From: Streptomyces cupreus
GTDB lineage: Bacteria > Actinomycetota > Actinomycetes > Streptomycetales > Streptomycetaceae
Direction of reading: 5' to 3'
NCBI RefSeq assembly: GCF_014257025.1
Contig: NZ_JACMSF010000047.1
Span: forward strand, 1 to 64,000
DNA length: 64,000 bases
Part shown: positions 1-64,000 of the stretch, piece by piece
Layout of the letters: every line of letters starts with the position of its first letter
How positions within the stretch are numbered: position 1 is the stretch's first letter
Notes under the pieces: model-generated
The model's input: the letters and a program-made list of their open reading frames with translations, nothing else
Told to the model about the DNA's origin: nothing
The model's database searches: none
Translations under genes and position numbers: made by a program

Positions 1-249
1 CTGCGGTGCGTCTCGCGCAGTTCGTGCTCCGATGCCGGCACTGAGTCCCCCCTCAATCTCCAGCCAGTTGCTGCCCCGCTCATTCCGTGAACATGTGCGG
101 CGCGGAACCCGAGTATTGCCCTCACGGGCCTGAGCGGCCTGATCTGGCGTGAGGCTGGCGCGAACCTGTCCCTCAAGAGGGCCGGTGAGGCCGGGAGTTC
201 GATGCCTACGCCGTGGTCACGACGTCCACAGGCTTGAGCGCGGCTTCCT

Positions 250-1982
250 TCACCCGGCCCGGGCGGCCAGCAACTGGGCCCGGGTGTACATGGTCGTGCC
301 GTCCCCGGGAGTGTCGCGTAGCAGGTGGAACAGTCCCTGCGGTGGTGCGGGGTCACCGGGTTTGGCCGCGGGGGCGGAGATGTCGTCGAGGAGGACGTCG
401 ACGAGGCGTGCGAGCGTGTGGCAGCCGCTTCCGGAGTAGCCGAAGCCGATTCCCCAACCATCCCTCTCAGGCGCGAGCCACAGGGTGCTGTCCTGAGTGC
501 GCACCCAGCAGGTGTTGCTGCTGAGGATGACAGCGGCGAGCGGCGAGCGGGTGGGCAGGCGCTGCAGGGTGTACGTGAAGAGGTTGGCATTGGGGGTGCC
601 TGGGGCGCTATGCAGCACGGGGAGGGCGGCGACGGGGTCGTTCAAGAGGACGTCGGTGTCCGCGTCGCGGCCGTTGTCCAGCAGGACTTTCTCCAAGACG
701 GTAGGAGGCTGGCCGGGATCGGCGGGGACCAGGCGCTGGGCCCACTCGCGGGCGGTGGGGCAGGCCTGCGGGTACACGCTCGTCACGGCGCCGGTGTGCC
801 AGTCCTGACCACCGTCCCAGCGCTGAGCGAAGTCCGCGACCCGGTGCGCGAGGACATCACGGCGCTCGGTGATACTCAGCCAGCCCGCGCGACGGACCAT
901 CTCCGGCGGCTCCTGCGGGGCGGGCCGGGTGACCGCGGCCGGCCCCGCACCGAGGACAAGGTGGGCGCCATCCCCGCCGGCGGCCGCGTTCTTGCGCAGC
1001 TCGGCGATGTTGCGGGTAGCCGAGGCGTGGCCGCGGCGACGGACCTCCCTGGCGAGGTACCAGCACAGTTCGGCAGCCGGGGAGCCATCCGGCTCGTCGG
1101 CAGCAAGCTCGACGAGCGCCGTCACGGGGGTGACGATGTCGCGTGCGGGCACGACCGCCGGAGGAATACCCGGCCGCCAGGCGGCGATCGCATCGCGGTC
1201 GCGCACGGTGTGAAACCAGTACGGCGCCGGCTGCCCGAGCACCGCCGCCAGCTGCGCCCACGTCGTCTCGTACACCTTGCCAGCCCCGTCGACGTCGAAG
1301 GCAAGGAGCTGGGGCACATACGGCTGTGTCACCTGCGTGCTGGTCTGCGCCGCCACCACACACGCGTACCAGTCAGCAAGACGCTCGCCGTGCCGCCGGC
1401 GCAGGGCACGGATGACCGTCTGAGGGCTGGCATTGCCATCGATCAGCGAGTGCACCAGCCCGACTCCGCCCCGGCCGGTCTCCCACCGCAGCACCGCATA
1501 GCCATCGACGAACTCCGCCCGGTCGAAGTCGGCTTCCCCAACCCCAGCCGCCTGCTCAAGCCATGGCCCCCATGCGCCGTCATTGTCGCCATCCGCTGTG
1601 CTCCGCGTGAACCGCCCCACGTCCGCCCCTCCACAGGAATCTCGGCATGGCGCCCATCCGGGCAGGTCAACACCCGCAATCGCGCACCAACTCCACCTTG
1701 CCCTTCCACGCACGCCGGCACCCCACGCTCCACCAGAAACGAGACGACCAACCCCTGGGTGCCTGAGACCGGGCCGTTGGGGAGCAGCTTCACCGTGCGC
1801 GGCACGATCAAGGCCTCGGGCCGACGCTGGTAGCCGCACGCCTCGCACAGCCCGGCCGACCGCTCCTGCCCACAAGCCTCGCAGGCACCTCCTGCCGCAC
1901 CGCTTCGACGACGGCAGCAGCCTGGCGCTCGCCCCTCCGTCCGATCCCGGGGCCGCCTCCCGGCGAGCCTGCTCAGCGCCAC
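250..1982 (-). pseudogene. Frameshifted hypothetical protein with N-terminal Cys-pair motif
   Basis: The protein is not recognised. The N-terminal part, near 1883 downward, has two CxxCG-like pairs (CEACGQ and CEACGY) that could form a small zinc ribbon. It then reads well as far as about 1620. The remaining 440 or so residues, rich in Trp, Ala and Arg, continue to the stop at 250 in a different frame. The switch falls at a short G run on the coding strand (C run at 1615-1618), where one extra base would join the frames smoothly. The start is uncertain; a GTG at 1982 is used because the more upstream reading is low-complexity and overlaps the opposite-strand gene at 2087. This is either a pseudogene or a gene with one sequencing error. 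Confidence 0.5.
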
Positions 1983-2086
1983 GCCAGCCCCCGCCGCCAC
2001 ACGAAGTCTTCCGCCTCCGCACTGCAACTTCGTGATCTTCCAAAATGGCGCCCACACTGACATACCCGTGCTGCAAGCTGGAGACC

Positions 2087-2425
2087 ATGACATCCAGCAG
2101 CCAACCTGGTTGGTTCATCAGTCCGTTCGCGCCCGCCACCAGTGGCTGGCGCATCGCCATCGGCGATCCGGAAAACCGGGACGTCACCGTCGTCCCCGTG
2201 GTCGGGTGGCAACCCGTGCCGGAGGGTGCGAAGTGCTCGATCGAGGGCTCCTTCCTGGAACCCGTGGTGCTGTTCGACAACGTGAAGGAGCCGACCATCA
2301 CCACCGTGCTCGAGACCATCGCCGGGTGGTCCAAGGGCACGTACGTGCACCAGGTCCTCGCGCCCGGAGCCGAGGTACGGGGCGTGCCCGACGATTGGAC
2401 CCTGGTGGATCCATACGAAGGGTGA
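2087..2425 (+). CDS. Hypothetical protein, 112 aa
   Basis: A short soluble protein with no signal peptide or membrane segment, not assigned to a family. ATG at 2087 is chosen because GGAG lies just upstream (2080-2083); a longer reading from 2045 would add residues rich in Cys and Pro that do not look protein-like. Composition is balanced and includes several tryptophans and an acidic C-terminus (DWTLVDPYEG). It is divergent from the broken gene at 250-1982 and points toward the opposite-strand gene at 2483-2764. No function can be inferred. Confidence 0.55.
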   Translation: MTSSSQPGWFISPFAPATSGWRIAIGDPENRDVTVVPVVGWQPVPEGAKCSIEGSFLEPVVLFDNVKEPTITTVLETIAGWSKGTYVHQVLAPGAEVRGVPDDWTLVDPYEG

Positions 2426-2482
2426 GCACAGGACCTCGCAAGAGGCCTCCCCCGCGAAGTCCATGCTGCTCTGAGGCTCGGC

Positions 2483-2764
2483 TCACTTGCCCTCGCCCTC
2501 GCATACGTCGGGCTTTGCGACGCGAGGCTCGTCCATGTCGACATACCCACGCACATCGGCATCGGCAAGCGGCTGCTGCACATACAGATCGGTCGAGGTG
2601 CGTTCCCACGCTCTTCCGTGGCTGTCCACGAACGCCAAGGCGCGGAACTCCGCCCGACCCGGCGTATAGGCAACCGGGTCCTCCGGACGCCCCTTCCCCT
2701 GCCATGCAGTCAGGGTCATCTCCTTGGTGTCGAAGATGAGCTCAGTACGTGTTTCTGATCCCAT
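2483..2764 (-). CDS. Hypothetical protein, 93 aa
   Basis: A small, acidic, probably cytoplasmic protein that begins MGSETRTELIFDTKEMTLTA and ends in a charged tail (CEGEGK). It has no signal peptide, membrane helix or catalytic motif that I recognise. The alternating polar and hydrophobic residues at the start suggest beta strands. The ATG at 2764 lies about 70 bases from the likely start of the divergent gene at 2837, so the two may share a promoter region. Confidence 0.5.
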   Translation of the reverse strand: MGSETRTELIFDTKEMTLTAWQGKGRPEDPVAYTPGRAEFRALAFVDSHGRAWERTSTDLYVQQPLADADVRGYVDMDEPRVAKPDVCEGEGK

Positions 2765-2836
2765 GTGCGGAGGATTGAGGACGCCGCCAGGGCTTCAACA
2801 GCAGTCTGTGGTCGAGTAGGCGGGCCGGGAGAGCGA

Positions 2837-3439
2837 ATGCGGCGTAGACGCGAAGAGCAGCGAGTGAAGTTGCGGTCGGCAAGGCAGAGGCCACGGCGGG
2901 TGAGACCACGTGAACGGGCAGAGGAACAAGCGCCGCAGCGGTGGGGTCGGTTGGATCTGGTCAAGGCGGGCACGGTCATCACGATCGTCGTGAGTCTCTT
3001 AGGCCTGTTGTTGACGGGCATCGGGACGTTGTACGGCGCACTGGTGGCGCAGGACCAGCTTGAGCAATCGCAGGAAGACGCCGAAGCGAAGAGGCGTGCC
3101 CAGGCCGCGCGAGTTTCCTACTGGGCGGATAGACAGCAAGACGGCACATGGCGCGTGCACGTGATGAATAGGTCCCCCGATCCCATAGCCAACGTCGGCT
3201 TGGGCTTTGAGGCACACTTTGTGCCCGGCCTGCGTGAATCGGTGGCGTTCACGGTCAGGGTGCCGAGCGTGCCGCCTTGCTCGGACATGGTGGTTGAGCA
3301 AGAGGCACTGAGGTACATCGATCTGCCCCGTACCAATGATGAGCTCGTCTTCCCCCAACCCTTGCAAGGGGATCTGCCTGACTACCGAAAGCTCGACGCC
3401 AACCCCGGGGCAGTCAGAGTTGAACCGTTCCGGGTTTGA
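2837..3439 (+). CDS. Single-pass membrane protein, 3' end replaced by IS3 insertion
   Basis: A basic, Arg-rich cytoplasmic N-terminus is followed by one strong membrane helix (residues about 40-65, in the stretch VITIVVSLLGLLLTGIGTLY) and a soluble domain of about 130 residues. ATG at 2837 follows GGGAGAG with good spacing; an earlier GTG at 2765 has no ribosome-binding site. The last codons and the TGA at 3437-3439 lie inside the left inverted repeat of the IS3 element (from 3421), so the original C-terminus is lost and the final five or six residues are IS-encoded. Function unknown. Confidence 0.55.
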   Translation: MRRRREEQRVKLRSARQRPRRVRPRERAEEQAPQRWGRLDLVKAGTVITIVVSLLGLLLTGIGTLYGALVAQDQLEQSQEDAEAKRRAQAARVSYWADRQQDGTWRVHVMNRSPDPIANVGLGFEAHFVPGLRESVAFTVRVPSVPPCSDMVVEQEALRYIDLPRTNDELVFPQPLQGDLPDYRKLDANPGAVRVEPFRV

Positions 3440-3448
3440 TCGAGACTC
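3421..3448 (+). repeat. Left terminal inverted repeat of the IS3 element
   Basis: It starts TGAACCGTTCCGGGTT and matches the reverse complement of 4723-4750 except at a few positions. It contains the TGA that ends the gene at 2837. Confidence 0.85.
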
Positions 3449-4413
3449 TAGGTCGTGACTGTGACCTGGGGTTTCGTGGTTTCGCGGTAGTAGTTGGTCT
3501 CGCATTCGGCGGGTGGGACGTGCCCTATCTCACCGTGCAGTCGGCGGTGGCAGTACCAGTCGACCCACTCGGCGGTGGCCAGCTCGACCTCGGAGAGCGT
3601 CTTCCAGGGCCGGCTGGGCTTGATCAGCTCGGTCTTGAACAGGCCGATCGTGGACTCCATCAGGGCGTTGTCGTAGGCGTCGCCGACCGAGCCGATCGAC
3701 GCGGCGATCCCTGCACGGTTCAGGTGCTCGGCCAGCGCGAACGATGTGTACTGCGACCCGGCATCGGAATGATGTATCAACTCCCCTGACTGGTCGGGGC
3801 GTTGATCCCGGCCCCGCTGCCACAGCGCCATCTCCAGGGCGTCCAGGACGAGCCGGGTCTCCTTCGAAGTGGCCGCTGACCAGCCGACGATGCGGCGGGA
3901 GAAGGTGTCCACGACGAACGCGACGTAGACGACGCCGGCAAGGGTGGCGACGTGGGTGAAGTCGGCGACCCAGCAGCGGTTCGGAGCCAGGGCGACGAAG
4001 TTGCGGTCCACGAGGTCCGGGGCCCGTTCCGCGCTCACGTCGGGGATTGTGGTGATCACCCGCTTGCCGCGGACCGCGCCGGTGACGCCGAGTTCACGCA
4101 TGAGGCGTTCGACGGTGCACCGGGCCACCGCGACACCCTGACGGTTCAGGAGCCGCCGGTTCTTCCTGGCGCCATAGACACGGTAGTTGGCCTGGTACGC
4201 CTCCTGGATCAGGGTCTTGAGCTCGCGGTCGCGGACGGTGCGGGCAGCCGGCGTGGCCTGGCGTTTGTGGTGGGCGTAGTATGTGGAAGGGGCGATCTTG
4301 CAGTCGTGTGCGGTCAGCACGCGGCAGATCGGCTCGACTCCGCCGAAGCGGCCCTTGTGCTCGTCGATGAACGCTACGAGCGTGTGTGTGGCCGGTCGAG
4401 CTCGGCCGCGAAA
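3448..4413 (-). CDS. IS3-family transposase OrfB (catalytic subunit)
   Basis: The reading after the programmed -1 shift runs without a stop to 3448, about 320 residues. It contains the HTH_21 region, then the rve integrase core with the DDE triad: Asp in CWVADFTHV, Asp in HSDAGSQYT and Glu in NALMESTIG. The C-terminal IS3 signature follows (WVDWYCHRRLHGEIGHVPP). The start given is the approximate frameshift position, because OrfB is normally made only as part of OrfAB. All catalytic residues are present, so the enzyme is probably functional. Confidence 0.9.
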   Translation of the reverse strand, partial: FRGRARPATHTLVAFIDEHKGRFGGVEPICRVLTAHDCKIAPSTYYAHHKRQATPAARTVRDRELKTLIQEAYQANYRVYGARKNRRLLNRQGVAVARCTVERLMRELGVTGAVRGKRVITTIPDVSAERAPDLVDRNFVALAPNRCWVADFTHVATLAGVVYVAFVVDTFSRRIVGWSAATSKETRLVLDALEMALWQRGRDQRPDQSGELIHHSDAGSQYTSFALAEHLNRAGIAASIGSVGDAYDNALMESTIGLFKTELIKPSRPWKTLSEVELATAEWVDWYCHRRLHGEIGHVPPAECETNYYRETTKPQVTVTT

Positions 4414-4700
4414 AAACTTGCCGCAGCCTTCAGGATCTCGTTCGCCCGCTTCAGCTCGGCGTTCTCCTTCTTCAGCCGCTTCAGCTCGGCCGACTCCTCC
4501 GTAGTCGTCCCCGGCCGGGTCCCGGCGTCGATCTCGTCCTGACGGACCCACTTGCGCAGTGTCTCGGTCGTGCCGATGCCCAGCTTCGCGGCGACCGCTT
4601 TCATCGCGGCCCACTCGGTGTCGTACTCCGGCCGCACCTCGGCGACCATCCGCACCGCACGACGGCGCAGCACAAGCGGGTACTGGGAAGGACGTGCCAT
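4374..4700 (-). CDS. IS3-family transposase OrfA (DNA-binding subunit)
   Basis: A protein of 108 residues with an N-terminal helix-turn-helix (residues about 1-60, with the LRKWVRQDE recognition region) and a leucine-zipper coiled coil (about 65-95, ELKRLKKENAELKRANEIL). This is the standard architecture of IS3 OrfA, which binds the terminal repeats and supplies the N-terminus of the OrfAB fusion transposase. The 3' end overlaps orfB. The T6 run on the coding strand (4411-4416) is positioned for the -1 frameshift that makes OrfAB. Confidence 0.9.
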   Translation of the reverse strand: MARPSQYPLVLRRRAVRMVAEVRPEYDTEWAAMKAVAAKLGIGTTETLRKWVRQDEIDAGTRPGTTTEESAELKRLKKENAELKRANEILKAAASFFAAELDRPHTRS

Positions 4701-4722
4701 AACTCGATCCTCTCAAATGATC

Positions 4723-4750
4723 GAGTCCCTATCGAACCCGGAACGGTTCA
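4723..4750 (-). repeat. Right terminal inverted repeat of the IS3 element
   Basis: It ends ACCCGGAACGGTTCA and mirrors 3421-3448. Its last three bases, read on the minus strand, are the TGA that ends the broken gene at 4751-5145. Confidence 0.85.
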
Positions 4751-5145
4751 CATGGCGTGTCGAGTCAGTGCCTGCTGCCCAAACTCGTATCCCTGACTCT
4801 CAAACGATCGCACCAGGAATCTGTGGACCCACTCGTCGACGTTTTTGCGATCTGCGTTGGGTCTGACGTCCCACACCCGAAGATAACGATCGCCCCAGGG
4901 CATCTCGACGCCCCGATGTTCAACAAGCCGGTGCGTCAGGCGCCGGAAGTCCTCCCGATCCTGGGCGAACGTGGTGTAGCGCACATGGAGAGTGGGCATG
5001 CGCCCGCCCGTCGGCGGCTCCCGTTCAGGGTGGAACGCATCAGGGGGTCCGCCGCATCAGGAACGAGATCCACGTCGCAGGTGATCAGCCAGCTGCCATC
5101 GGCTGTGTGCACCGTCACCTCCAGATCTGGGGACTCTGGGCGCAC
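4751..5145 (-). pseudogene. Hypothetical protein, frameshifted and truncated by IS3
   Basis: The reading begins MRPESPDLEVTVHTADGSWL, runs to about 5045, then continues in a second frame (EREPPTGGRMPTLHVRYTT) to the IS boundary. Adding one C to the C5 run (5042-5046 as G5 on the plus strand) joins the frames exactly as DAADPPDAFHPERE. The 3' end is cut by the IS3 right end, which supplies the stop. The protein has no recognised domain. It points toward the gene at 2837, so the IS landed between, or within the ends of, two convergent genes. Confidence 0.6.
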
Positions 5146-5317
5146 CCGCGGACCACTCGGAGTTGCGCCTCTCGAGTGAGCTTATGGGGTGGTCTGGAGC
5201 GGACCTGCGATGGGTGTAGCTCTTCCGCAGGGACCGATTACGCGTGACGGGAACTACACAATTCCGAGTGGCGTCCTGGAGACCAGGTGATCTTGAAACG
5301 GTCGAAGGGTGTCGCAC

Positions 5318-5941
5318 ATGTCGGGAACAGCCGCTCGTTATCTTTACCTCGCCCGGCATGGCGAGGCGTCGGACGACGAGAGCGAGCTGTCCGCGCAGGG
5401 CCGCCGCCAGGCGGAACTGCTCGGCGAACGGCTTCGCCACGCGCCCCTGGCAACGATCCATCACGGTCCCCTCGCGCGCGCGGCGCAGACGGCTCAGCTG
5501 ATCCACGGCCGCCTCGACGATGTCCCCATCCAGCCGGCAGAGTTGGTCGGGGACTACCTCCCCTATCTCCCGGCCCGAGATGAGCTGCCGCCCGAGACAG
5601 CCGATGCCATGCTGGATCGCCTGGCCCAATTCCCTGAGGAGGAACGCGAGTCGGGACCCGGTCTCGCGCGGGCAGCCCTTGCGCGGTTCACCGGGCCGGT
5701 GAATGGTGATCAACCGCGCCACGAGCTTGTTGTCACCCACAACTTCCTGGTCGCCTGGTTGGTTCGCGATGCCCTCAACGCCCCGAACTGGCGTTGGATC
5801 GGACTCAACCACGCCAACGCCGCGTTGACGGTCATCCGCTATGCGCCCGGCCGTCCAGCCGCCCTGCTCGTTTACAACGACACGGGACATCTTCCTCCCG
5901 AACTTCGCTGGACGGGTTTCCCGCCCGAACTCCGCGTCTGA
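5318..5941 (+). CDS. Histidine phosphatase family protein
   Basis: A 207-residue member of the phosphoglycerate-mutase-like superfamily. The catalytic RHG motif is near the N-terminus (YLARHGEAS) and the second catalytic histidine is in VVTHNFLV, about residue 145. The conserved Arg in the GPLARAAQTA segment corresponds to the phosphate-binding arginine. ATG at 5318 is preferred over GTG at 5309 because AAGGG sits eight bases upstream. The substrate is unknown; these enzymes remove phosphate from small metabolites or proteins through a phosphohistidine. It ends eight bases before the ISKra4 fragment and appears complete. Confidence 0.85.
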   Translation: MSGTAARYLYLARHGEASDDESELSAQGRRQAELLGERLRHAPLATIHHGPLARAAQTAQLIHGRLDDVPIQPAELVGDYLPYLPARDELPPETADAMLDRLAQFPEEERESGPGLARAALARFTGPVNGDQPRHELVVTHNFLVAWLVRDALNAPNWRWIGLNHANAALTVIRYAPGRPAALLVYNDTGHLPPELRWTGFPPELRV

Positions 5942-5949
5942 AGTACTGA

Positions 5950-7089
5950 TCAGACGGCGCGGCCGTATCCGTCCTGAGCAGGACTTTCATGGACACGGTG
6001 ATGCTCGTGAGCTGTATGGAACCGCCAGTACGCCGGAAAGTCGCCATTGATGATGACGGCGCGGAGGACGAGGAGGGCCTCGGCGCCCGGGACGCTCCAT
6101 CTGCTGCCGGTAATGTCGAGTCGGTCGGCGATGAGGTGGCGGGCCCCGCCTTCGATGACGCCGCTGGCGATCGGCCATCCGGCAGCGAGAGCCCGGTCGT
6201 AGTGGACGAAATCGGCGTTGTTGCCGAGGTATTGACAGGCTTTGTCGGCAGCCGCCCGTTGATCACCTGCCAACTTACGCCGATCGGCCTCGGCGCGGAT
6301 CTCGTCGGCGGCCTGCTGGGCACATCCGCGAAGAACGCGGGCGGTCTTGACTGCGATCCAGTCCTCGGCCGCCGGGTCGGCGGGAGTGTGGAAGCAGCGG
6401 GACGCCGCCCAGAGCTTCTCGATCACGTGGACCAGGTCGAGGACGATGTGGATGTTTACGCCGCGGCGTCTGGCCTCGGCCTGGATCAGGTCGAGTTGGT
6501 GGCGGGCGCCGTCGACGAGGACCACCCAGCTCCTGCGGTGCTGCGGGTCGCGGGCCTGGGCCTGGTCGAAGGCGTCGGCGATGACGTGCTCGGGGGCGTG
6601 TTCGACCGATCCTGTCAGCCACTTGGCCTGCGCTTTCGGCCCGGGGCGCGGGATGCGGGCGGTGCTGCGGCCGCCGGGCGGGGCGATGATGTCGTGCGGG
6701 CGGCGCACGGCCGGGGTGGCGTCGTAGACGGCGGCCAGGGTTGCCATCCGTTTGCGCCCGGCCTTCTCCCCGGTGGCCAAGCGGGTACGGAAGGTCCGCT
6801 TCGCACGCTCGGCCGCCTTGCGGGTGGCTTCGCGCAGATGGCCTGGGCGCATGACGATGCCCTTGCCGTCCACGGACAGCACCAGCAGCACGTCTGCGCT
6901 CTGCGGCGCCGGAGTGCGGGCGGCGTAGAACGCGGCCACGTCCACCGCCGCTGCCTGTACGAGGTGTTCGACCTGGCGTTTGCCCACGACTTTCCCACAG
7001 CAGCGGGTGATCGCTTCCATCGCGGTGTCGTACGAGCCGCGCACCGCGGCGGCTGTCCTTGCAGTCAAGGCTGAGGCAGAGTAAGGCAC
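5950..7089 (-). pseudogene. ISKra4-type transposase, 5' truncated
   Basis: This 379-residue reading matches the catalytic two-thirds of ISKra4-family transposases. It has Asp in LSVDGKGIV, Asp in VVLVDGARHQ and Glu in SGVIEGGARHLIADRLD, a probable DDE set, preceded by the KRQVEHLVQAA segment. The N-terminal zinc-ribbon/HTH part, normally about 100 residues, is missing. The reading opens abruptly inside the tail of the beta-helix gene (7065-8911). I see no terminal repeats. It is likely inactive. Confidence 0.75.
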
Positions 7090-8911
7090 TTCTGTGTCCC
7101 CCGCGGGGTGAGGGGATAAGGCTGCCCCGCTTCGTCAACGGCGATGATCGCGCCGCTGGCCGGGAAGCAATCCTCGGCAACTGACCCGACGCCTTGGGCG
7201 CGGTTGTAGTAAACCCGCAGGGGGTTCGAGGCGTCTGCCATGTCGGTGTCGTAGGAGTTGTCGGCGAGTCTGATCTTAGTTCCGCAGTAGCTGATCTGGC
7301 CGTAGCCCCCGCCCCTGGGGGCGGCTTGAGGAATGAAGAAATCGTTGCCCTCGATGGTGAGTTCCTTTCCCCACGCATGAATCGCGCTGCAGTCTGCGCC
7401 TGGAGTGCCCGATTGCACGATCACGTGCCCCCATGCCGGAAAGACCGGGCTCTCTGATCCCGGCTCGGGGGGAGTGTCCAGTACGGTGCCCCTGATCGTG
7501 TTGTTGACAAGCGTCAGCACGGGCGTTGCGCTCTCGCAGCGGATCTTCGTGCCCTGGCCTTCGATGATGCTGTTTCGCACGGTGGTGGAGAAGACCGGGT
7601 CGGTCTGCCGGTACACCCTTCGCGCGATGGGGGACGGGTCGCTCGCCAGGTCTTGTAGGTAGCGAGCCCACACCGGTGATGTCAACTGCGTGCGGGCCCC
7701 CGCGGTCTTGCACCACAGAGCGAAACCGTTTTGGCTATCGAGCGTGGAGTTTTCCACAACGCCGCCGACGATCCCCATGTCCACGACGTCGCCACTCTTT
7801 TCGAGAGGATTTTGCAGGAAGGAGTTTCGCACCGTCACATTTGCCGAGGCCTCCCCATGGCCCATGGCGATCCCGCCGCCGAGGTTTCCGGTGACCCTGA
7901 CGCGGTCGAGCAGGATGTTCCCGGTCATTCCCACCTCATCGTTGCAGGCGAGGATCTGGTTGCCGTTCTCGTCGCGTTCGGCCCATTCGGCCCCCTTGGG
8001 CGTGCACTCGGGTTCGATGTCCACTCCCCGCGCGGGCGAGTGCATGGGGTAGCTGTCCGGGGCGATGCCGACCACGCCGGTATCGCGCAGCTCGCTGTCG
8101 GTGACCAGGACGTTGCGCCCCTGACCGATCGTCAGGGCTTGGCGGATGTTGTTGGAGCTGATGACGCGGCGGTTTTCCACATCTCTGCCGGAGCCCACCA
8201 TGATGCCATCGGTGGCCATGGAATGGATGTAAAGGCCTTTGAGCTTGACGCTTTGGCTGGCGTGATTGACGCTGCCCCCGATGTGGACGCCATGCTCGGA
8301 CCTCTCGGCGATCTTGTCCCCCTCCGGGACGCCCTGCTGCTTCATCTTCTCGACGTTGCCGTTGATCTCAAACCCGGACATCTCCAGGCCGTCGGCGTCC
8401 TGGAAGTAGAACGGGGTGGTTTGTTGCTTGTCTGTGTCCCAGAGGTTTGCGCCTTGGTACTTGCTGGTTGCCGTCTTTGTGAATTCCCCCTTGACGTCGA
8501 TCCTCGCACCGCGTCCGGTGATCTTCACGTTCTGGCACTTGTCGTAGAGGATGGTCCAGGTCCTGGGATCCTGGGATCCTGGGTGATGGTCGTGGTGTCG
8601 ATGACCCGGTCTACGTTGTACACGCCTCGCGGGTAGCGAAGCGTGGACCCTTGATTCTCCGTTTTGCACAACTCATCCGCCGCCAACTGCATGGCCCCGG
8701 TGTCGTCGTGGTCGTTATCCGCTGGATCAGCACCGAATTTGGTCACGTCGATCACCTTCGGAGCCTGGCCTGCGGCTTGGCTAGCCGCCGTCACCGGGTG
8801 GGCCCCCAGCAGCACAAGGCTCACCAAAGTCGCCACCGCCAGGGACCACCGCCACCGTGGTGTGCCCCCGCCGGACCGCGGCGACCTGATACCACCGGAT
8901 ACGCTTCGCAT
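7065..8911 (-). pseudogene. Secreted right-handed beta-helix protein, frameshifted
   Basis: The first segment (8911 to about 8580) encodes an Arg-rich Sec signal peptide (LAVATLVSLVLLGAHPVTAA) and the start of a pectate-lyase-like fold (VIDVTKFGADPADNDHDDTGAMQ). The rest, to 7065, is a beta-helix with repeated short strands (NVTVRNSFLQNP, STTVRNSIIEG, LTLVNNTIRG). The two parts are in different frames, separated by an 8-bp tandem duplication at 8562-8583. Removing one copy gives a continuous 612-residue protein (ITQDPRTWTILYDKCQ). Such proteins usually bind or cleave polysaccharide, but no catalytic residues can be assigned. The last few codons coincide with the start of the ISKra4 fragment, so the true C-terminus may be lost. 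Confidence 0.75.
8562..8583. repeat. 8-bp tandem microduplication causing a frameshift
   Basis: The unit CCTGGGAT occurs at 8562-8569 and 8570-8577, followed by a partial third copy (CCTGGG, 8578-8583). Deleting one unit restores the reading frame of the beta-helix gene, so this is probably a replication-slippage event. Confidence 0.85.
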
Positions 8912-9202
8912 CTGTGCTCCCTTGCCATTTCGTCACGGCCTGCAGGGGATGTGTCCCATGGGAGAACTTCAGGGGGCATCCCACGACCGAATCCTTTGGG
9001 GCGAAGATCCCGATGCGCATCCGCACGAGCCATTTGGACGATCCGGCTTCACCCGACCGTCCGAACCTGCCGACATGGGCGCCAGCCCCGAATTGCTGTC
9101 CGGGCTGGCCCAGTAGTGCTGTTGCGGGCGGCCCCTCGCATCCCACCCGTCGGCCGAATTTCCGTTCACGCGCCGCGCACCCCGGCCAAGGGCAGCCTCA
9201 GC
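8912..9202. other. Intergenic region, no supported gene
   Basis: This stretch separates the start of the beta-helix gene from the 3' end of the small secreted-protein gene. Reading frames here have no family signature or ribosome-binding site I trust. It should contain the promoter of the beta-helix gene. Confidence 0.4.
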
Positions 9203-9220
9203 GCGCGGGCGGGCCCGCGC
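9203..9220 (-). terminator. Possible hairpin terminator
   Basis: GCGCGGG (9203-9209) and CCCGCGC (9214-9220) form a strong seven-pair stem about 40 bases downstream of the stop of the secreted-protein gene at 9260. There is no T run, which is usual in GC-rich actinobacteria. Confidence 0.45.
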
Positions 9221-9259
9221 CCCCACACCGCAGGGGACGCGGGCCCGACAACCGCACGG

Positions 9260-9628
9260 TCACGGCACGCAGTGCGTCTGCGGATCGCCCCCGGCCGTCA
9301 CCGTCACGCACACCTTGCTCACCGCGACTGGCACCTGGACGACCTGCTGCGCGCTGCCGTTGGCGGAGACATCCGTGGTGGAGGCGGCCACCACGAACGG
9401 GTTCCCGACGGCGTCCTTGACCTCGACGGCGACCCCGACGTCCTCGGTCGCACCGCTGCACGTCACGCCAGCGACGATGCGCGTGCTGTTCGGCGTCGGA
9501 TTGGTCACCGTCGGCGCGGTGGGCGTGCACGACGCGGCCGCCGAGGCCGACTGCACGGTACCGAAGTAGAGCAACGGGGCCAGCGGAACCGACACGAGCG
9601 CGACGGTGGTCCACTTTCGCTTGGACAT
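9260..9628 (-). CDS. Small secreted protein, 122 aa
   Basis: A Sec signal peptide at residues 1-28 (MSKRKWTTVALVSVPLAPLL, cleavage near ASA-AAS) is followed by a Thr/Val-rich mature domain of about 95 residues. The domain has three cysteines and ends THCVP, compatible with an extracellular beta-sandwich. ATG at 9628 is chosen over TTG at 9634 because AAGGAG lies six bases upstream. No function is recognised; similar small secreted proteins are common in Streptomyces. Confidence 0.7.
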   Translation of the reverse strand: MSKRKWTTVALVSVPLAPLLYFGTVQSASAAASCTPTAPTVTNPTPNSTRIVAGVTCSGATEDVGVAVEVKDAVGNPFVVAASTTDVSANGSAQQVVQVPVAVSKVCVTVTAGGDPQTHCVP

Positions 9629-9721
9629 GGGCAACTCCTTGGCAGAAGGGCTCTCGCCTCGACGACAGGCATCACTCTGTCGGCACCATCGATCACGTAG
9701 GGGTGCCCTTTGCCCAATTCA

Positions 9722-9990
9722 CCCCATCAGGCAATCAGCGCGGCGTGGTTGACGTGCTCGGTCCGGTGCAGGCGCCTCACGGTAGGCTCCGCCGTCGCAG
9801 CACGATCGGGAGCCACCAAGGCCCTCACCCGGGCCGTCGACCGAATCGCCCTCCACCTCGGCGATCGCCTCGGGTGAGCGCAGCACGCGCCTGACGGCGG
9901 GGAACGGCTCCGTGCAGGCCGGAGGCATGGCGGGCCTGGCTGCTGTAGGCGCGGCAGCGGCGAGGCCAGGTCGTCGAGAGTGACCGAGGG
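9722..9990 (-). pseudogene. Unassigned coding relic with a frame change
   Basis: Two overlapping frames look partly protein-like: AVRRVLRSPEAIAEVEG in one, then RALVAPDRAATAEPTVRRLH to a stop near 9730 in the other. One added base near 9845 would join them. No family is recognised. It lies directly downstream of the SMI1/KNR4 gene on the same strand and may be an old remnant. Confidence 0.25.
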
Positions 9991-9992
9991 CA

Positions 9993-10556
9993 TCACCTCC
10001 CGGTCGTTCCAAGGGTCTGTTCGGCCGTCGTGAAGCGGTGGTTCGTCGGCTTCAGCGCTTCGAAGAGGTGACCGAAGTACTCCGTTTCCGCCGTTCCCGT
10101 GAGCACCGCCAGCAGGAAGGCGAGGCACCCCATGTCGTGGTGCTCCCACAGGGGGCCGCGCCCCTCGTTGTAGAGCACGGACCACTCGTCGGGGTGCTGA
10201 CTGGGGCGCGCCAGCCAGTACAGGAACGCGCCCGTGCCCTCCTCGAATGCCCACGGCAGGACCCTCGCCCCCGCCTCCTGCAGGCCAGCGGGCTTGTCCT
10301 CGAACTCCCATAGGGCGGCCAGGATCTCGTCCCGTTGTGCCGTCTGCGCTTGCAGGTCGCAGTCGTCGTAGGCGGAACCGGGGACGAGCAGCCAGATCGA
10401 CTCGTCGAAGATGCCGTCGCCGTATGTCTCGACGAGCTGCTTGTAGTCGGCGGGCAGCGCTGTACCGAGGACGCGCTCGGCTTGCACCCAGTCCACCGCG
10501 GGTGGCGGATCGGCGGGTGGCGGACAGAGACGAACGAGCGCATCGAGGGGGATCAT
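9993..10556 (-). CDS. SMI1/KNR4 (SUKH) family protein
   Basis: A protein of 187 residues starting MIPLDALVRLCPPP. The SUKH core is visible as ERVLGTALPADYKQLVETYGDGIFDESIWLL (shown here as two joined motifs, ALPADYKQLVETYGDG and FDESIWLLVPG) and a later WYNEGRGP-like segment (SVLYNEGRGPLWEHHDMG). In bacteria this superfamily often serves as immunity proteins for contact-dependent or secreted polymorphic toxins. No toxin gene is adjacent, so this may be an orphan immunity or a house-keeping SUKH protein. The start is taken at ATG 10556; further upstream the reading loses protein character. Confidence 0.75.
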   Translation of the reverse strand: MIPLDALVRLCPPPADPPPAVDWVQAERVLGTALPADYKQLVETYGDGIFDESIWLLVPGSAYDDCDLQAQTAQRDEILAALWEFEDKPAGLQEAGARVLPWAFEEGTGAFLYWLARPSQHPDEWSVLYNEGRGPLWEHHDMGCLAFLLAVLTGTAETEYFGHLFEALKPTNHRFTTAEQTLGTTGR

Positions 10557-10782
10557 GGATCGGACGCTACCGGCACAGCGGCCGGTGCCCGCGGGCGGGT
10601 CGGCAGGCCAGGTGAAGACCCACAGCGGAACCCGGCCCAGGTACACGCTCGCCGGGTGAGGGCCTCGGCAACCGGGAGCTGCGTAGTGTGTCGGGTGGTC
10701 GATGAGCGCGCACCTGGCCGGCGGGCCACCCAGATGCCCACCCCCTCGGCCGGCGCCCACGCACCCGTGCACCACAAGCGGT

Positions 10783-11709
10783 TCACCCATGACAAGGCCG
10801 CGGCCCAGCTGGCAACCCCGTCCGCAGGGTCACCGCTCGCCCAAAGTGGCTCACAGCGAAGACGGACATCCCGCGGGTGCGGGCAGCGGTCCTGGGCCGT
10901 GGGGTCCTGCGGCTCCGCTCGGAAACATCCCCGCAGGCGGCAGGCCGCAGGGCCGCCCGGCGCGCACTCGGCCGGCGGGGCAAACGCAGCACCTCATGCA
11001 GGGGGATGCCCACCGCTGCCCAAGCACGCAGGCGGTCCCGGTCGACCCAGTACACCCCGTGCCGCTCGCCCCAGGCTCTGGCGTCGCGGGTGAGGGCGCC
11101 GTTGGTGACGACCACGGCGATGTCAGCGCCGTGGACCGGTTGGGCGGTTTTCCTTGACCTGGTACATCACCGAGGAACCGACCTTGCCCTGCACATGGGT
11201 GTGCTTGGCCTGGACGATGATCCGGCCGCGCTGGCGGTCGTGTCCGATGACGTCGGCGGCCTGGTCTTTCTGCCCGCCCACCCGCCGCGCCGTCCAGCCG
11301 TCGCGGACGAGGAGATCACACAGCGCGTACTCGAACTCCTCGTCGTTCATGGCATCGATCTCGGCCAGCGTCAGCCGCAGACCGGCCAAGGCACGCGCCC
11401 GCAGCCGCCGTACACACGCCGCACGCCACAGACGCCACCCCGCCCAGAGGGCCGCCAGGGCCGCAGCCGCGGCAAGCCAGGGCCAGCCGCGGACGGCGCA
11501 TGCCAGGCGGCCGCAACAAGCCTCGCCCCCAGCCAGATGACCGCGCGGGCCACGACCGCGGCCGCACCCCGCTCCGCACGGGTGCGGGGCGCCCGCAGCC
11601 CGAGCACGTGCCGGGCAGCCATCAGCGCCCGGTCCTTGCCGACACCGACGGCTGCGGAGCCGGCGGGGAGGCCGGGGCGGCCTCCCCGAGGCCGAACAGC
11701 TGACTCCAT
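10783..11709 (-). pseudogene. Membrane-anchored Mrr-like restriction endonuclease, frameshifted twice
   Basis: Three frames in order give one protein. The first is an N-terminus with a membrane helix (VVARAVIWLGARLVAAAWHA). The second has another helix and a PD-(D/E)xK nuclease core (LTLAEIDAMNDEEFE, then DQAADVIGHD and IIVQAKHTH). The third is a C-terminus starting GADIAVVVTNGALTRDAR. The first switch is a two-base GC excess near 11500. The second is one extra A in the A4 run (11148-11151 as T on the plus strand). Homologous proteins read VMYQVKGTA where this reads VMYQVKEN. Mrr-like enzymes restrict foreign, often methylated, DNA; this copy would be inactive. Confidence 0.7.
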
Positions 11710-11808
11710 AACCACACCCCGGCAAGCAGCGGACAAGCCCAGGCGTGTGACTCGCTCGATCGCGCCATGCGGCCGATGCGCTTTCCCGGGCTGGGTCGGA
11801 TGGGCGGA

Positions 11809-12642
11809 TCAGCGCAGTCCGGCGAAGAGATCGTTCTCGGGTACGGCCGCGCCGGTGGCGTCCTGGACACGTACGAAGGTCTCCATGCCCATCAACTCGC
11901 CGAACCTCTCCTTGCCCATTTTGAGGAAGAAGATGTTCTCGCCCTGACTCGCGTGCGCGGCCAGCGCGTCGAACTTCTGGCCGCTGAACGCGGTGGAGTC
12001 CACCCACGTGGTGATCTCATCGTCGGGCAGACCGATCTCGGCCATCGCGGCAGCCTCGGCAGGATCCGGCTCCGGCATGTCCGGATGAAACTCGCGCATG
12101 ATCTCCCCGAACCGCTGCATCATCGAGCGGGGCATCGTCGTCCAGTACACCTTCGGTGTCAGCGCGGTCATCTCCAGCGCCGCCATCGTGATGCGATGGG
12201 CCTGGATGTGGTCGGGGTGACCGTAGAAGCCGTTCTCGTCGTAGGTGACGACCACATCGGGTCGATAGTGCCGCATGAGTTCCGCAAGCCGGGCCGCGCC
12301 TTCCTCCACGGGGGTCTGCCAGAAGGATCCGGGGGCGTCGTTGCTCGGCCAGCCCATCATCCCGGAGTCGGCATAGTCCAGCATCTCCAGATCGCTGACC
12401 TTCAGGACATCACAGCTCGCCTCAAGTTCCCGGCGGCGCATCAAGGCGACCACCGCCGGATCGTGTCCCGGATCGCCCGGCTTGACACCCCCCGGTCCGT
12501 CACCGCAACCACCGTCGGTACACGTCACGAGAACCGTGCGGACGCCTTCCGCCGCGTACCGCGCGAGGACCCCTCCGGTTCCGGTGGCCTCGTCGTCGGG
12601 GTGAGCGTGCACTGCCATGAGCGTCAAAGGCCGGTCAGGCAT
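11809..12642 (-). CDS. PIG-L family deacetylase (Mca/MshB-like)
   Basis: A 277-residue zinc hydrolase of the LmbE/PIG-L superfamily. The metal-binding AHPDDE motif is at residues 11-16 (MAVHAHPDDEATG) and the third ligand is in the GHPDHIQAH segment. The length and the RRRELEASCDVL and DYADSGMMGW motifs match mycothiol S-conjugate amidase (Mca) and MshB relatives. These release the acyl part of mycothiol conjugates or deacetylate a GlcNAc moiety during thiol metabolism. ATG at 12642 follows AGGAGG by eight bases. It is probably a paralogue rather than the core mca gene, since its neighbours are all accessory. Confidence 0.85.
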   Translation of the reverse strand: MPDRPLTLMAVHAHPDDEATGTGGVLARYAAEGVRTVLVTCTDGGCGDGPGGVKPGDPGHDPAVVALMRRRELEASCDVLKVSDLEMLDYADSGMMGWPSNDAPGSFWQTPVEEGAARLAELMRHYRPDVVVTYDENGFYGHPDHIQAHRITMAALEMTALTPKVYWTTMPRSMMQRFGEIMREFHPDMPEPDPAEAAAMAEIGLPDDEITTWVDSTAFSGQKFDALAAHASQGENIFFLKMGKERFGELMGMETFVRVQDATGAAVPENDLFAGLR

Positions 12643-12939
12643 GAAACAGTCCTCCTGCAGACATACATCGTGGTCCCAGTGCGCGGCGGGCCTGCCGCGA
12701 TCCTGGGGCCCAGTTCCTGGTGGGGCACACGACCTTGTGATCTCCGTGCTCCCCGCCCGCACGGCGCTGGCCCCCGGTCCATGCAACCGTGCCGACCCGA
12801 GCAACTGTTCCCGGCACCGCCACTCGGCCGTCCAGGTCGACGGCCTGCCAGGCGGACGGCGGGGCGACGCGCATGGCCGCGCCGGTCACCCGGGAACCCT
12901 GGCCGCCGAATTGTTGCTGAGCGCCGTCCCGTAAATGAT

Positions 12940-13429
12940 CTACGGGCGTTGGCTGGCATGCTCGTCCGCCGGGTAGGTCGGCGATGCCGAGTTGCAGTTC
13001 TGGTTCACCGGCCAGACTGCAGCCGGGTCACAGTGGGCCGGGCAAGCCAGCAGATAGGCCTCGTTGCTGAGGAAGAGCCTGTAGGTGTCGGCACCGATGC
13101 TGTAGGGCTGCTCTGGTTGGCCCGGGTGGACGGCGAATTCCATACCCTCCGGTACCTGGCAGAGGTACACCAGATCGGCGCCGCACGCGCACCGGTAGAA
13201 CTCGGGGTCTTGCGCCCAGGACGGCGTACCGCCCACTTTGAATGTCTGGGCCCCAGCCCTCGCGCGTTGGGGTTGTCCACGAAAAGGGGCGCAGGGTCAG
13301 CGGTAGGGCGCACAGGGATGGTTCGGAATCCGCCGCCGGCAGCGTCGCGTGGCGCTGGAGCAGCAGGCTCCAGAACGGACCCGGATAGGACGGCTGTGGA
13401 GCGTCCCAGTACCGGGGCACGAGCCGGCG
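12940..13429 (-). pseudogene. 3' part of a conserved hypothetical protein, two frameshifts
   Basis: Three frames in series give a recognisable Streptomyces protein of unknown function: RRLVPRYWDAPQPSYPGPFW, then VRPTADPAPLFVDNPNARG, then KVGGTPSWAQDPEFYRCACG to the end. Switches lie near 13325 and 13265. The final domain has Cys-rich positions (CACGADLVYLCQVPE and ACPAHCDPAAVWPV) that may bind zinc. The N-terminal portion is missing; the ISL3 fragment starts exactly where it should continue. Confidence 0.6.
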
Positions 13430-13815
13430 ACCCTCGGCTTCACCGGCTGCCTGAACCTCCTGCACAAGTACATCAACCAGGGCCGCGCGGACGCCGACCG
13501 CAGCCACATCTCCCCGCGCAGGTTCGCCCGGATGCTGCTGACCAGGCCCGACAACCTCAAGGCCAAGCATCACGAGCTCCTGGCCAAGCTCACCGCTGCC
13601 TGCCCCGAGATGACCCAACTGGTCACTCTCATCCGGGGCTTCGCTCAACTCCTGACACCTCACACAGGAAACGCCGACGCGCTCACGCACTGGATCGTCC
13701 AGGCCCGCGCCGCCGACCTACCTCATCTCCACGCCCTCACCCGGAGTCTGGAACGAGACCGCGACGCCGTGAACTCCGCGCTAGCGGCTCCGGACCGGCC
13801 GGGCCTTCGGTGTAG
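13430..13815 (+). pseudogene. ISL3-family transposase C-terminal fragment
   Basis: About 125 residues match the C-terminal helical part of ISL3 transposases (LGFTGCLNLLHKYINQGRAD, MLLTRPDNLKAKH, ACPEMTQLVTLIRGFAQLL, RDRDAVNSAL). The catalytic DDE portion and the last residues are absent. It is wedged between two other broken genes, so the region has been rearranged by recombination between IS copies. Confidence 0.75.
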
Positions 13816-13819
13816 GAAC

Positions 13820-14425
13820 TCATCCGCTCCTCCACTGTCGCCTCCGCCAGCGGAGTCTGGCCCCCCACGCCGTCCCAGTCGCGCCAGTGCAGCATGCGCC
13901 GGTGCCGACCGGTCTCATGGGTGACCAGCCGCACCGGCACATCGTCGTAGCGGCCCCAGGCTGCGCACGCCGCACCACCCGGGGGCGCGCGAGGACTCGA
14001 CGTATCCCTCGATCTCCCACCACCACCGAGGACGCATAGAACGTGCGCGTCCGCTTCGACTTCGTCACCACCCGCGCGAGTCGCCCCACGTAGTACCGAC
14101 CGCCCTCCAGCCGAAGACGCGGGACCTCCACAGTCAGCACCGAGGCTGCCTCCGTCAGCCGCAGCCCAGAGGAAAACAGCAGATCAGCGAAGGCGGCGTT
14201 GCGGTCCGCAAGCCGCCCTGCCCACCCCGGTGACGGCACGCCGTCCGCGCCGTACCCGAGCAGCCCGACCTCAACCCAGTGGCGAAACGCCCGCGGTGTC
14301 AGCCAACGGACCTCGCTGCTCCGTGCGTCCTTCGCCCGAGCAGCCAGCACCAGAACCCGCTCGCCGGTCCTCCCGAGGATCGTCCACATGATCACCGGGT
14401 TAACCATCATGTGCTCGCGCTGCAC
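13820..14425 (-). pseudogene. Tyrosine recombinase fragment, frameshifted
   Basis: The reading WLTPRAFRHWVEVGLLGYGA, then LLFSSGLRLTEAASVLTVEV (the first catalytic Arg region, GLRLTE), resembles the central part of an actinobacterial phage-type integrase. Near 14010 the frame changes (EIEGYVESSRA) and changes again to PVRLVTHETGRHRRMLHW. The final HxxR and Tyr motifs are not present. It is an inactive relic. Confidence 0.6.
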
Positions 14426-14647
14426 CGCCCTTCTCTGTCAAGTCCAGCGTGCTGAAACCGGCCCTGGTCGAGGTGCGGCCACCCGGCGCGGGCGTCAGCG
14501 CGTGCCGCCCGAGAGGTGAAAAATGGTCGGTGACGCAGCAGATTCCTTCGTCCAGTCCGGCGCGCTGCGCGCCATGAGATCCCTCGCCGACCGCGTTCCC
14601 CGGGGAGAGTGTCCGACCGCCCCTCCCTCGCTGACGCCACGGAGGTG

Positions 14648-15103
14648 TCAGCCGTCCGCCGACGCCTTCTTGATCGCTTCGCGGATCCGGGAGTATGTGC
14701 CGCAGCGGCAGACGTTCTCGATCCGGTCGATGGCGGCGTCGGTCGGCCGGGGCGTCTTCTTCAGCAGGGCCACGGCTGCCATGATCTGGCCCGGCTGGCA
14801 GAATCCGCACTGCGCGACATCGCAGTCGAGCCAGGCCTGTTGCACGGGGTGCAGCGTATCGCCGTCGGCCAGTCCTTCGATCGTGGTGACCCGGCGGCCG
14901 GCGCAGTCGGCGACCGGAACGACACAGGGCTGGATCTCCCCGCCGTCCAGGTGGCTCGTACACGCGCGGCAGACGCCCACACCGCAGCCGTACTTGGGGC
15001 CGGTGACGTTCAACAGGTCGCGCAGCACCCACAGCAGGGGCATGTCGGCGGGGGCCTCGACGGTGACCGGCTTCCCGTTGAGGACGAAGGAATAGGAGGG
15101 CAT
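14648..15103 (-). CDS. iorA: (2Fe-2S) subunit of a molybdenum hydroxylase (IorA-like)
   Basis: This 151-residue protein carries two [2Fe-2S] clusters. The plant-type cluster uses the Cys residues of KYGCGVGVCRACTSHL plus a Cys near residue 60. The second cluster, in a four-helix domain, uses CGFCQPGQ and CRCGTY. It transfers electrons from the molybdopterin subunit encoded 29 bases upstream. The family acts on N-heteroaromatics (isoquinoline 1-oxidoreductase) or aldehydes; the substrate here is unknown. AAGGA precedes the ATG. No flavin subunit is encoded nearby, as expected for the two-subunit Ior type, which passes electrons to an external acceptor. Confidence 0.85.
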   Translation of the reverse strand: MPSYSFVLNGKPVTVEAPADMPLLWVLRDLLNVTGPKYGCGVGVCRACTSHLDGGEIQPCVVPVADCAGRRVTTIEGLADGDTLHPVQQAWLDCDVAQCGFCQPGQIMAAVALLKKTPRPTDAAIDRIENVCRCGTYSRIREAIKKASADG

Positions 15104-15132
15104 CGCTGTCCTTCTCGGAATCGGGCTCGGAA

Positions 15133-17259
15133 TCAGAAGGTGAGGGGGAAGCGACGCGGCTTGGTGCCGGTCGCGCGGGCGTAGGCGTTGGCGACGGCGC
15201 CGGCCGCGGCTGGGACACCGAGTTCGCCCGCCCCGCCGGGCTCCCGCCGGGAGGGTATGAGGTGCACCTCGAAGTGCAGCGGGGCGTGCCGCTGGCGGGC
15301 GTAGTGGAAGTCGGCGTAGCTGCTTTCGCGGACAGTTCCCCGGTCGATGTGGAGGCCGGCCTGGAGCACGGTGGAGATGCCGTCGATCACGGTGCCCATG
15401 AGCTGTGCCTCAAGTCCGCGCGGATTGACGGCCGTTCCGACGTCGGCCGCCACCACGGCCCTGGTCACGCGGGGGTTCTTCGGGTCGGTGGCGTTGACCT
15501 CGACGAGGCAGGCCACGCAGGAACCGTACTCCTCGTGGACGGCGACGCCCTGCGCCTGGCCGGCCGGCAGCGGCCGGCCCCAGTGTCCGGTGGTCGCGAC
15601 CTTGTCGAGTACGGCTTTCACGGACTTGTTCCTGAGCGTGGTACGCCGGAAGGCGACCGGATCCCTGCCCAGGCTCCTAGCCACCTCGTCGACGACGATC
15701 TCCTCGGCGGTGCGCATCGTCCCGGAGTCCACCGAACGCCAGGCGCCGAGGGGGATCGCCAGCTCGACCGAGCCCGAATTCCCGGACAGGCGCCCGAAGT
15801 TGTACAGGCCGCTGTCGCTGGGCAGCGGGTTTGCGGCGCGGGCGACCGCCGGGGTCACACCGCCCTGAGCGGTCGCCCCCGACTCTGGGTAGGCCTCGCT
15901 CACCGACGCCATCGAGTGGGCGAAGGCCACCACTCTTCCCCGTGCATGGCTGGCCCGGATCCGGTGGTGGCTGGCGGGGCGCATCCTGCCGTGCCGGATG
16001 TCGTCGGCGCGGCTCCACATCAGCTTGACCGGCCGGCGGGCCGCTTTCGAGATGAGGGCCGCCTCGATGGCGGCGTCGTAGTTCAGCCGCCGGCCGAACG
16101 AGCCGCCGCCGCGCATGACATGGACCCTGACCTTCGACGTGGGCAGGCCAACAGCCGCGGCGATGCTGTCGCGAGCGTCCATCGGCGTCTGGGAGGAGAA
16201 CCAGATCTCGGCGCGACCGGGACGTACGTCCGCCACCGCGGTCAGCACCTCCATCGGGGCATGGCTGACGAAGGCGAACTCGAACTCGCCCTCGGTCTGC
16301 GCCGATCCCCGGGGCGCAGTGCCGAGGCGTGGCACGGCCGCCCGCAGCCGCGAGCGGATCGCGGCGTCGGACAGCGACGCGAGCGGGCCCGGCGCCCAGG
16401 TGATCCGCAGGGCGTCCCGGGCCTTGAAGGCGTGGTGGAAGGAGTCCGCCACCACGGCGACCCCGCCGGCGACCTTGACGACCGCGTGGACGCCCGGCAT
16501 CGCGCGGGCCGCCCGGTCGTCGACCGAGACAACCGTGCCGCCGAGTGTCGGCGGGCGGGCCACCACGGTCGGCTTCGCCCCGGCCACCGTCAGGTCTCCG
16601 GCGTATGTGGCCTTGCCGGTGACGATGTCCCGGGCATCGATCCGGGTCGTGGGCCGCCCGATCACACGGTGCCGGGACGCCGGCTTTGGTCTGCTCGACA
16701 CGGACGGCCGATGAATGCGGGCGGCGCTCGCGGTCAGGGAGCCGAAGGTGGCCGAACGCCCGTCCGGGGCGATCACCCGCGTGTCCCGGGTGCGCAGGGA
16801 CCGCGCGGGGACGTGCCACCGTCTCGCGGCCGCGGTCACCAGTTTGGCGCGCGCGGTGGCGGCCAGCTGCCGGGCAGGACCGTACAGCGAACTTACCGAG
16901 TTCGAACCGCCGGTGTACTGGTTCCCCTTGGTGCGGGCCTCGGCGAGCGGGATGTCGACGTCGACGAGCCGGGCGTCCAGCTCCTCGGCGATCATCATGG
17001 CGACCGCCGTCGTGACGCCCTGGCCGACCTCGACGCGCGGCAGCCGTACGACGACCTTGTTGGCGGCGGTGACTTCGAGGACCAGCATCTCCTCGTCGGT
17101 GCCGGTCACCAGGACGTCGGACGGTCGGCGCCTGTCCGCCGCGGTGGGCTCGATGCCTTCCGCCGTCGACGGGTCACAGCCGAGCGGCGCGGCGACGGTC
17201 AACGTGGACGCCGCGAGCGAGTAGACCACGAACTTCCGGCGGGACAACTGACGGGCCAA
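15133..17259 (-). CDS. iorB: Molybdopterin-binding subunit of a molybdenum hydroxylase (IorB-like)
   Basis: A 708-residue xanthine-dehydrogenase-type catalytic subunit. The N-terminus has a twin-arginine signal (LSRRKFVVYSLAAS) followed by a possible lipobox Cys (PLGC), so the complex is likely exported folded. Domain order is the usual one: aldehyde-oxidase hammerhead (about 205-290), then molybdopterin-binding regions with RGGGSFGRRLNYD. The active-site Glu is in GGAGELGVPAAAG near the C-terminus. Start is TTG at 17259, with GAGGAG six bases upstream. The order B then A on the strand is opposite to the classical iorAB operon. No maturation (XdhC-like) gene is present in the window. Confidence 0.85.
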   Translation of the reverse strand: MARQLSRRKFVVYSLAASTLTVAAPLGCDPSTAEGIEPTAADRRRPSDVLVTGTDEEMLVLEVTAANKVVVRLPRVEVGQGVTTAVAMMIAEELDARLVDVDIPLAEARTKGNQYTGGSNSVSSLYGPARQLAATARAKLVTAAARRWHVPARSLRTRDTRVIAPDGRSATFGSLTASAARIHRPSVSSRPKPASRHRVIGRPTTRIDARDIVTGKATYAGDLTVAGAKPTVVARPPTLGGTVVSVDDRAARAMPGVHAVVKVAGGVAVVADSFHHAFKARDALRITWAPGPLASLSDAAIRSRLRAAVPRLGTAPRGSAQTEGEFEFAFVSHAPMEVLTAVADVRPGRAEIWFSSQTPMDARDSIAAAVGLPTSKVRVHVMRGGGSFGRRLNYDAAIEAALISKAARRPVKLMWSRADDIRHGRMRPASHHRIRASHARGRVVAFAHSMASVSEAYPESGATAQGGVTPAVARAANPLPSDSGLYNFGRLSGNSGSVELAIPLGAWRSVDSGTMRTAEEIVVDEVARSLGRDPVAFRRTTLRNKSVKAVLDKVATTGHWGRPLPAGQAQGVAVHEEYGSCVACLVEVNATDPKNPRVTRAVVAADVGTAVNPRGLEAQLMGTVIDGISTVLQAGLHIDRGTVRESSYADFHYARQRHAPLHFEVHLIPSRREPGGAGELGVPAAAGAVANAYARATGTKPRRFPLTF

Positions 17260-17400
17260 CAGACGCTCCTCTCCGAGTACCGGCCGGTTCGACTGGTATG
17301 AGGGGCCAGCGCTGTCCGGGGTTGCCTTACGACGGCAGGCAGGCCGCGAGGGTGGCCGCCGTCATGAGCCAGGGCTCCCAGCGGCCGCCTGCCGGGCCGC

Positions 17401-17545
17401 TCACCGGACGAGCTCCGCGGCCTTGGTCGCCTTGCCGAGCAGCCACTCCAGGGGGCCGCGGTGGAAGTGGCAAAACCAGAGGGTCACGAACACGGTGACC
17501 ACGACTAGGAAGCCGAGCAGTACGTGCAGCGGGGAGCCGGGCACT
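17401..17545 (-). pseudogene. DUF418 membrane protein, C-terminal fragment
   Basis: About 48 residues with the typical DUF418 ending: a last membrane helix (HVLLGFLVVVTVFVTLWF) and the hallmark HRGPLEWLLGKATKAAE before the stop. All upstream helices are gone; an IstB fragment lies at the breakpoint. Length is far below the usual 350-400 residues. Confidence 0.6.
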
Positions 17546-17552
17546 TCCCCGG

Positions 17553-17700
17553 GTGGACGAAAACCTTACTTACCCCCGGCTCTGCGCGGCCATCGTCGAC
17601 CGGCTCACCTTCAATGGGGCCATCATCCAGACTGGGACCGAGTCCTACCTCCTCGCCCACACCAAAGCACAAGCCGAACGCGCCCACACCAGCAGGGCGA
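17553..17700 (+). pseudogene. IS21 IstB-like helper ATPase, C-terminal fragment
   Basis: The segment PRLCAAIVDRLTFNGAIIQTGTESYLLAHTKAQ is characteristic of the end of IstB, the AAA+ helper of IS21 transposition (shown here as motifs PRLCAAIVDRLTFNG and TGTESYLLAHT). The Walker motifs are missing. It abuts the DUF418 fragment. Confidence 0.65.
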
Positions 17701-17950
17701 GATCAGCCGTTACCTACATCCCGTGCCACGCGCTCCAGGAGGCGCCGGTGGTTCTCCCACCATGCTTGATCTACTGGTGGCAGGTTGTCCTTGCCGGGGA
17801 GTGTCTAATCAACGGCCCTGTCCCACATTCGGGATGCTGTTGGTGATCCTCGGTCGGCGGTGTGAGGCTCCGCGGGGTCTTGCTGTTGGGTTCTGGGGTG
17901 TGCTGCGCTGGTGGCGCGGGGCGGATCGAGCGGTCGAAGGGGTGGCCGCG

Positions 17951-18345
17951 GTGTCGATGGGTGTGGGTTCAGGGCGGTCGATTCCGGCGCTGACGGTCCG
18001 GATGGCGCGGGCGAGTAATCCGCGGGGCACGCCGGCGATGTGGGTACGGGACCGGTTGGACGAGCTGTTCGTGGACGATGACTTCGCCGACTGGTTCCCG
18101 GCCGATGGGCGGCGGGGTCTGTCGCCGGCGCGGCTGGCGATGGTGTCAGTGCTGCAGTATGCGGAGAACCTGACCGATCGGCAGGCCGCCGAGGCGGTCC
18201 GGTGCCGACTGGACTGGAAGTACTGTCTCGCGATGGATCTTGATGATCCGGGTTTCGACTTCTCCGTGCTCAGCGAGTTCCGAGACCGCATGGCCCGGGG
18301 CGATCGGGCCGACCGGTTGCTGGTGGTGATGGTGGATCATCTCGC
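17951..18345 (+). pseudogene. IS1182-like transposase, N-terminal fragment
   Basis: About 125 residues match the N-terminal domain of IS1182-type transposases: MWVRDRLDELFVDDDFADWF, LSPARLAMVSVLQYAENLTD, RCRLDWKYCLAMDLDDPGF and LSEFRDRM. The catalytic core is absent. Close to 18345 the sequence switches to the tail of a different transposase. Confidence 0.65.
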
Positions 18346-18346
18346 C

Positions 18347-18434
18347 CCGCCTCCAGCCCTTCGTGCCCGAGGTCTGGGCCGGACTAGGGATCTTCGCCTA
18401 CAACCTCCAGCGGATGGCCGTCCTCAGCCGGTGA
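18347..18434 (+). pseudogene. Transposase C-terminal scrap
   Basis: The reading PFVPEVWAGLGIFAYNLQRM followed by AVLSR and TGA resembles the extreme C-terminus of transposases whose last helix carries an AYNLQRM-like motif. It is joined directly to the IS1182-like fragment, marking a deletion or recombination junction. Confidence 0.45.
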
Positions 18435-18631
18435 GGGACATACCGCCGAGAGACCAGCGACACAACGCCGTCCCGCAGCACCAGCCCCGTCACCAGCCCA
18501 AACCCTTTTTCAGGGGCAAGTAGGCGTGGTTCCCTGCTCGTTCGGGCCATTCCGGGGCTGATCGGCGGCTGTGACCCTGCCTCGTGCCACACGGCCGCAC
18601 GCGCCCAGGACCACCGTACCCACCGCCGGTA

Positions 18632-19222
18632 TCAGACGGGTGCCGCGGTCCCTGCCTTGGCGATGAGCATGTCGAGGAGTGAGAGGAGGGCGCCCCGGAC
18701 GTCATCGCGGCAGCGGGCGTCGAGCATGAGGAGCGGCGTGTTCGGGTCGCGCAGATGAAGCGCCCCTCTGATCTCCTCGGCGGAGTACGGCTGTTCGCCG
18801 TGGAAGCAGTTCGCGCCGACCACGAACGGCAGTCCGCGGCTCTCGAAGAAGTCGACGGCCGGGAAGCTGCGGTCCAGGCGTCGTGTGTCGACCAGCACGA
18901 TCGCCCCGAGAGCCCCGGCCAGCAGGTCGTCCCACATGAACCAGAAACGTTCCTGGCCCGGTGTGCCGAACAGGTAGAGGACAACGCCGGCGTCGTCGAG
19001 GGTGATCCGGCCGAAGTCCATCGCCACGGTGGTCACGGTCTTGGACTCGATGCCGTCCAGGTCGTCGACGCCGACGCCTGCGGCCGTCAGCCGCTCCTCC
19101 GTGCGCAGCGGCTCGATCTCGGAGACCGTCTCGACCAGGGTCGTCTTGCCGACGCCGAATCCCCCGGCGATGAGGATCTTGACGGGGGCGGCTTCCTGGG
19201 AGGGGACGTCAAATTCGGGCAA
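18632..19222 (-). CDS. cvnD: Conservon GTPase CvnD
   Basis: A 196-residue small Ras-like GTP-binding protein of the conservon type. The P-loop is GGFGVGKTTL (residues about 20-29), the switch/G3 region is FGTPGQERFWFMWDD, and the G4-like region is VVGANCFHG. It begins at a TTG (19222) that lies inside the 3' end of cvnC, a 14-base overlap, so the two are translationally coupled. In Streptomyces, conservon proteins form a membrane-associated complex resembling eukaryotic GPCR signalling that influences development and secondary metabolism. It is the last gene of this operon; no cytochrome P450 genes follow, unlike some conservons. Confidence 0.9.
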   Translation of the reverse strand: MPEFDVPSQEAAPVKILIAGGFGVGKTTLVETVSEIEPLRTEERLTAAGVGVDDLDGIESKTVTTVAMDFGRITLDDAGVVLYLFGTPGQERFWFMWDDLLAGALGAIVLVDTRRLDRSFPAVDFFESRGLPFVVGANCFHGEQPYSAEEIRGALHLRDPNTPLLMLDARCRDDVRGALLSLLDMLIAKAGTAAPV

Positions 19223-19574
19223 GGTTGTCCCTGATTCTCATGAGCAGGTGGACATTGGTGGTCTCGGACTCCGCCAGCGGCAGCCGGTGATGGACCAGCC
19301 CGCGGTCTGCGAGTTCCCCGAGAAGAAGTGTCATCGGAGTGAGGCGCATGTGCATCCTGGCCGCGATCTCGGCGACAGCCTGCCCATGAGGTGGCGGGCA
19401 CATGGACAGGATGGCCCGCCACTCGGTGGGCAGGCCACTGTGGTCGTCCGTGGTGATCGCCGCCGTGATGGTGGTGTCCATGGTCAGGACGGTGTGCGGA
19501 GCACTTGTACGGCCGTCGGTCAAGGCGTACAGCCGCGTCCGGCGACGGCCTGCGTGCTGCGGATCGTGCGCCAT
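19209..19574 (-). CDS. cvnC: Conservon protein CvnC (DUF742)
   Basis: A 121-residue DUF742 protein with the family's winged-helix-like C-terminal half: PPHGQAVAEIAARMHMRL, then LGELADRGLVHHRLP, ending LLMRIRDNLARI. The N-terminal RRTRLYALTDGRT segment matches the RPYALTGGRT consensus. Its ATG overlaps the cvnB stop (TAATG). It is the third component of the CvnA-B-C-D complex and is thought to interact with the kinase-like CvnA and the GTPase CvnD. Confidence 0.9.
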   Translation of the reverse strand: MAHDPQHAGRRRTRLYALTDGRTSAPHTVLTMDTTITAAITTDDHSGLPTEWRAILSMCPPPHGQAVAEIAARMHMRLTPMTLLLGELADRGLVHHRLPLAESETTNVHLLMRIRDNLARI

Positions 19575-19978
19575 TACGACGTGGGCACCTCGCTGCGCTC
19601 AGGTGTGCCGAGCCACTCACCGAGCGCCTGCGCGGTCCGCACGGCCTCTCCGCCCAGTTCCCCGAGCCTTGCCTTGCGGGAGGTGACGACGATGAGTGTG
19701 CTGCCCTGCCCGCAGCCGACGATGCAGAGATACCTGTCGTCCATCTCGACCAGCTGGCGAATCACCCGACCCCCACCGACCTCCCTCGATATCGCCTTCA
19801 TCGTGGCCGCTATGCCGGAGGACGCCGCGGCCATGCGTTCGGCCTGTGGCTGGTCCAGCAGGTACGAGCTGAGCTTGATCCCGTCGTTGGAAAGGAGCAC
19901 GGCGCCCTGGATGCCGGCGATCCTGCTCAGGTTGTTGTCCAGGACGCTGTAGATCATGTCGTTCGATGGCGTCGTCAT
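19574..19978 (-). CDS. cvnB: Conservon roadblock/LC7 protein CvnB
   Basis: A 134-residue roadblock/LC7-domain protein (LDNNLSRIAGIQGAVLLSND, then MAAASSGIAATMKAISRE, then YLCIVGCGQGSTLIVV). Bacterial members act with small GTPases, probably as regulators or GTPase-activating scaffolds. Its ATG overlaps the cvnA stop (ATGA), so it is co-translated with the kinase. Confidence 0.92.
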   Translation of the reverse strand: MTTPSNDMIYSVLDNNLSRIAGIQGAVLLSNDGIKLSSYLLDQPQAERMAAASSGIAATMKAISREVGGGRVIRQLVEMDDRYLCIVGCGQGSTLIVVTSRKARLGELGGEAVRTAQALGEWLGTPERSEVPTS

Positions 19979-22332
19979 GGCTGATCCTGTCGGAGCTCGT
20001 CTTCCACTGTCTGGGTTCCGTGTTCGTAGTCGGCCCAGGCATCGGCCACTTCTTCAGGCGTCGCAGCATCCTGAGTGACCGTCACTTCCGGTGTACGTGG
20101 CTTGCGGAGTTGCTCGGCCATGTGGGTCTGCGGCACACGTTCGGGAAGGGGCGGCGGGGAGCCTCCCTCGTGTGCCAGGGCACGAACCGGTTCTACGGTC
20201 TCCTGAGACCGCTCGTGTGTCCGGCGGACCGGCAGCCCGGATCCCACATGCAGAACCAGCTCGGGCTTGCGTTCCTCCCGCCGGCGTAGTGCGTGGCTCG
20301 TGGGTGGGGGGCCCGAGGGTGCGGGGCTCGGCTGCTCGAGAGCCGACTGTGCCGACTGTGCCGAATCGCGCGACGGTTCCTGATGGGTCGGTACGAGGAG
20401 ATCCTTGGGGAAGACCACCACGGCCGATGTTCCGCCGTACACCGACCTGCGCAGCGTGACCGCTGCCTGTAGCTGCTGGGCGAGGTGGCCGACCACGAAG
20501 AGGCCCAGCCTGTGTGCGTTCTCCGCGAGGACCGCGTACGGCGGCGCGGACCGCAGGCGGCTGTTCATCTCCTCGTAGCTCGCGGGGGTCACCCGCGGGC
20601 CACGGTCCTCGATCTCGACCGACAGCCCGTCAGCCACCAGCTCGGCTCGGATGACGACCTTCGACCTCGGAGGCGAGAACCGGGTGGCGTTGTCCAGGAG
20701 CTCGGCCAGCAGGTGGCTGATCTGGCTGATCACCTGCGGTTCCACGCTGACCTCGTCCAGGGACTGCCGCTCGATCCGCCGGAAGTCCTCGACCTCCGCG
20801 GCGGCTTCACGCAGCAGGTCGGCGACGCGCATCGGCTCGGTGTGCGGGTCGGGGATCTCACCGCCCGCGAGGATGAGCAGGTTCTCGATCTGTCGCCGCA
20901 TGCCCACCGTCAACTGGTCGGAGCGCATCAGCTGGGCGAGCAGCGCTTCGTCGTGGCCACAGGAGTCCTGGAGTTCTTCGGTGAGCGTCAACTGACGGCT
21001 CACCAGGTTTCCGGTGCGTGAGGCGATCCCCGCGGCGAACATGCCGAAGCCCTGACGCTCGGCCGCCAGCTGCCTGTGACCGTCGACGGATACGGCGACG
21101 ACGCGGGCGAATGCATCGCTGATACGGCCGACCTCGTCCTGATCCCCGCCGACCGTCGGCAGCGCGTCGGCGTCGACGGGCTTGCCCTGCTGAAGTTGGG
21201 CGACCACCTTCGGCAGCGTCTCCTCTGCGACGGTCACCGTGCGTTCGTGCAGACCGTTCAGGCGGCGAAGCACCGAGCGGGTGGTGAAGACGACGACGGC
21301 CGCAACAATGAACAGTGCGCCGCTGCTTCCCGCGACCAGCCAGTAGACCTCTTCCTCGAGCTCGTCCGCCTCGTGGCTCGCCTGAGCGAGCACGCTCCGC
21401 GACTTATCGACAGTAAGCTTGTGCAATTGCGCCGCGAACTTCTCATGTGCGGCCCTCCAGCCGCTGACCTCTCCGGGCAGCTTCACCCCGGAGGCGATGT
21501 CCTGGTGATCGGACACGACAGCGTTCTCGATACGGGTCTTCGTCTGCCACGCCTGCGAGCTGGTGACCTGCTCGAAGCGCTCTCTTTCTTCGGCGGGCAG
21601 ATACGGCAGGACCGAAGTGTCATACAAGTACCGGTGAGCTCCCACGGCGTTGATGAATTCTCCGAACCTTGAGAAGGCCAGTTCCCTGGACGGGCCGGCA
21701 AGCGCAAGGATCGTGTCCTGGCGCGCCAGCATTTCCGAGGCCGACAACATCGCGAAGAGCGGTCGGCTCTCCTCAGCGAGATCGGCATCCTGCGTGTGGC
21801 TGAACGCCTGTTCCTGGTAGACACCGATCATCTGGTTGATCAGGTTGGTGTAATAGGCGATCGCCCCGTCGACGCCGCCGCTGTGGGCATCAGCGCGCTC
21901 CCGGTGTGCATCCAGGTCCTCCAGGCCTTCTTTCACCTCGAGTAGATGACGGGCTGCCTGCTCGGACTCCGCAGGACCGGTGGCCGATGACCGCCGGAAT
22001 TCGGCCGCAGCTCGGTCGGTGGCCGCCCGCCGGCTTCGCAGGTCGTCTCCGGACACGGAAGCACCTGCCCACCGCGCGGCCGTCATCGTCCGTTCGGCCT
22101 GCATCTCGCCGATGAGCCTGTGCACGGGGACGCCGATGCGCTCAGCGCCCGTCACATCTTCGCGCAGATGCTCGGACTGCCCCAGCAACCCATGAGCGGT
22201 CACGAAGACCTGGGCACCCATCGCCACGATGGGCACCACCGCCAGCCAGATGAGCAGCGTACGAAGGCGCACAGTACGCCGCCGACGGGTGTTCGACAGT
22301 TCTCGCGGTCCTGCGGGTTCTACGGCAGCCAT
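19975..22332 (-). CDS. cvnA: Conservon sensor histidine-kinase-like protein CvnA
   Basis: A 785-residue membrane protein. TM1 is near residues 25-45 (LLIWLAVVPIVAMGAQVFV). An extracytoplasmic nitrate/nitrite-sensing (NIT)-type helical domain spans about 50-300, TM2 follows at about 330-350 (GALFIVAAVVVFTT), then a HAMP-like linker. A degenerate dimerisation region precedes the HATPase_c domain with LLAELLDNATRFSPP (N-box), VEIEDRGPRV and GLFVVGHLA. The C-terminal 150 residues are Pro/Arg-rich and disordered. ATG at 22332 is preferred because GAGG lies four bases upstream; an in-frame ATG at 22440 lacks a site. It is the first gene of the cvnABCD operon. Confidence 0.88.
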   Translation of the reverse strand: MAAVEPAGPRELSNTRRRRTVRLRTLLIWLAVVPIVAMGAQVFVTAHGLLGQSEHLREDVTGAERIGVPVHRLIGEMQAERTMTAARWAGASVSGDDLRSRRAATDRAAAEFRRSSATGPAESEQAARHLLEVKEGLEDLDAHRERADAHSGGVDGAIAYYTNLINQMIGVYQEQAFSHTQDADLAEESRPLFAMLSASEMLARQDTILALAGPSRELAFSRFGEFINAVGAHRYLYDTSVLPYLPAEERERFEQVTSSQAWQTKTRIENAVVSDHQDIASGVKLPGEVSGWRAAHEKFAAQLHKLTVDKSRSVLAQASHEADELEEEVYWLVAGSSGALFIVAAVVVFTTRSVLRRLNGLHERTVTVAEETLPKVVAQLQQGKPVDADALPTVGGDQDEVGRISDAFARVVAVSVDGHRQLAAERQGFGMFAAGIASRTGNLVSRQLTLTEELQDSCGHDEALLAQLMRSDQLTVGMRRQIENLLILAGGEIPDPHTEPMRVADLLREAAAEVEDFRRIERQSLDEVSVEPQVISQISHLLAELLDNATRFSPPRSKVVIRAELVADGLSVEIEDRGPRVTPASYEEMNSRLRSAPPYAVLAENAHRLGLFVVGHLAQQLQAAVTLRRSVYGGTSAVVVFPKDLLVPTHQEPSRDSAQSAQSALEQPSPAPSGPPPTSHALRRREERKPELVLHVGSGLPVRRTHERSQETVEPVRALAHEGGSPPPLPERVPQTHMAEQLRKPRTPEVTVTQDAATPEEVADAWADYEHGTQTVEDELRQDQP

Positions 22333-23145
22333 CAGTCCTCGGTGCGGGAAAGCGGGGCGCGATCCACCGGCCTGGCCCAGCCTGGGTGGCTTGGGACGAC
22401 TTGCACGTGGCTTCGGTGGGAGCAGAGGGACGCCGATCATAACCAGCCACGCAGAGAAGGGAAGAGGTTGTCTCTGTGATCAAGACATGGTAATGGCATG
22501 GCAATGATGCAGGTTGGAGGCCATATGGCAGCCGAACCGATACAGTCCCGACGGTGCTCTGACCTACGGACATGCGTTGTTATTCGGTCGGCATGGCCCG
22601 AAGAGGACATCTGATCTGGGTTGCGGGAGGTTCGATCGGGTCGGGTGACCAGGGCGTGGGTGGGTCGTCGCAGGGCTCGTGATTTCTCGGCGCCCGTATC
22701 GCAGTGCTGTGTCCGACGCCCGGTGGGCTCTGTCGAGCCGGTGTTCGCCGAGTGGCGAGCCAGACGGACGGGTCAGGCCGACGGCACAACGAAGGTCTTC
22801 GCGTGGCGGCGCACGACGAACTCGTCGGCGATTTCGGAGCATTGGGGACGACCGTGGCATTGGTGACGACCGTGACCGAGGTCCGGGGCCCGGCGTCCGG
22901 GCCTCGAGGAGGACGCCGCCGATGGATTCGCTTCGTTCCACACGTCAACGAAGTCGGACCGGGTCCGTCGCCGGCAGCCGCGCTCCTTTTCGACGAACTC
23001 GCCCGCGAGGAATTCGAATTCCTCTGCACCGGGGCATTCAAGGACCAGGGCGACAAAAACCAGCGCAGCGCACGCGACCAGCTGATCCCGGAGAGGAAGA
23101 CGTTTGCGGAGAAGCTCGACGAGATCCGCAGCGGGCAATCTGACG
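22333..23145. other. Upstream region of the conservon and uncertain coding relics
   Basis: The first 200 bases should hold the conservon promoter; I see no certain -10/-35 pair. Between 22704 and 23162 on the plus strand a frame ends with protein-like charged sequence ([34 protein letters not shown]), and the opposite strand is also open over much of it. No family is recognised, so neither is called as a gene. Confidence 0.35.
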
Positions 23146-23300
23146 GAGACCGCGGTGCGTGACTGGGTCAAGCGGGCCGAAGTCGACGCGAGCGAGCGGG
23201 ACGGCCTGACCAGCAGCGAACGTGAGGAACTGGCAGCGCTGCGGCGGGAGAACCGCCGGCTGCGCGAGGACGTCGACATCCTCAAGCGAGCCACGGTGGA
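23146..23300 (+). pseudogene. IS3-family OrfA fragment
   Basis: About 50 residues from the middle of an IS3 Orf[21 protein letters not shown] (end of the helix-turn-helix), then the leucine-zipper [20 protein letters not shown]. It differs from the OrfA at 4374-4700, so it comes from another IS3 group. The start and the catalytic orfB are lost; an IS30 relic begins 50 bases later. Confidence 0.7.
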
Positions 23301-23351
23301 CTCAATCGATCAACGCAACACCCCAGGTAGAACAAGTACCGGAGGTGTTGG

Positions 23352-24030
23352 ATGGCGAGGTTGGGGCGTCCGGGCATGTCGGATGCGCAGAAGCTGGAGC
23401 TGTGGGGCCGCTGGAAAGCAGGTGAGTCGATCAGCGAGATATCCCGGGCACTGGGACGCCCTCCGGGTTCGATCTTCACGATCCTCAAGTCCAACGGCGG
23501 GTACGTTCCGCCGGTTCGGCGTCGGCGGTCCTGCCATCTCACGCCGGCGGAACGCGAGCAGATCTCGCGCGGTCTGGCCCGCGGTGACTCGATGCGCGAG
23601 ATTGCCCGCACTCTGGGGCGAGCCGCTTCGATCAGCCGGGAAATCGCGCGGAACAAGGGCCCCGGCGCTACCGGGCCGTTGACGCCGAGGACCGTGCCTG
23701 GGACCGCGCGCGACTGCCCCAAACCGTGCCTGCTGGCCGTGAACCAGCCAGCTGCGGGAACTGGTGGCGGAGAAGCCGGCGCAGGACTGGGCGCAGGAAC
23801 AGATCGCCGGCCACCTGGCGAAGAGCTACCCGCCCGGCTCAGCGATGCGGATCAGCCACGAGACGATCTACAAGTCCCTGTTCATGCAGGCCCGCAGGGT
23901 GCTGGCCAAGGCACTGCAGCAGCACTTGCGATCAGGCCGCCCGACCAGCGAAACATCCACAACACCGTTTCCGGGCAATGACGTTCGCAGATCAAGGATG
24001 CCGTCTCCATCCGCGAGAGACCCGCGCGGG
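23352..24030 (+). pseudogene. IS30-family transposase, decayed
   Basis: The first 110 residues are a good IS30 N-terminus with two helix-turn-helix units ([20 protein letters not shown], and [20 protein letters not shown]). After about 23710 the frame changes: [40 protein letters not shown]. It changes again to NIHNTVSGQ, where a TGA (23979-23981) replaces the expected Trp codon, followed in frame by [14 protein letters not shown]. The catalytic DDE domain is absent. GGAGG precedes the ATG. It is fused to the 3' end of an ABC exporter gene. Confidence 0.7.
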
Positions 24031-24363
24031 CAGCGCCAGCGGGTCGCCCTCGCCCGGGCGATCCTGCGCGACGCGCCGATCCTGCTGCTCGACGAGGCCA
24101 CCAGTGCCCTGGACTCCGAGAGCGAGATCCTGGTCCAGGAGGCGCTGTGGCGGCTGATGGAGGGGCGGACGGCGCTCGTGGTAGCACACCGGCTGAGCAC
24201 GCTCGCCACCATGGACCGGCTCGTCGTCCTCGACCGCGGACGGATCGTCGAGGAGGGCACCCACGACGAGTTGCTCGCGGCGGAGGGCGCCTACGCGAAG
24301 CTGTGGCAGCACCAGTCGGGAGGCTTCCTCGACGACAGCCCGGCACGGGCCGAGTTGCCCTGA
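24031..24363 (+). pseudogene. ABC exporter nucleotide-binding domain, 3' fragment
   Basis: About 110 residues from the end of an exporter-type (MsbA/MDR-like) half-transporter. It has the end of the signature ([17 protein letters not shown]), Walker B ([12 protein letters not shown]), the H-loop ([14 protein letters not shown]) and the typical [21 protein letters not shown] tail (read here in part). The membrane domain and Walker A are missing; the 5' part was replaced by the IS30 relic, giving a chimeric open reading frame that starts inside the transposase. Confidence 0.75.
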
Positions 24364-24387
24364 GGCGGAGACGCCCCAGGGGGCGGC

Positions 24388-24412
24388 GGGCGGCGGACGC
24401 GTTCCGCCGCCC
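24388..24412. terminator. Bidirectional hairpin terminator
   Basis: GGGCGGCGGA (24388-24397) pairs perfectly with TCCGCCGCCC (24403-24412) around a five-base loop. It lies between the ABC-exporter fragment and the stop of the convergent sugar-binding-protein gene. Confidence 0.7.
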
Positions 24413-24471
24413 GACTGCCGCCTCGGCCGTCCGCCGCTTCGGTCGTCCGCCGGTCCGGCTTCGCGGGCCCG

Positions 24472-25554
24472 TCACGGGGAGAGTCCGGCCTGGGCGCAGG
24501 CGGGGCGGAGCTTTCGGGTGCAGATCTGCTCGATGGTGTAGACGCCGTCCTTGACCAGCGTCTGCTTGATGTCGCCGACCGTCACCGCTCTCGGCGTGAG
24601 CAGTACGGCCGGGATGTCCTCGGTGGTGGCGCTGTCCACCGTCGTCGTGGCCGTCGTATCGCGGACGTCCTCGCCACGCCCCAGGGCGACGGCCATATCG
24701 GCGACCGCAGCGGCTTCCGCCGCGAACGGTTTGTACACCGTCATGTACTGCTCGCCCTTGACTATGCGCTGTACGGCGTCGAGGTCGGCGTCCTGACCGG
24801 TGACGGGGGGAAGCTTCCTGACGCCGGCCGTCTTGAAGGCGGAAATGACTCCTGTGGCGATGGAGTCGTTGGCTGCCAGGACGCCGCCGATCCGGTCCGA
24901 GCCCAGGGCGGCGATGGCGGCGGACATATTGGCGTGGGCGTTGTCGGTGCTCCAGGCCACGGTGTCGTACGACCTGACGATCTTCAGCTTGCCCTCGATG
25001 ACGGACATCGCGCCCTTGCGGAACCATGTCGCGTTGGCGCTGACCGGGTCGCCGTTCATCATGACCACGCTCCCGCCGCCCCCCATAGCCTTCAGCAGCG
25101 CCTCGCCCTGGAGCCTGCCGACCTGCGCGCCGTCGAAACTGACATAGCCCGAGATCGGTCCTTCGGCCAGCCGGTCATAGGCGACGACCGAGGCACCCGC
25201 GTTGTGCGCCTCCTGGACCGAGGAGCGCATCGCCTTGCTGTCGGCGGGGTCGAGGATCAGGACCCTGACCCCCTTGGTGATCATGGAGGCCATCTGTTGC
25301 CGTTGCCTGTCCACGTCGCCCCCGGCGTTGGCGTACACCAAGGTGCAGCCAGGACACAGCTCCTTCAGCCGCTGCTCGATCAGCGGCTTGTCCCACTTCT
25401 CCCAGCGAGGGGTCACCCGGTTCGGCAACAGCAGGCCGATCGTGTAGCTGTCCGTGCCCGCCTCGTCTTCTCCCCCGCAGGCGACCAGGGACATCGTCAT
25501 GAGTCCGGCGACGAGCGCCGCGACGATGTGCCGCGTACGGGTACGGATGCTCAC
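24472..25554 (-). CDS. Sugar-binding lipoprotein coupled to a SpoIIE-type phosphatase
   Basis: A 360-residue periplasmic-binding-protein-1 (XylF/ChvE-like) substrate-binding protein. It has a lipoprotein signal with lipobox Cys (MTMSLVACGG). Sugar-binding-fold motifs are YTIGLLLPNRVTPRWEKWDK, VVAYDRLAEGPISGYVSFD, VVMMNGDP, VLAANDSIATG and the hinge ITGQD-like VTGQDADLDAVQRI. The GTG start (25554) overlaps the stop of the phosphatase gene (GTGA), so translation is coupled. It is about 55-60% identical by eye to the binding protein at 28392, but no importer subunits lie downstream. It may therefore be a sensor component for the phosphatase rather than a transporter part; that role is inference. 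Confidence 0.85.
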   Translation of the reverse strand: MSIRTRTRHIVAALVAGLMTMSLVACGGEDEAGTDSYTIGLLLPNRVTPRWEKWDKPLIEQRLKELCPGCTLVYANAGGDVDRQRQQMASMITKGVRVLILDPADSKAMRSSVQEAHNAGASVVAYDRLAEGPISGYVSFDGAQVGRLQGEALLKAMGGGGSVVMMNGDPVSANATWFRKGAMSVIEGKLKIVRSYDTVAWSTDNAHANMSAAIAALGSDRIGGVLAANDSIATGVISAFKTAGVRKLPPVTGQDADLDAVQRIVKGEQYMTVYKPFAAEAAAVADMAVALGRGEDVRDTTATTTVDSATTEDIPAVLLTPRAVTVGDIKQTLVKDGVYTIEQICTRKLRPACAQAGLSP

Positions 25555-28076
25555 AGCAGGCCCCCTATGTCCGTTCGGGGCACCGAGTCCGCGGGCGTCG
25601 GCTCGGGCCGTGGCACGCGGATCTCGCTCCACACCTGCTTGCCGCCGGCCACCGGCACGGAGCCGAAGGACTCCGACATCGCCTCGACCAGCAGCAGGCC
25701 CCGGCCACCGGTCGACTCCCAGTCCACGATCACCGGTTTGGCAGGCGCCCGCGGAGAGCCGTCGGTCACGCTCACGCGCACCAGGTCCCCGCGCAGGATC
25801 AGGTCGAGGCGGACCGAGCCCTGTGTGTGGACCAGGGCGTTGGTGACCAGTTCGGACACGACCAGCAGAACCCCGTCTGCCGCTTCCGCTACCTGCCACC
25901 GGCGCAGTGTGCGCGCGGTGAAACGGCGGGCGTGCATGACTGCGTCGGGCAGCCGCCACACCTCCCAGCCGGCCCGGATCGGCCGGGCGGTCATGCCGTC
26001 GTAGCGCAGCAGCAACAACGCGACGTCGTCCTCGCGGCGGCCCTCGTCGCCGAGCAGGTCGTCGGCCATCCGCCCGGTGTCGGCCGGGTCGGCCGCGGCG
26101 AGCGCGGCGCGGGTCCGGTCCATCCCCTCGTCCAGGGGCAGATCGGCAGCCTCGACGAGGCCGTCGGTGACCAGGGCGAGCACCGTGCCAGGGGTCAGTG
26201 CCACGGCGGTCATCGGGAACTCCGCCTCGGCGAGGACGCCCAGCGGGAGCCCTCCCTCGACCTGCACCTCCTCGGTGGTGCCGTCGGGGTGGCGGACCAG
26301 CGGGGAGAGGTGCCCGGCCCGCACGAACAGGGCGTTGCCCTCCTCCATGTCCAGTTCGACGTAGCAGCAGGTGGCGAAGAGGTCGGTCTCCATGCCGACG
26401 AGCAGCCGGTTGGCGTGGGAGACGACGACGTCCGGCGGGTGGCCCTCCACCGCGTACGCCCGGACCGCGGTGCGCATCTGGCCCATGATCGTCGCGGCGC
26501 CGGCGCTGTGTCCCTGCACGTCGCCGATGACCAGGGCGACCCGGTCCTCGGAGATGACGATGACGTCGTACCAGTCGCCGCCGACCTGGAGCCCGCGCCG
26601 GGCGGGCAGATAGCGGGCGACGGCTGTCCCGCCGGGCAGTTCGGGCAGGCGCCGGGGCAGCAGGCTGCGCTGGAGCAGCGTCGCGAGCTCCTGCTCGGCG
26701 TCGTACGCATGCGCCCGCTCGAGGGCCTGTCCGACCAGGGCGGCAGTCGCGGTGAGCACGGACCGCTCCTCGGTGGCGAACTCGTGCGGCTGGTCCCAGC
26801 CGACCAGGCACACGCCGACGACTGCGCCCTTGGCGGGCAGCGGCAGCACAGCCAGGCCTCCGGCGCCGATCCCCGCGAGCCCCGGTTCGAGGGCCGTGCC
26901 GGCGGGCCACAGGTCCATCCTCCCGTCCCGCAGGGCCAGTTGGAGGGTGGGCAGGGCGCGGACCGGGGCGTCGGGCCACTCGGAGCGCCACTCGGTACGC
27001 CAGATCTCCGGCCAGGCGGCGGGCTGCGGCGGGTCGAGCACGATGACCACCAGCCGGTCCTCGCGCAGTTCGGCGAGCGCCACCCGGTCGGCGGCGAGCG
27101 GTTCGCGCAGTGCGGTGACGACCACGCGGGCGACGTCCTGGACCGTCGCGGCGTCGTCGAGTGCGGCGGTCAGCCACTGGATCCGGGACACGTCGTCGGC
27201 GCTGCGGCGCTGCGGTGAGGTCGCCGTCACCACGCCCAGTACCTGTTGCGGCCGGTCGTCGGCGCTCGGCGCCATCCGGCACCTCAGACTCAGCCAGCGC
27301 ACCTCGCCCGTGGGGTGGCGGACCCGGAACTCCAGCTCGCGCCGGGCGGACTCGGGGGTGGACGGCTCCAGGACCGACATCAGCGCGTGCATGTCCTCCG
27401 GGAGGGCGTTCGCGAGCAGGGTGTCCGCCTTGCCGTCGAAGTCGGCCGGGGTGATGCCGACCAACTCGAGCAGCGTCTCGTCCGCGTCGATCACGCCGGT
27501 GTCCGGCTCCAGGACGAAGGAGCCGACGCGCAGCGCTCGCTGGGCGGGGGCCAGCGGCGCCGGTGGTTCGGGGCGATCGGCCCCCGCCCGGAGCTGGTTG
27601 GCGACCGCGTCGGCGTACCGCTCCAGGAAGCGCCGCTGCTCGGCGTCGAATCCGTCCGCGGATGCCCCCACCACGACGAGGCAGCCCAGCCGTCTGCCCT
27701 CTGCCATCAGGGGCAGGGCACCGAGTGACGCCACCGGCGGTGTCGGCCCGCCCTCGTAGGCAGCAAGGGCCGCCGCGTTCAGCCACAGCGGCCGGTCGGT
27801 GCGGAGGGCTTCCGCCGCGGGTGAGCCGCCGGACAGGGGCAGCAGCTCCGGCAGGCCGTACTGGGCAGCTCCGGCTCCGGCCGTCTCCGCCAGCCGGAGC
27901 TCCTCACCCCCGGCGCCGGGCACGTAGACAGCCGCCAGTGCCGCTCCGGCGAACGCCAGGGCCCGCTCCCCCGGGGTGGCAGCGCGCTCCGGAGGCGATG
28001 AACCGGTGCCCGCGGCCCCGGCCTGAGATGCCCGCAGCTGTGAGACGCCGGTCCGGGCACGGCCGTCATGAGGCAT
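25551..28076 (-). CDS. GAF-PAS-GAF-PP2C-HATPase phosphatase (SpoIIE/RsbU type)
   Basis: An 841-residue soluble regulator. Domains in order: GAF-like (about 30-165), PAS (about 180-285, with a PAC-like RVRHPTGEVRWLSL segment), GAF (about 300-465), PP2C SpoIIE (about 480-690) and an RsbW-like HATPase (about 700-830). The PP2C domain has metal-binding Asp residues in GGDWYDVI, VIGDVQGHS and VTDGLVEA. The HATPase has an N-box (VVSELVTNALVH) and VTDGSP and GGRGLLLVEA motifs. Such proteins dephosphorylate anti-anti-sigma factors and may phosphorylate them via the kinase domain, setting stress-sigma-factor activity. It has no membrane segment; the coupled downstream lipoprotein could supply extracellular input. 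Confidence 0.88.
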   Translation of the reverse strand: MPHDGRARTGVSQLRASQAGAAGTGSSPPERAATPGERALAFAGAALAAVYVPGAGGEELRLAETAGAGAAQYGLPELLPLSGGSPAAEALRTDRPLWLNAAALAAYEGGPTPPVASLGALPLMAEGRRLGCLVVVGASADGFDAEQRRFLERYADAVANQLRAGADRPEPPAPLAPAQRALRVGSFVLEPDTGVIDADETLLELVGITPADFDGKADTLLANALPEDMHALMSVLEPSTPESARRELEFRVRHPTGEVRWLSLRCRMAPSADDRPQQVLGVVTATSPQRRSADDVSRIQWLTAALDDAATVQDVARVVVTALREPLAADRVALAELREDRLVVIVLDPPQPAAWPEIWRTEWRSEWPDAPVRALPTLQLALRDGRMDLWPAGTALEPGLAGIGAGGLAVLPLPAKGAVVGVCLVGWDQPHEFATEERSVLTATAALVGQALERAHAYDAEQELATLLQRSLLPRRLPELPGGTAVARYLPARRGLQVGGDWYDVIVISEDRVALVIGDVQGHSAGAATIMGQMRTAVRAYAVEGHPPDVVVSHANRLLVGMETDLFATCCYVELDMEEGNALFVRAGHLSPLVRHPDGTTEEVQVEGGLPLGVLAEAEFPMTAVALTPGTVLALVTDGLVEAADLPLDEGMDRTRAALAAADPADTGRMADDLLGDEGRREDDVALLLLRYDGMTARPIRAGWEVWRLPDAVMHARRFTARTLRRWQVAEAADGVLLVVSELVTNALVHTQGSVRLDLILRGDLVRVSVTDGSPRAPAKPVIVDWESTGGRGLLLVEAMSESFGSVPVAGGKQVWSEIRVPRPEPTPADSVPRTDIGGLL

Positions 28077-28391
28077 GTCCGCACCTTCCTCCGTCCCAGG
28101 CCACAGGTGCCGACAGACTGAGATCAGGGCGCTCCGCTACCAGCGTCTCATATGGGATCGAAGCTGACAGGTCAGAATGAATCAGGCACCGATCGGACCC
28201 CGCACCGGCACCGTTCGCAGTTCAACGCACCCGGTGCCACACTTGCGACATAGTCGTCTTGACGCTTTTAGCACACTATGTTCCCTAATCTCACCCAGCA
28301 TGGTCGCCGTGATGTTCGGCGTCGGCATCCCGACTGTTCGTCGTTGACGCCCTCCTCACCCCGCGAGGTCACGGAAAGGGAGGTCTCTCGC
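28077..28391. promoter_or_regulatory. Divergent promoter region between phosphatase and sugar importer operon
   Basis: These 315 bases separate two divergent operons that carry paralogous sugar-binding proteins. The stretch near 28250-28300 is locally AT-richer (TTGACGC then TTTTAGCACACTATG) and could hold plus-strand promoter elements, but the spacing fits no consensus cleanly. A shared operator is plausible; I see no convincing palindrome. Confidence 0.4.
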
Positions 28392-29480
28392 ATGAAGGCC
28401 TGCGTACGGGGGGCGGCCGTCGCCGTGATCGCGGCCGCCACGGCCGCTGCGCTCGCGGCCTGCGGAGACGGCGGAGGGAACGACTCCGGCGAGGGGAACG
28501 GGCCGAGGATCGGTGTACTGCTGCCGGACGCCACCACAGCCCGCTGGGAGACGAACGACAGGCCGCTGCTCGACCAACAGATCAAGGAGCTGTGCGCGGA
28601 CTGCGAGGTTGAGCACGCCAACGCCAAGAGCGACGTGGCCATCCAGCAGGCCCAGATGGACTCGATGATCGCCGAGGGCGTCGACGCCATCGTGCTCGTG
28701 GCCGTCGACTCCCGCTCACTGCGCCCCACGGTCGCGAAGGCGGACGAGGCGGGCATCCCCGTCATCGCCTACGACCGTCTCGCCGAGGGCCCCATCTCCG
28801 GTTACGCCTCCTTCGACGGCGAGGAGGTCGGCAGGCTCCAGGGCAGGGCGCTGCTGCGGGCCATGGGCGACGGGGCGGCCGACAAGCGAATCGTCATGAT
28901 GAACGGCGACCCCAGCGACCCCAACGCGGTGTCGTTCAAGAAGGGCGCCCTGTCCGAGCTCGAGGGCAAGGTCGAGATCTCCAAGCAGTACGACACCCGC
29001 CAGTGGCGGACCGAGGTGGCCCACATGAACATGTCCGGCGCCATCTCCGCGCTCGGCGCCGACAACATCGACGGGGTCTACGCCGCCAACGACGGCCTCG
29101 CGGCCGGCAGCATCTCCGCCCTCAAGGCCAACAAGGTCGACCCGCTGCCCCCGATCACCGGACAGGACGCCGAGCTCGGAGCCGTGCAGCGGATCGTGGC
29201 CGGCGAGCAGTACATGACCGTCTACAAGCCCTTCGCGCCCGAGGCCTCCGCCGGTGCCGCGCTGGCCGTGGCCGCGGCCCGCAACGAGAGCCTCGACCGG
29301 GTCGCCGAGGACACGGTGCGGACCAGCACGGGGAGCACGGTCCCGGCAGTTCTGCTCACCCCTGTGTCCGTGACCGTCGAGACCATCGAGGACACCCTGG
29401 TGAAGGACGGTGTGTACACGATCCGGCAGATCTGCACCCCGCAACTCGACGCCGCCTGCGCCAGGGCCGGACTCACCTGA
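28392..29480 (+). CDS. Sugar ABC transporter substrate-binding lipoprotein
   Basis: A 362-residue XylF/ChvE-like periplasmic binding protein: lipoprotein signal (MKACVRGAAVAVIAAATAAA ending LAACGD), then the binding fold with IGVLLPDATTARWE, VIAYDRLAEGPISGYASFDG, MMNGDP, VYAANDGLAAG and PPITGQDAELGAVQRIVAGE. ATG at 28392 follows GGGAGG by eight bases; a longer reading from 28278 adds unlikely sequence. First gene of a three-gene importer operon with the ATPase (29528) and permease (30298). The substrate is probably a pentose or a related monosaccharide by family, unproven here. Confidence 0.9.
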   Translation: MKACVRGAAVAVIAAATAAALAACGDGGGNDSGEGNGPRIGVLLPDATTARWETNDRPLLDQQIKELCADCEVEHANAKSDVAIQQAQMDSMIAEGVDAIVLVAVDSRSLRPTVAKADEAGIPVIAYDRLAEGPISGYASFDGEEVGRLQGRALLRAMGDGAADKRIVMMNGDPSDPNAVSFKKGALSELEGKVEISKQYDTRQWRTEVAHMNMSGAISALGADNIDGVYAANDGLAAGSISALKANKVDPLPPITGQDAELGAVQRIVAGEQYMTVYKPFAPEASAGAALAVAAARNESLDRVAEDTVRTSTGSTVPAVLLTPVSVTVETIEDTLVKDGVYTIRQICTPQLDAACARAGLT

Positions 29481-29527
29481 CCGGGCGGTCCCGCCGCCGG
29501 ACCGGTCGTGGGAAGGAGATGGTGTTC

Positions 29528-30297
<770 letters not shown>

Positions 30298-30301
<4 letters not shown>

Positions 30302-31578
30302 ACGGGATGCACAGCGAGGCCGACGGCACGCGGGCCGCACCCCCCGCGCCCACCACCAAGACCCGCCGGCCGCCCCGCGCGGCGGCCCTCGCCCAGGTCA
30401 TCGAAGGCGGCGTCGTGGTCCTGCGGCGCAAGCTCAGCGCGGGAGAGCTGGGCTCGCTCCCGGTCGTCCTGGTCCTCGCGGCCGTCTGGATCACCTTCCA
30501 GTCCCTCAACGACAGCTTCCTGTCACCCCGGAACCTGTCCAATCTCAGCGTGGACATCGTGGGTACGGGCCTGATCGCCGTCGGCATCGTCTTCGTGCTG
30601 CTGATCGGTGAACTGGACCTGTCGGTCGGCTCGATCAGCGGCCTCGCTGCCGCCCTCTTCGCCGTTCTGAACGTGAACCACGGCGTGCCCGAATGGCTCG
30701 CCCTCGTCCTCGCGGTGCTCTCCGGCACCGTGGCGGGGACGGTGCAGGGCTACTCCGTCGCCAAGACCCGGGTGCCGGCCTTCGTCGTCACCCTCGCGGG
30801 GCTGCTGACCTTCAACGGCCTCATGCTCTACATCCTGGGGACCAGCGGCACCGTCAACCTCGACGAGAACGGGCTCGTCGCCAAGCTGACGAGCCACTAC
30901 TTCACCAACGACGCCGCCGCCTACAGCGTGGCGGCGGTCGCCACGGGCCTGGTCTTCCTCGTGTCCCACCACGGCCGGCGGCGACGCATGGCGGTGGGCA
31001 TGCCGCACCGCTCGTTCCGGGTAATCGTCGTGCGTACGGCGGTGCTCGCGGCGGTGGCGTTCACCGCCGCGTACCTGCTCAACCGGTTCCAGGGGCTGCC
31101 GCTCGCCCTGCTGATCCTCCTCGTGGTGGTGGCCGGCCTCGACATCGTGCTGCGCCGCACGCACTACGGGCGTCAGGTTTACGCGCTCGGCGGCAGCATC
31201 GAGGCGACCCGTCGCGCCAGCCTCAATGTGACGGGTGTGCAGACCGCCGTACTCGCCGTCTCCGGCACCATGGCCGCGATCGGCGGTCTCTTCCTGGCCT
31301 CGCGCATCACCTCGGTGAGTCAGGGCGCGGGCTCTGGTCTGCTGCTGCTCAACGCCATCGCGGCGGCCGTCATCGGCGGCACCAGCCTCTTCGGCGGACG
31401 GGGTACGACCTGGTCCGCGGTGCTGGGCATGCTGGTCATCCAGTCGATCGCCTCCGGCATGGTGATCACGGACACCCCCACCGCCGTCCAGTTCATGATC
31501 ACGGGTGGGGTGCTGTTCGCCGCCGTGGTCATCGATGCGCTGGCACGACGGTCGCAGGAGGCGCATGGGCGGGCTTGA
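30298..31578 (+). CDS. Sugar ABC transporter permease (XylH/RbsC family)
   Basis: A 426-residue membrane protein of the BPD_transp_2 family with about ten hydrophobic helices (for example LPVVLVLAAVWITFQSL, GLIAVGIVFVLLIGELDLSV, WLALVLAVLSGTVAGTVQGY, LLILLVVVAGLDIVL). The conserved EAA-like loop reads YALGGSIEATRRASLNV and GGTSLFGGRGT, diagnostic for sugar permeases of this class. GTG at 30298 overlaps the ATPase stop (GTGA) and follows AGGAGG by seven bases. It completes the binding protein-ATPase-permease operon; it is longer than RbsC because of an N-terminal extension and an inserted cytoplasmic loop. Confidence 0.9.
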
Positions 31579-31699
31579 GGCGGCCTGGGATGCACGGGGA
31601 CGGCGACCTGGGGACGGGCCGAGAGAGGTGACACTCGCTGACGGAGGCGGGGGACCGGCCGACGGAAGCGCGCGCCAAGCCCGCACCCACCGCGGCCGG

Positions 31700-32560
31700 T
31701 CACCTTCGCGATGTGTGCGGGGTGTCTTCAGCTTGATCGTGCGGCGCCACTCCGGCTGGCCGCCGGCCAGGTGATACAAGAACGGCTTCCGGCCCATGCG
31801 GCGGGCGCGGACCGGCTGCAACTCGATGACGAGATCGCCGAGGTCCACACCGTGACGGGCGTGGAAGACGTACAGACCGCTGACCGCGGACAGCTTCCGG
31901 TTGACCGTGGTGACCCCGCAGTGATGCTTCGCCGAGGGCAGCAGCGTCACACCGCCATTCCAGCCCGCAGGCGGCAGCCGGAGCCAGGCGACGAACTCGC
32001 CCCAGCCGGACCTCGCGCCAGTCCAGGCCGCGCCGGTCGAGGAAGACGAACCAGTCCTTCAGATCGTGCGCGTGTGCCTTGACCGTGTTGGGTGACCGCT
32101 CGATGTCGGTCAGGTAGGCCAGGTAGCGCTCGATCGGTCCGACTATCAAGAGAAGCCGGACGAAGCGTCGGTCCACCCCGCCCTCGGTCAGATGCGTGGC
32201 GTACGAATGCCGCAAGGAGTGCGGGACCAGCTCTTTCGGCAAGCCAAGGGCGTCTCGGAATGCCTCGAACCGGTCGTTGATCGAGCCTGGCCGGAGGCGG
32301 CCACCTCGTTCGGTGATCCACAGAGCGGGATGGGCGGGGAATCCGAAGCGCGGGCGGACGTTCTCCACGTAGTCAGCCACTGCCTCGACGGTCCAGTCCA
32401 TCACCGACAAGACGTTCCGGCGCCGCGGCGGCCGGCCCTCCTTGGCCTTGCCGTAGCGGACGTTGAGCGTGCCGTACCGGCCGAACTGACGGGCCTGCGG
32501 GTTGCGTCCGAAGTCGACCAGGTCGAGCTTGGCGGTCGCGGTCCGGCGCAGGCCCCGTGA
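31700..32560 (-). pseudogene. Scrambled tyrosine recombinase relic (C-half followed by N-half)
   Basis: On the minus strand the first part is the C-terminal half of a recombinase (FGRYGTLNVRYGKAKEGRPP, HPALWITERGGRLRPGSIND, VPHSLRHSYATHL), closely resembling the recombinase at 54359. After GGVDRRFV it switches to the N-terminal half of another recombinase (PIERYLAYLTDIERSPNTVK, DWFVFLDRRGLDWREVRL), then in a new frame LLPSAKHHCGVTTVNRKLSA and WRRTIKLKTPRT. The final Tyr motif of the first and the catalytic domain of the second are absent. The likely origin is a deletion fusing two neighbouring recombinase genes, followed by frameshifts. Confidence 0.65.
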
Positions 32561-32657
32561 TCACACTCGGCACGGGGGACATCCGCCGGCCGCAGGGCGA
32601 CTGACCCGGCCGCGGGGCGGACTCCCGGCACGCGGGGGCCAACCCGGGGCCGGGGCC

Positions 32658-32987
32658 TCAGCCCTGTGGTGACAGCTCGGCCATCGCGCCCCATCCGTGC
32701 TGGTCGGGCACGTTCACGTTGATGATCTCGGGGGTCTCGGCGATGGCACCGGCCATCGCGGCCAGCCCGGCCCTGAAGTGCTCGGACCCGACGTGGGCGG
32801 CACCCGCGGCCTCGTCCGTGAAAGCCTCCAGCAGGGTGAACCTGTTCGGGGCGTCGACACTGCGCGACCAGTCGAAGAAGACGTTCCCCGGCTCGGCGCG
32901 GGTGGCTTCGGTGAAGGGCCCGACCAGCGACAGCCACGTGTCAGCGGAATCAGGCCGGACAGTGAATCGTACGGCAATGAAGATCAT
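32658..32987 (-). CDS. Putative quinol monooxygenase (ABM/YgiN-like)
   Basis: A 109-residue protein with one antibiotic-biosynthesis-monooxygenase (ABM) domain, a dimeric ferredoxin-like fold. Motifs are MIFIAVRFTVRPDSADTWLS, TRAEPGNVFFDWSRSVDAPN, LLEAFTDEAAGAAHVGSEHF and PEIINVNVP. Members use no cofactor and oxidise quinols or polyketides, or protect against quinones. It lies just downstream of, and in the same direction as, an IclR-type regulator (33036-33767), which may control it. Confidence 0.8.
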   Translation of the reverse strand: MIFIAVRFTVRPDSADTWLSLVGPFTEATRAEPGNVFFDWSRSVDAPNRFTLLEAFTDEAAGAAHVGSEHFRAGLAAMAGAIAETPEIINVNVPDQHGWGAMAELSPQG

Positions 32988-33035
32988 GCCTCCACCCTGG
33001 AGCGTACCGCCGACCCCGGCCAGACGGAGCGGGTG

Positions 33036-33767
33036 TCATTCCGGCACCGTCGGAAACGCGGTCGCGGCGAGGGCGAGGGCACCGGTCACCTCGTCGCGGC
33101 GGCGCAGGAACGCGGCGCGCGGCAGGGAGACGGACAGCGCCCGGCCGGGGGTGCCGGGCAGCGGCACCGCAACGCAGGTGTAGTGCGGGTCGGCCTCGCC
33201 GACGGAGACGGCCACGCCGCGGTGGCGTACACCCGTCACCTCCGACTCGAAGCGCTCCGCGTCCGTGATCGTGCGCGCCGTGAACCGGGCCATCCCGTGG
33301 TCGGTCAGATAGCGGCGGCGTGCCGCCCGCGGCAGCTGCGCCAGCAGCACCTTGCCGTGTGCGGTGGCGTGGGCCCGGGTCTCGGGGCCGGGTGGGAAGG
33401 GGTGCCCGTCATCCGCGGGCGGTGCCGTGGTGTCGACGACGGTGATACGTCCGTCGCTGTACGCGGTGAAGTACGTCTCCGCACCGGTGGCCCGCCGCAC
33501 CTGCGACAGCAGGGTGCCGACCGCGCTGTGGACACCCAGCTGGCGCTGGAAGGAGCGGTGCAGGGCGGGTACACGGGGGCCGAGCGCGTATCCGCGCGGT
33601 CCTCGCACCAGGTGACCGCGTTCCGTCAGCGGCCCCAGCAGGTGGTACGCCGTCGACAGCGAGCAGCCCACCCGTCGCGCCAGTGCCTTCGCGCTCACCG
33701 GCCCCGCAGCATCGGCCACCGCGTCGAGCAAGGCCAGGGCACGGTCCACGGACTGGGGGCCGGACAT
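33036..33767 (-). CDS. IclR-family transcriptional regulator
   Basis: A 243-residue regulator. The N-terminal winged helix-turn-helix (about 5-65) includes SVDRALALLDAVADAAGPVS and KALARRVGCSLSTAYHLLGP. The C-terminal ligand-binding GAF-like domain (about 75-240) has the family segment AHATAHGKVLLAQLPRAARR and GVAVSVGEADPHYTCVAVPL. ATG at 33767 follows GAGG by ten bases. IclR proteins usually regulate adjacent catabolic genes in response to aromatic or small-acid ligands; here the downstream ABM-like gene is the nearest candidate target. Confidence 0.85.
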   Translation of the reverse strand: MSGPQSVDRALALLDAVADAAGPVSAKALARRVGCSLSTAYHLLGPLTERGHLVRGPRGYALGPRVPALHRSFQRQLGVHSAVGTLLSQVRRATGAETYFTAYSDGRITVVDTTAPPADDGHPFPPGPETRAHATAHGKVLLAQLPRAARRRYLTDHGMARFTARTITDAERFESEVTGVRHRGVAVSVGEADPHYTCVAVPLPGTPGRALSVSLPRAAFLRRRDEVTGALALAATAFPTVPE

Positions 33768-33888
33768 GACAGACGTACCTCTCGGGGCGGTCGACGGTGG
33801 GTGGACAACCGAGGTTACGCCACGAGCGGTGGGCGGAGCCGGAGGTCCGTTGTCGGCCTCCGGCTCCGCCAGTGGGGTCCTGCCCTGC

Positions 33889-34043
33889 TCAGCTCGTGGG
33901 GAAGGAGTCCGGCGTCCTGATCCGGTCGCGGATCCAGACGCCGGCCGGCTTGAGTGAAGTGGTGCCGGTCCAGGGGTCGTTGTTGTTGCAGGTGCCGGGC
34001 TTGAACACGGCGCCGGTGGCTTCGTTAGTGAGTGTGGGAGCCA
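33889..34043 (-). pseudogene. C-terminal fragment of an unidentified protein
   Basis: About 50 codons read TNEATGAVFKPGTCNNNDPW then TSLKPAGVWIRDRIRTPDSF and stop. The composition (Asn, Thr, Trp, one Cys) suggests an extracellular protein, but I cannot name the family. Everything upstream is missing and sequence to 34260 is not clearly coding on either strand. Confidence 0.3.
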
Positions 34044-34436
34044 GATGTAGGTCAGTTGCGGGGCCAGTCGCGGGTCTCCAGTGGTGGGAGGAGGGAGTGA
34101 CGATCGCCGCGGTGCTGCCACATCTGGGTGAGCAGGACGTCTACGGCAACTCCGCCACGCATGCCTCCCTGAACGAGCCGTCGTGCGCATGCTCCGGAAC
34201 GAGGATCACCGCTGAACGAGCAACACCATCGGGCGACCGTCCGATGTGACAGTGCCTCAGTCCTCGCCCCGCACGACGTTCCAGTCCTCCCCACGCCGCA
34301 TCTGACCCGTGTCGCCGTCGATCGTCGCACGCTCGCAGGTACGTATGCTCTGCTCACGCACACGGCGTGCCCTCGCCCAGCCCGTTTCGTCTCGACGGAC
34401 GGCGGGCGTCTTCCTGGCTTCCACAGTCACGGCGGT

Positions 34437-35345
34437 TCATCCACTTTCTGCGTCCGGACCGTCGCGGTCCGGTTGTTTCCTTCGCCCCATAGGGCTCATG
34501 CTCCCCACCGAGTGTCCGTTCGCAGCCCCGAGAAACGTCGGGCGCGGTCGTCGACCCACAGGTGGGGCGCTTCGGGAGGATGGGCGTGCATCGTCGGCAA
34601 GAGCTCGGAGAAGGCCGTCCGCGCAGTCCGATGTGCCACCCCGTCGGAACCTGACACCGATCTCCTGGGCGAGGTCGCGGCCGGAGGTCGCGCACCAGTC
34701 CCACCAATGATCCAGCGCCGACGCGTCGAGCCGTTCGGCGGGCACCAACGCGGGCCAGCCGCAGACGCGTGCCTGCGCCGTCACCTGCGCGCCGCCCTCG
34801 ACCGGGTCGACGGCCACCGCGGGAACTCCCGCCCGCAGAGCGAGCACCATGCCGTGAAGCCGGTCGGTTACGACCAGGTCGAGCCGCGAAAGCACGGCCT
34901 CCAACTGGGCAGTTGTCGTACTCAGCCGCCAGTCGTGCACGTCGAGCCGGGTCTCCAGCTCCAGGCGGGCACAGTCCCGGTCGGACAGCCAGCGTGCTAC
35001 CTCGTCGGCGACCCGCGCGTGCGGTCGGCGTGCGCCGTACTCGCGCTGGCCGTGGGTGAGCATCACCCCGACGACGGGTGGGGCGGGAGCGCGGGCCGCC
35101 AGGTCCGGAGTGGGGCCCGGCGCCTGGGGCGTCCCGCGCCAGCACCCGGTGGAACCCGGTGACGGCCGGGCTGCCGGCGTCGATGACGGAGACACCCACG
35201 GCGATCCGTACGCAGTGCTCGAACCGCTGATGCAGCTCTGCGATCTGCGGCCCGTGCAGCGGACCACAGACGAACACGAGATGGGAGTAGTCCTCGGGTG
35301 GAGCCCCGGCTTCCGGCCCGGCGGACCGCATCGTGGTCGAGCCCC
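34437..35345 (-). pseudogene. Polysaccharide pyruvyl transferase-like protein, frameshifted
   Basis: The first readable part (PPEDYSHLVFVCGPLHGPQI, then RIAVGVSVIDAGSPAVTGFH and RVLARDA) is in one frame. From about 35130 the rest is in another (PPVVGVMLTHGQREYGARRP, VLSRLDLVVTDRLHGMVLAL, GVPAVAVDPVEGGAQVTAQA). TDRLHG is the hallmark of the pyruvyl transferase family, which adds pyruvate ketals to surface polysaccharides. The N-terminus upstream of 35345 is not recognisable. At least one frameshift plus a 5' loss make this nonfunctional. Confidence 0.65.
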
Positions 35346-35536
35346 GCCTGACCCGCTTGACGAAGCATCTCCTGCATTCACCGTGACCTGCGTCATGTGA
35401 GGCCTTGGGAGGCAGGCACGGACGAGAGACGACCGATGCAGACTCTTGGAGTCCTCAGGTGCGGGTACGCGGCGACCGCAAGGCCTTGTCCCCCGGGAGC
35501 CGAGGATCGCGGTCTCCACATGGAGAGGCACGAGAA

Positions 35537-35770
35537 ATGAACGAGAAGAATCCTGATCCGGACCCCCGCAGTACTCCCGGTCTGGAGCCCGGCGGGGGCG
35601 TGCCGGCCGGCGAGACGCCGCCCGCCGAGGGCAGCACGCCCTGGGCGGGACCGCAGGAGACGTACAACCCGGCGAAGGGCTGGGCCAAAGGCCCGCTGAT
35701 CATCATCATGATCGTGGTCGTACTGTGCGCGGCGTTCTTCGTCGCCTTCGCGCTGTCACTGGCGCTGTGA
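35537..35770 (+). CDS. DUF6480-like small membrane protein, 77 aa
   Basis: A short protein with the N-terminal motif NPDPDPRSTPGLEPGGGVPA and GETPPAEGSTP, typical of a Streptomyces family I know as DUF6480. A single C-terminal membrane helix follows (GPLIIIMIVVVLCAAFFVAF). ATG at 35537 follows GGAGAGG by eight bases. The extracytoplasmic or cytoplasmic Pro-rich part has no known function. The gene after it (35883) is another small Streptomyces-type protein; the 110-base gap suggests possible co-transcription. Confidence 0.75.
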   Translation: MNEKNPDPDPRSTPGLEPGGGVPAGETPPAEGSTPWAGPQETYNPAKGWAKGPLIIIMIVVVLCAAFFVAFALSLAL

Positions 35771-35882
35771 CCAGGCCCGAAGGGGCCACCGAAGACGTCG
35801 GCGGGTTTCCACCAGGACTGAGGGGAACCCGGCCTGCGCCCCCCGCGGCGCGGAAACCGACCACCGACCCCAGGAGCCGAAG

Positions 35883-36248
35883 ATGAGCGAGGCGAGCATG
35901 GCGGACGACGTCTATCAGCCCACGGGGACCAACGAAGAGCAGGAGGACGCCGCTCCACTGGACCTTCAGGACGCGGTGGACGAGCGCACGTACGACGACA
36001 TGCTCGACGAGGGCTACTCCCCGCCGGACGAGCCGATGAGTGTCACCAAAGCAGGCACCACGGCGTCCGAGCAACACGAGGGCGAGTCCCTCGACGAGAG
36101 GCTGGAGCAGGAGGTACCCGACGTGACGGCGCCGGACGAGGGCGCGCGGACAGACGCCACCGAGGGTGCGGCGACGGGGGCGGAGGAGGCCGCGGTGAAC
36201 GTCGTGCCCGACGAACAGCTGCCACCGGCAGGTGAGGTCGGAGAGTGA
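35883..36248 (+). CDS. DUF5709-like acidic protein, 121 aa
   Basis: A highly acidic, probably disordered protein. It has the family-like segments SMADDVYQPTGTNEEQEDAA, LDLQDAVDERTYDDMLDEGY and SPPDEP, followed by ESLDERLEQEVPDV. These match the actinobacterial DUF5709 family, many members of which are induced by osmotic or general stress; a role is not established. ATG at 35883 follows GGAG by seven bases. A strong hairpin terminator lies 32 bases past the stop. Confidence 0.75.
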   Translation: MSEASMADDVYQPTGTNEEQEDAAPLDLQDAVDERTYDDMLDEGYSPPDEPMSVTKAGTTASEQHEGESLDERLEQEVPDVTAPDEGARTDATEGAATGAEEAAVNVVPDEQLPPAGEVGE

Positions 36249-36279
36249 AACCACAAACGGCATGCCTGGCACGGACGTT

Positions 36280-36317
36280 GAGGCTGCGGGCACGGGTCCC
36301 ACCGTGCCCGCAGCCTC
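36280..36317 (+). terminator. Strong hairpin terminator after the DUF5709-like gene
   Basis: A perfect 15-base-pair stem: GAGGCTGCGGGCACG (36280-36294) and CGTGCCCGCAGCCTC (36303-36317) with an eight-base loop, followed by a short T-containing stretch (CTTCCC). It ends the 35537-36248 transcript. Confidence 0.85.
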
Positions 36318-36551
36318 CTTCCCACGGCCACTCAGGCACACAACGAATGCCCCAGCGCCCCCCGGATAAACCCCCACCCCGTCAGTGGTGGTGGCCGCGC
36401 CGCCCGAGACCATCAACAGGGACCGCTCCGGCCCGAGTTCACTGCGATACGGGCCGACTGGTCGGCCCCAGGTGACGTTCCCGTCCGCCTCCGAACGCCT
36501 TTGCCTGATATCAGCCGCAGTGGCGAGCCACGACGTTGATCCTTGGTCCGC

Positions 36552-37304
36552 AGTCGCACGAGAGCGGCCGCAGCCGCCGGCGCGGCAACGGCGGCGATGC
36601 TCACGGCCGTCCTCGTACCCCCACGAGTGCGAGTTCCGCGAGCAGCGCGGAGACCTCGCGCCTCACGGTCACGGCGGACGGCCTGGTGGATCTGCCCGCG
36701 GTGCTTCCGTGATGGACTGCGCGAGCGTGCTGGGCCTCGACCTCGACGGCGTCACCCGACGCCCCGGTGACAATCTCCTCCGCGAAAGTCGTGACCACCG
36801 GAGCGTCGGCGCCCTACTGCGAAGTGCGCGGAAGCATCGCCCCGGCGAACACCGTTGCCCTGCGCCTTCCCGGTCAACGGCTGGACGCAGCGCTGCGTCC
36901 AGACCGGCTGCGGCGGCCTGTGCGGCAGCGCGAGCATCAACTACGGCCAGGCGTCCACCTACCTGGTCGTCAAGGACGGCAGCGTCGCCCGCGCCACCAC
37001 CGACATGGGTGGCCACCAAGGCCTGAACGACGGCTTCTGGGCGCTGAACAACCCACAGGCGCAGATCGACTTCGCCTACCGGGGCGTGCACGTCACCTCG
37101 CAGGTCGACAAGGCGCTCATCACCAAGTTCTACGGCAAGCGCCCGCCTACTCCTACTTCACCGGCTGCTCCGACGGCGGCCGTGAGGCCTCATGGAGGCC
37201 CAGCGCTACCCCGGCGATTTCGCCGGCATCGCCGCCGGGGCACCCGCGAACAACATGGTCGTCCAGAACACCTTCCACCACGCCTGGAACGTCCTGACGC
37301 TGGG
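36552..37304 (+). pseudogene. Tannase/feruloyl esterase family protein, heavily frameshifted
   Basis: Pieces of one secreted alpha/beta hydrolase appear in changing frames. They are a signal peptide (RTRAAAAAGAATAAMLTAVL), the N-domain (ISSAKVVTTGASAPYCEVRG), the lid region (WTQRCVQTGCGGLCGSASIN, NDGFWALNNPQAQIDFAYRG), the nucleophile elbow (YSYFTGCSDGGREA, Gly-x-Ser-x-Gly) and QRYPGDFAGIAAGAPANNMV. At least four frame changes are needed and the C-terminal half, with the catalytic Asp and His, is missing. It would have cleaved phenolic esters of plant origin. Confidence 0.7.
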
Positions 37305-37325
37305 CACAGGAAGCCGCAGCTGCTG

Positions 37326-37631
37326 CCCGCACGCACCCATGCAGCCTTCTCCGGACTGATCGCCGTCGGCTGGGTCGTGAGCAGGCGCCGACCGCTGTAC
37401 GCACACGACCAGGTGTGGGCAGCCCGGCTCGCACTCGCGGTGAGCACAGTGACGGCAGTCGCTGGGACCGCTCTGGGTGCAGCACGCGGCACCACGATGC
37501 CGACACTGACCACTGCCCTGGCCGGCCTCGCCCTCATCACCACCGCCGCAGGGCTGGTCCTCGCCCGGGCGCAAACCCGCCGCCGCACACTGCGGCGATT
37601 GCGTGATCTGCTGCAGCAGGATCTCTTCTGA
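37326..37631 (+). pseudogene. Membrane protein C-terminal fragment
   Basis: About 100 codons with three hydrophobic helices (FSGLIAVGWVVS, ARLALAVSTVTAVAGTALGA, LAGLALITTAAGLVLA) and a basic tail (RRRTLRRLRDLLQQDLF). The reading is continuous with one frame of the tannase relic but is unrelated to it, so it is probably the tail of another gene joined by deletion. Family not recognised. Confidence 0.4.
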
Positions 37632-38269
37632 CCACGACCACCAGCGCCGCCAGCGTCAAAGCACAGCGCCCGCCACACAGTGCTGCCCTCCCACCGCGAC
37701 ACGGTCCGCCCCTGTACTTGACCGCCCCCGCCTCGCCCTCGGAACACGGCTCCACGACGAACGTTCACCCGCGCCCGCCAGCACTCCACGAGCCGCTGCC
37801 GGACGCAGGGTTGGCCGGCGCGACGTGCCGCCCTTCGTCGAGGTGTTGCGCGCTCGTCTGCGGGGATGAGGCACGCCGGAAGCGGGGCGCCGTCCAGGGG
37901 CCGTTGACGAAGGCGGTCGTCCACGCCCGCTGGCTCGCGGTCGCTGTCGGCTTTGTGCGAACACGACGAGACGCTGACCGGCGTCGGCATGCCTGCGACC
38001 ACCCCATCCGGCAGGGCGAGCAGGCGCGGCCGTACGACCAGAGCAGCCCCTTCGGCGGCGCGTTAAGCTCCGGCCGCATCCATGTTGCGCGGATCGCGAT
38101 TCGGTCCGGTTCGCTTCGGGCCTGGGCGGGCCGCCGGGTGCGGGACCGGGATGCTGCGCCGTGTCCGCCGCCGGGTCCGTATACGGACGACTCCCCCGCT
38201 TGCCGCGGCACCGGCCCGGCGGGCCCGTCCTGAGCCGCGCCCGCCGGGCCGGTCACTGATACTGAGAAA
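37632..38269. other. Intergenic region upstream of a sensor phosphatase
   Basis: No reading frame in these 638 bases shows a family motif or a credible ribosome-binding site. The last 200 bases should contain the promoter of the PP2C gene at 38270. The base composition here is more irregular than in the flanking genes, consistent with decayed sequence. Confidence 0.4.
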
Positions 38270-41050
38270 ATGGGCAGACTTGGGCGATACGTCCTGGCGA
38301 GCCGACGGGGCGACCGAGTGCCGCCGAAGGCCGGGCCGCCGGAATCCGGCCCGGAGGCCCGTCACCATTCGGCCGGCCGACGTGTGCTGTCGTTGCTGAA
38401 GCCGCGCAGCGTCGCCGGTCAGGTCTTCCTGTTGCAACTGGTGGTCGTCCTGGTGCTCATCGCCACGGCCGTGGTGGCGCTCGTGATCCAGGACCGCAAC
38501 CGTGCGATCCAGGAGGCCGGCGACCGGTCACTGGTGGCGGCCGAGGCGTTCGCGAACGCCTCCGGCACCGCGGAGGCGATGACGAGCGATGACCCGACGG
38601 CGGCACTCCAGCCCCGTGCCGAGGCGGTACGCAAGGAGACCGGCGTCGACTACGTCGTAGCGCTGAGCCCGTACGGGTTCCGGTGGACCCACCCGGACCC
38701 GGACCAGATCGGGAAGCACGTCTCCACCTCCTACGGCGAGGCGCTCGAAGGCGAGCCCCACCAGACCACATTCGACAGCAGTCTGGGCAAGGCGGTCGAC
38801 TCGACGGTGGCCGTCTTCGACGAGAACGGGACCGCGGTCGGCCTCGTCACCGTGGGCGTCACGGTGGACAAGGTGACCAGTGTGGTGCAGGAGCAACTTC
38901 CGGTGGTCTTCGCCGCCGGCGGTGTCGCGCTGCTGTTGGCCGCCGGTGGGTCGGCACTGGTCAGCGGGCGCTTGCGGCGCCAGACCCGGGGCCTGGACCC
39001 CGTGGAGATGACCCGCATGTACGAGCACCACGACGCCGTGCTGCACGCGGTCCGTGAAGGCGTGATCATTCTGGACGGTGACGGAAGGCTGCTGCTGGTC
39101 AACGACGAGGCGCGCCGACTGCTCGCACTGCCGCCGAAGGCCGAGGGCAGGCCGGTCACCGACCTCGGGCTGAGCCCGGCCCTGGCCGGACTGCTGGGAT
39201 CGGGCCGGGCGGCCACGGACAAGGTCTTCCTGGCCGGGGACATCCTGCTCGCGGTCAACGTGCGGCCGGTGGGCCCGAAGGGGGGCAGCGTGGCCACCCT
39301 GCGGGACACCACGGAGCTGCGCGCCCTCGCGGGCCGAGCGGACGTGGCCGGCGGACGCCTGCAGCTGCTCTACGAGGCCAGCACACGGATCGGTACCACC
39401 CTCGACATGAAGCGCACCGCCGAGGAGCTGACCGAGGTGGCGGTCCCGCGCTTCGCCGACTTCGCCACCGTCGAACTGGTGGAGCCCGTGCTGCTCGGTG
39501 ATGAACCGACGGGGCCGCGTTTGGACATGCGCCGCATCGCAGCCGCGGGCATCCGGGAGGATGCGCCCCTTTACCCCGTCGGGACGCATATGCGCTACGC
39601 ACCCGACAACCCCGTGGCCATCGGTATGACCACCGGCCGGCCGGTCCTGGTGGCGCACCTCGACACGGCCGACCGATGGCGGGCCCAGAACCCGGAGCGG
39701 GCCCAGAAAGTCATCACCTACGGTATCCACTCCATGATCTCGGTGCCGCTCCAGGCCCGAGGCCAATTGCTCGGGGTCGTGGAGTTCTGGCGTTCGGAGC
39801 AGGATCCCTTCGAGTCGGACGACCTGTCCCCCGCCGAGGAACTCGCCGCCCGGACTGCCGTGTGCATCGACAACGCGCGCCGCTACACCCGCGAGCACAC
39901 CACGGCCGTCACCCTCCAGCGCAGCCTGCTGCCCGGCGCACTCCCCGAGGTGTCCGCCTTGGAGGTCGGGCACCGGTACCTGCCCGCCCAGGCGGGAGTC
40001 GGCGGCGACTGGTACGACGTCATCCCGCTGCCGGGGGCCCGGGTGGCCCTGGTGGTCGGCGACGTCGTCGGACACGGTCTGCACGCCGCCGCGACGATGG
40101 GTCGTCTGAGGACCGCAGTGCACAATTTCGCCGCCCTGGACCTGCCTCCGGACGAGCTTGTCGCGCACCTGGACGAACTGATCACCCAGATCGACCAGGA
40201 CGCGGCAGCCCAGGGCAAGACCGATACGGTCACCGGTGCCACCTGCCTGTATGCGGTCTACGATCCGGTCTCCGGGCGGTGCGTTCTCGCCCGGGCCGGT
40301 CATCCCGGTCCGGCGCTGGTCTCGCCCGACGGCTCCGTGACCTTCCCCGACATCCCCGTCGCCCCGCCACTCGGCGCGGGAGGAGGTCTGCCGGTCGAGA
40401 CGGCCGACCTCCGGCTGGCCGCCAACAGCCGACTGGTCCTCTACACCGACGGCCTGGTCGAGACCCGGGACCGCGACATCGACATCGGGCTCGGCATGCT
40501 GAGGGAGGCGCTCGCCCATACGGACGGCGCCTCCCCGGACGACACCTGCCGGGCGGTGCTCGACGCGATGCTGCGCACCAGGTCGAATGACGATGTCGCC
40601 CTGCTCGTCGCACGCACCCGGCTGCTCGACCCGGAGCAGGTCGCGGAGTGGGAGGTGCCCGACGACCCCGCGGCCGTCCCCCGAGTCCGCGCCGAGGCCA
40701 CCCGCAGGCTGGCAGCCTGGGGGCTCGGCGAGGCCGCCTTCACGACCGAGCTGATCCTCAGCGAACTGGTCACGAACGCCATCCGGTACGGAAAGAGCCC
40801 CATCCGTCTGCGACTGCTGCACGACCGCGACAGCCTGATCTGCGAGGTCGCCGACGGCAGCAGCACCTCCCCGCACCTGCGCCGCGCCACCTTCACCGAC
40901 GAGGGGGGCCGTGGTCTGTTTCTCGTCGCGCAGCTGTCCCGCCGCTGGGGAACCCGGTACACCGACCGCGGGAAGATCATCTGGGCTGAGCAGGTACTCG
41001 GTGCCGGAGCCGCCGGGGACCTCAGCGGTCTGCTCATGGCGGAACTGTGA
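38270..41050 (+). CDS. Membrane sensor phosphatase: Cache-PAS-GAF-PP2C-HATPase
   Basis: A 926-residue protein. TM1 is at about 53-73 (LLQLVVVLVLIATAVVALVI). An extracytoplasmic single-Cache domain of the CitA type follows at about 74-210 (TGVDYVVALSPYGFRWTHPD, GKHVSTSYGEALEG). TM2 is near 212-232, then a PAS domain with LHAVREGVIILDGDGRLLLV. A GAF domain lies at about 350-530, PP2C SpoIIE at about 545-760 (GVGGDWYDVIPL, VVGDVVGHGLHA, YTDGLVETRDRD) and an RsbW-like HATPase at about 790-905 (LILSELVTNAIRYG, EVADGS, EGGRGLFLVAQL). Such proteins sense small carboxylates or amino acids outside and control anti-anti-sigma factors inside. It converges on an amino-acid-binding lipoprotein 56 bases away. 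Confidence 0.88.
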   Translation: MGRLGRYVLASRRGDRVPPKAGPPESGPEARHHSAGRRVLSLLKPRSVAGQVFLLQLVVVLVLIATAVVALVIQDRNRAIQEAGDRSLVAAEAFANASGTAEAMTSDDPTAALQPRAEAVRKETGVDYVVALSPYGFRWTHPDPDQIGKHVSTSYGEALEGEPHQTTFDSSLGKAVDSTVAVFDENGTAVGLVTVGVTVDKVTSVVQEQLPVVFAAGGVALLLAAGGSALVSGRLRRQTRGLDPVEMTRMYEHHDAVLHAVREGVIILDGDGRLLLVNDEARRLLALPPKAEGRPVTDLGLSPALAGLLGSGRAATDKVFLAGDILLAVNVRPVGPKGGSVATLRDTTELRALAGRADVAGGRLQLLYEASTRIGTTLDMKRTAEELTEVAVPRFADFATVELVEPVLLGDEPTGPRLDMRRIAAAGIREDAPLYPVGTHMRYAPDNPVAIGMTTGRPVLVAHLDTADRWRAQNPERAQKVITYGIHSMISVPLQARGQLLGVVEFWRSEQDPFESDDLSPAEELAARTAVCIDNARRYTREHTTAVTLQRSLLPGALPEVSALEVGHRYLPAQAGVGGDWYDVIPLPGARVALVVGDVVGHGLHAAATMGRLRTAVHNFAALDLPPDELVAHLDELITQIDQDAAAQGKTDTVTGATCLYAVYDPVSGRCVLARAGHPGPALVSPDGSVTFPDIPVAPPLGAGGGLPVETADLRLAANSRLVLYTDGLVETRDRDIDIGLGMLREALAHTDGASPDDTCRAVLDAMLRTRSNDDVALLVARTRLLDPEQVAEWEVPDDPAAVPRVRAEATRRLAAWGLGEAAFTTELILSELVTNAIRYGKSPIRLRLLHDRDSLICEVADGSSTSPHLRRATFTDEGGRGLFLVAQLSRRWGTRYTDRGKIIWAEQVLGAGAAGDLSGLLMAEL

Positions 41051-41106
41051 AGCGCGAAGGAACCCGGACCGTCGCGCGAGCGTGGGTGCGCGCACGCCCG
41101 GAGCAT

Positions 41107-41988
41107 TCAGGAGCCGTCGTCGACCCTGAGGTACGGGATCTTGGCCGGGTCCTGGCCGAACGCAGCCCCGAGATAGACGGCCGACAGTTTGGCGAGCGTC
41201 CCGTCGTCGATCAGCTGCCTGATGATCCGGTCCAGCTCGTCCTTGTCAGGTGACCCCTTCGGGTACAGGGCGCCGTAACCCTGGCCGGTCCGGTACTGGC
41301 CCACGAGGCGCACCCTGCCTTCCTGCTTCTGGGGATACGCCAGCAGAATCGTCGTGTCGTGGACGACCGCGTCGATCCGGCCCTCCTCCAGCGCCGTGAC
41401 CATCGCCGGGTCGTTGGGAAAGGCGGTGACGGGCTTGGTCGGCTTGAGGCGGTTCTCGACGAACTCCTCGCCCGAGGTGCCCTCGGCCACTCCGATACGG
41501 ACGTCACGGATGTTGTCTTCGTTGATCTTCTCACCGTCCCTGATCAACACTCCCAGGGTCGAGGAGAGGTAGGGCGGGGAGAACTCGGCGACCTTGCTCC
41601 GTTCCGGGGTGATCGTGATCTGCGCCAGGGCCAGATCGAAGTCCTTGGTCCGGCCTGACACGACCTCCGGGAAGGGCGCGTTCTCCACCTTCACCCGGTC
41701 GAGTCCGGACCGGTATGCGATGTTGGCGGCCATGCAGTACTCGTAGCCGCTCTTGACGGATTCCGGGGTATCGCCGTTCCACCAGCCGGGCGCGGGCAGG
41801 GTCGTTCTGACCGTCAGGGCACCCGCCGTCTCGGGTGACAGGTGAAACTCCCCGTAATTCCCCGAGACCGGGCAGTCGCCGTACTGGACGCCCGACGATT
41901 CCGACCCGCCCTGGTCACACGCCGCTGTCGCGACGATGAGCGCCACGCTGACAGCCAGGGAGACGATCGCTGCCGCGGCGCGCATCAT
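41107..41988 (-). CDS. Amino-acid-type solute-binding lipoprotein (family 3)
   Basis: A 293-residue extracellular solute-binding protein with a lipoprotein signal (AIVSLAVSVALIVATAACDQ, lipobox TAAC). The type-II binding fold has FDLALAQITITPERSKVAEF, PPYLSSTLGVLI, DVRIGVAEGTSGEEF, ALEEGRIDAVVHD and the terminal GSPDKDELDRIIRQL. This is the GluB/glutamine-binding class. No importer permease or ATPase is encoded within reach, so it may act as an orphan receptor or feed a distant importer. It converges with the Cache phosphatase at 38270. Confidence 0.85.
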   Translation of the reverse strand: MMRAAAAIVSLAVSVALIVATAACDQGGSESSGVQYGDCPVSGNYGEFHLSPETAGALTVRTTLPAPGWWNGDTPESVKSGYEYCMAANIAYRSGLDRVKVENAPFPEVVSGRTKDFDLALAQITITPERSKVAEFSPPYLSSTLGVLIRDGEKINEDNIRDVRIGVAEGTSGEEFVENRLKPTKPVTAFPNDPAMVTALEEGRIDAVVHDTTILLAYPQKQEGRVRLVGQYRTGQGYGALYPKGSPDKDELDRIIRQLIDDGTLAKLSAVYLGAAFGQDPAKIPYLRVDDGS

Positions 41989-42079
41989 TGCACCTCCGGT
42001 AGGGGCATACTCCTTGAGTCACCATAAATCACCCCGAACCATACGACTGCCGGAGCCACGTGGGAGGACTCCGGGGCGC

Positions 42080-42210
42080 GGGTCCGGTCACGCGGGTACC
42101 GCAACTTCCCCACCCGCGAAGCGCTCGCTCTCGCCGTCTACCAGGACGAGGTCGCACGCATCACCGGCACCGTGCCCGGCTGCTGGCCGAGATACCGAAA
42201 GGCCGACGCG
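42080..42210 (+). pseudogene. TetR-family regulator fragment
   Basis: The reading YRNFPTREALALAVYQDEVA, then in another frame RLLAEIPK, matches the end of the TetR helix-turn-helix and the next helix (consensus GTLYRNFPTREALLEAVY). Both the start and the ligand-binding domain are gone. Confidence 0.55.
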
Positions 42211-42253
42211 GCGCCGAGGCCGACGACGCGCTGGGGCCGGAGTTCCTGGCATC

Positions 42254-42703
42254 TCATTCTGTTGGCGACTGTGTGCAGCGGGAGAGGGATTGCTGGTGTC
42301 GGAGGGTGTGGCGCTGCGCCTGCTGTACGAGGGCAGGTGGTGGTCGGCAGGGAGTGATCGCCGTGCCCGTCGCGGGGTTCTGGGTCATGGCCTGGAGCAG
42401 GGTGTCCAGGACGGCCGGTGCCTCGGCCTCGCCGCCGATCTCCCAGAGCGCTGCCGCGCAAGGCACCCGAACCCATTCGTAGTCGTGCGTCAGGAGGTCG
42501 CGCAGGCGTGGCAGGACGCCGTAGGCGGGTGGGCCTATCTCGCCGAGCAGGTCTGCCGCGTCACCGATGCGGAAGGTGATGCGGTCGTCGAGGAGACCGA
42601 GCAGGAGTGGCAGGACTTCGGCCAGGTCACCGTCGACGGCCCACAGCGCGGCGACGGCGGAAGGCCGTACAAGCGCGTCGGTGCTAGTGAGCCGGTCCCG
42701 CAC
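42254..42703 (-). pseudogene. HEAT-repeat protein fragment
   Basis: Two or three HEAT/PBS-lyase-like helical repeats: LVRPSAVAALWAVDGDLAEV, LPLLLGLLDDRITFRIGDAA, YGVLPRLRDLLTHDYEWVRV and PCAAALWEIGGEAEAPAVLD. After ATGTAITPC the sequence loses repeat character. The N-terminus appears cut close to the downstream end of the EF-G paralogue, so this is the middle of a longer scaffold protein. It may be non-functional. Confidence 0.55.
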
Positions 42704-42736
42704 TCCTCACAAGTGCGGGGCCGGTTCATCGGCGGG

Positions 42737-44812
<2,076 letters not shown>

Positions 44813-45129
44813 GGCCTTAAGGCCCTTCTTTGTGTGTCGTCAGTGGTGAAGAGGCAGCGCGATAGCACGGACGAAGCCCGAGGAAAGCGGCCCTGCGGCG
44901 GGCCGCAGACGGCCACCAGGAGCCGGACGGCCGGGGCAGGGTTCAGCGATGGTCTTCGACCGCAATCTCCAGTGCCGGCCGCGCAGCGGGCACCGGGCTC
45001 ACGAAGACACGAGGATCACGTCGAACCGTGTCCAGGGGGCGACGACAGCGATGGCGGTACGCACTGTCGGCCTCCCCTCGAATCTGAACTCGGAACACGT
45101 AGGGCGTACCGGCCACTTGGGGCGGACGC
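44813..45129. other. Region upstream of the EF-G paralogue, no supported gene
   Basis: It should contain the promoter of the EF-G gene. A minus-strand frame ending near 44943 has a protein-like stretch (TPYVFRVQIRGEADSAYRHR, then PALEIAVEDHR) but no start or family, so it is left uncalled. Confidence 0.35.
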
Positions 45130-45759
45130 CTACCGAGAGTGTAAGGACTGGGGCAGGTGCGAGCGCAGCAATTTCCCAGTGATGGGCACGGGCCGCGGCA
45201 GCGGTGACAGTCCTCGAGGAGGCAGAGCCAGGTGAGCCGCCAGGTGACGTTCCCCGTTGAGATACCGCGCCGGATCTGCGTCGTACTCAGGCGGCGCGAC
45301 ACGGATTTCAAAAGGCCCCTGTCGGCGGTGGGACAAAGCGGGGATGTGACCGACCCGGTGGCAGGAGTCGCGGTACGCACCCGCGTCGCTGCTCGCCTGT
45401 GAATCGGTGTCGCGTAGCTTGAACCGGGGGAAGCCGAGGATGCTGCAGGCCGTCTCGGCGTCAACGTCTGCCACCCGACCGAATACGACGCCGCGCGAGG
45501 CCAGTTCCTTGGGCCGGGGCGTGATGGCGAGGACGGCGGCGTCCTCCTCAGCCGAGGACCACGCGACAGTCGCCGCGGCAGTCCACTCGTCATCACTGTC
45601 GGCATTGAACCTGACGGTGACCTCTGAGTGGCCGTCGATCACGTGCGCCGCAGTGAGTACCGCGCCAGCGGTGAGGCGGTAGCCCGATCCGCGGCGGCCT
45701 GAGGCGTCGGGGAGGGTGACGATGACCTCGGCCGCGCGGTCGGGATCGCCGGGTACCAA
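45130..45759 (-). pseudogene. Trypsin-like serine protease, truncated before the catalytic serine
   Basis: The N-terminal half of a chymotrypsin-fold protease as found in actinobacterial effector-associated systems. It has GSGYRLTAGAVLTAAHVIDG with the catalytic His, SSAEEDAAVLAI with the catalytic Asp, and then SCHRVGHIPALSHRRQGPFE and RVAPPEYDADPAR. Family members continue SPWEGMSGAA with the catalytic Ser, but here the sequence switches at about 45265 to an unrelated tail. The serine and the downstream repeat or effector domains are missing, so the product should be inactive. An IS256 scrap lies just upstream. Confidence 0.65.
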
Positions 45760-45819
45760 CCATCGAGTCGATCTTCGCGACGGTGCGGCTACGGACGAGG
45801 GTCACGAAGGGGCGCCGGC

Positions 45820-45978
45820 TCCCGCACGGCGGTCCTCGCGATGGTCTTCAAGCTCGTCCGAGTCCGCCCAGTCCGCTCGCGGGCCGTGAACGCATCTCCG
45901 TTCGTCACCCTCGTCCGGGCCGGAGCCCGCTTCGAGCGCGGCCACCTCGTAGCACGCTCCGAGGTTCACGCGGCCTGA
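45820..45978 (+). pseudogene. IS256-family transposase C-terminal fragment
   Basis: The last 50 codons read AVLAMVFKLVRVRPVRSRAV, NASPFVTLVRAGARFERGHL and VARSEVHAA-stop. This matches the common IS256 ending (FKLIEAAQERWRAVNAPHLV, LVRAGARFERGKLVER). No catalytic residues remain. Confidence 0.7.
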
Positions 45979-46002
45979 GCCACTTCACCTCTCCGAACCC
46001 GT

Positions 46003-46737
46003 CTACATGTAGGGCCGGATGGCCACCGTCACATCCATGTCGAAGGCGTTCGCCCCCGCCGCGGCCGGCAGGCCCAGGGCCCGGTCGAGCGCGCGGCTCA
46101 GGGGGCCGCAGCCGCTGGTGCCCGGGGCGGCGAACTCCGCGTCCTGGGCACCGAAGGCGGCGACCAAGGGGTCCTTGGATATCACCCGGGTGGGATCGGT
46201 GTCCTTGAGCACCAGGTGGACCGCGTCCTCATCGCTGCCCACCGAGCAGCCCGACCACGGCAGGGCCGGTGGTCCGTACGTCAAGCCTATGGCGAACGTG
46301 ATGTCGAACTCGCCGCGCCGGGTGTCGTCGGACAGGAAGTCCGCGTAGCCACCGTACTGCGGAGTCAGGGTCAACGGGGTGCCTCCCACCCGGATTGGCG
46401 CAGCGGTCATCTCCCCGAAGACCTGGCGGAATTCACCGTCCACACGGCCTTCCGCGAAGGTGATCTTCATAGGTTCGGTGAGCGGCTCGTCGACGGCGCC
46501 CATGCGCAGATGCCCCGTGGCGTGCATGACCTCGCAGCGCCAGGTCCCGGGGTCCGCACCCGCGGGCAGCTCATCGACGGTCGGGCAGGCGGAGAAGTCG
46601 AACTCGGGCAGGTCCGCGGCCCGTTCAGTTCCGTGCGCGGGCGCGGCGCCCAGGGCGAGTCCGGCAAGTAGGGCCCCCGCAGCAGCACTTGTGAAGCGGC
46701 GGCCTGTGCGATTCAAGGTCACTCGGTTCGGCGTCAT
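46003..46737 (-). CDS. Secreted protein of unknown function
   Basis: About 244 residues. A Sec signal peptide (TGRRFTSAAAGALLAGLALG, cleavage after APAHG) precedes a mature domain with four cysteines (FSACPTVDELPAG, WRCEVMHATGHL, WSGCSVGS, GTSGCGPLSRAL) that could form two disulfides. A beta-rich core and ending AFDMDVTVAIRPYM follow. Similar secreted proteins occur in Streptomyces without known function. ATG at 46737 is chosen; 46749 is also possible. It is divergent from an ArsR-type regulator with a palindromic operator between them, so it is a likely target of that regulator. Confidence 0.7.
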   Translation of the reverse strand: MTPNRVTLNRTGRRFTSAAAGALLAGLALGAAPAHGTERAADLPEFDFSACPTVDELPAGADPGTWRCEVMHATGHLRMGAVDEPLTEPMKITFAEGRVDGEFRQVFGEMTAAPIRVGGTPLTLTPQYGGYADFLSDDTRRGEFDITFAIGLTYGPPALPWSGCSVGSDEDAVHLVLKDTDPTRVISKDPLVAAFGAQDAEFAAPGTSGCGPLSRALDRALGLPAAAGANAFDMDVTVAIRPYM

Positions 46738-46750
46738 ACGCCCCAGCATT

Positions 46751-46784
46751 GCAGAGATTTCTCTGCAGAGGAAGGTCTGCAGAG
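46751..46784. promoter_or_regulatory. Palindromic operator between the secreted protein and the ArsR regulator
   Basis: GCAGAGA (46751-46757) and TCTCTGC (46760-46766) form a near-perfect palindrome. The nine-base word TCTGCAGAG occurs twice (46762-46770 and 46776-46784), giving overlapping half-sites. The position between two divergent starts fits autoregulation by the regulator at 46815. Confidence 0.65.
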
Positions 46785-46814
46785 AAAATGCTGCTATCTG
46801 GATAGACTGCCGCC

Positions 46815-47387
46815 ATGACGAAAGAGCGCAGAGCGGAAGCCGCAGGCCGGCGCACCGTCGACAGCCCCGAGGTGCTCAAGGCCCTCGCACATCCCCTGCG
46901 CCTGCGTATCCTGCGCCACCTCGGCGCAGCGGGCCCGGCCACCTCAACCACCCTGGCCGCCGCCCTCGGCGAGAACACCGGGACGCTCAGCTACCACCTG
47001 CGCATGCTGGAGCGCAGTGGCCTCATCGAGGACATCCCCGAGCGCTCCACCGGGCGGGAGCGCTGGTGGCGCGGGGTGCGCGGCCTCGACATCCGCAGAC
47101 CGCCTCAGGGCGAGCTGACGGAGGCCGAGCGCGCCATGTCGGCCGAGCTGGACCGTATGAGGATGGAGGAGGACGTCGAGCTCGCCCGGCAGTTCACCGC
47201 CGGACAGGCGGAGTCCGAAGGCTGGATGCGGGGTTCACGCAGCCTCATCCACCTCACGAAGGCTGAGCTGGGCGCGTTCCATGACGACTATCTGGCCCTG
47301 CTCGCTCGCTATGCCCGCGGGCCCGAGGACGCCCCCGCCGACGCACGACCCGTGCTCCTGCGCTGGTTCGGCCTGCCCGCTGACTGA
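46815..47387 (+). CDS. ArsR-type winged-helix transcriptional regulator
   Basis: A 190-residue regulator. An HTH_20/ArsR winged helix (about 18-95) has VLKALAHPLRLRILRHLGAA, ATSTTLAAALGENTGTLSYH (recognition helix) and LRMLERSGLIED. A C-terminal helical domain (about 100-190, EAERAMSAELDRMRMEEDVE) follows. No metal-binding Cys pair is seen, so it probably senses something other than metals, or is regulated by dimerisation. It is divergent from a secreted-protein gene, with a palindromic repeat between them. Confidence 0.82.
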   Translation: MTKERRAEAAGRRTVDSPEVLKALAHPLRLRILRHLGAAGPATSTTLAAALGENTGTLSYHLRMLERSGLIEDIPERSTGRERWWRGVRGLDIRRPPQGELTEAERAMSAELDRMRMEEDVELARQFTAGQAESEGWMRGSRSLIHLTKAELGAFHDDYLALLARYARGPEDAPADARPVLLRWFGLPAD

Positions 47388-47614
47388 CCGGCCGGCCGAC
47401 GAACTGCCTGATCAGCCGACTGGCCGTACGGGTGAGTTGAGGGAAGGGACCAGGTCGAGCCGACGTCTTCACGGGCAGCCACGGCCTCCTCATTCGAGCG
47501 ACGCTTTGCGCGGACCTCGAACGAGAAGAAGATCAACAATCAGTCATGCCCCCATCGAGACCGCGGCCTGACCAAAATCACGGCCTGTCAGTTCTCTGGT
47601 CTAGGGTCCCCCGC

Positions 47615-48268
47615 ATGGCTGAGCCCTCCTTTCTGACCGCCGTGCGCGAGTCGTACGACACGGTCGCCGCCGATTACGTCGAACGCGTCCCGCCTCCCGC
47701 CGCGATGGACCCGCTGTCACGCGGGATGCTGGCGGGGTTCGCCGAACTCGTGCGGACGGCCGGTCTGGGGCCGGTCGCGGACCTGGGATGCGGCCCCGGC
47801 CGCGTGACGGCGCACCTGGCCGGGCTGGGGGTGTCCGTCTTCGGTGTCGATCTGTCGCCGAAGATGATCGGGCTGGCCCGGCAGGCCTATCCGAGCCTGC
47901 GGTTCACCGAGGGCTCGATGACCGCGCTGGAGATGAGGGACGACGAGCTCGGCGGCATCCTGGCCTGGTACTCCACCCACCACACGCCCCCGCAGTGGCT
48001 GCCGGATGTGTTCGCCGAGTTCCACCGCACGCTCGCGCCCGGCGGCTACCTGCTCTGGGGAGACTATGTCGGCGATGAACGGCTGCAGCCGACCCAGGGC
48101 TATGGCCATCCGGTGTCCTACGAGTCGTATCTCCTGCCCCTGAACCGCATGACCGGCCTGCTGGAGCAGGCCGGACTCCTCGTCACCGCGAGGCTGGAGC
48201 AGGAGCCCGGCGGACGGGTGAACAGACCGCACGCCTGCCTGCTGGCCCGCAAGCCCGAAAAGCCCTGA
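47615..48268 (+). CDS. Class I SAM-dependent methyltransferase
   Basis: A 217-residue enzyme with the Rossmann-type SAM-binding motif I (VADLGCGPGRVTAHLAGLG), motif post-I with acidic Asp (VFGVDLSPKMIGLARQAYP), and motifs TEGSMTALEMRDDELGGILA and LAPGGYLLWGDYVGD. The substrate is not predictable from sequence. ATG at 47615 is used because upstream sequence (to 47546) is not protein-like. It is followed by an IS630 relic on the opposite strand. Confidence 0.85.
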   Translation: MAEPSFLTAVRESYDTVAADYVERVPPPAAMDPLSRGMLAGFAELVRTAGLGPVADLGCGPGRVTAHLAGLGVSVFGVDLSPKMIGLARQAYPSLRFTEGSMTALEMRDDELGGILAWYSTHHTPPQWLPDVFAEFHRTLAPGGYLLWGDYVGDERLQPTQGYGHPVSYESYLLPLNRMTGLLEQAGLLVTARLEQEPGGRVNRPHACLLARKPEKP

Positions 48269-48329
48269 CGGGACTTGTTCCTGCGGCGAGGCCGCTCGTC
48301 TCAGATCGCCGACGGTCACAGCGCGGCGC

Positions 48330-48767
48330 TCAGGCCGCGGGATTGAGCACCGCAGGGTCTCCCGGCCGATGCGTATGCACCGTCCCGGGGCTCTGCGCAG
48401 GTAGGCGGCAAGTTTCCGCACCGACCAGCGCGTGAACGGCAGACCGAGCAGACTGGGGCGGGTGGTGGCCGTCTGGATGACGAAGCTCCTCGTCGTCACG
48501 TTCGAGCAGGCGGGGGACGGCCGCCCGCCCATCGAGGGTCCAGACAGGCCAGCCCTGTCTCGTTGAACTTGTGGACCACATCGCGGACGGTGTCCTCGTC
48601 GGCCTGCACGAGCCGGGCGATGACCGGGACGCTGCTTCGCCGGCCGAAGCCAGCACGATCATCGCCCGCCGATAGCGGACCGTGTTCGCGCTGCCGCGGC
48701 GCACAATCCGCTGCAGCTTCTGCCCCTCCGCGTCCGACAACCGCCGGACCCTGACCAGCTGCGCCAT
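48330..48767 (-). pseudogene. IS630-family transposase, N-terminal part, frameshifted
   Basis: The reading MAQLVRVRRLSDAEGQKLQR and RRAMIVLASAGE gives the IS630 N-terminus; SVPVIARLVQADEDTVRDVV and HKFNETGLACLDPRWAGGRP follow in a second frame. VIQTATTRPSLLGLPFTRWS and VRKLAAYLRRAPGRCIRIGR follow in a third. The DDE catalytic domain is missing. At least two frameshifts. Confidence 0.7.
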
Positions 48768-49055
48768 CCCACCTCCCGCCCCGAACAGATGCGTCGTCAC
48801 ATCCAACCGGCGCGAGGACGATCAACACCACTCCGGTGATCGTTTCCGGTCACGGCACTAGCCGACCCGGGCCCTGAACCAAAAGGGAGCCGCGGACCGC
48901 CAGGGTCTGGCCGGCCCGGTAGTCCAGCTTCCAGTCGAGGTAGCCCTTGGCGGTGCAAGGCGCGCTCCGGCGGGCGCCTCCCGCCTCGGCCGCCGCCCCG
49001 AGGAGACCGACGCGACCGTGACCGATCTTGCGCGGCCCGAGCGGCAGCAAATACT
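48768..49055. other. Region between the IS630 relic and the MarR-type operator
   Basis: A short minus-strand frame (48850-49101) has a plausible piece (AKGYLDWKLDYRAGQTLAVR) but begins inside the operator palindrome and has no recognised family. It may be the tail of a lost gene. Nothing else is supported. Confidence 0.3.
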
Positions 49056-49100
49056 TGGCTAGCCACATGTTTACTGTTACGGTGATTATGTGTCTAGCCA
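49056..49100. promoter_or_regulatory. Inverted-repeat operator of the oxidoreductase-OYE-MarR operon
   Basis: TGGCTAGCCACAT (49056-49068) and ATGTGTCTAGCCA (49088-49100) are inverted copies with one mismatch and a 19-base spacer that is AT-richer than its surroundings. They sit 33 bases before the start of the oxidoreductase gene. The MarR protein encoded at the end of the operon is the likely binder. Confidence 0.7.
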
Positions 49101-49132
49101 CCTAACCGGGTGGTGGCACGAGAGGAGTAGTC

Positions 49133-50038
49133 ATGAAAGCCATCCTGTTCGACCGTTTCGGAGGCACGGAAGTGCTGCGCGAGGCGGACATCGAGGTCCC
49201 GCAGCCCGGCCCCGGGCAGATCCGCGTCCGCGTCAAGGCGGCCGGGCTGAACGCGCTGGACGGCAAGATCCGCTCCGGGGCGATGGAGGCCGTGTTCCCC
49301 ACGCCGCTCCCCGCCGTCCCCGGTGGCGAGCTCGCCGGCGTGGTGGACGCCCTGGGTGAGGGTGTGCGGGACGTGCAGGTGGGTGACGAGGTGCTGGGCT
49401 GGTCGGACACCGGCTCGTACGCCGAGCACGCGCTGGCCACCATCGTGGCCCCCAAGCCCCCCGGCCTCGACTGGCAGCACGCGGTCGCGCTGCCGGTGGC
49501 GGGCGAAACAGCTGAGCGGGTCCTGAACCTGCTCGGCGTCGCCGCAGGGGAGACCGTGCTGATGCACGGCGCGGCCGGAGCGGTCGGAACCCTGGCGGTC
49601 CAGCTCGCCACCGCCCGCGGAGCACGGGTCATCGCCACCGCCGGCCCCGCCAACCAGGACTACCTCACCTCGCTCGGCGCCACCGCGACCCTCTACGGCG
49701 AGGGCCTGGTCGAGCGGGTCCGGGCGCTCGCCCCCGATGGCGTGGACGCGGTGTTCGACCTGGCCGGGAAGGGAGCCCTGGAGGACTCCGTCACCCTGCG
49801 CGGCGGCACCGACCGCATCGTCACCATCGCCGACTTCCGCGCGCACCAGCTCGGCATCACCTTCTCCAGCAGTCCCCGGGAACGCTCCGCCGCCCGCCTG
49901 GCCGCGCTGGCCCAGGACGCCGCGACCGGCAAGGTCGTCACCACCGTCACCGCCTACCCGCTCGACCAGGCCGCCACGGCCCAGCAGGTCAGCGACGCCG
50001 GGCATGTCCGGGGCAAGCTCGTCCTCACCCTCGACTGA
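49133..50038 (+). CDS. NADP-dependent quinone/alkene oxidoreductase
   Basis: A 301-residue medium-chain dehydrogenase/reductase without zinc ligands (QOR type). The GroES-like N-domain has MKAILFDRFGGTEVLREADI and LPAVPGGELAGVVDALGEGV. The Rossmann region has VLMHGAAGAVGTLAVQLATA, with NADPH-binding GARVIATA. It reduces quinones or enones with NADPH. ATG at 49133 follows GAGAGGAG by five bases. First gene of a three-gene operon with an Old Yellow Enzyme and a MarR regulator, a set typical of responses to reactive electrophiles. Confidence 0.88.
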   Translation: MKAILFDRFGGTEVLREADIEVPQPGPGQIRVRVKAAGLNALDGKIRSGAMEAVFPTPLPAVPGGELAGVVDALGEGVRDVQVGDEVLGWSDTGSYAEHALATIVAPKPPGLDWQHAVALPVAGETAERVLNLLGVAAGETVLMHGAAGAVGTLAVQLATARGARVIATAGPANQDYLTSLGATATLYGEGLVERVRALAPDGVDAVFDLAGKGALEDSVTLRGGTDRIVTIADFRAHQLGITFSSSPRERSAARLAALAQDAATGKVVTTVTAYPLDQAATAQQVSDAGHVRGKLVLTLD

Positions 50039-50116
50039 TCACGCCCGCCTCTCCTTCCGCCACACCCCCGCTTTCCGATCACCACCTGTGTTCATCACCG
50101 AACCGAAGGACCATTC

Positions 50117-51178
50117 ATGCTGAACGCCCTGTGGACACCGACCACCGTCGGTGCCATCTCCCTCCCGCACCGCCTGGTCATGGCCCCCATGACCCGTGAC
50201 CGCTCCACCCCTGAAGGCGTCCCCACCGAGCTGAACGCCGAGTACTACGCCCAGAGGGCCTCGCACGCGCTCATCATCACCGAGGGAACCCAGCCCTCCG
50301 CCGACGGCCAGGGCTACCTCCTGACCCCCGGCATTCACAATGACGAGCAGATCGCCGGGTGGCGCAAGGTCACCGACGCCGTGCACGCGGCCGACGGCCG
50401 GCTCGTCATCCAGCTGATGCACACCGGACGCATCGCCCACCCCGACAACACCCCCCACGGCCGCCGGCCGGTCGCCCCTTCGGCGATCCGGCCGCAGGGC
50501 ACGATGTTCACCGCGTCCGGCCCCCAGGAGATGCCGACACCCCGTGCTCTGTCGACGCAGGAGGTCGCGGCGACCGTCGAGGACTTCCGCCGCGCCGCAG
50601 CGGCTGCCGTCGCGGCAGGCGCCGACGGTGTGGAGATCCACGGCGCCAACGGCTACCTGGTGCACCAGTTCCTGTCCGACAACACCAACCAGCGCACCGA
50701 CCGCTACGGCGGTTCCCTCGACAACCGCATCCGCTTCGCCGTCGAGGTCGCCGCTGCCGTGGCCGACGAGATCGGCGCCGACCGCACCGGCCTGCGCATC
50801 TCCCCGGGCAACCCCTACAACGACATCGCCGAGTCCGACACCGCCGAGCTGTATCCGGCGCTCCTGCGCGCCCTCAGCCCGCTCGGCCTCGCCTACCTTC
50901 ACATCCTCCACGCGGGCGACGAGGAGCTGCTGGGCACCCTACGCGCGCTGTGGCCGACGACGCTGATCCTCAACCGGGCCGGCACCGACCTGCCCACCCG
51001 CGCCAAGGACATCGACAACGGCACGGCCGACCTGGTCTCCGTCGGCGCCCTCGCGCTGGCCAACCCGGACCTGGTCGAGCGGCTACGCTCTGACGCGCCG
51101 CTGAACACCCCCGACCCGGCGACCTTCTACGGCGGCGGAGTGGCCGGCTACACCGACTACCCCACCCACACCGTCTGA
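50117..51178 (+). CDS. Old Yellow Enzyme-type alkene reductase
   Basis: A 353-residue FMN-dependent TIM-barrel enzyme of the NemA/OYE family. It has LWTPTTVGAISLPHRLVMAP with MTRDRST, TEGTQPSADGQGY, IQLMHTGRIAHPDN, the substrate-binding His-Asn pair in DGVEIHGANGYLVHQFLSDN (HGAN), QRTDRYGGSLDNR and GGGVAGYTDYPT at the end. It reduces activated C=C bonds, nitro groups or nitrate esters with NAD(P)H. It lies 78 bases behind the oxidoreductase and 11 bases before the MarR gene; one operon. Confidence 0.92.
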   Translation: MLNALWTPTTVGAISLPHRLVMAPMTRDRSTPEGVPTELNAEYYAQRASHALIITEGTQPSADGQGYLLTPGIHNDEQIAGWRKVTDAVHAADGRLVIQLMHTGRIAHPDNTPHGRRPVAPSAIRPQGTMFTASGPQEMPTPRALSTQEVAATVEDFRRAAAAAVAAGADGVEIHGANGYLVHQFLSDNTNQRTDRYGGSLDNRIRFAVEVAAAVADEIGADRTGLRISPGNPYNDIAESDTAELYPALLRALSPLGLAYLHILHAGDEELLGTLRALWPTTLILNRAGTDLPTRAKDIDNGTADLVSVGALALANPDLVERLRSDAPLNTPDPATFYGGGVAGYTDYPTHTV

Positions 51179-51189
51179 GGAACCGAACC

Positions 51190-51669
51190 ATGCCCACCCC
51201 CACACCCCGCACCCCCACGACGGCCAGCGAGGGGCCGATGAGCTACGCGATCTTCCAGCTCGCCCGCGCTCACCGGGCCCGTGCCGCCGCCATGCTCCGC
51301 GAGATGGACCTGCATCCCGGACAGGAACTGCTGCTGATGCACCTCCTGGACCGGGACGGCCAGACCCAGTCCGAACTGCTCGAGAGTGTCGGCCTGGACC
51401 ACTCCACCGTCTCCAAGTCCCTGCGCCGCATGCAGGACGCCGGCCTGCTCATCCGCGAGCCGGCCGAACACGACCGGCGCGTCATGGTCGTCCACCTCAC
51501 CGACAAGGGCCGTGCCATGCGCGAGCCCCTGGCAGCCATGTGGCAGGCCCTGGAGGAGACCTCTGCGCGGAACCTGTCGGCGCAGCAGGCAGAGTCCTTC
51601 GTCCGCACCGCCTACGCCATCGCCGACGCGATCAACAGCCGCGCTCTTCCGCGGGAAGAGTCCGAGTAA
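51190..51669 (+). CDS. MarR-family transcriptional regulator
   Basis: A 159-residue winged-helix regulator. Helices for dimerisation at both ends flank GQELLLMHLLDRDGQTQSEL, LESVGLDHSTVSKSLRRMQD (recognition helix) and the wing AEHDRRVMVVHLTDKGRAMR. GAGGAA lies just before the ATG. As the last gene of the oxidoreductase-OYE operon it probably represses it through the palindrome at 49056-49100 and responds to the electrophiles the enzymes detoxify. No cysteine sensor is obvious, so ligand binding is likelier than thiol oxidation. Confidence 0.88.
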   Translation: MPTPTPRTPTTASEGPMSYAIFQLARAHRARAAAMLREMDLHPGQELLLMHLLDRDGQTQSELLESVGLDHSTVSKSLRRMQDAGLLIREPAEHDRRVMVVHLTDKGRAMREPLAAMWQALEETSARNLSAQQAESFVRTAYAIADAINSRALPREESE

Positions 51670-52212
51670 CTCCCCTCGGCTCGCACCCCGGTTCCGGCCT
51701 GGAATGCGAATCGTTTCCGGCGTTCCCGCGAAGTGGATAGTGCTGCAGCGCACTCGGCTCACGAAGGCCCGTGCTGAACGGAGCCAGGCTCCCCGACTGT
51801 CGGGAGAAGCCCGGTGAGCCGAGCCGACGGATGCGGCGGAACCCGCCCGCTGCCCCAGTACGCCACGGAGAACGCGCGGTGGCGGGGCCTCAGCGTCAGG
51901 GGCAGGCGCGAGCTGTCCCGATGGAAGCAGGACGGAACTCATTCGGGGGAAAGGGCAGCACCCCCGCAGGGCCGGCTAGCCCTTCCCCGTCGCTGGCCGG
52001 CCGGCCGCACATCGAGGACGAACGCATCACCCGCGTCCCGGTCGCCCTTGACCTCGGCAAGCTCGCGCAGGCTGGCGGTGACCCGCGCCACGGATCCGCC
52101 CACCATAGGCCCGCCCCCTGAGCGACCCGGTCCGACGGCGCCCACGTCCGCGGCGACCACTGCCCCGCCCACCCAATCCCCTACCACTGACCTGATGGAA
52201 AGTGAGACGCCC
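51670..52212. other. Intergenic stretch, no supported gene
   Basis: Frames on both strands are open but low-complexity. One minus-strand piece (GGSVARVTASLRELAEVKGD) is faintly protein-like without start or family. The last part should contain the promoter of the reductase at 52213. Confidence 0.35.
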
Positions 52213-53121
52213 ATGACCACCACCCTCCCCGTCCTCGTCGTCGGCGCGACCGGCTCCCTCGGCGGCAAGGTCGTCGACGAACTGCTGGGGCGCGGTAAGA
52301 ACGTCCGCGCCCTGGTCCGGCCGACCACCGACGCGAGCAGGCTCGAAAAGCGGGGTGTCGAGATCGCCCGCGGCGACATGCTCGACCTCGACTCGCTCGT
52401 CGCCGCCATGAACGGCGCCGATGCCGTCATCACCACCGCTGCCGGCTACACCCGCGGCGGCAAGAACGCGTACGACATCGACACCGTCGGCAACGCCAAC
52501 CTCGCCGAGGCCGCCCACCGCGCCGGCATCCGGAGGTTCGTCCTGACCAGCATCCTCACCAGCGATCAGACGCCCGATGTCCCGCACTTCTGGCACAAGA
52601 AGGTCGCCGAGGACAAACTCGAACAGCTCGGCGTCCCGTTCGTCGCACTGCGCCCGGGGGCGTTCCTCGACCAGATCGCGAGCGCGGCGGGCAACCCGAT
52701 CGACAAGGGCCGCCTGATGTGGATCGGCAAGACCACCGTCCCGCTGACCTTCGTTCACACCTCCGATCTCGCGGCCTACCTGGCGGCCGCCGTCGACGTC
52801 GAGGCCGACGACGGCGAGCGCATCGACATCGGCTGGGACCGCCCGGTCAGCATGCGCGAGGTGGCCGAGCTGATGGGCAACCGGGCCGGAAAGAAGATCA
52901 AGGCGTGGGCCGTCCCTTCCGCCGTCGCCCGCGCCGCAGGAGCCGTCGCCGGCCGCTTCATGCCCCTGGTCAAGGACATGGCCGCGATGTTCGGCTGGTT
53001 CGACAGCGGCCGCTACGTCGCCGACCCCCGCCGCCAGGAGCAGCTGTTCGGCCCCGTCCCCACGGCCGAGGACGCCCTCGCCCGGTACACCGACGAGCTG
53101 GGCACGGCACAGCACCGGTGA
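52213..53121 (+). CDS. NmrA-like NAD(P)H-binding reductase (atypical SDR)
   Basis: A 302-residue Rossmann-fold protein. The nucleotide-binding GATGSLGGKVVDELLGRG is at residues about 10-27, followed by VRALVRPTTDASRLEKRGVE (NADP-type Arg). RGDMLDLDSLVAAMNGADAV and AAGYTRGGKNAYDIDTVGNA then show the family pattern. The C-terminal half carries KVAEDKLEQLGVPFVALRPG and LTFVHTSDLAAYLAAAVDVE. Members sense redox state or reduce quinones and phenylcoumaran-like compounds. ATG at 52213 is preferred over upstream sequence that is not protein-like. It follows the OYE operon but has its own upstream gap of 540 bases. Confidence 0.85.
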   Translation: MTTTLPVLVVGATGSLGGKVVDELLGRGKNVRALVRPTTDASRLEKRGVEIARGDMLDLDSLVAAMNGADAVITTAAGYTRGGKNAYDIDTVGNANLAEAAHRAGIRRFVLTSILTSDQTPDVPHFWHKKVAEDKLEQLGVPFVALRPGAFLDQIASAAGNPIDKGRLMWIGKTTVPLTFVHTSDLAAYLAAAVDVEADDGERIDIGWDRPVSMREVAELMGNRAGKKIKAWAVPSAVARAAGAVAGRFMPLVKDMAAMFGWFDSGRYVADPRRQEQLFGPVPTAEDALARYTDELGTAQHR

Positions 53122-53203
53122 CGGGCCCGCATCCCGGTCCCGCCGCCCGGGCGGGGGCCAACCGATGAGTGCAGGAACCGCTGTGACAGATCGTCACACA
53201 CTC

Positions 53204-53560
53204 CTAGCGCACCCGGAATGGGACCTGCCGGGCCGACTGCAGCCGGGCTTCACCTGAACTGGCGGTGCCGCAACACCTGTTGCACCTGTTAGCGTCAACG
53301 GAACGGGCGCTGAGCTGCATGAAGCCTCGGCTAGCCTCGCGCCACAGTCGCTCCCCTAGAGAACATGCAGTTGCCGCCACGATCTCGGGAAACATCCCTG
53401 CGAGATCGGTGCCGCGACGCGAGCGCAGCACCACTCGCCCCGCTTCCACGGAGATCTGCGCCCGAAAGCCGTCCCACTTCGGCTCAGCCGCCCACCCCTG
53501 CGGCAGGTCGGGGCTGTTCACGGCCGCAGCCAGCATCGGCTCGGGCAGTGTCCAGGTCAT
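53204..53560 (-). pseudogene. ATP-dependent DNA ligase (LigD-type ligase domain), truncated
   Basis: The first 64 residues (MTWTLPEPMLAAAVNSPDLP, then AEPKWDGFRAQI with the KWDG lysine nucleophile, then FPEIVAAT) match the adenylation domain of NHEJ ATP-dependent ligases. From about 53369 the reading changes to unrelated residues and stops at 53204, so about 250 residues are missing. The start is 22 bases behind the ku stop, the usual ku-ligase operon arrangement. The product cannot be a functional ligase. Confidence 0.7.
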
Positions 53561-53582
53561 GGGCGCGGCATTCGGGCGGACG

Positions 53583-54212
53583 TCAGGCGGCGCTCTTCTT
53601 GCGGCGGCGCCCGGCACGGGTGAGTGCGTCGACGAGCTGCTCGCGGCCCATCTTGGAGCGGCCCTCGATGCCCTGCTCGGTGGCCCGCTGGTACAGCTCC
53701 GCCTTGCTCAGCTGCCCCAGGTCGCCCTTTCCCGTGCTGCGCTGGCGGCCTTTCGAAGCCGTTCGTGCCGTCTTCGGCGGCGCTTTGCGGGCGGCGGATC
53801 TCTTCGCCGCCTTCGCGGCCGGCTTTCGTGCGGTCTTGCGGGCGGGGGCCTTCTTGGTCTGCCGCGACTCGGAGCCCGCCTTCTTGCCGCGGGCCTGGTC
53901 GAGGCTGCCTTGCAGGACGGACATCAGGTCGATGACGTTGGTGGCCTGCGGCGCCTCCTCCGCCACCGCGATCTCCTGGCCCTCGGCCTTCGCCTGCACC
54001 AGCTCACGGACCTTCTCCTGGTAGGTGTCGTGATACCGGCCGGGATCCCAGGAGGCGCTGAGGGCGTCGACGAGCTGGACGGCCAGCGTCAGTTCCTTGC
54101 CCTTGCCTGCGCGACGCGAGGGGAGTTCGGGCAGTTCCTTGCCGGGGTCGCGCACCTCGTCCGCCCAGTGCAGCGTCTGCAAGACCAGCAGCCGCTCCTC
54201 GGCGTTCTGAGC
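53583..54212 (-). pseudogene. ku: Ku DNA-end-binding protein, 3' part (split by insertion)
   Basis: This encodes residues about 155-363 of Ku: [40 protein letters not shown] and [20 protein letters not shown], then a long Lys/Ala/Arg-rich tail of the kind that binds DNA in actinobacterial Ku proteins. A SAP-like [20 protein letters not shown] motif follows. The 5' part lies at 58131-58592; joining the two across the 3.9-kb element gives an in-frame ALR-AQNAEE junction. Without its N-terminal bridge region this half cannot form the Ku ring. Confidence 0.85.
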
Positions 54213-54216
54213 GGAA

Positions 54217-54231
54217 TTGCACCGGATGCAA
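54217..54231. repeat. Palindromic 15-mer at the left end of the element
   Basis: TTGCA-CCGGA-TGCAA, a five-base inverted repeat with five-base spacer, lies five bases inside the left boundary. A near copy with the same arms is at 54343-54357. It is a candidate recombinase-binding core or regulator operator. Confidence 0.55.
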
Positions 54232-54294
54232 CATTCGCAGACGCCGCGCAGGTAGCTGACCTGCAGCTCACCAGAGGGTTCGGTCAGTGCCCAT

Positions 54295-54322
54295 CGCCCA
54301 GGTCGCGTTGCTGACCTGGGCG
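54295..54322. repeat. Perfect 10-bp inverted repeat in the recombinase leader
   Basis: CGCCCAGGTC (54295-54304) and GACCTGGGCG (54313-54322) flank the loop GCGTTGCT. It lies between the two TTGC-TGCAA palindromes and upstream of the recombinase start, so it may be an operator, an attachment-arm site or an early terminator. Confidence 0.55.
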
Positions 54323-54342
54323 GCGTAACCGATTCAACGATG

Positions 54343-54357
54343 TTGCGTTGAATGCAA
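54343..54357. promoter_or_regulatory. Palindromic 15-mer immediately before the recombinase start
   Basis: TTGCG-TTGAA-TGCAA ends just before the GTG at 54359. It shares arms with the 15-mer at 54217. Its position over the start suggests translational or transcriptional autoregulation, perhaps by the element's Cro/C1-type protein. Confidence 0.5.
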
Positions 54358-54358
54358 C

Positions 54359-55480
54359 GTGAGTCATGGAGTGGATCTGCCGGGTGCTGCGCACCTGGTG
54401 CTGGCCGACGGTGTTGTGCACCTTGCTCCCGAGTCGGCCACCTTCGAGGCGATGCTGGAGGGTTGGGCCAGGCAACAGCGGACCAGGTTCCTGGACTGGA
54501 AAGGCACGATTCACCCTCGCTTATTGCTGGTGCGGCGGTTCGCCGACTTCACGAACGAATATCCTTGGCAGTGGAAACCGTGTGAAGTGGAAGCATTTAT
54601 CGACCACCTTCGCGGACGACGGCAGAACTTTGCTGTATCGACTGCGCGCGGTTACCAAAACATCCTGCGTCTATTCTGTGAATACATTACGGATGCGCGC
54701 TACGGCTGGCCGCTGAAGTGCTTGGAATATTTCGGCGAGGCACCTGCACAGATTCTCCACGAGTGGAACACCGTTACCCATTCAAGCGAGTACGAGGGAT
54801 CTCCTGATCGCCGCCCGCTGACCTATGACGAGGTCCAATCCCTCTTCGATGCCGCTGATGGGCGCGTGGAAGAGATTCGAGCCCGTGGCCGCAAGGGTGC
54901 GCTCGCCGCAATGCGCGACTCGGCAATTCTCAAGACCGTCTATGCTTATGGTCTGCGGCGGCAAGAAGCAGCTAGGCTGGATCTGCCCGATCTGCGGCGC
55001 AACTCGAAGCTTCCGGACTACGGGCGCTTCGGAGCTCTATTTGTGCGTTACGGGAAGGCGTCCAAGGGTGGCCCGCCAAAGCGACGCACTGTACTGACCG
55101 TCCCAGAATTCGACTGGGGTGTGGATGTTCTCGGTCATTACCTAGAAGAGGTCCGACCCCGCTTCTCGCCGGGGAATCATCCCGCTCTTTGGGTCACTGA
55201 GAGACGAGGGCGTATTTCACTGAGGCGTCTTGACGAAGCCTTTGAAACCGCCCGTAAAATCGCTGGAATCTCTGAAGAGCTTGACCTGCACAGCCTTCGA
55301 CACAGCTATGTTACCCACCTTCTAGAGTTCGATTATCCGGAACGCTTTGTGCAGGACCAAGTCGGTCATGAATATGCTTCGACAACTGCCATCTACTCCG
55401 GCGTGTCTGACGAGTACAGAAACCGTCTTGTGCAGAGGTCTTTGAAGAAACGCCACGCCGATCTATGGGAGATGCAATAG
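54359..55480 (+). CDS. Tyrosine-type site-specific recombinase
   Basis: A 373-residue recombinase. A core-binding domain (residues about 20-115, [36 protein letters not shown]) precedes the catalytic domain (about 145-360). Active-site residues are seen: first Arg in [18 protein letters not shown], Lys region in [18 protein letters not shown], His-x-x-Arg in [11 protein letters not shown], His in [19 protein letters not shown], and the Tyr in the same segment. GTG at 54359 is used; no strong ribosome-binding site is present. Codon use is less GC-biased than the chromosome. Its stop overlaps the start of the regulator gene. It is the probable integrase of the element. Confidence 0.88.
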
Positions 55481-55806
55481 TGATCAAAAAGATGGGGACC
55501 CGATGGAATCTGCGCAAATTGATGGCAACTCGCGACATGTTCCAGACCACGGACCTGGTGCCACTCCTTGCAGAACGCGGAATCCACCTCTCGCGCGAAC
55601 AGGTCTTCCGATTGGTCACCCAGTCTCCGCAGCGCTTGTCCATGGATACGCTGGCGGCCCTCTGCGACATCCTTGCGTGCACACCGAACGACCTCATCGA
55701 AGTCGAGGTCGTCAATACCGAAGTCCGCAAGACAGTTGGAGGCGAGGCTGGGCCGGCGCCTGCTCCGATCCGCAGGACCACTATTCGAAGGCCCGGAGAC
55801 TCCTGA
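55480..55806 (+). CDS. Cro/C1-type helix-turn-helix regulator
   Basis: A 108-residue protein with an HTH_26/XRE-like domain at residues about 5-70 (WNLRKLMATRDMFQTTDLVP, LLAERGIHLSREQVFRLVTQ, QRLSMDTLAALCDILACTPN, DLIEVEV) and a basic, flexible tail. GTG at 55480 overlaps the recombinase stop (TAGTG) and follows GGGAG by nine bases; an earlier in-frame ATG at 55465 would overlap more. The stop is directly followed by the ATG of the zinc-ribbon protein. It probably controls the operon or serves as a directionality factor. Confidence 0.85.
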   Translation: MIKKMGTRWNLRKLMATRDMFQTTDLVPLLAERGIHLSREQVFRLVTQSPQRLSMDTLAALCDILACTPNDLIEVEVVNTEVRKTVGGEAGPAPAPIRRTTIRRPGDS

Positions 55807-58119
55807 ATGGCACCACTTGATCGGAGGGCTGCTCTTGCTCGGGTGACAAGACAACTCTCAGAAAATCTGCCGGAGTTGCCGCAGGAGGCTTTGGCTGCCG
55901 CCTTGGTGGCTGCGCGGTGCGACTGCTATCGCGGACTGAAAGAACTCGACGAGCATATTGCGGCTCACCCACATGCACTGATCACGGCCACGCCGAACGC
56001 CCCAAAGGCACTGATCCGGCTTGCCCACATCCTTCACGAGCAGGGACAGCAGGCAATCGTGCTGCCCTCTTGCGCTGTCTGCGGGACCGTCAGTCAAAAA
56101 CTGCCACACGTTGACGGCGAGGGCGGCCGCCTCTGTGAGCCCTGCTTCCGTCACTTGCATCCCAAGCTGTGCGCCCGCTGCGGCAAGCTTGGAAGGATCG
56201 CGACTCGCAAACCTGAAGGCGGAATCTGCAAGAAATGCCACGAAGCTGACCCTGCGGCGCTGACGACTTGTGCAAGTTGTGGTCGACTTCGCAGAGTCAA
56301 CGTGCGCCAGGCTGACGGCACGGCACTGTGTTCCTCCTGTTGTCCAAAACCTATGCACCAGTGCTCGGTGTGCGGTAGGAAGGCCCCTGCTCGGGCGAAC
56401 ACCAAAGACGGTCCCGTTTGTGCTAGCTGTTACCGCTCGCCGGCGCGAACGTGCGGGAAGTGCGGGAAAACCCGTCCCATCGCAATTAGGGCGACTGGCG
56501 ATTCCCCGGACCTCTGCAGCGGTTGCTACTACGGACCTGTCGGTTTGTGCTCCATCTGTGCTCGAACTCGACCTTGCCGTCGTGACCGCGTCACAGGACA
56601 ACTCACCTGCGCCCGATGTCATTCTCGGCCCAAGCAGATCTGCTGGCGTTGTCGACGGAATAGCGAAGTCCACGCACTTTGGCCGGTCGGTCCCGTTTGT
56701 GTCTCCTGCTACCAACACATGCGAATCAATCCAACCGCATGCGCCGACTGCGAGGCGGTTCGAACCCTCGTCGGCAAGAATTCTCTTGGGAAGATGATTT
56801 GCAGTCCCTGCGCAGGCGTTCTCAAGGATTACAACACCTGTCGCACCTGCGGACAAGAAGGGTACCGATACGCTGATGGCTCTTGTGACCGCTGCGTCCT
56901 CAAGAGACGGCTCCAAAATCTGCTCGCCGGCCCCGACGGAGCCATCGCCTCACAGCTTCACCCCTTGGTAACTGCCCTGGAATCCGTACCCCATCCCTCC
57001 CGAACTATCCGCTGGCTAACAGGAATTCGTGCAGGCCGAGCAGCTGAGATCCTCATCGAAGTGGCACGAAGCGGGCTGCCGGTAACTCATGAACTCCTTG
57101 ACGAGTTCCCGCCGGGACAGGCTTTGAGTCACGTTCGTGGAATGCTCGTGCACTCGGGAGCCCTGACCGAGCGAAACGAATATCTTGAACGCATTACCCC
57201 ATGGCTTGACCGGCTATTGGAGCATGAGCCAGCGCACCATGTCCGCCTGATCCGCCCGTTTGCGCACTGGCACGTTCTCCTCCGAGCACGTCGCAAGGCG
57301 CGGCGGCGAAGCATCACCTACGGATCCAGCGAGTTCGTGAAGTCCAGGATCCGAATCGCGTTGCATTTTCTGACCTGGCTCGATGAGCAAGAGAGGTCGC
57401 TCGACACACTGCGCCAGGAAGACATCGACCGCTGGCTCATCTCCGGCCCCCGCCAGCGATACGCCATTCGCTGCTTCCTGGACTGGGCGGTCCGCCGCCG
57501 CATCGTTGGCTCGATCGCGGTTCCGGCTCCCCGCGATGGACATCCCGTGCAATTCATCGATGAAGACCGGTACACCGAGCTACTCAGGCGCTGTCTCAAC
57601 GACGTCGATCTCCCAGTCGACGTTCGAGTCGCTGGCGCCTTGGTCCTGCTGTTCGGCGTCACTGTCCAACGTGTTCTGCAATTGCGGCTGGAAGATCTCA
57701 ACCGCGGGAATGACAGCATCGATCTCATGCTTGGGGATAAACCTGTCAGGCTCCCACCACGCCTGGCTCAATTGGTGCTTGAGCTTGCGGACTCGCCTCG
57801 CGATCGATCGGCTGTGGGCCGAGCCGTTGGCACCACTCAATTCCTCTTCCCCGGCAGGGTACCTGGCCGACCTGCCCATGCAGCTGCCTTCGCTAACAAG
57901 CTGAACCGGCACGACATCAAAATCACGGCAGCCCGCAACACCGCTCGCATCACACTGGCTCTCGATCTACCCGCGGCCGTCCTTGCTGACCTCTTCGACA
58001 TGCACATCAACACCGCGGTCCGCTGGGTGCATCGGGCGAAGCGGGACTGGAGCAGCTACATCGCGGCACGAGCCGAGGACCTCAACCACCAGGGAATACC
58101 GCAGCGATGGAACAAGTGA
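55807..58119 (+). CDS. Nine-zinc-ribbon protein with recombinase-like C-terminus
   Basis: A 770-residue protein. Residues 1-88 are helical (LPELPQEALAAALVAARCDC). Residues about 89-365 hold 18 CxxC pairs (CAVC, CEPC, CARC, CKKC, CASC, CSSC and so on to CDRC), that is nine four-Cys zinc ribbons in tandem. Residues about 470-750 look like a tyrosine recombinase: a core-binding domain (FVKSRIRIALHFLTWLDEQE, LDTLRQEDIDRWLISGP), then LVLLFGVTVQRVLQLRLEDL with the first Arg. The usual HxxR is replaced by AARNTARITLAL, and the region of the nucleophile reads DMHINTAVRWVHRAKRD, with Trp where Tyr is expected. It is therefore probably a non-catalytic or atypical partner that binds DNA or RNA. Confidence 0.8.
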   Translation: MAPLDRRAALARVTRQLSENLPELPQEALAAALVAARCDCYRGLKELDEHIAAHPHALITATPNAPKALIRLAHILHEQGQQAIVLPSCAVCGTVSQKLPHVDGEGGRLCEPCFRHLHPKLCARCGKLGRIATRKPEGGICKKCHEADPAALTTCASCGRLRRVNVRQADGTALCSSCCPKPMHQCSVCGRKAPARANTKDGPVCASCYRSPARTCGKCGKTRPIAIRATGDSPDLCSGCYYGPVGLCSICARTRPCRRDRVTGQLTCARCHSRPKQICWRCRRNSEVHALWPVGPVCVSCYQHMRINPTACADCEAVRTLVGKNSLGKMICSPCAGVLKDYNTCRTCGQEGYRYADGSCDRCVLKRRLQNLLAGPDGAIASQLHPLVTALESVPHPSRTIRWLTGIRAGRAAEILIEVARSGLPVTHELLDEFPPGQALSHVRGMLVHSGALTERNEYLERITPWLDRLLEHEPAHHVRLIRPFAHWHVLLRARRKARRRSITYGSSEFVKSRIRIALHFLTWLDEQERSLDTLRQEDIDRWLISGPRQRYAIRCFLDWAVRRRIVGSIAVPAPRDGHPVQFIDEDRYTELLRRCLNDVDLPVDVRVAGALVLLFGVTVQRVLQLRLEDLNRGNDSIDLMLGDKPVRLPPRLAQLVLELADSPRDRSAVGRAVGTTQFLFPGRVPGRPAHAAAFANKLNRHDIKITAARNTARITLALDLPAAVLADLFDMHINTAVRWVHRAKRDWSSYIAARAEDLNHQGIPQRWNK

Positions 58120-58130
58120 TCTCCGCCAGT

Positions 58131-58592
58131 ACGCAGCGCGGTGAGGTACTGCTTGCCGCGCATGACGAACGTCGCGATCCCGGCCTTGTCCGAATCCTCG
58201 AGCGCCGCGCGGAGCAGCTCGTAGACCTTGGTGTGCTCCTTGCCGCGGGGCGCGACGTAGTACGTCCGGGCGAAGTAGACCGGCTCGATGTCGGCCAGCT
58301 CGACGAAGTCGGTGATGTCGATGGTCTGGGAGCGGCCCGGCGCGATCCGGTCCAGCTCGTCGGGCTCGACGACGATGTACTCCCCCTCGGCGAGCTCGTA
58401 GCCCTTGACGATGTCCTCGGACGGTACTTCCCTGCCGGTGCGCTCGTTGACGCGCCGGTTGCGGATCCGGTCGGCGGTACCGCGCTGCAGCTGGTGGAAG
58501 TGGACCGTGTGGTCCTCGGTCGCCGTGTACAGGCCCACGGGCAGGCTGGCCAGTCCGAAGGTGATCACACCGGTCCAGATCGAGCGTGCCAT
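58131..58592 (-). pseudogene. ku: Ku DNA-end-binding protein, 5' part (split by insertion)
   Basis: This encodes residues 1-154 of Ku: MARSIWTGVITFGLASLPVG, HFHQLQRGTADRIRNRRVNE, IVKGYELAEGEYIVVEPDEL, VYFARTYYVAPRGKEHTKVY and GIATFVMRGKQYLTALR. The reading then enters the element (TGGDHLFHRCG). Ku holds broken DNA ends for non-homologous end joining with LigD-type ligases. With its 3' part separated at 53583-54212 and the downstream ligase truncated, this NHEJ operon is non-functional unless another copy exists elsewhere. Confidence 0.88.
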
Positions 58593-58747
58593 GACCGTTC
58601 ACTCCCGTGCCTGATGCTGCTGGTGGCGGGCCCGGCAGGGTGCGCCTGCTGACCACGGTGTCACTCCTCAACCAGGGGCGCGCGCCTGGCGCCGGCGTGG
58701 AGAGCAGCAGGTGGAGGGGTGGGGGGAAGGCGGGCATTGGGCTTTAG

Positions 58748-59158
58748 CCCGAGTGGACCCAGCGCCACCACGCCGAGGCACAGGGCGTGGGCGACATGAT
58801 CAAGGCCAGGCAGCCGCAAGTGCGCACCGTGGCCGTCGGCGAGGAGACCTTCCCCGGCGTCCACGTCATGCTCAGCCCCGGCCACAGCGCGGGACACACC
58901 GCCTACGTCATCAACGCCGGCCGGCAGCGGGTGATCGCCTTCGGTGACACCTTCCACTCCCCCGTCCAGATCACCCACCCGCTGTGGGAAGCCACCGCCG
59001 ACCACGACCGCGGACAGTCCGCCAGCCTCCGCCGCAGCCTCGTCACCGAACTGGCCGGGTCCGACACGATCGGATTCTGCGTCCACTTCGCCGACGTGGT
59101 CTTCGGCCGCGTCCACATCGACGGCGGTCGACCGGCCTGGCACCCGGTCGACGCCTGA
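58748..59158 (+). pseudogene. MBL-fold metallohydrolase, C-terminal half
   Basis: About 135 codons from the second half of a metallo-beta-lactamase fold hydrolase (PGVHVMLSPGHSAGHTAYVI with the metal-binding GH, RVIAFGDTFHSPVQITHPLW with the bridging Asp, and TIGFCVHFADVVFGRVHIDG). The HxHxDH motif that should come first is missing, and a stop lies at 58745. The fragment begins between ku and this point, so the upstream half was deleted. Confidence 0.6.
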
Positions 59159-59237
59159 GAAGAGCGCATCCTCGCCCTCACCGCTCTCGATCGCCGATGA
59201 AGAGGCGGCAGGCTGCGCTGACCTGCCAGGGCCCTCT

Positions 59238-60401
59238 TCATGCGAGCCGGTCGATGAGGATCATCGCCACGTCGTCCGTCAAGCGGCCCTCGGTGTGGCG
59301 GATCAATGCCTTGTGCAGTTCGTCCAGGAACTCCTGTGGGGAGGTGCCGACGGGTATCTGCTCCATGGTCTCCGGCAGATGGAGGAAATCGTTGTCACGG
59401 TTGCGGGCTTCGATCACGCCGTCGGTGTAGAGCAGCAGCCGGTCCCCGGGCTGGAACGGGTAACCCTCGGGCTTGGCAGGAGGGCCGTTGACGAGGTCTT
59501 CGAAACCGAGCGGCGGCAGTGGCGAGGCGGGCATCAGGGCCTGAACCTTGCCCTGGTGCAGTACCAGCGGAGGCGGATGACCGCGGTTGACCAGGTGCAC
59601 CACCTGTTCGTCCGGCACCTGGGCGATGACCGCGGTGGTGAACCCCTCCATGAGGACTTCGGGAAGTTCTGCCTGAGAGTAGGTACCTGGCACGGCGGCC
59701 TCTCGCCGCAGCGCGTCCGCGCAACGGTTCATGACCTCCTGCACTTTGTCCTCGTAATGAACGGCCTCCCGGAACGCGCCCAGTGCCACCGCGACCGCGC
59801 GTATGGCGGACAGCCCTTTCCCCCGGACGTCCCCCACGATCAGGCGGACGCCGTAGCGCGTCTGCACGGCCTCGTACAGATCGCCGCCTATCTGTGCCCC
59901 TGTCCCGGCCGCGAGGCACAGGCTGGCCGCCCGTACCGGGCCCAGGAACTCGGGGACAGGCCGCAGGACGACCTCCTGAGCCGCCACCGCGATCCGGCGG
60001 ACCTGGTCGAGCTCACTCTGCCTGCGCGTGCGCGCCGCGTTACTCAGGATGACACTGGCCACAGACACCACGATCAGCCCCAGGAAGTTGCCGATGATCA
60101 GCTGGGTCTGGGTTCCCCACGACTGGTTGTAGGTCGCGGAGGTCACGTTCACACCCGCAGCGAGGGCTGCCGCGGACAGCGTGCCCATCGGGCCCATCGT
60201 CAGCGCGGCCAGCGCCGGCGTCGTGGTGAGGACGGGACCGGTGACCAGATTGTGTGCGGGCGAGAGCTCGATGCTCAGCACCCCCAGCGCGATCGCGAAG
60301 GGCGCACACTGCGCCAGCGTGAAACGGACCTCGCCGCGACCGCCCATTCCTGGTCGAGAGGACGCTCCCGGCCGAACGGGTGAGCGAGGATGTGACCTCA
60401 T
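59238..60401 (-). CDS. Membrane PP2C phosphatase (SpoIIE type)
   Basis: A 387-residue protein with three or four N-terminal membrane helices (FTLAQCAPFAIALGVLSIEL, LTTTPALAALTMGPMGTLSA, LIIGNFLGLIVVSVASVILS). A short coiled coil and a C-terminal PP2C SpoIIE domain (about 165-385) follow. Metal-binding residues are in GAQIGGDLYEAVQ, VRLIVGDVRGKGLS, LLLYTDGVIEARNRD and LTDDVAMILIDRL. It has no HATPase, so it resembles the phosphatase-only RsbU/RsbX class. ATG at 60401 is the best guess; the ribosome-binding site is weak. The third SpoIIE-type gene of the window; it would act on an anti-anti-sigma factor or its antagonist. Confidence 0.82.
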   Translation of the reverse strand: MRSHPRSPVRPGASSRPGMGGRGEVRFTLAQCAPFAIALGVLSIELSPAHNLVTGPVLTTTPALAALTMGPMGTLSAAALAAGVNVTSATYNQSWGTQTQLIIGNFLGLIVVSVASVILSNAARTRRQSELDQVRRIAVAAQEVVLRPVPEFLGPVRAASLCLAAGTGAQIGGDLYEAVQTRYGVRLIVGDVRGKGLSAIRAVAVALGAFREAVHYEDKVQEVMNRCADALRREAAVPGTYSQAELPEVLMEGFTTAVIAQVPDEQVVHLVNRGHPPPLVLHQGKVQALMPASPLPPLGFEDLVNGPPAKPEGYPFQPGDRLLLYTDGVIEARNRDNDFLHLPETMEQIPVGTSPQEFLDELHKALIRHTEGRLTDDVAMILIDRLA

Positions 60402-60597
60402 GGGAACAGACTGCCTCGCGGAAGCTGCTACGGCCTCCCGGAAACCCGTGACCAGCGGCGCCCCTGCGCTCCTACGGTCACCAAATTGAAGTAATTGGCC
60501 CTGGTCTGCACCACATGCCACAGGCTGCCTGCCGCCCCGGGTCGAGGACGGCAGGCTGATGGCGCCTACGACGCTTTCTCAGGGCCTCGACTGGACG

Positions 60598-61440
60598 TCA
60601 CGGCGTGACGTCCACCAGAACCTTGCCGACGACGCCGCTCTCCACCGCCCGGTGCGCGTCGGCGGTGCAGTTGAGCGGAAAGCGGACCAGTGGCAGGCCG
60701 TGCACCTCGCCGACGGGCAGGGCACCGCCGCGGACGGCGGCGGCGACGTCCGTGGCGGCCGCGGCGCGTGCCTCCGGACCGGCCGTGTAGAGCACCAGGA
60801 ACTGGAAGCGTGTGTTCAGCACCATGTTCTGCAGCACGTCCAGTTCGACCGGCTTGCCACCGTCGTTGGCGTAGGTCGAGATCGTGCCGCGCGTCCGCAG
60901 CACGGCCAGGTCCAGTGCGAGGTTCGCGCCCAGCGCCACCTCGGCGACGATGTCGACGCCGTCCGGGGCGATCTTGCGGATCTCGACGGCCGGGTCTCCC
61001 TCGCGATAGTTGATCACGTGGTGGGCCCCGGCAGCGGTGGCCAGCCGGGCTTTCTCCGGGCCGCTGACCGTGCTGATCACGGTGGCACCGGCCCATCGGG
61101 CGAGCTGGATCACCGCGTGCCCGACCGCCCCGGCCCCGCCCGCGGCGAGCACCACCCTGCCGTCGAGTGCCCCGGGCTGCAGACGGCGCGGCCCGTCCTC
61201 GGCGACGGTGAGCGCGCGGTGCGCGGTGAGCGCGGGGACGCCAAGCGAGGCGCCGACGTCGAAACTGGCCTCATCAGGCAGCGGCACGGCCCGATCGGCG
61301 GGCACGACGGTGAACTCGGCAGCGGTGCCGGTGGGCCGCCCGGCGGCGGCCATGAACAGCCAGAACCGCTGACCGACCCGGCTCTGGTCGATTCCCTCAC
61401 CGACGGCGTCGATCGTGCCGGCTCCGTCGAGGTGCGGGTG
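60598..61440 (-). pseudogene. Quinone oxidoreductase, 5' truncated
   Basis: The reading from HPHLDGAGTIDAVGEGIDQS through LFMAAAGRPTGTAAEFTVVP, AAGGAGAVGHAVIQLARWAG (NADPH-binding) and STYANDGGKPVELDVLQNMV to VVGKVLVDVTP matches the last three-quarters of a QOR-type reductase. The first 80 or so residues (GroES-like start) are not present in any frame upstream of 61440. Unlike the intact paralogue at 49133, this gene lacks a start. Confidence 0.65.
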
Positions 61441-61789
61441 ACCTGCACATGCATCACGGGGGGGCGCGGCTGGGGCATGGTCGCTCTCGGGAAGTGTTGG
61501 GGAGAACGGCCCGCGTCGCGAGGTCGACTTGAACCGCCCGGCTTCGGTGGGCGAGTGGTCGGGGCCAGCGAGGCGGCGCCGGTGACCGTGGAGGGGCCCA
61601 ATGGTCCGGGACCCGGCTGCGGCCCTGGGTCGCCCGGGCAGTTCACCCATGTCCCGGCGATCGACGAGGCGATGTTCGCTGACATGTACAAGAAGGAAGC
61701 TCAGCGGCTGTTCAACTTCCTGTCGGTCGATGACCTGGTCAAAGCCCTGAGTGCGGACAGCGGCATCCACTGCGGGCACGCGCCGAACA

Positions 61790-62530
61790 GAGCCACACCA
61801 CACCCAGCGTCCGCCGCTTCGCGGCCGAGCAGGTGAAGTACGCGGCAACCTTCCTCCACTGGCTCGGCGAGCGGAACACCACCCTCGCATCCTGCCGACA
61901 GGCCGACATCGACGCCTGGTGGGCCGAGAACAGTGAACACGGCCGAACCTGTTCCAGGGCGTTTCTCAACTGGGCCATGCAGGGCCGCCGTTGCAGACGA
62001 TCGCTCTCCATACCGGCGATGAAGACTTCCCGGCGAGCCGCGCTGAGCGAGGACGAGCGCCTGGACGCCCTCGGCCGACTCCTGGCCGACACCGCGAGAC
62101 CGCTGCGACTCCGTGTCGCTGGGGTCATCGTGCTCCTCTACGCAGCCTCTGGCCCGGATCGTCCGGCTCACGGTCGACGACGTGATCCGCGACGGAGTAA
62201 CGGTGCTGCTAAGGCTCGGAGAACCAGCCTCGCCCGCTCCTGCACCGGTCGCCTCCCTGCTGCTGGAGCACATCGCGGACCGCGACAACATGAACACCGC
62301 CACCAACCCGGCATCCCGTGGCTTTTCCCCGGCCGCAGCCGCCCGCGGCGCCGCCATCCGGCAGCAACTCCTGGAAATGCCCATTCCCGTCGTCGCAGAG
62401 GCTCTCGGCTACCACGACAAGACCACCACTCGGCTCCGCAACGAGACCGGTGGGGCATGGAGCCGTTACGCCCCTGAGGATCACTCAAGATCGCCAGCGG
62501 GCTGGGCTCCTAAGGGAGCCGGCGACCGCT
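61790..62530 (+). pseudogene. Relic of a zinc-ribbon/recombinase-like protein (C-terminal half)
   Basis: The reading RFAAEQVKYAATFLHWLGER, SCRQADIDAWWAENSEHGRT, FLNWAMQGRRCR and LRLRVAGVIVLLYA, then in another frame PLARIVRLTVDDVIRDGVTV, parallels the recombinase-like half of the 770-residue protein at 55807. The late part EMPIPVVAEALGYHDKTTTR and LRNETGGAWSRYA corresponds to its last helices and again lacks the HxxR and Tyr set. At least two frameshifts and an internal deletion are present, and the zinc-ribbon half is missing. Confidence 0.6.
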
Positions 62531-62540
62531 GAATACGAAG

Positions 62541-62568
62541 GCCCACCAGCAAAAACGTGCTGGTGGGC
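62541..62568. terminator. Bidirectional hairpin terminator
   Basis: GCCCACCAGCA (62541-62551) and TGCTGGTGGGC (62558-62568) form an 11-pair stem with an A-rich six-base loop, between the recombinase relic and the stop of the convergent gene at 62583. Confidence 0.75.
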
Positions 62569-62582
62569 AGCCGGATTGGCTC

Positions 62583-63251
62583 TCAGCGGGCCTGCGGGTA
62601 GCCGATTTCGGAGATGTCTTGGGCCAGGTCTGCCAGGGTGACCTCTACATTCAACGACGACACGAGTTCCTGGTTCAGTGGCCGCAAGGCATACAGGTCA
62701 CTCACCGATTCAAGATCTACAGGGACCTCGTAATAGTCCTCGGCGAAGCGCTGGAACGCTTCGGGTGAGCGGTCGACCAGTAGTTGGAACAGACCCGTCG
62801 CCCCATCAGGGTCGGCGCGGTTCGAGGGGAAGTTGATCGTGCCGTGGTGCCACTGATCGTCCGTCGTCTCCCGCCACAAGCAGGCCGTCACGACGGGCAC
62901 GCCGTCCTCGTCGGTGAACGCCGGCTCCTCGACGAAGGGCTTGAAGACATCGGGAACGTCGTCGATCACTCCCGGCCAGGGCTCGCCATCGTGGCCATAT
63001 GGGTTCATCGGCGATTCGTGGCCGAAGCCGCGGACATAGACCCCGGCCGCCGAGAACACGATGGAGTACTCGTCTCCTGACCCGTTGCGCATCGAGGCCA
63101 TCTCCTCGCCTTCGGCCCAAGTGGCGTTGAAGGAGTAGTACCGGCTTTCCCAGTCCGGGCTCAGGATCGCGTCGAGCATCGCAAGCGAGCGGCACAGGTC
63201 CCGCAGGTCGACGATGTTGGGAAGCTGGCGGGCTACGTCACAGACAGTCAC
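62583..63251 (-). CDS. Hypothetical protein, 222 aa
   Basis: A soluble, acidic protein without signal peptide. Conserved-looking segments are VARQLPNIVDLRDLCRSLAM, SRYYSFNATWAEGEEMASMR, NGSGDEYSIVFSAAGVYVRG (a beta-rich core with the GSGDEY motif) and VDRSPEAFQRFAEDYYEVPV. I recognise it as a hypothetical protein type of Streptomyces but not a named family; it may belong to the immunity-protein-like group. GTG at 63251 is preferred over 63341 because the extra N-terminal residues are unlike the rest. The terminator at 62541 follows its stop. Confidence 0.6.
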   Translation of the reverse strand: MTVCDVARQLPNIVDLRDLCRSLAMLDAILSPDWESRYYSFNATWAEGEEMASMRNGSGDEYSIVFSAAGVYVRGFGHESPMNPYGHDGEPWPGVIDDVPDVFKPFVEEPAFTDEDGVPVVTACLWRETTDDQWHHGTINFPSNRADPDGATGLFQLLVDRSPEAFQRFAEDYYEVPVDLESVSDLYALRPLNQELVSSLNVEVTLADLAQDISEIGYPQAR

Positions 63252-63447
63252 GGGCTCATCCAACCGGATCCCTCTGACATCAGCTCCACTCCTGCCAGAC
63301 GTCACGGTCAGTAGCAGTTCCAGAGCCGGACGGGCCAACACGCGACAGTTGAATGGGCGAGCCCACCAGTACCGAGGCCCGAGAAGCCCGCGGGTTCAGA
63401 GAAACCGAATCATGTTCAGCGGGGACTCGCAGGACGATGCGTGCGCA

Positions 63448-63957
63448 TCAGCTGGGCGTATCCGTGAGGTGGGCGGGAACCGTTGGGCGGGTCGCGAGCC
63501 GGCGGGCTTCGGCCGCGACCTCGGCATCAACCTGGTCCATGGTTCTGTCGCCGTATTCGAGGATGTCGTACTCGTCGTCGAGTTCGGCCAGCCGCTCAGT
63601 CAGGGGCAGCTCATGTCCGTAGCGCTGATGAATGCGCAAAGTGAACTCCCGAGGCGTGAGCTCGCCGGCGAGCATATGGCGTGCGAGGGCTCGGGCGGCG
63701 GCTTCCTGGCCGACCTTGCTGGCAACCGGATAGAAGCTGAGGCCGAGTTCGGCGAGTGCTGTGGGAAGCAAGTCGTGGACGTCGTAGTCCGCCTCGGCAC
63801 GAGTGCAGGCGGCGAGTGTCCGAAGGCCTGGAGTGTCGAGGCCGGCGACGAGCGCATCACAGGCGGCACTGACGACCTCGCTCGCGCGGATCTCCCCCAT
63901 GCTCCAGAGGGCGGCATGGTCCTGTAGAGCGATTGCTGCTGCTTCGGTCGACGTCAC
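63448..63957 (-). CDS. Hypothetical helical protein, 169 aa
   Basis: A soluble, mostly alpha-helical acidic protein: TEAAAIALQDHAALWSMGEI, RASEVVSAACDALVAGLDTP, VGQEAAARALARHMLAGELT and LDDEYDILEYGDRTMDQVDA. No catalytic motif, signal peptide or membrane segment. The start may be GTG at 63957 or GTG at 63987; the ribosome-binding site is weak for both. It is followed on the same strand by the gene at 62583-63251, and the 197-base gap between them contains no supported gene. Confidence 0.6.
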   Translation of the reverse strand: MTSTEAAAIALQDHAALWSMGEIRASEVVSAACDALVAGLDTPGLRTLAACTRAEADYDVHDLLPTALAELGLSFYPVASKVGQEAAARALARHMLAGELTPREFTLRIHQRYGHELPLTERLAELDDEYDILEYGDRTMDQVDAEVAAEARRLATRPTVPAHLTDTPS

Positions 63958-64000
63958 GCGTCCATGATTCCCTTCACGGTCCGTCACGGTCGAGCAGATT

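Follow-up and report, generated by a model that had tools for sequence, protein, structure and literature searches.

Organisation of the insertion in ku

The window analysed here, a 64,000-nucleotide stretch of the Streptomyces cupreus genome, contains a ku gene split by a 3,927-bp insert at 54205–58131 (plus strand). The N-terminal part of ku lies at 58132–58592 on the minus strand (Pfam Ku PF02735, E 2.6e-43, and comparison with uninterrupted ku), and the C-terminal part, recognised by homology to uninterrupted ku, lies on the same strand at 53583–54204. In BLAST comparisons with empty sites the flanks of the insert align without a gap to intact ku genes, which bears out the discrete insertion proposed in a preliminary description of this DNA and moves its ends from 54213 and 58130 to exactly 54205 and 58131. 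The gapless join reads ALR-AEE and restores the length of the uninterrupted homologues compared; the join given earlier, ALR-AQN-AEE, keeps three extra codons and has to be abandoned. On the N side of ku, L084, L086, L087, L088 and L089 all stop matching at one identical base, and L085 extends 11 nt further; on the C side the match starts where expected in L087 and L089, a single base late in L085 and further on in the remaining ones. No target duplication was found when the flanks were compared with uninterrupted ku, and the insert is without a DDE gene; an IS-type insertion was rejected on these grounds. The insert also differs in composition, with a GC content of 0.54–0.62 in windows inside it versus about 0.70 outside. 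As had been noticed before, its codon use is less GC-biased than that of the host: GC3 is 0.61, 0.70 and 0.65 in its three genes (in the order given below), as opposed to 0.95 in the N-terminal part of ku and 0.79–0.93 in six other ORFs of the window.

The three genes are all open and co-directional. The first, int (54359–55480, plus strand), encodes a 373-aa tyrosine recombinase (Pfam PF00589, E 1e-18) with a full catalytic set, R200, K233, H311, R314, H337 and Y346; these residues are invariant in 10 relatives, and we take their catalytic roles from the familiar motif of the family. The second (55465–55806, plus strand) encodes a 113-aa Cro/C1-type protein with an HTH_26 domain (Pfam PF13443, E 1.3e-15) and overlaps int by 16 nt, and the third (55807–58119, plus strand) abuts the stop of the HTH gene and encodes a 770-aa protein with nine zinc ribbons and a predicted recombinase fold. 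These reading frames agree with the operon of recombinase, regulator and zinc-ribbon genes originally described. Pfam, NCBIfam and PHROGs offered no names for the proteins beyond generic integrase and HTH models.

At the left end, a core, GGAATTG, which is also present at the left ends of relatives, runs into a first palindrome, TTGCACCGGATGCAA (core and palindrome 54213–54231, palindrome 54217–54231, plus strand). The palindrome scan placed a second one, TTGCGTTGAATGCAA, at 54343–54357 on the plus strand, directly before the int start, where it is a candidate operator; both resemble TTGCATCnGATGCAA. Such a pair occurs in 93 of 123 left regions and in 0/123 after base shuffling, a control that preserved base composition only and a set that includes near-copies. 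The right end, GAATACC...GCCAGTA (58094–58131, plus strand), is common to L116, L119, L121 and L122, and the right ends of five relatives carry GCCAGTA or something similar, as the focal end does. Imperfect subterminal inverted cores are present as well. Hence, of the earlier statement that the insert has neither IS-type inverted repeats nor a target duplication, the lack of a duplication stands, but the ends do have recognisable features. About 6 bp at the outer edge of the left end may be coupling sequence rather than part of the element.

The third protein

The third protein consists of a helical N-terminus, zinc ribbons at about residues 89–363 (18 CxxC motifs, making up the nine ribbons), a helical linker and, at residues 475–763, a predicted tyrosine-recombinase fold. 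To call it a zinc-ribbon protein, as was done at first, was thus correct but incomplete with respect to its C-terminal half. Foldseek matched residues 475–763 to Tn1549 Int (E 4.4e-6), and structural superposition of the same region gave Z 13.5 and rmsd 4.7 over 261 residues; the pTM of the model, 0.62, makes the arrangement of the domains uncertain. At the level of sequence, hhalign found no likeness to int (probability 0.3%), and a profile search against solved structures returned only XerD (E 0.3). The nucleophile position, assigned by motif, is occupied by a tryptophan (W740), and across 52 aligned third proteins it holds W in 49, F in two and a gap in one, which supports the view that the protein is apparently non-catalytic, with a predicted dead recombinase fold in its C-terminal half. 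A phage origin was rejected, the third protein having no match in the phage collection.

Relatives and their probable mobility

Relatives were found in 95 of 199 same-genus genomes, decayed copies counted, and, to judge from these genome sequences, the family is common in Streptomyces. The search for the same gene order in related genomes recovered int-HTH-third in 49 of 52 same-genus loci, among which L041 and L080 cover one element and L062 and L066 hold an int fragment only. In 80 named actinobacterial loci, int and the HTH gene were present in 80/80 and the third gene in 77/80, the three misses lying at contig ends. Furthermore, one genome (G090) carries, at three sites, copies that agree to 99.7–99.98% over about 5 kb, and another (G158) has copies 99.9% identical at two distinct sites (L035 and L037 have common flanks). 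As near-identical copies sit at different sites, the element family appears to be mobile. The preliminary description had anticipated that its reading would fail if the three genes always lay at unrelated loci without conserved ends; relatives do occupy many different loci, but they share conserved ends and clade-specific target motifs, and the objection therefore does not hold.

Target sites

Where targets could be read, they were usually conserved coding motifs of particular genes. Target labels, given by eye and by motif to 56 of the 118 rows of the int tree, follow that tree, with 18 changes where the minimum is 15 and the shuffled mean 39.2 (0/200 shuffles as low). The 62 unlabelled rows include a seven-row clade (L042 and its kin) lying in no recognised gene. 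One clade is particularly consistent: 15/15 elements that were read, not counting L062 and L037 (whose flank is shared with L035), sit at the catalytic-Tyr box (box II) of tyrosine-recombinase genes, always on one strand and at an identical codon or one codon on, in hosts that are mutually dissimilar (15–29% identity to the first). When the element is taken out, the host gene regains an open frame ending in an integrase-like tail in 13/13 cases with both ends found, L063 (without a right end) and L079 having been left aside. A profile of the box II targets built from DNA alone picks out some of the sites but not every one: for 5 of 13 left-out sites, between 249 and 981 places per 2.08 Mb of strand score as well or better, up to 80 of which are box II of background int genes.

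Nine other elements lie at the catalytic-Arg box of tyrosine-recombinase genes. These hosts were identified by motif, by homologues annotated 'integrase' and by their split halves, of which both are present in 6/9 (for L044 and L135 the C half alone was recovered, for L130 the N half alone); Pfam gave an integrase match, and a weak one, for one of the nine. Further targets include ligases, Tn3 transposase, YraN, ComM and NrdJ, and the closest relative of the ku element by int (82%) is inserted at the stop codon of nrdJ. The pattern has exceptions: L132 falls in the catalytic-Arg clade but is inserted away from that motif, and neither the Tn3 nor the nrdJ label forms a single clade. Ten unlabelled loci were read as a held-out set: L151 fitted the ligase clade, L171 resembled L170, L132 contradicted its clade and seven gave no reading. 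Pfam recovered no families for hosts L053, L127, L170, L046 and L123 and weak ones only for L174 and L144; NCBIfam named host L127. Four duplicate loci (L133, L165, L175 and L186, equal to L044, L045, L050 and L049) were removed before counting, L120 was left out of the tree, and L048 and L053 were left out by int length. Pairs of elements with the same target have more similar zinc regions (0.61 vs 0.45, at int identity 0.65–0.75), while L114 and L119, both in nrdJ, reach only 0.43.

Comparison with known systems

Background on known systems was drawn from excerpts of PMC10214605, PMC3414803, PMC5385486 and PMC8138268, and the comparisons below extend as far as those excerpts do. Tn554 combines two catalytic recombinases, TnpA and TnpB, one of them long, with the small TnpC and makes no target duplication (PMC10214605). 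The ku element is similar in joining site-specific tyrosine recombinases, one long, to a small protein without target duplication, but only one of its recombinases is catalytic, the other is dead and carries nine zinc ribbons, and the small protein is of the HTH_26 type. SE, which the excerpt reports from Gammaproteobacteria only (PMC10214605), likewise pairs an active recombinase, within one operon, with a recombinase-fold protein lacking the catalytic motif, and has preferred targets; it differs in having four genes, two active recombinases and a 6-bp footprint, whereas the ku element has three genes and one catalytic set. GInt (ginABCD) also groups its genes for recombinase-fold proteins in an operon at one end, but comprises three recombinase genes and GinD, as opposed to three genes with an HTH in the middle. 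RIT elements resemble the insert in their three adjacent, overlapping genes and differ in the catalytic tyrosine of all three proteins and in 34-bp terminal inverted repeats. Since the middle gene of the ku element is a regulator (HTH_26), and the third protein is without the catalytic Tyr, we concur with the initial assessment that it is unlike RIT, and a RIT identity was rejected, there being no three catalytic recombinases. The Tn554-related pairs reported in 2012 from actinobacterial plasmids (Famint27/33 and 36/41; PMC3414803) are alike in their actinobacterial setting and in pairing a short with a long recombinase. In two plasmids with such pairs, pREL1 and pRHL2, a weak search without a positive control gave no match for the third protein; int matched pREL1 at only about 36% over part of its length and did not match pRHL2. 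Within the open-licence PMC literature (a scope outside which preprints and most subscription papers fall) we found no description of such elements, and no described family matched.

A probable site-specific transposon family and the alternatives

From the boundaries, the set of genes and their conserved order, the multiple copies and the pattern of targets, all read from sequence, we consider it probable that the ku insert is an intact site-specific transposon, likely autonomous, belonging to an actinobacterial family. For its transposition route, regulation, targeting and the role of the third protein we infer the following scheme. The int recombinase would cut and join short core sites at both ends and at the target; the HTH protein would repress from the left-end palindromes, which overlap the core and the int start; and the third protein would act as a non-catalytic partner in the recombination complex, adding DNA contacts and helping to choose the target. 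Each clade would prefer one conserved coding motif, thereby producing insertions at an identical codon in unrelated genes, and lineages would sometimes switch target, the ku insertion being one such switch.

This transposon reading has to be weighed against membership of the Tn554/SE/GInt group, with a catalytically dead second recombinase and a copy-out route leaving a 6-bp footprint. The logic is alike (several recombinase-fold proteins per operon, no target duplication, preferred targets), the large second and small third proteins of that group offer counterparts, and, in the excerpts, Tfp of SE and GinC of GInt are also without parts of the catalytic motif (PMC10214605, PMC5385486). We nevertheless regard membership as somewhat unlikely: the catalytic set is found in one protein only, an HTH_26 protein takes the place of TnpC/Srap/GinD, and the third protein was unmatched in the two plasmids mentioned above. 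Moreover, the right ends, where no 6-bp SE/Tn554 footprint was found, are constant (13/14 in one comparison, five elements in another) and seem not to be donor-derived.

That the insert is a defective or domesticated immobile island, which entered ku a single time together with a larger element, seems improbable; this genome has only one full copy and the adjoining ligase gene is truncated, but the three genes are open, the ends exact, and relatives occur in several, nearly identical copies at different sites. Slightly less credible still is the suggestion that target preference reflects ascertainment, with insertions widespread and conserved genes simply easier to recognise. The many unlabelled rows, the labelling by eye and the weak box II DNA profile at some sites speak for it; against it stand the uniform placement of the box II clade in dissimilar hosts, on one strand and at a near-identical codon, and the clustering of labels on the int tree, which no shuffle equalled.

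The choice of target is the striking feature of this family. Most known site-specific elements insert into tRNA genes or at one safe site. In this family the motifs are active-site codons in unrelated genes, many of them in rival mobile elements, and they differ between close relatives. More speculatively, the elements could home to catalytic-residue codons in the recombinases of other mobile elements and to conserved motifs of DNA-repair genes, with the zinc-ribbon array of the dead recombinase reading the target and being re-aimable, so as to point one conserved int at new motifs; disabling rival elements may itself be under selection. The target pattern makes it possible to test how a tyrosine-recombinase system comes to change its target, and whether selection favours elements that disable each other. 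Should the zinc-ribbon protein turn out to read the target, it would provide a natural case of cutting split from aiming.

Other observations at the locus and in the window

Loss of the genome's only ku was rejected, as another, uninterrupted ku homologue (39%) is present at G000:C140:27541-28311. A second split ku, in G067, does not contain the same element; its interrupting ORF was read as an IS256-like gene. The ligase gene adjoining the ku element is truncated. Elsewhere in the window lie a relic of a sister-clade int gene (32156–32554, minus strand; 86% identity to residues 198–330 of the L033 int) and a decayed relic of a third-type gene (61770–62493, plus strand). Both relics and repeated acquisition had been proposed in the preliminary description, and the two relics indeed point to such genes having been gained here on more than one occasion.

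Insertion in ku and organisation of the element

The element that splits ku is a real, intact, site-specific tyrosine-recombinase transposon of a new type; Tn554, SE and GInt share a kinship in logic with it, but by the features tested it falls outside all three. Among the ORFs of the window, ku lies in two pieces separated by int, the HTH gene and a 770-aa gene. A ku search of 120 genomes gave matches in 113, and the best-listed 20 ku loci were then compared by nucleotide; against the uninterrupted ku L087 the host sequence joins without a gap (...GCGCTGCG / CGCCGAGG...), and the insert is therefore 54205-58131. The preliminary description was right that the insertion is discrete, but its join of the ku parts kept nine surplus bases relative to L087, and its exact ends are replaced here. 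The right terminus is common to the focal element and four relatives (L116, L119, L121, L122), which fixes this end independently of ku. Adjoining ku is a truncated N-terminus (53204-53617, reverse strand) whose EPKWDGF motif we take to be that of an ATP-dependent ligase; no second piece of it was found within the window. A second split ku occurs in genome G067, broken around residues 116-118 by a gene (L206 1238-2518) that from its sequence reads like an IS256-type transposase.

The int protein matches Pfam PF00589 and has a complete catalytic set, unchanged in ten relatives, while the HTH protein belongs to PF13443. The third protein hit no family in NCBIfam and, in Pfam, only zinc-ribbon entries, weakly and under cutoff; in an alignment of 52 third proteins, the focal copy displays 18 CxxC motifs. 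Its AlphaFold2 model (mean pLDDT 87.8, pTM 0.62) resembles tyrosine recombinases over 475-763 (Foldseek E 4.4e-6, Tn1549 Int; structural comparison Z 13.5, with 261 residues aligned at rmsd 4.7). Of the aligned proteins, 49/52 have W at the nucleophile position, as assigned by motif, and 49/52 retain the second Arg. Given the model match and this W, we predict a dead recombinase bearing a zinc-ribbon array.

Of 123 left regions, 93 hold two palindromes resembling TTGCATCnGATGCAA, whereas none of the base-shuffled controls holds two; the focal element has one that overlaps its left core and another that touches the int start. The HTH protein may act as a repressor, and repression would be coupled to excision.

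Spread of the family

Third-protein matches were found in 95 of 199 same-genus genomes (a count that takes in decayed copies), in 19 of 296 genomes sampled from the phylum and in 245 plasmid records; phage records searched with this protein gave no match. The best 80 of 274 int relatives in named genomes were retained, every one actinobacterial by title; int and HTH gene are together at 80/80 of these loci and the third gene is present at 77/80. Gene order is that of the focal element at 49 of 52 same-genus loci. Three sites in G090 hold copies 99.7-99.98% identical over 4,966-5,012 bp, and in G158 the pairs L035-L036 and L036-L037 are 99.88-99.98% identical over about 4,890 bp, with the same flanks around L035 and L037. 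Some relatives carry passenger genes (L033 4149-4919; past the third gene in L035, L036 and L065; and, as a separate case, past it in L045), named by eye as presumably acetyltransferase-like, short-chain-dehydrogenase-like and GIY-YIG-like.

Choice of targets

Insertion in ku is an ordinary case for this family, whose surprise lies in which targets are chosen. Target tracks int phylogeny: on a tree of 118 rows, 56 with a target label, the labels need 18 changes against a shuffled mean of 39.2 (0/200 shuffles as low), with two changes for the catalytic-Arg label, three for nrdJ and two for Tn3. The row nearest to the focal int is L114 (82%, target nrdJ). Tyrosine-recombinase genes make up 23/56 labelled targets.

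In what we call clade B, the left junction is TAC-NNN, then the element. At 14 loci, box II of a tyrosine recombinase closes the upstream frame, and the junction falls at the catalytic Tyr (e.g., LGHSSVLTTELY and LGHKSATLTLDTY); a fifteenth (L079) is inserted one codon further along, after TTRGYYR. PF00589 was found in 11/14 hosts; compared with the first host, the others are 15-29% identical. The right end is ...CACCATTA in 13/14, and removing the element leaves open frames in 13/13, several with recognisable tails (e.g., TYG-HLFPDRLDEV). At L038 the restored tail, GVSDEYRNR, is that of a focal-type int: here a focal-type element has a B element within its int gene. Many other places score as high as some true sites against a 54-bp profile from 13 box II sites, and DNA sequence alone, as modelled from these few sites, may therefore not be the whole target signal. 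The window itself holds a decayed B-clade int (32156-32554, reverse strand; 86% vs residues 198-330 of the L033 int).

Nine loci of a second clade, nearer to the focal element than clade B, are inserted at box I, where the catalytic-Arg motif reads TGMRxxE or a variant of it; L132 belongs there by int, yet sits away from this motif. At L136, 6.5 kb separate host halves 1-367 and 369-714. In two plasmid homologues the host is an 'integrase' of 715 aa or similar, whose operon also encodes a second integrase and two hypothetical proteins and resembles SE/GInt operons. These Streptomyces plasmid operons (L199 1-4588, L200 1-4601; int, hypothetical, int, hypothetical) look like actinobacterial counterparts of SE/GInt operons, and their large int is a target of the catalytic-Arg clade.

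Further hosts, backed by protein-family matches unless marked otherwise, are YraN-like UPF0102 (L045), ATP-dependent DNA ligase (L051, L180, L176 and, by a weak match, L168), Tn3 transposase (L129), glutaredoxin/NrdH-like (L173), ComM-like Mg chelatase (L070), P-loop kinase (L057), 2'-5' RNA ligase (L039, L067), Nudix (L050), NrdJ (L114) and RRQRL zinc protein (L127); those of L053, L054 and L074 we take to be HNH by motif. A separate clade (L042, L043, L060, L061, L075, L078, L082), with left ends of CCGCCAATTGCATCGGATGCGAAC or similar, is inserted in no gene that we recognised. At L114 and L119 the element lies directly past the nrdJ stop codon, and nrdJ is therefore left unbroken.
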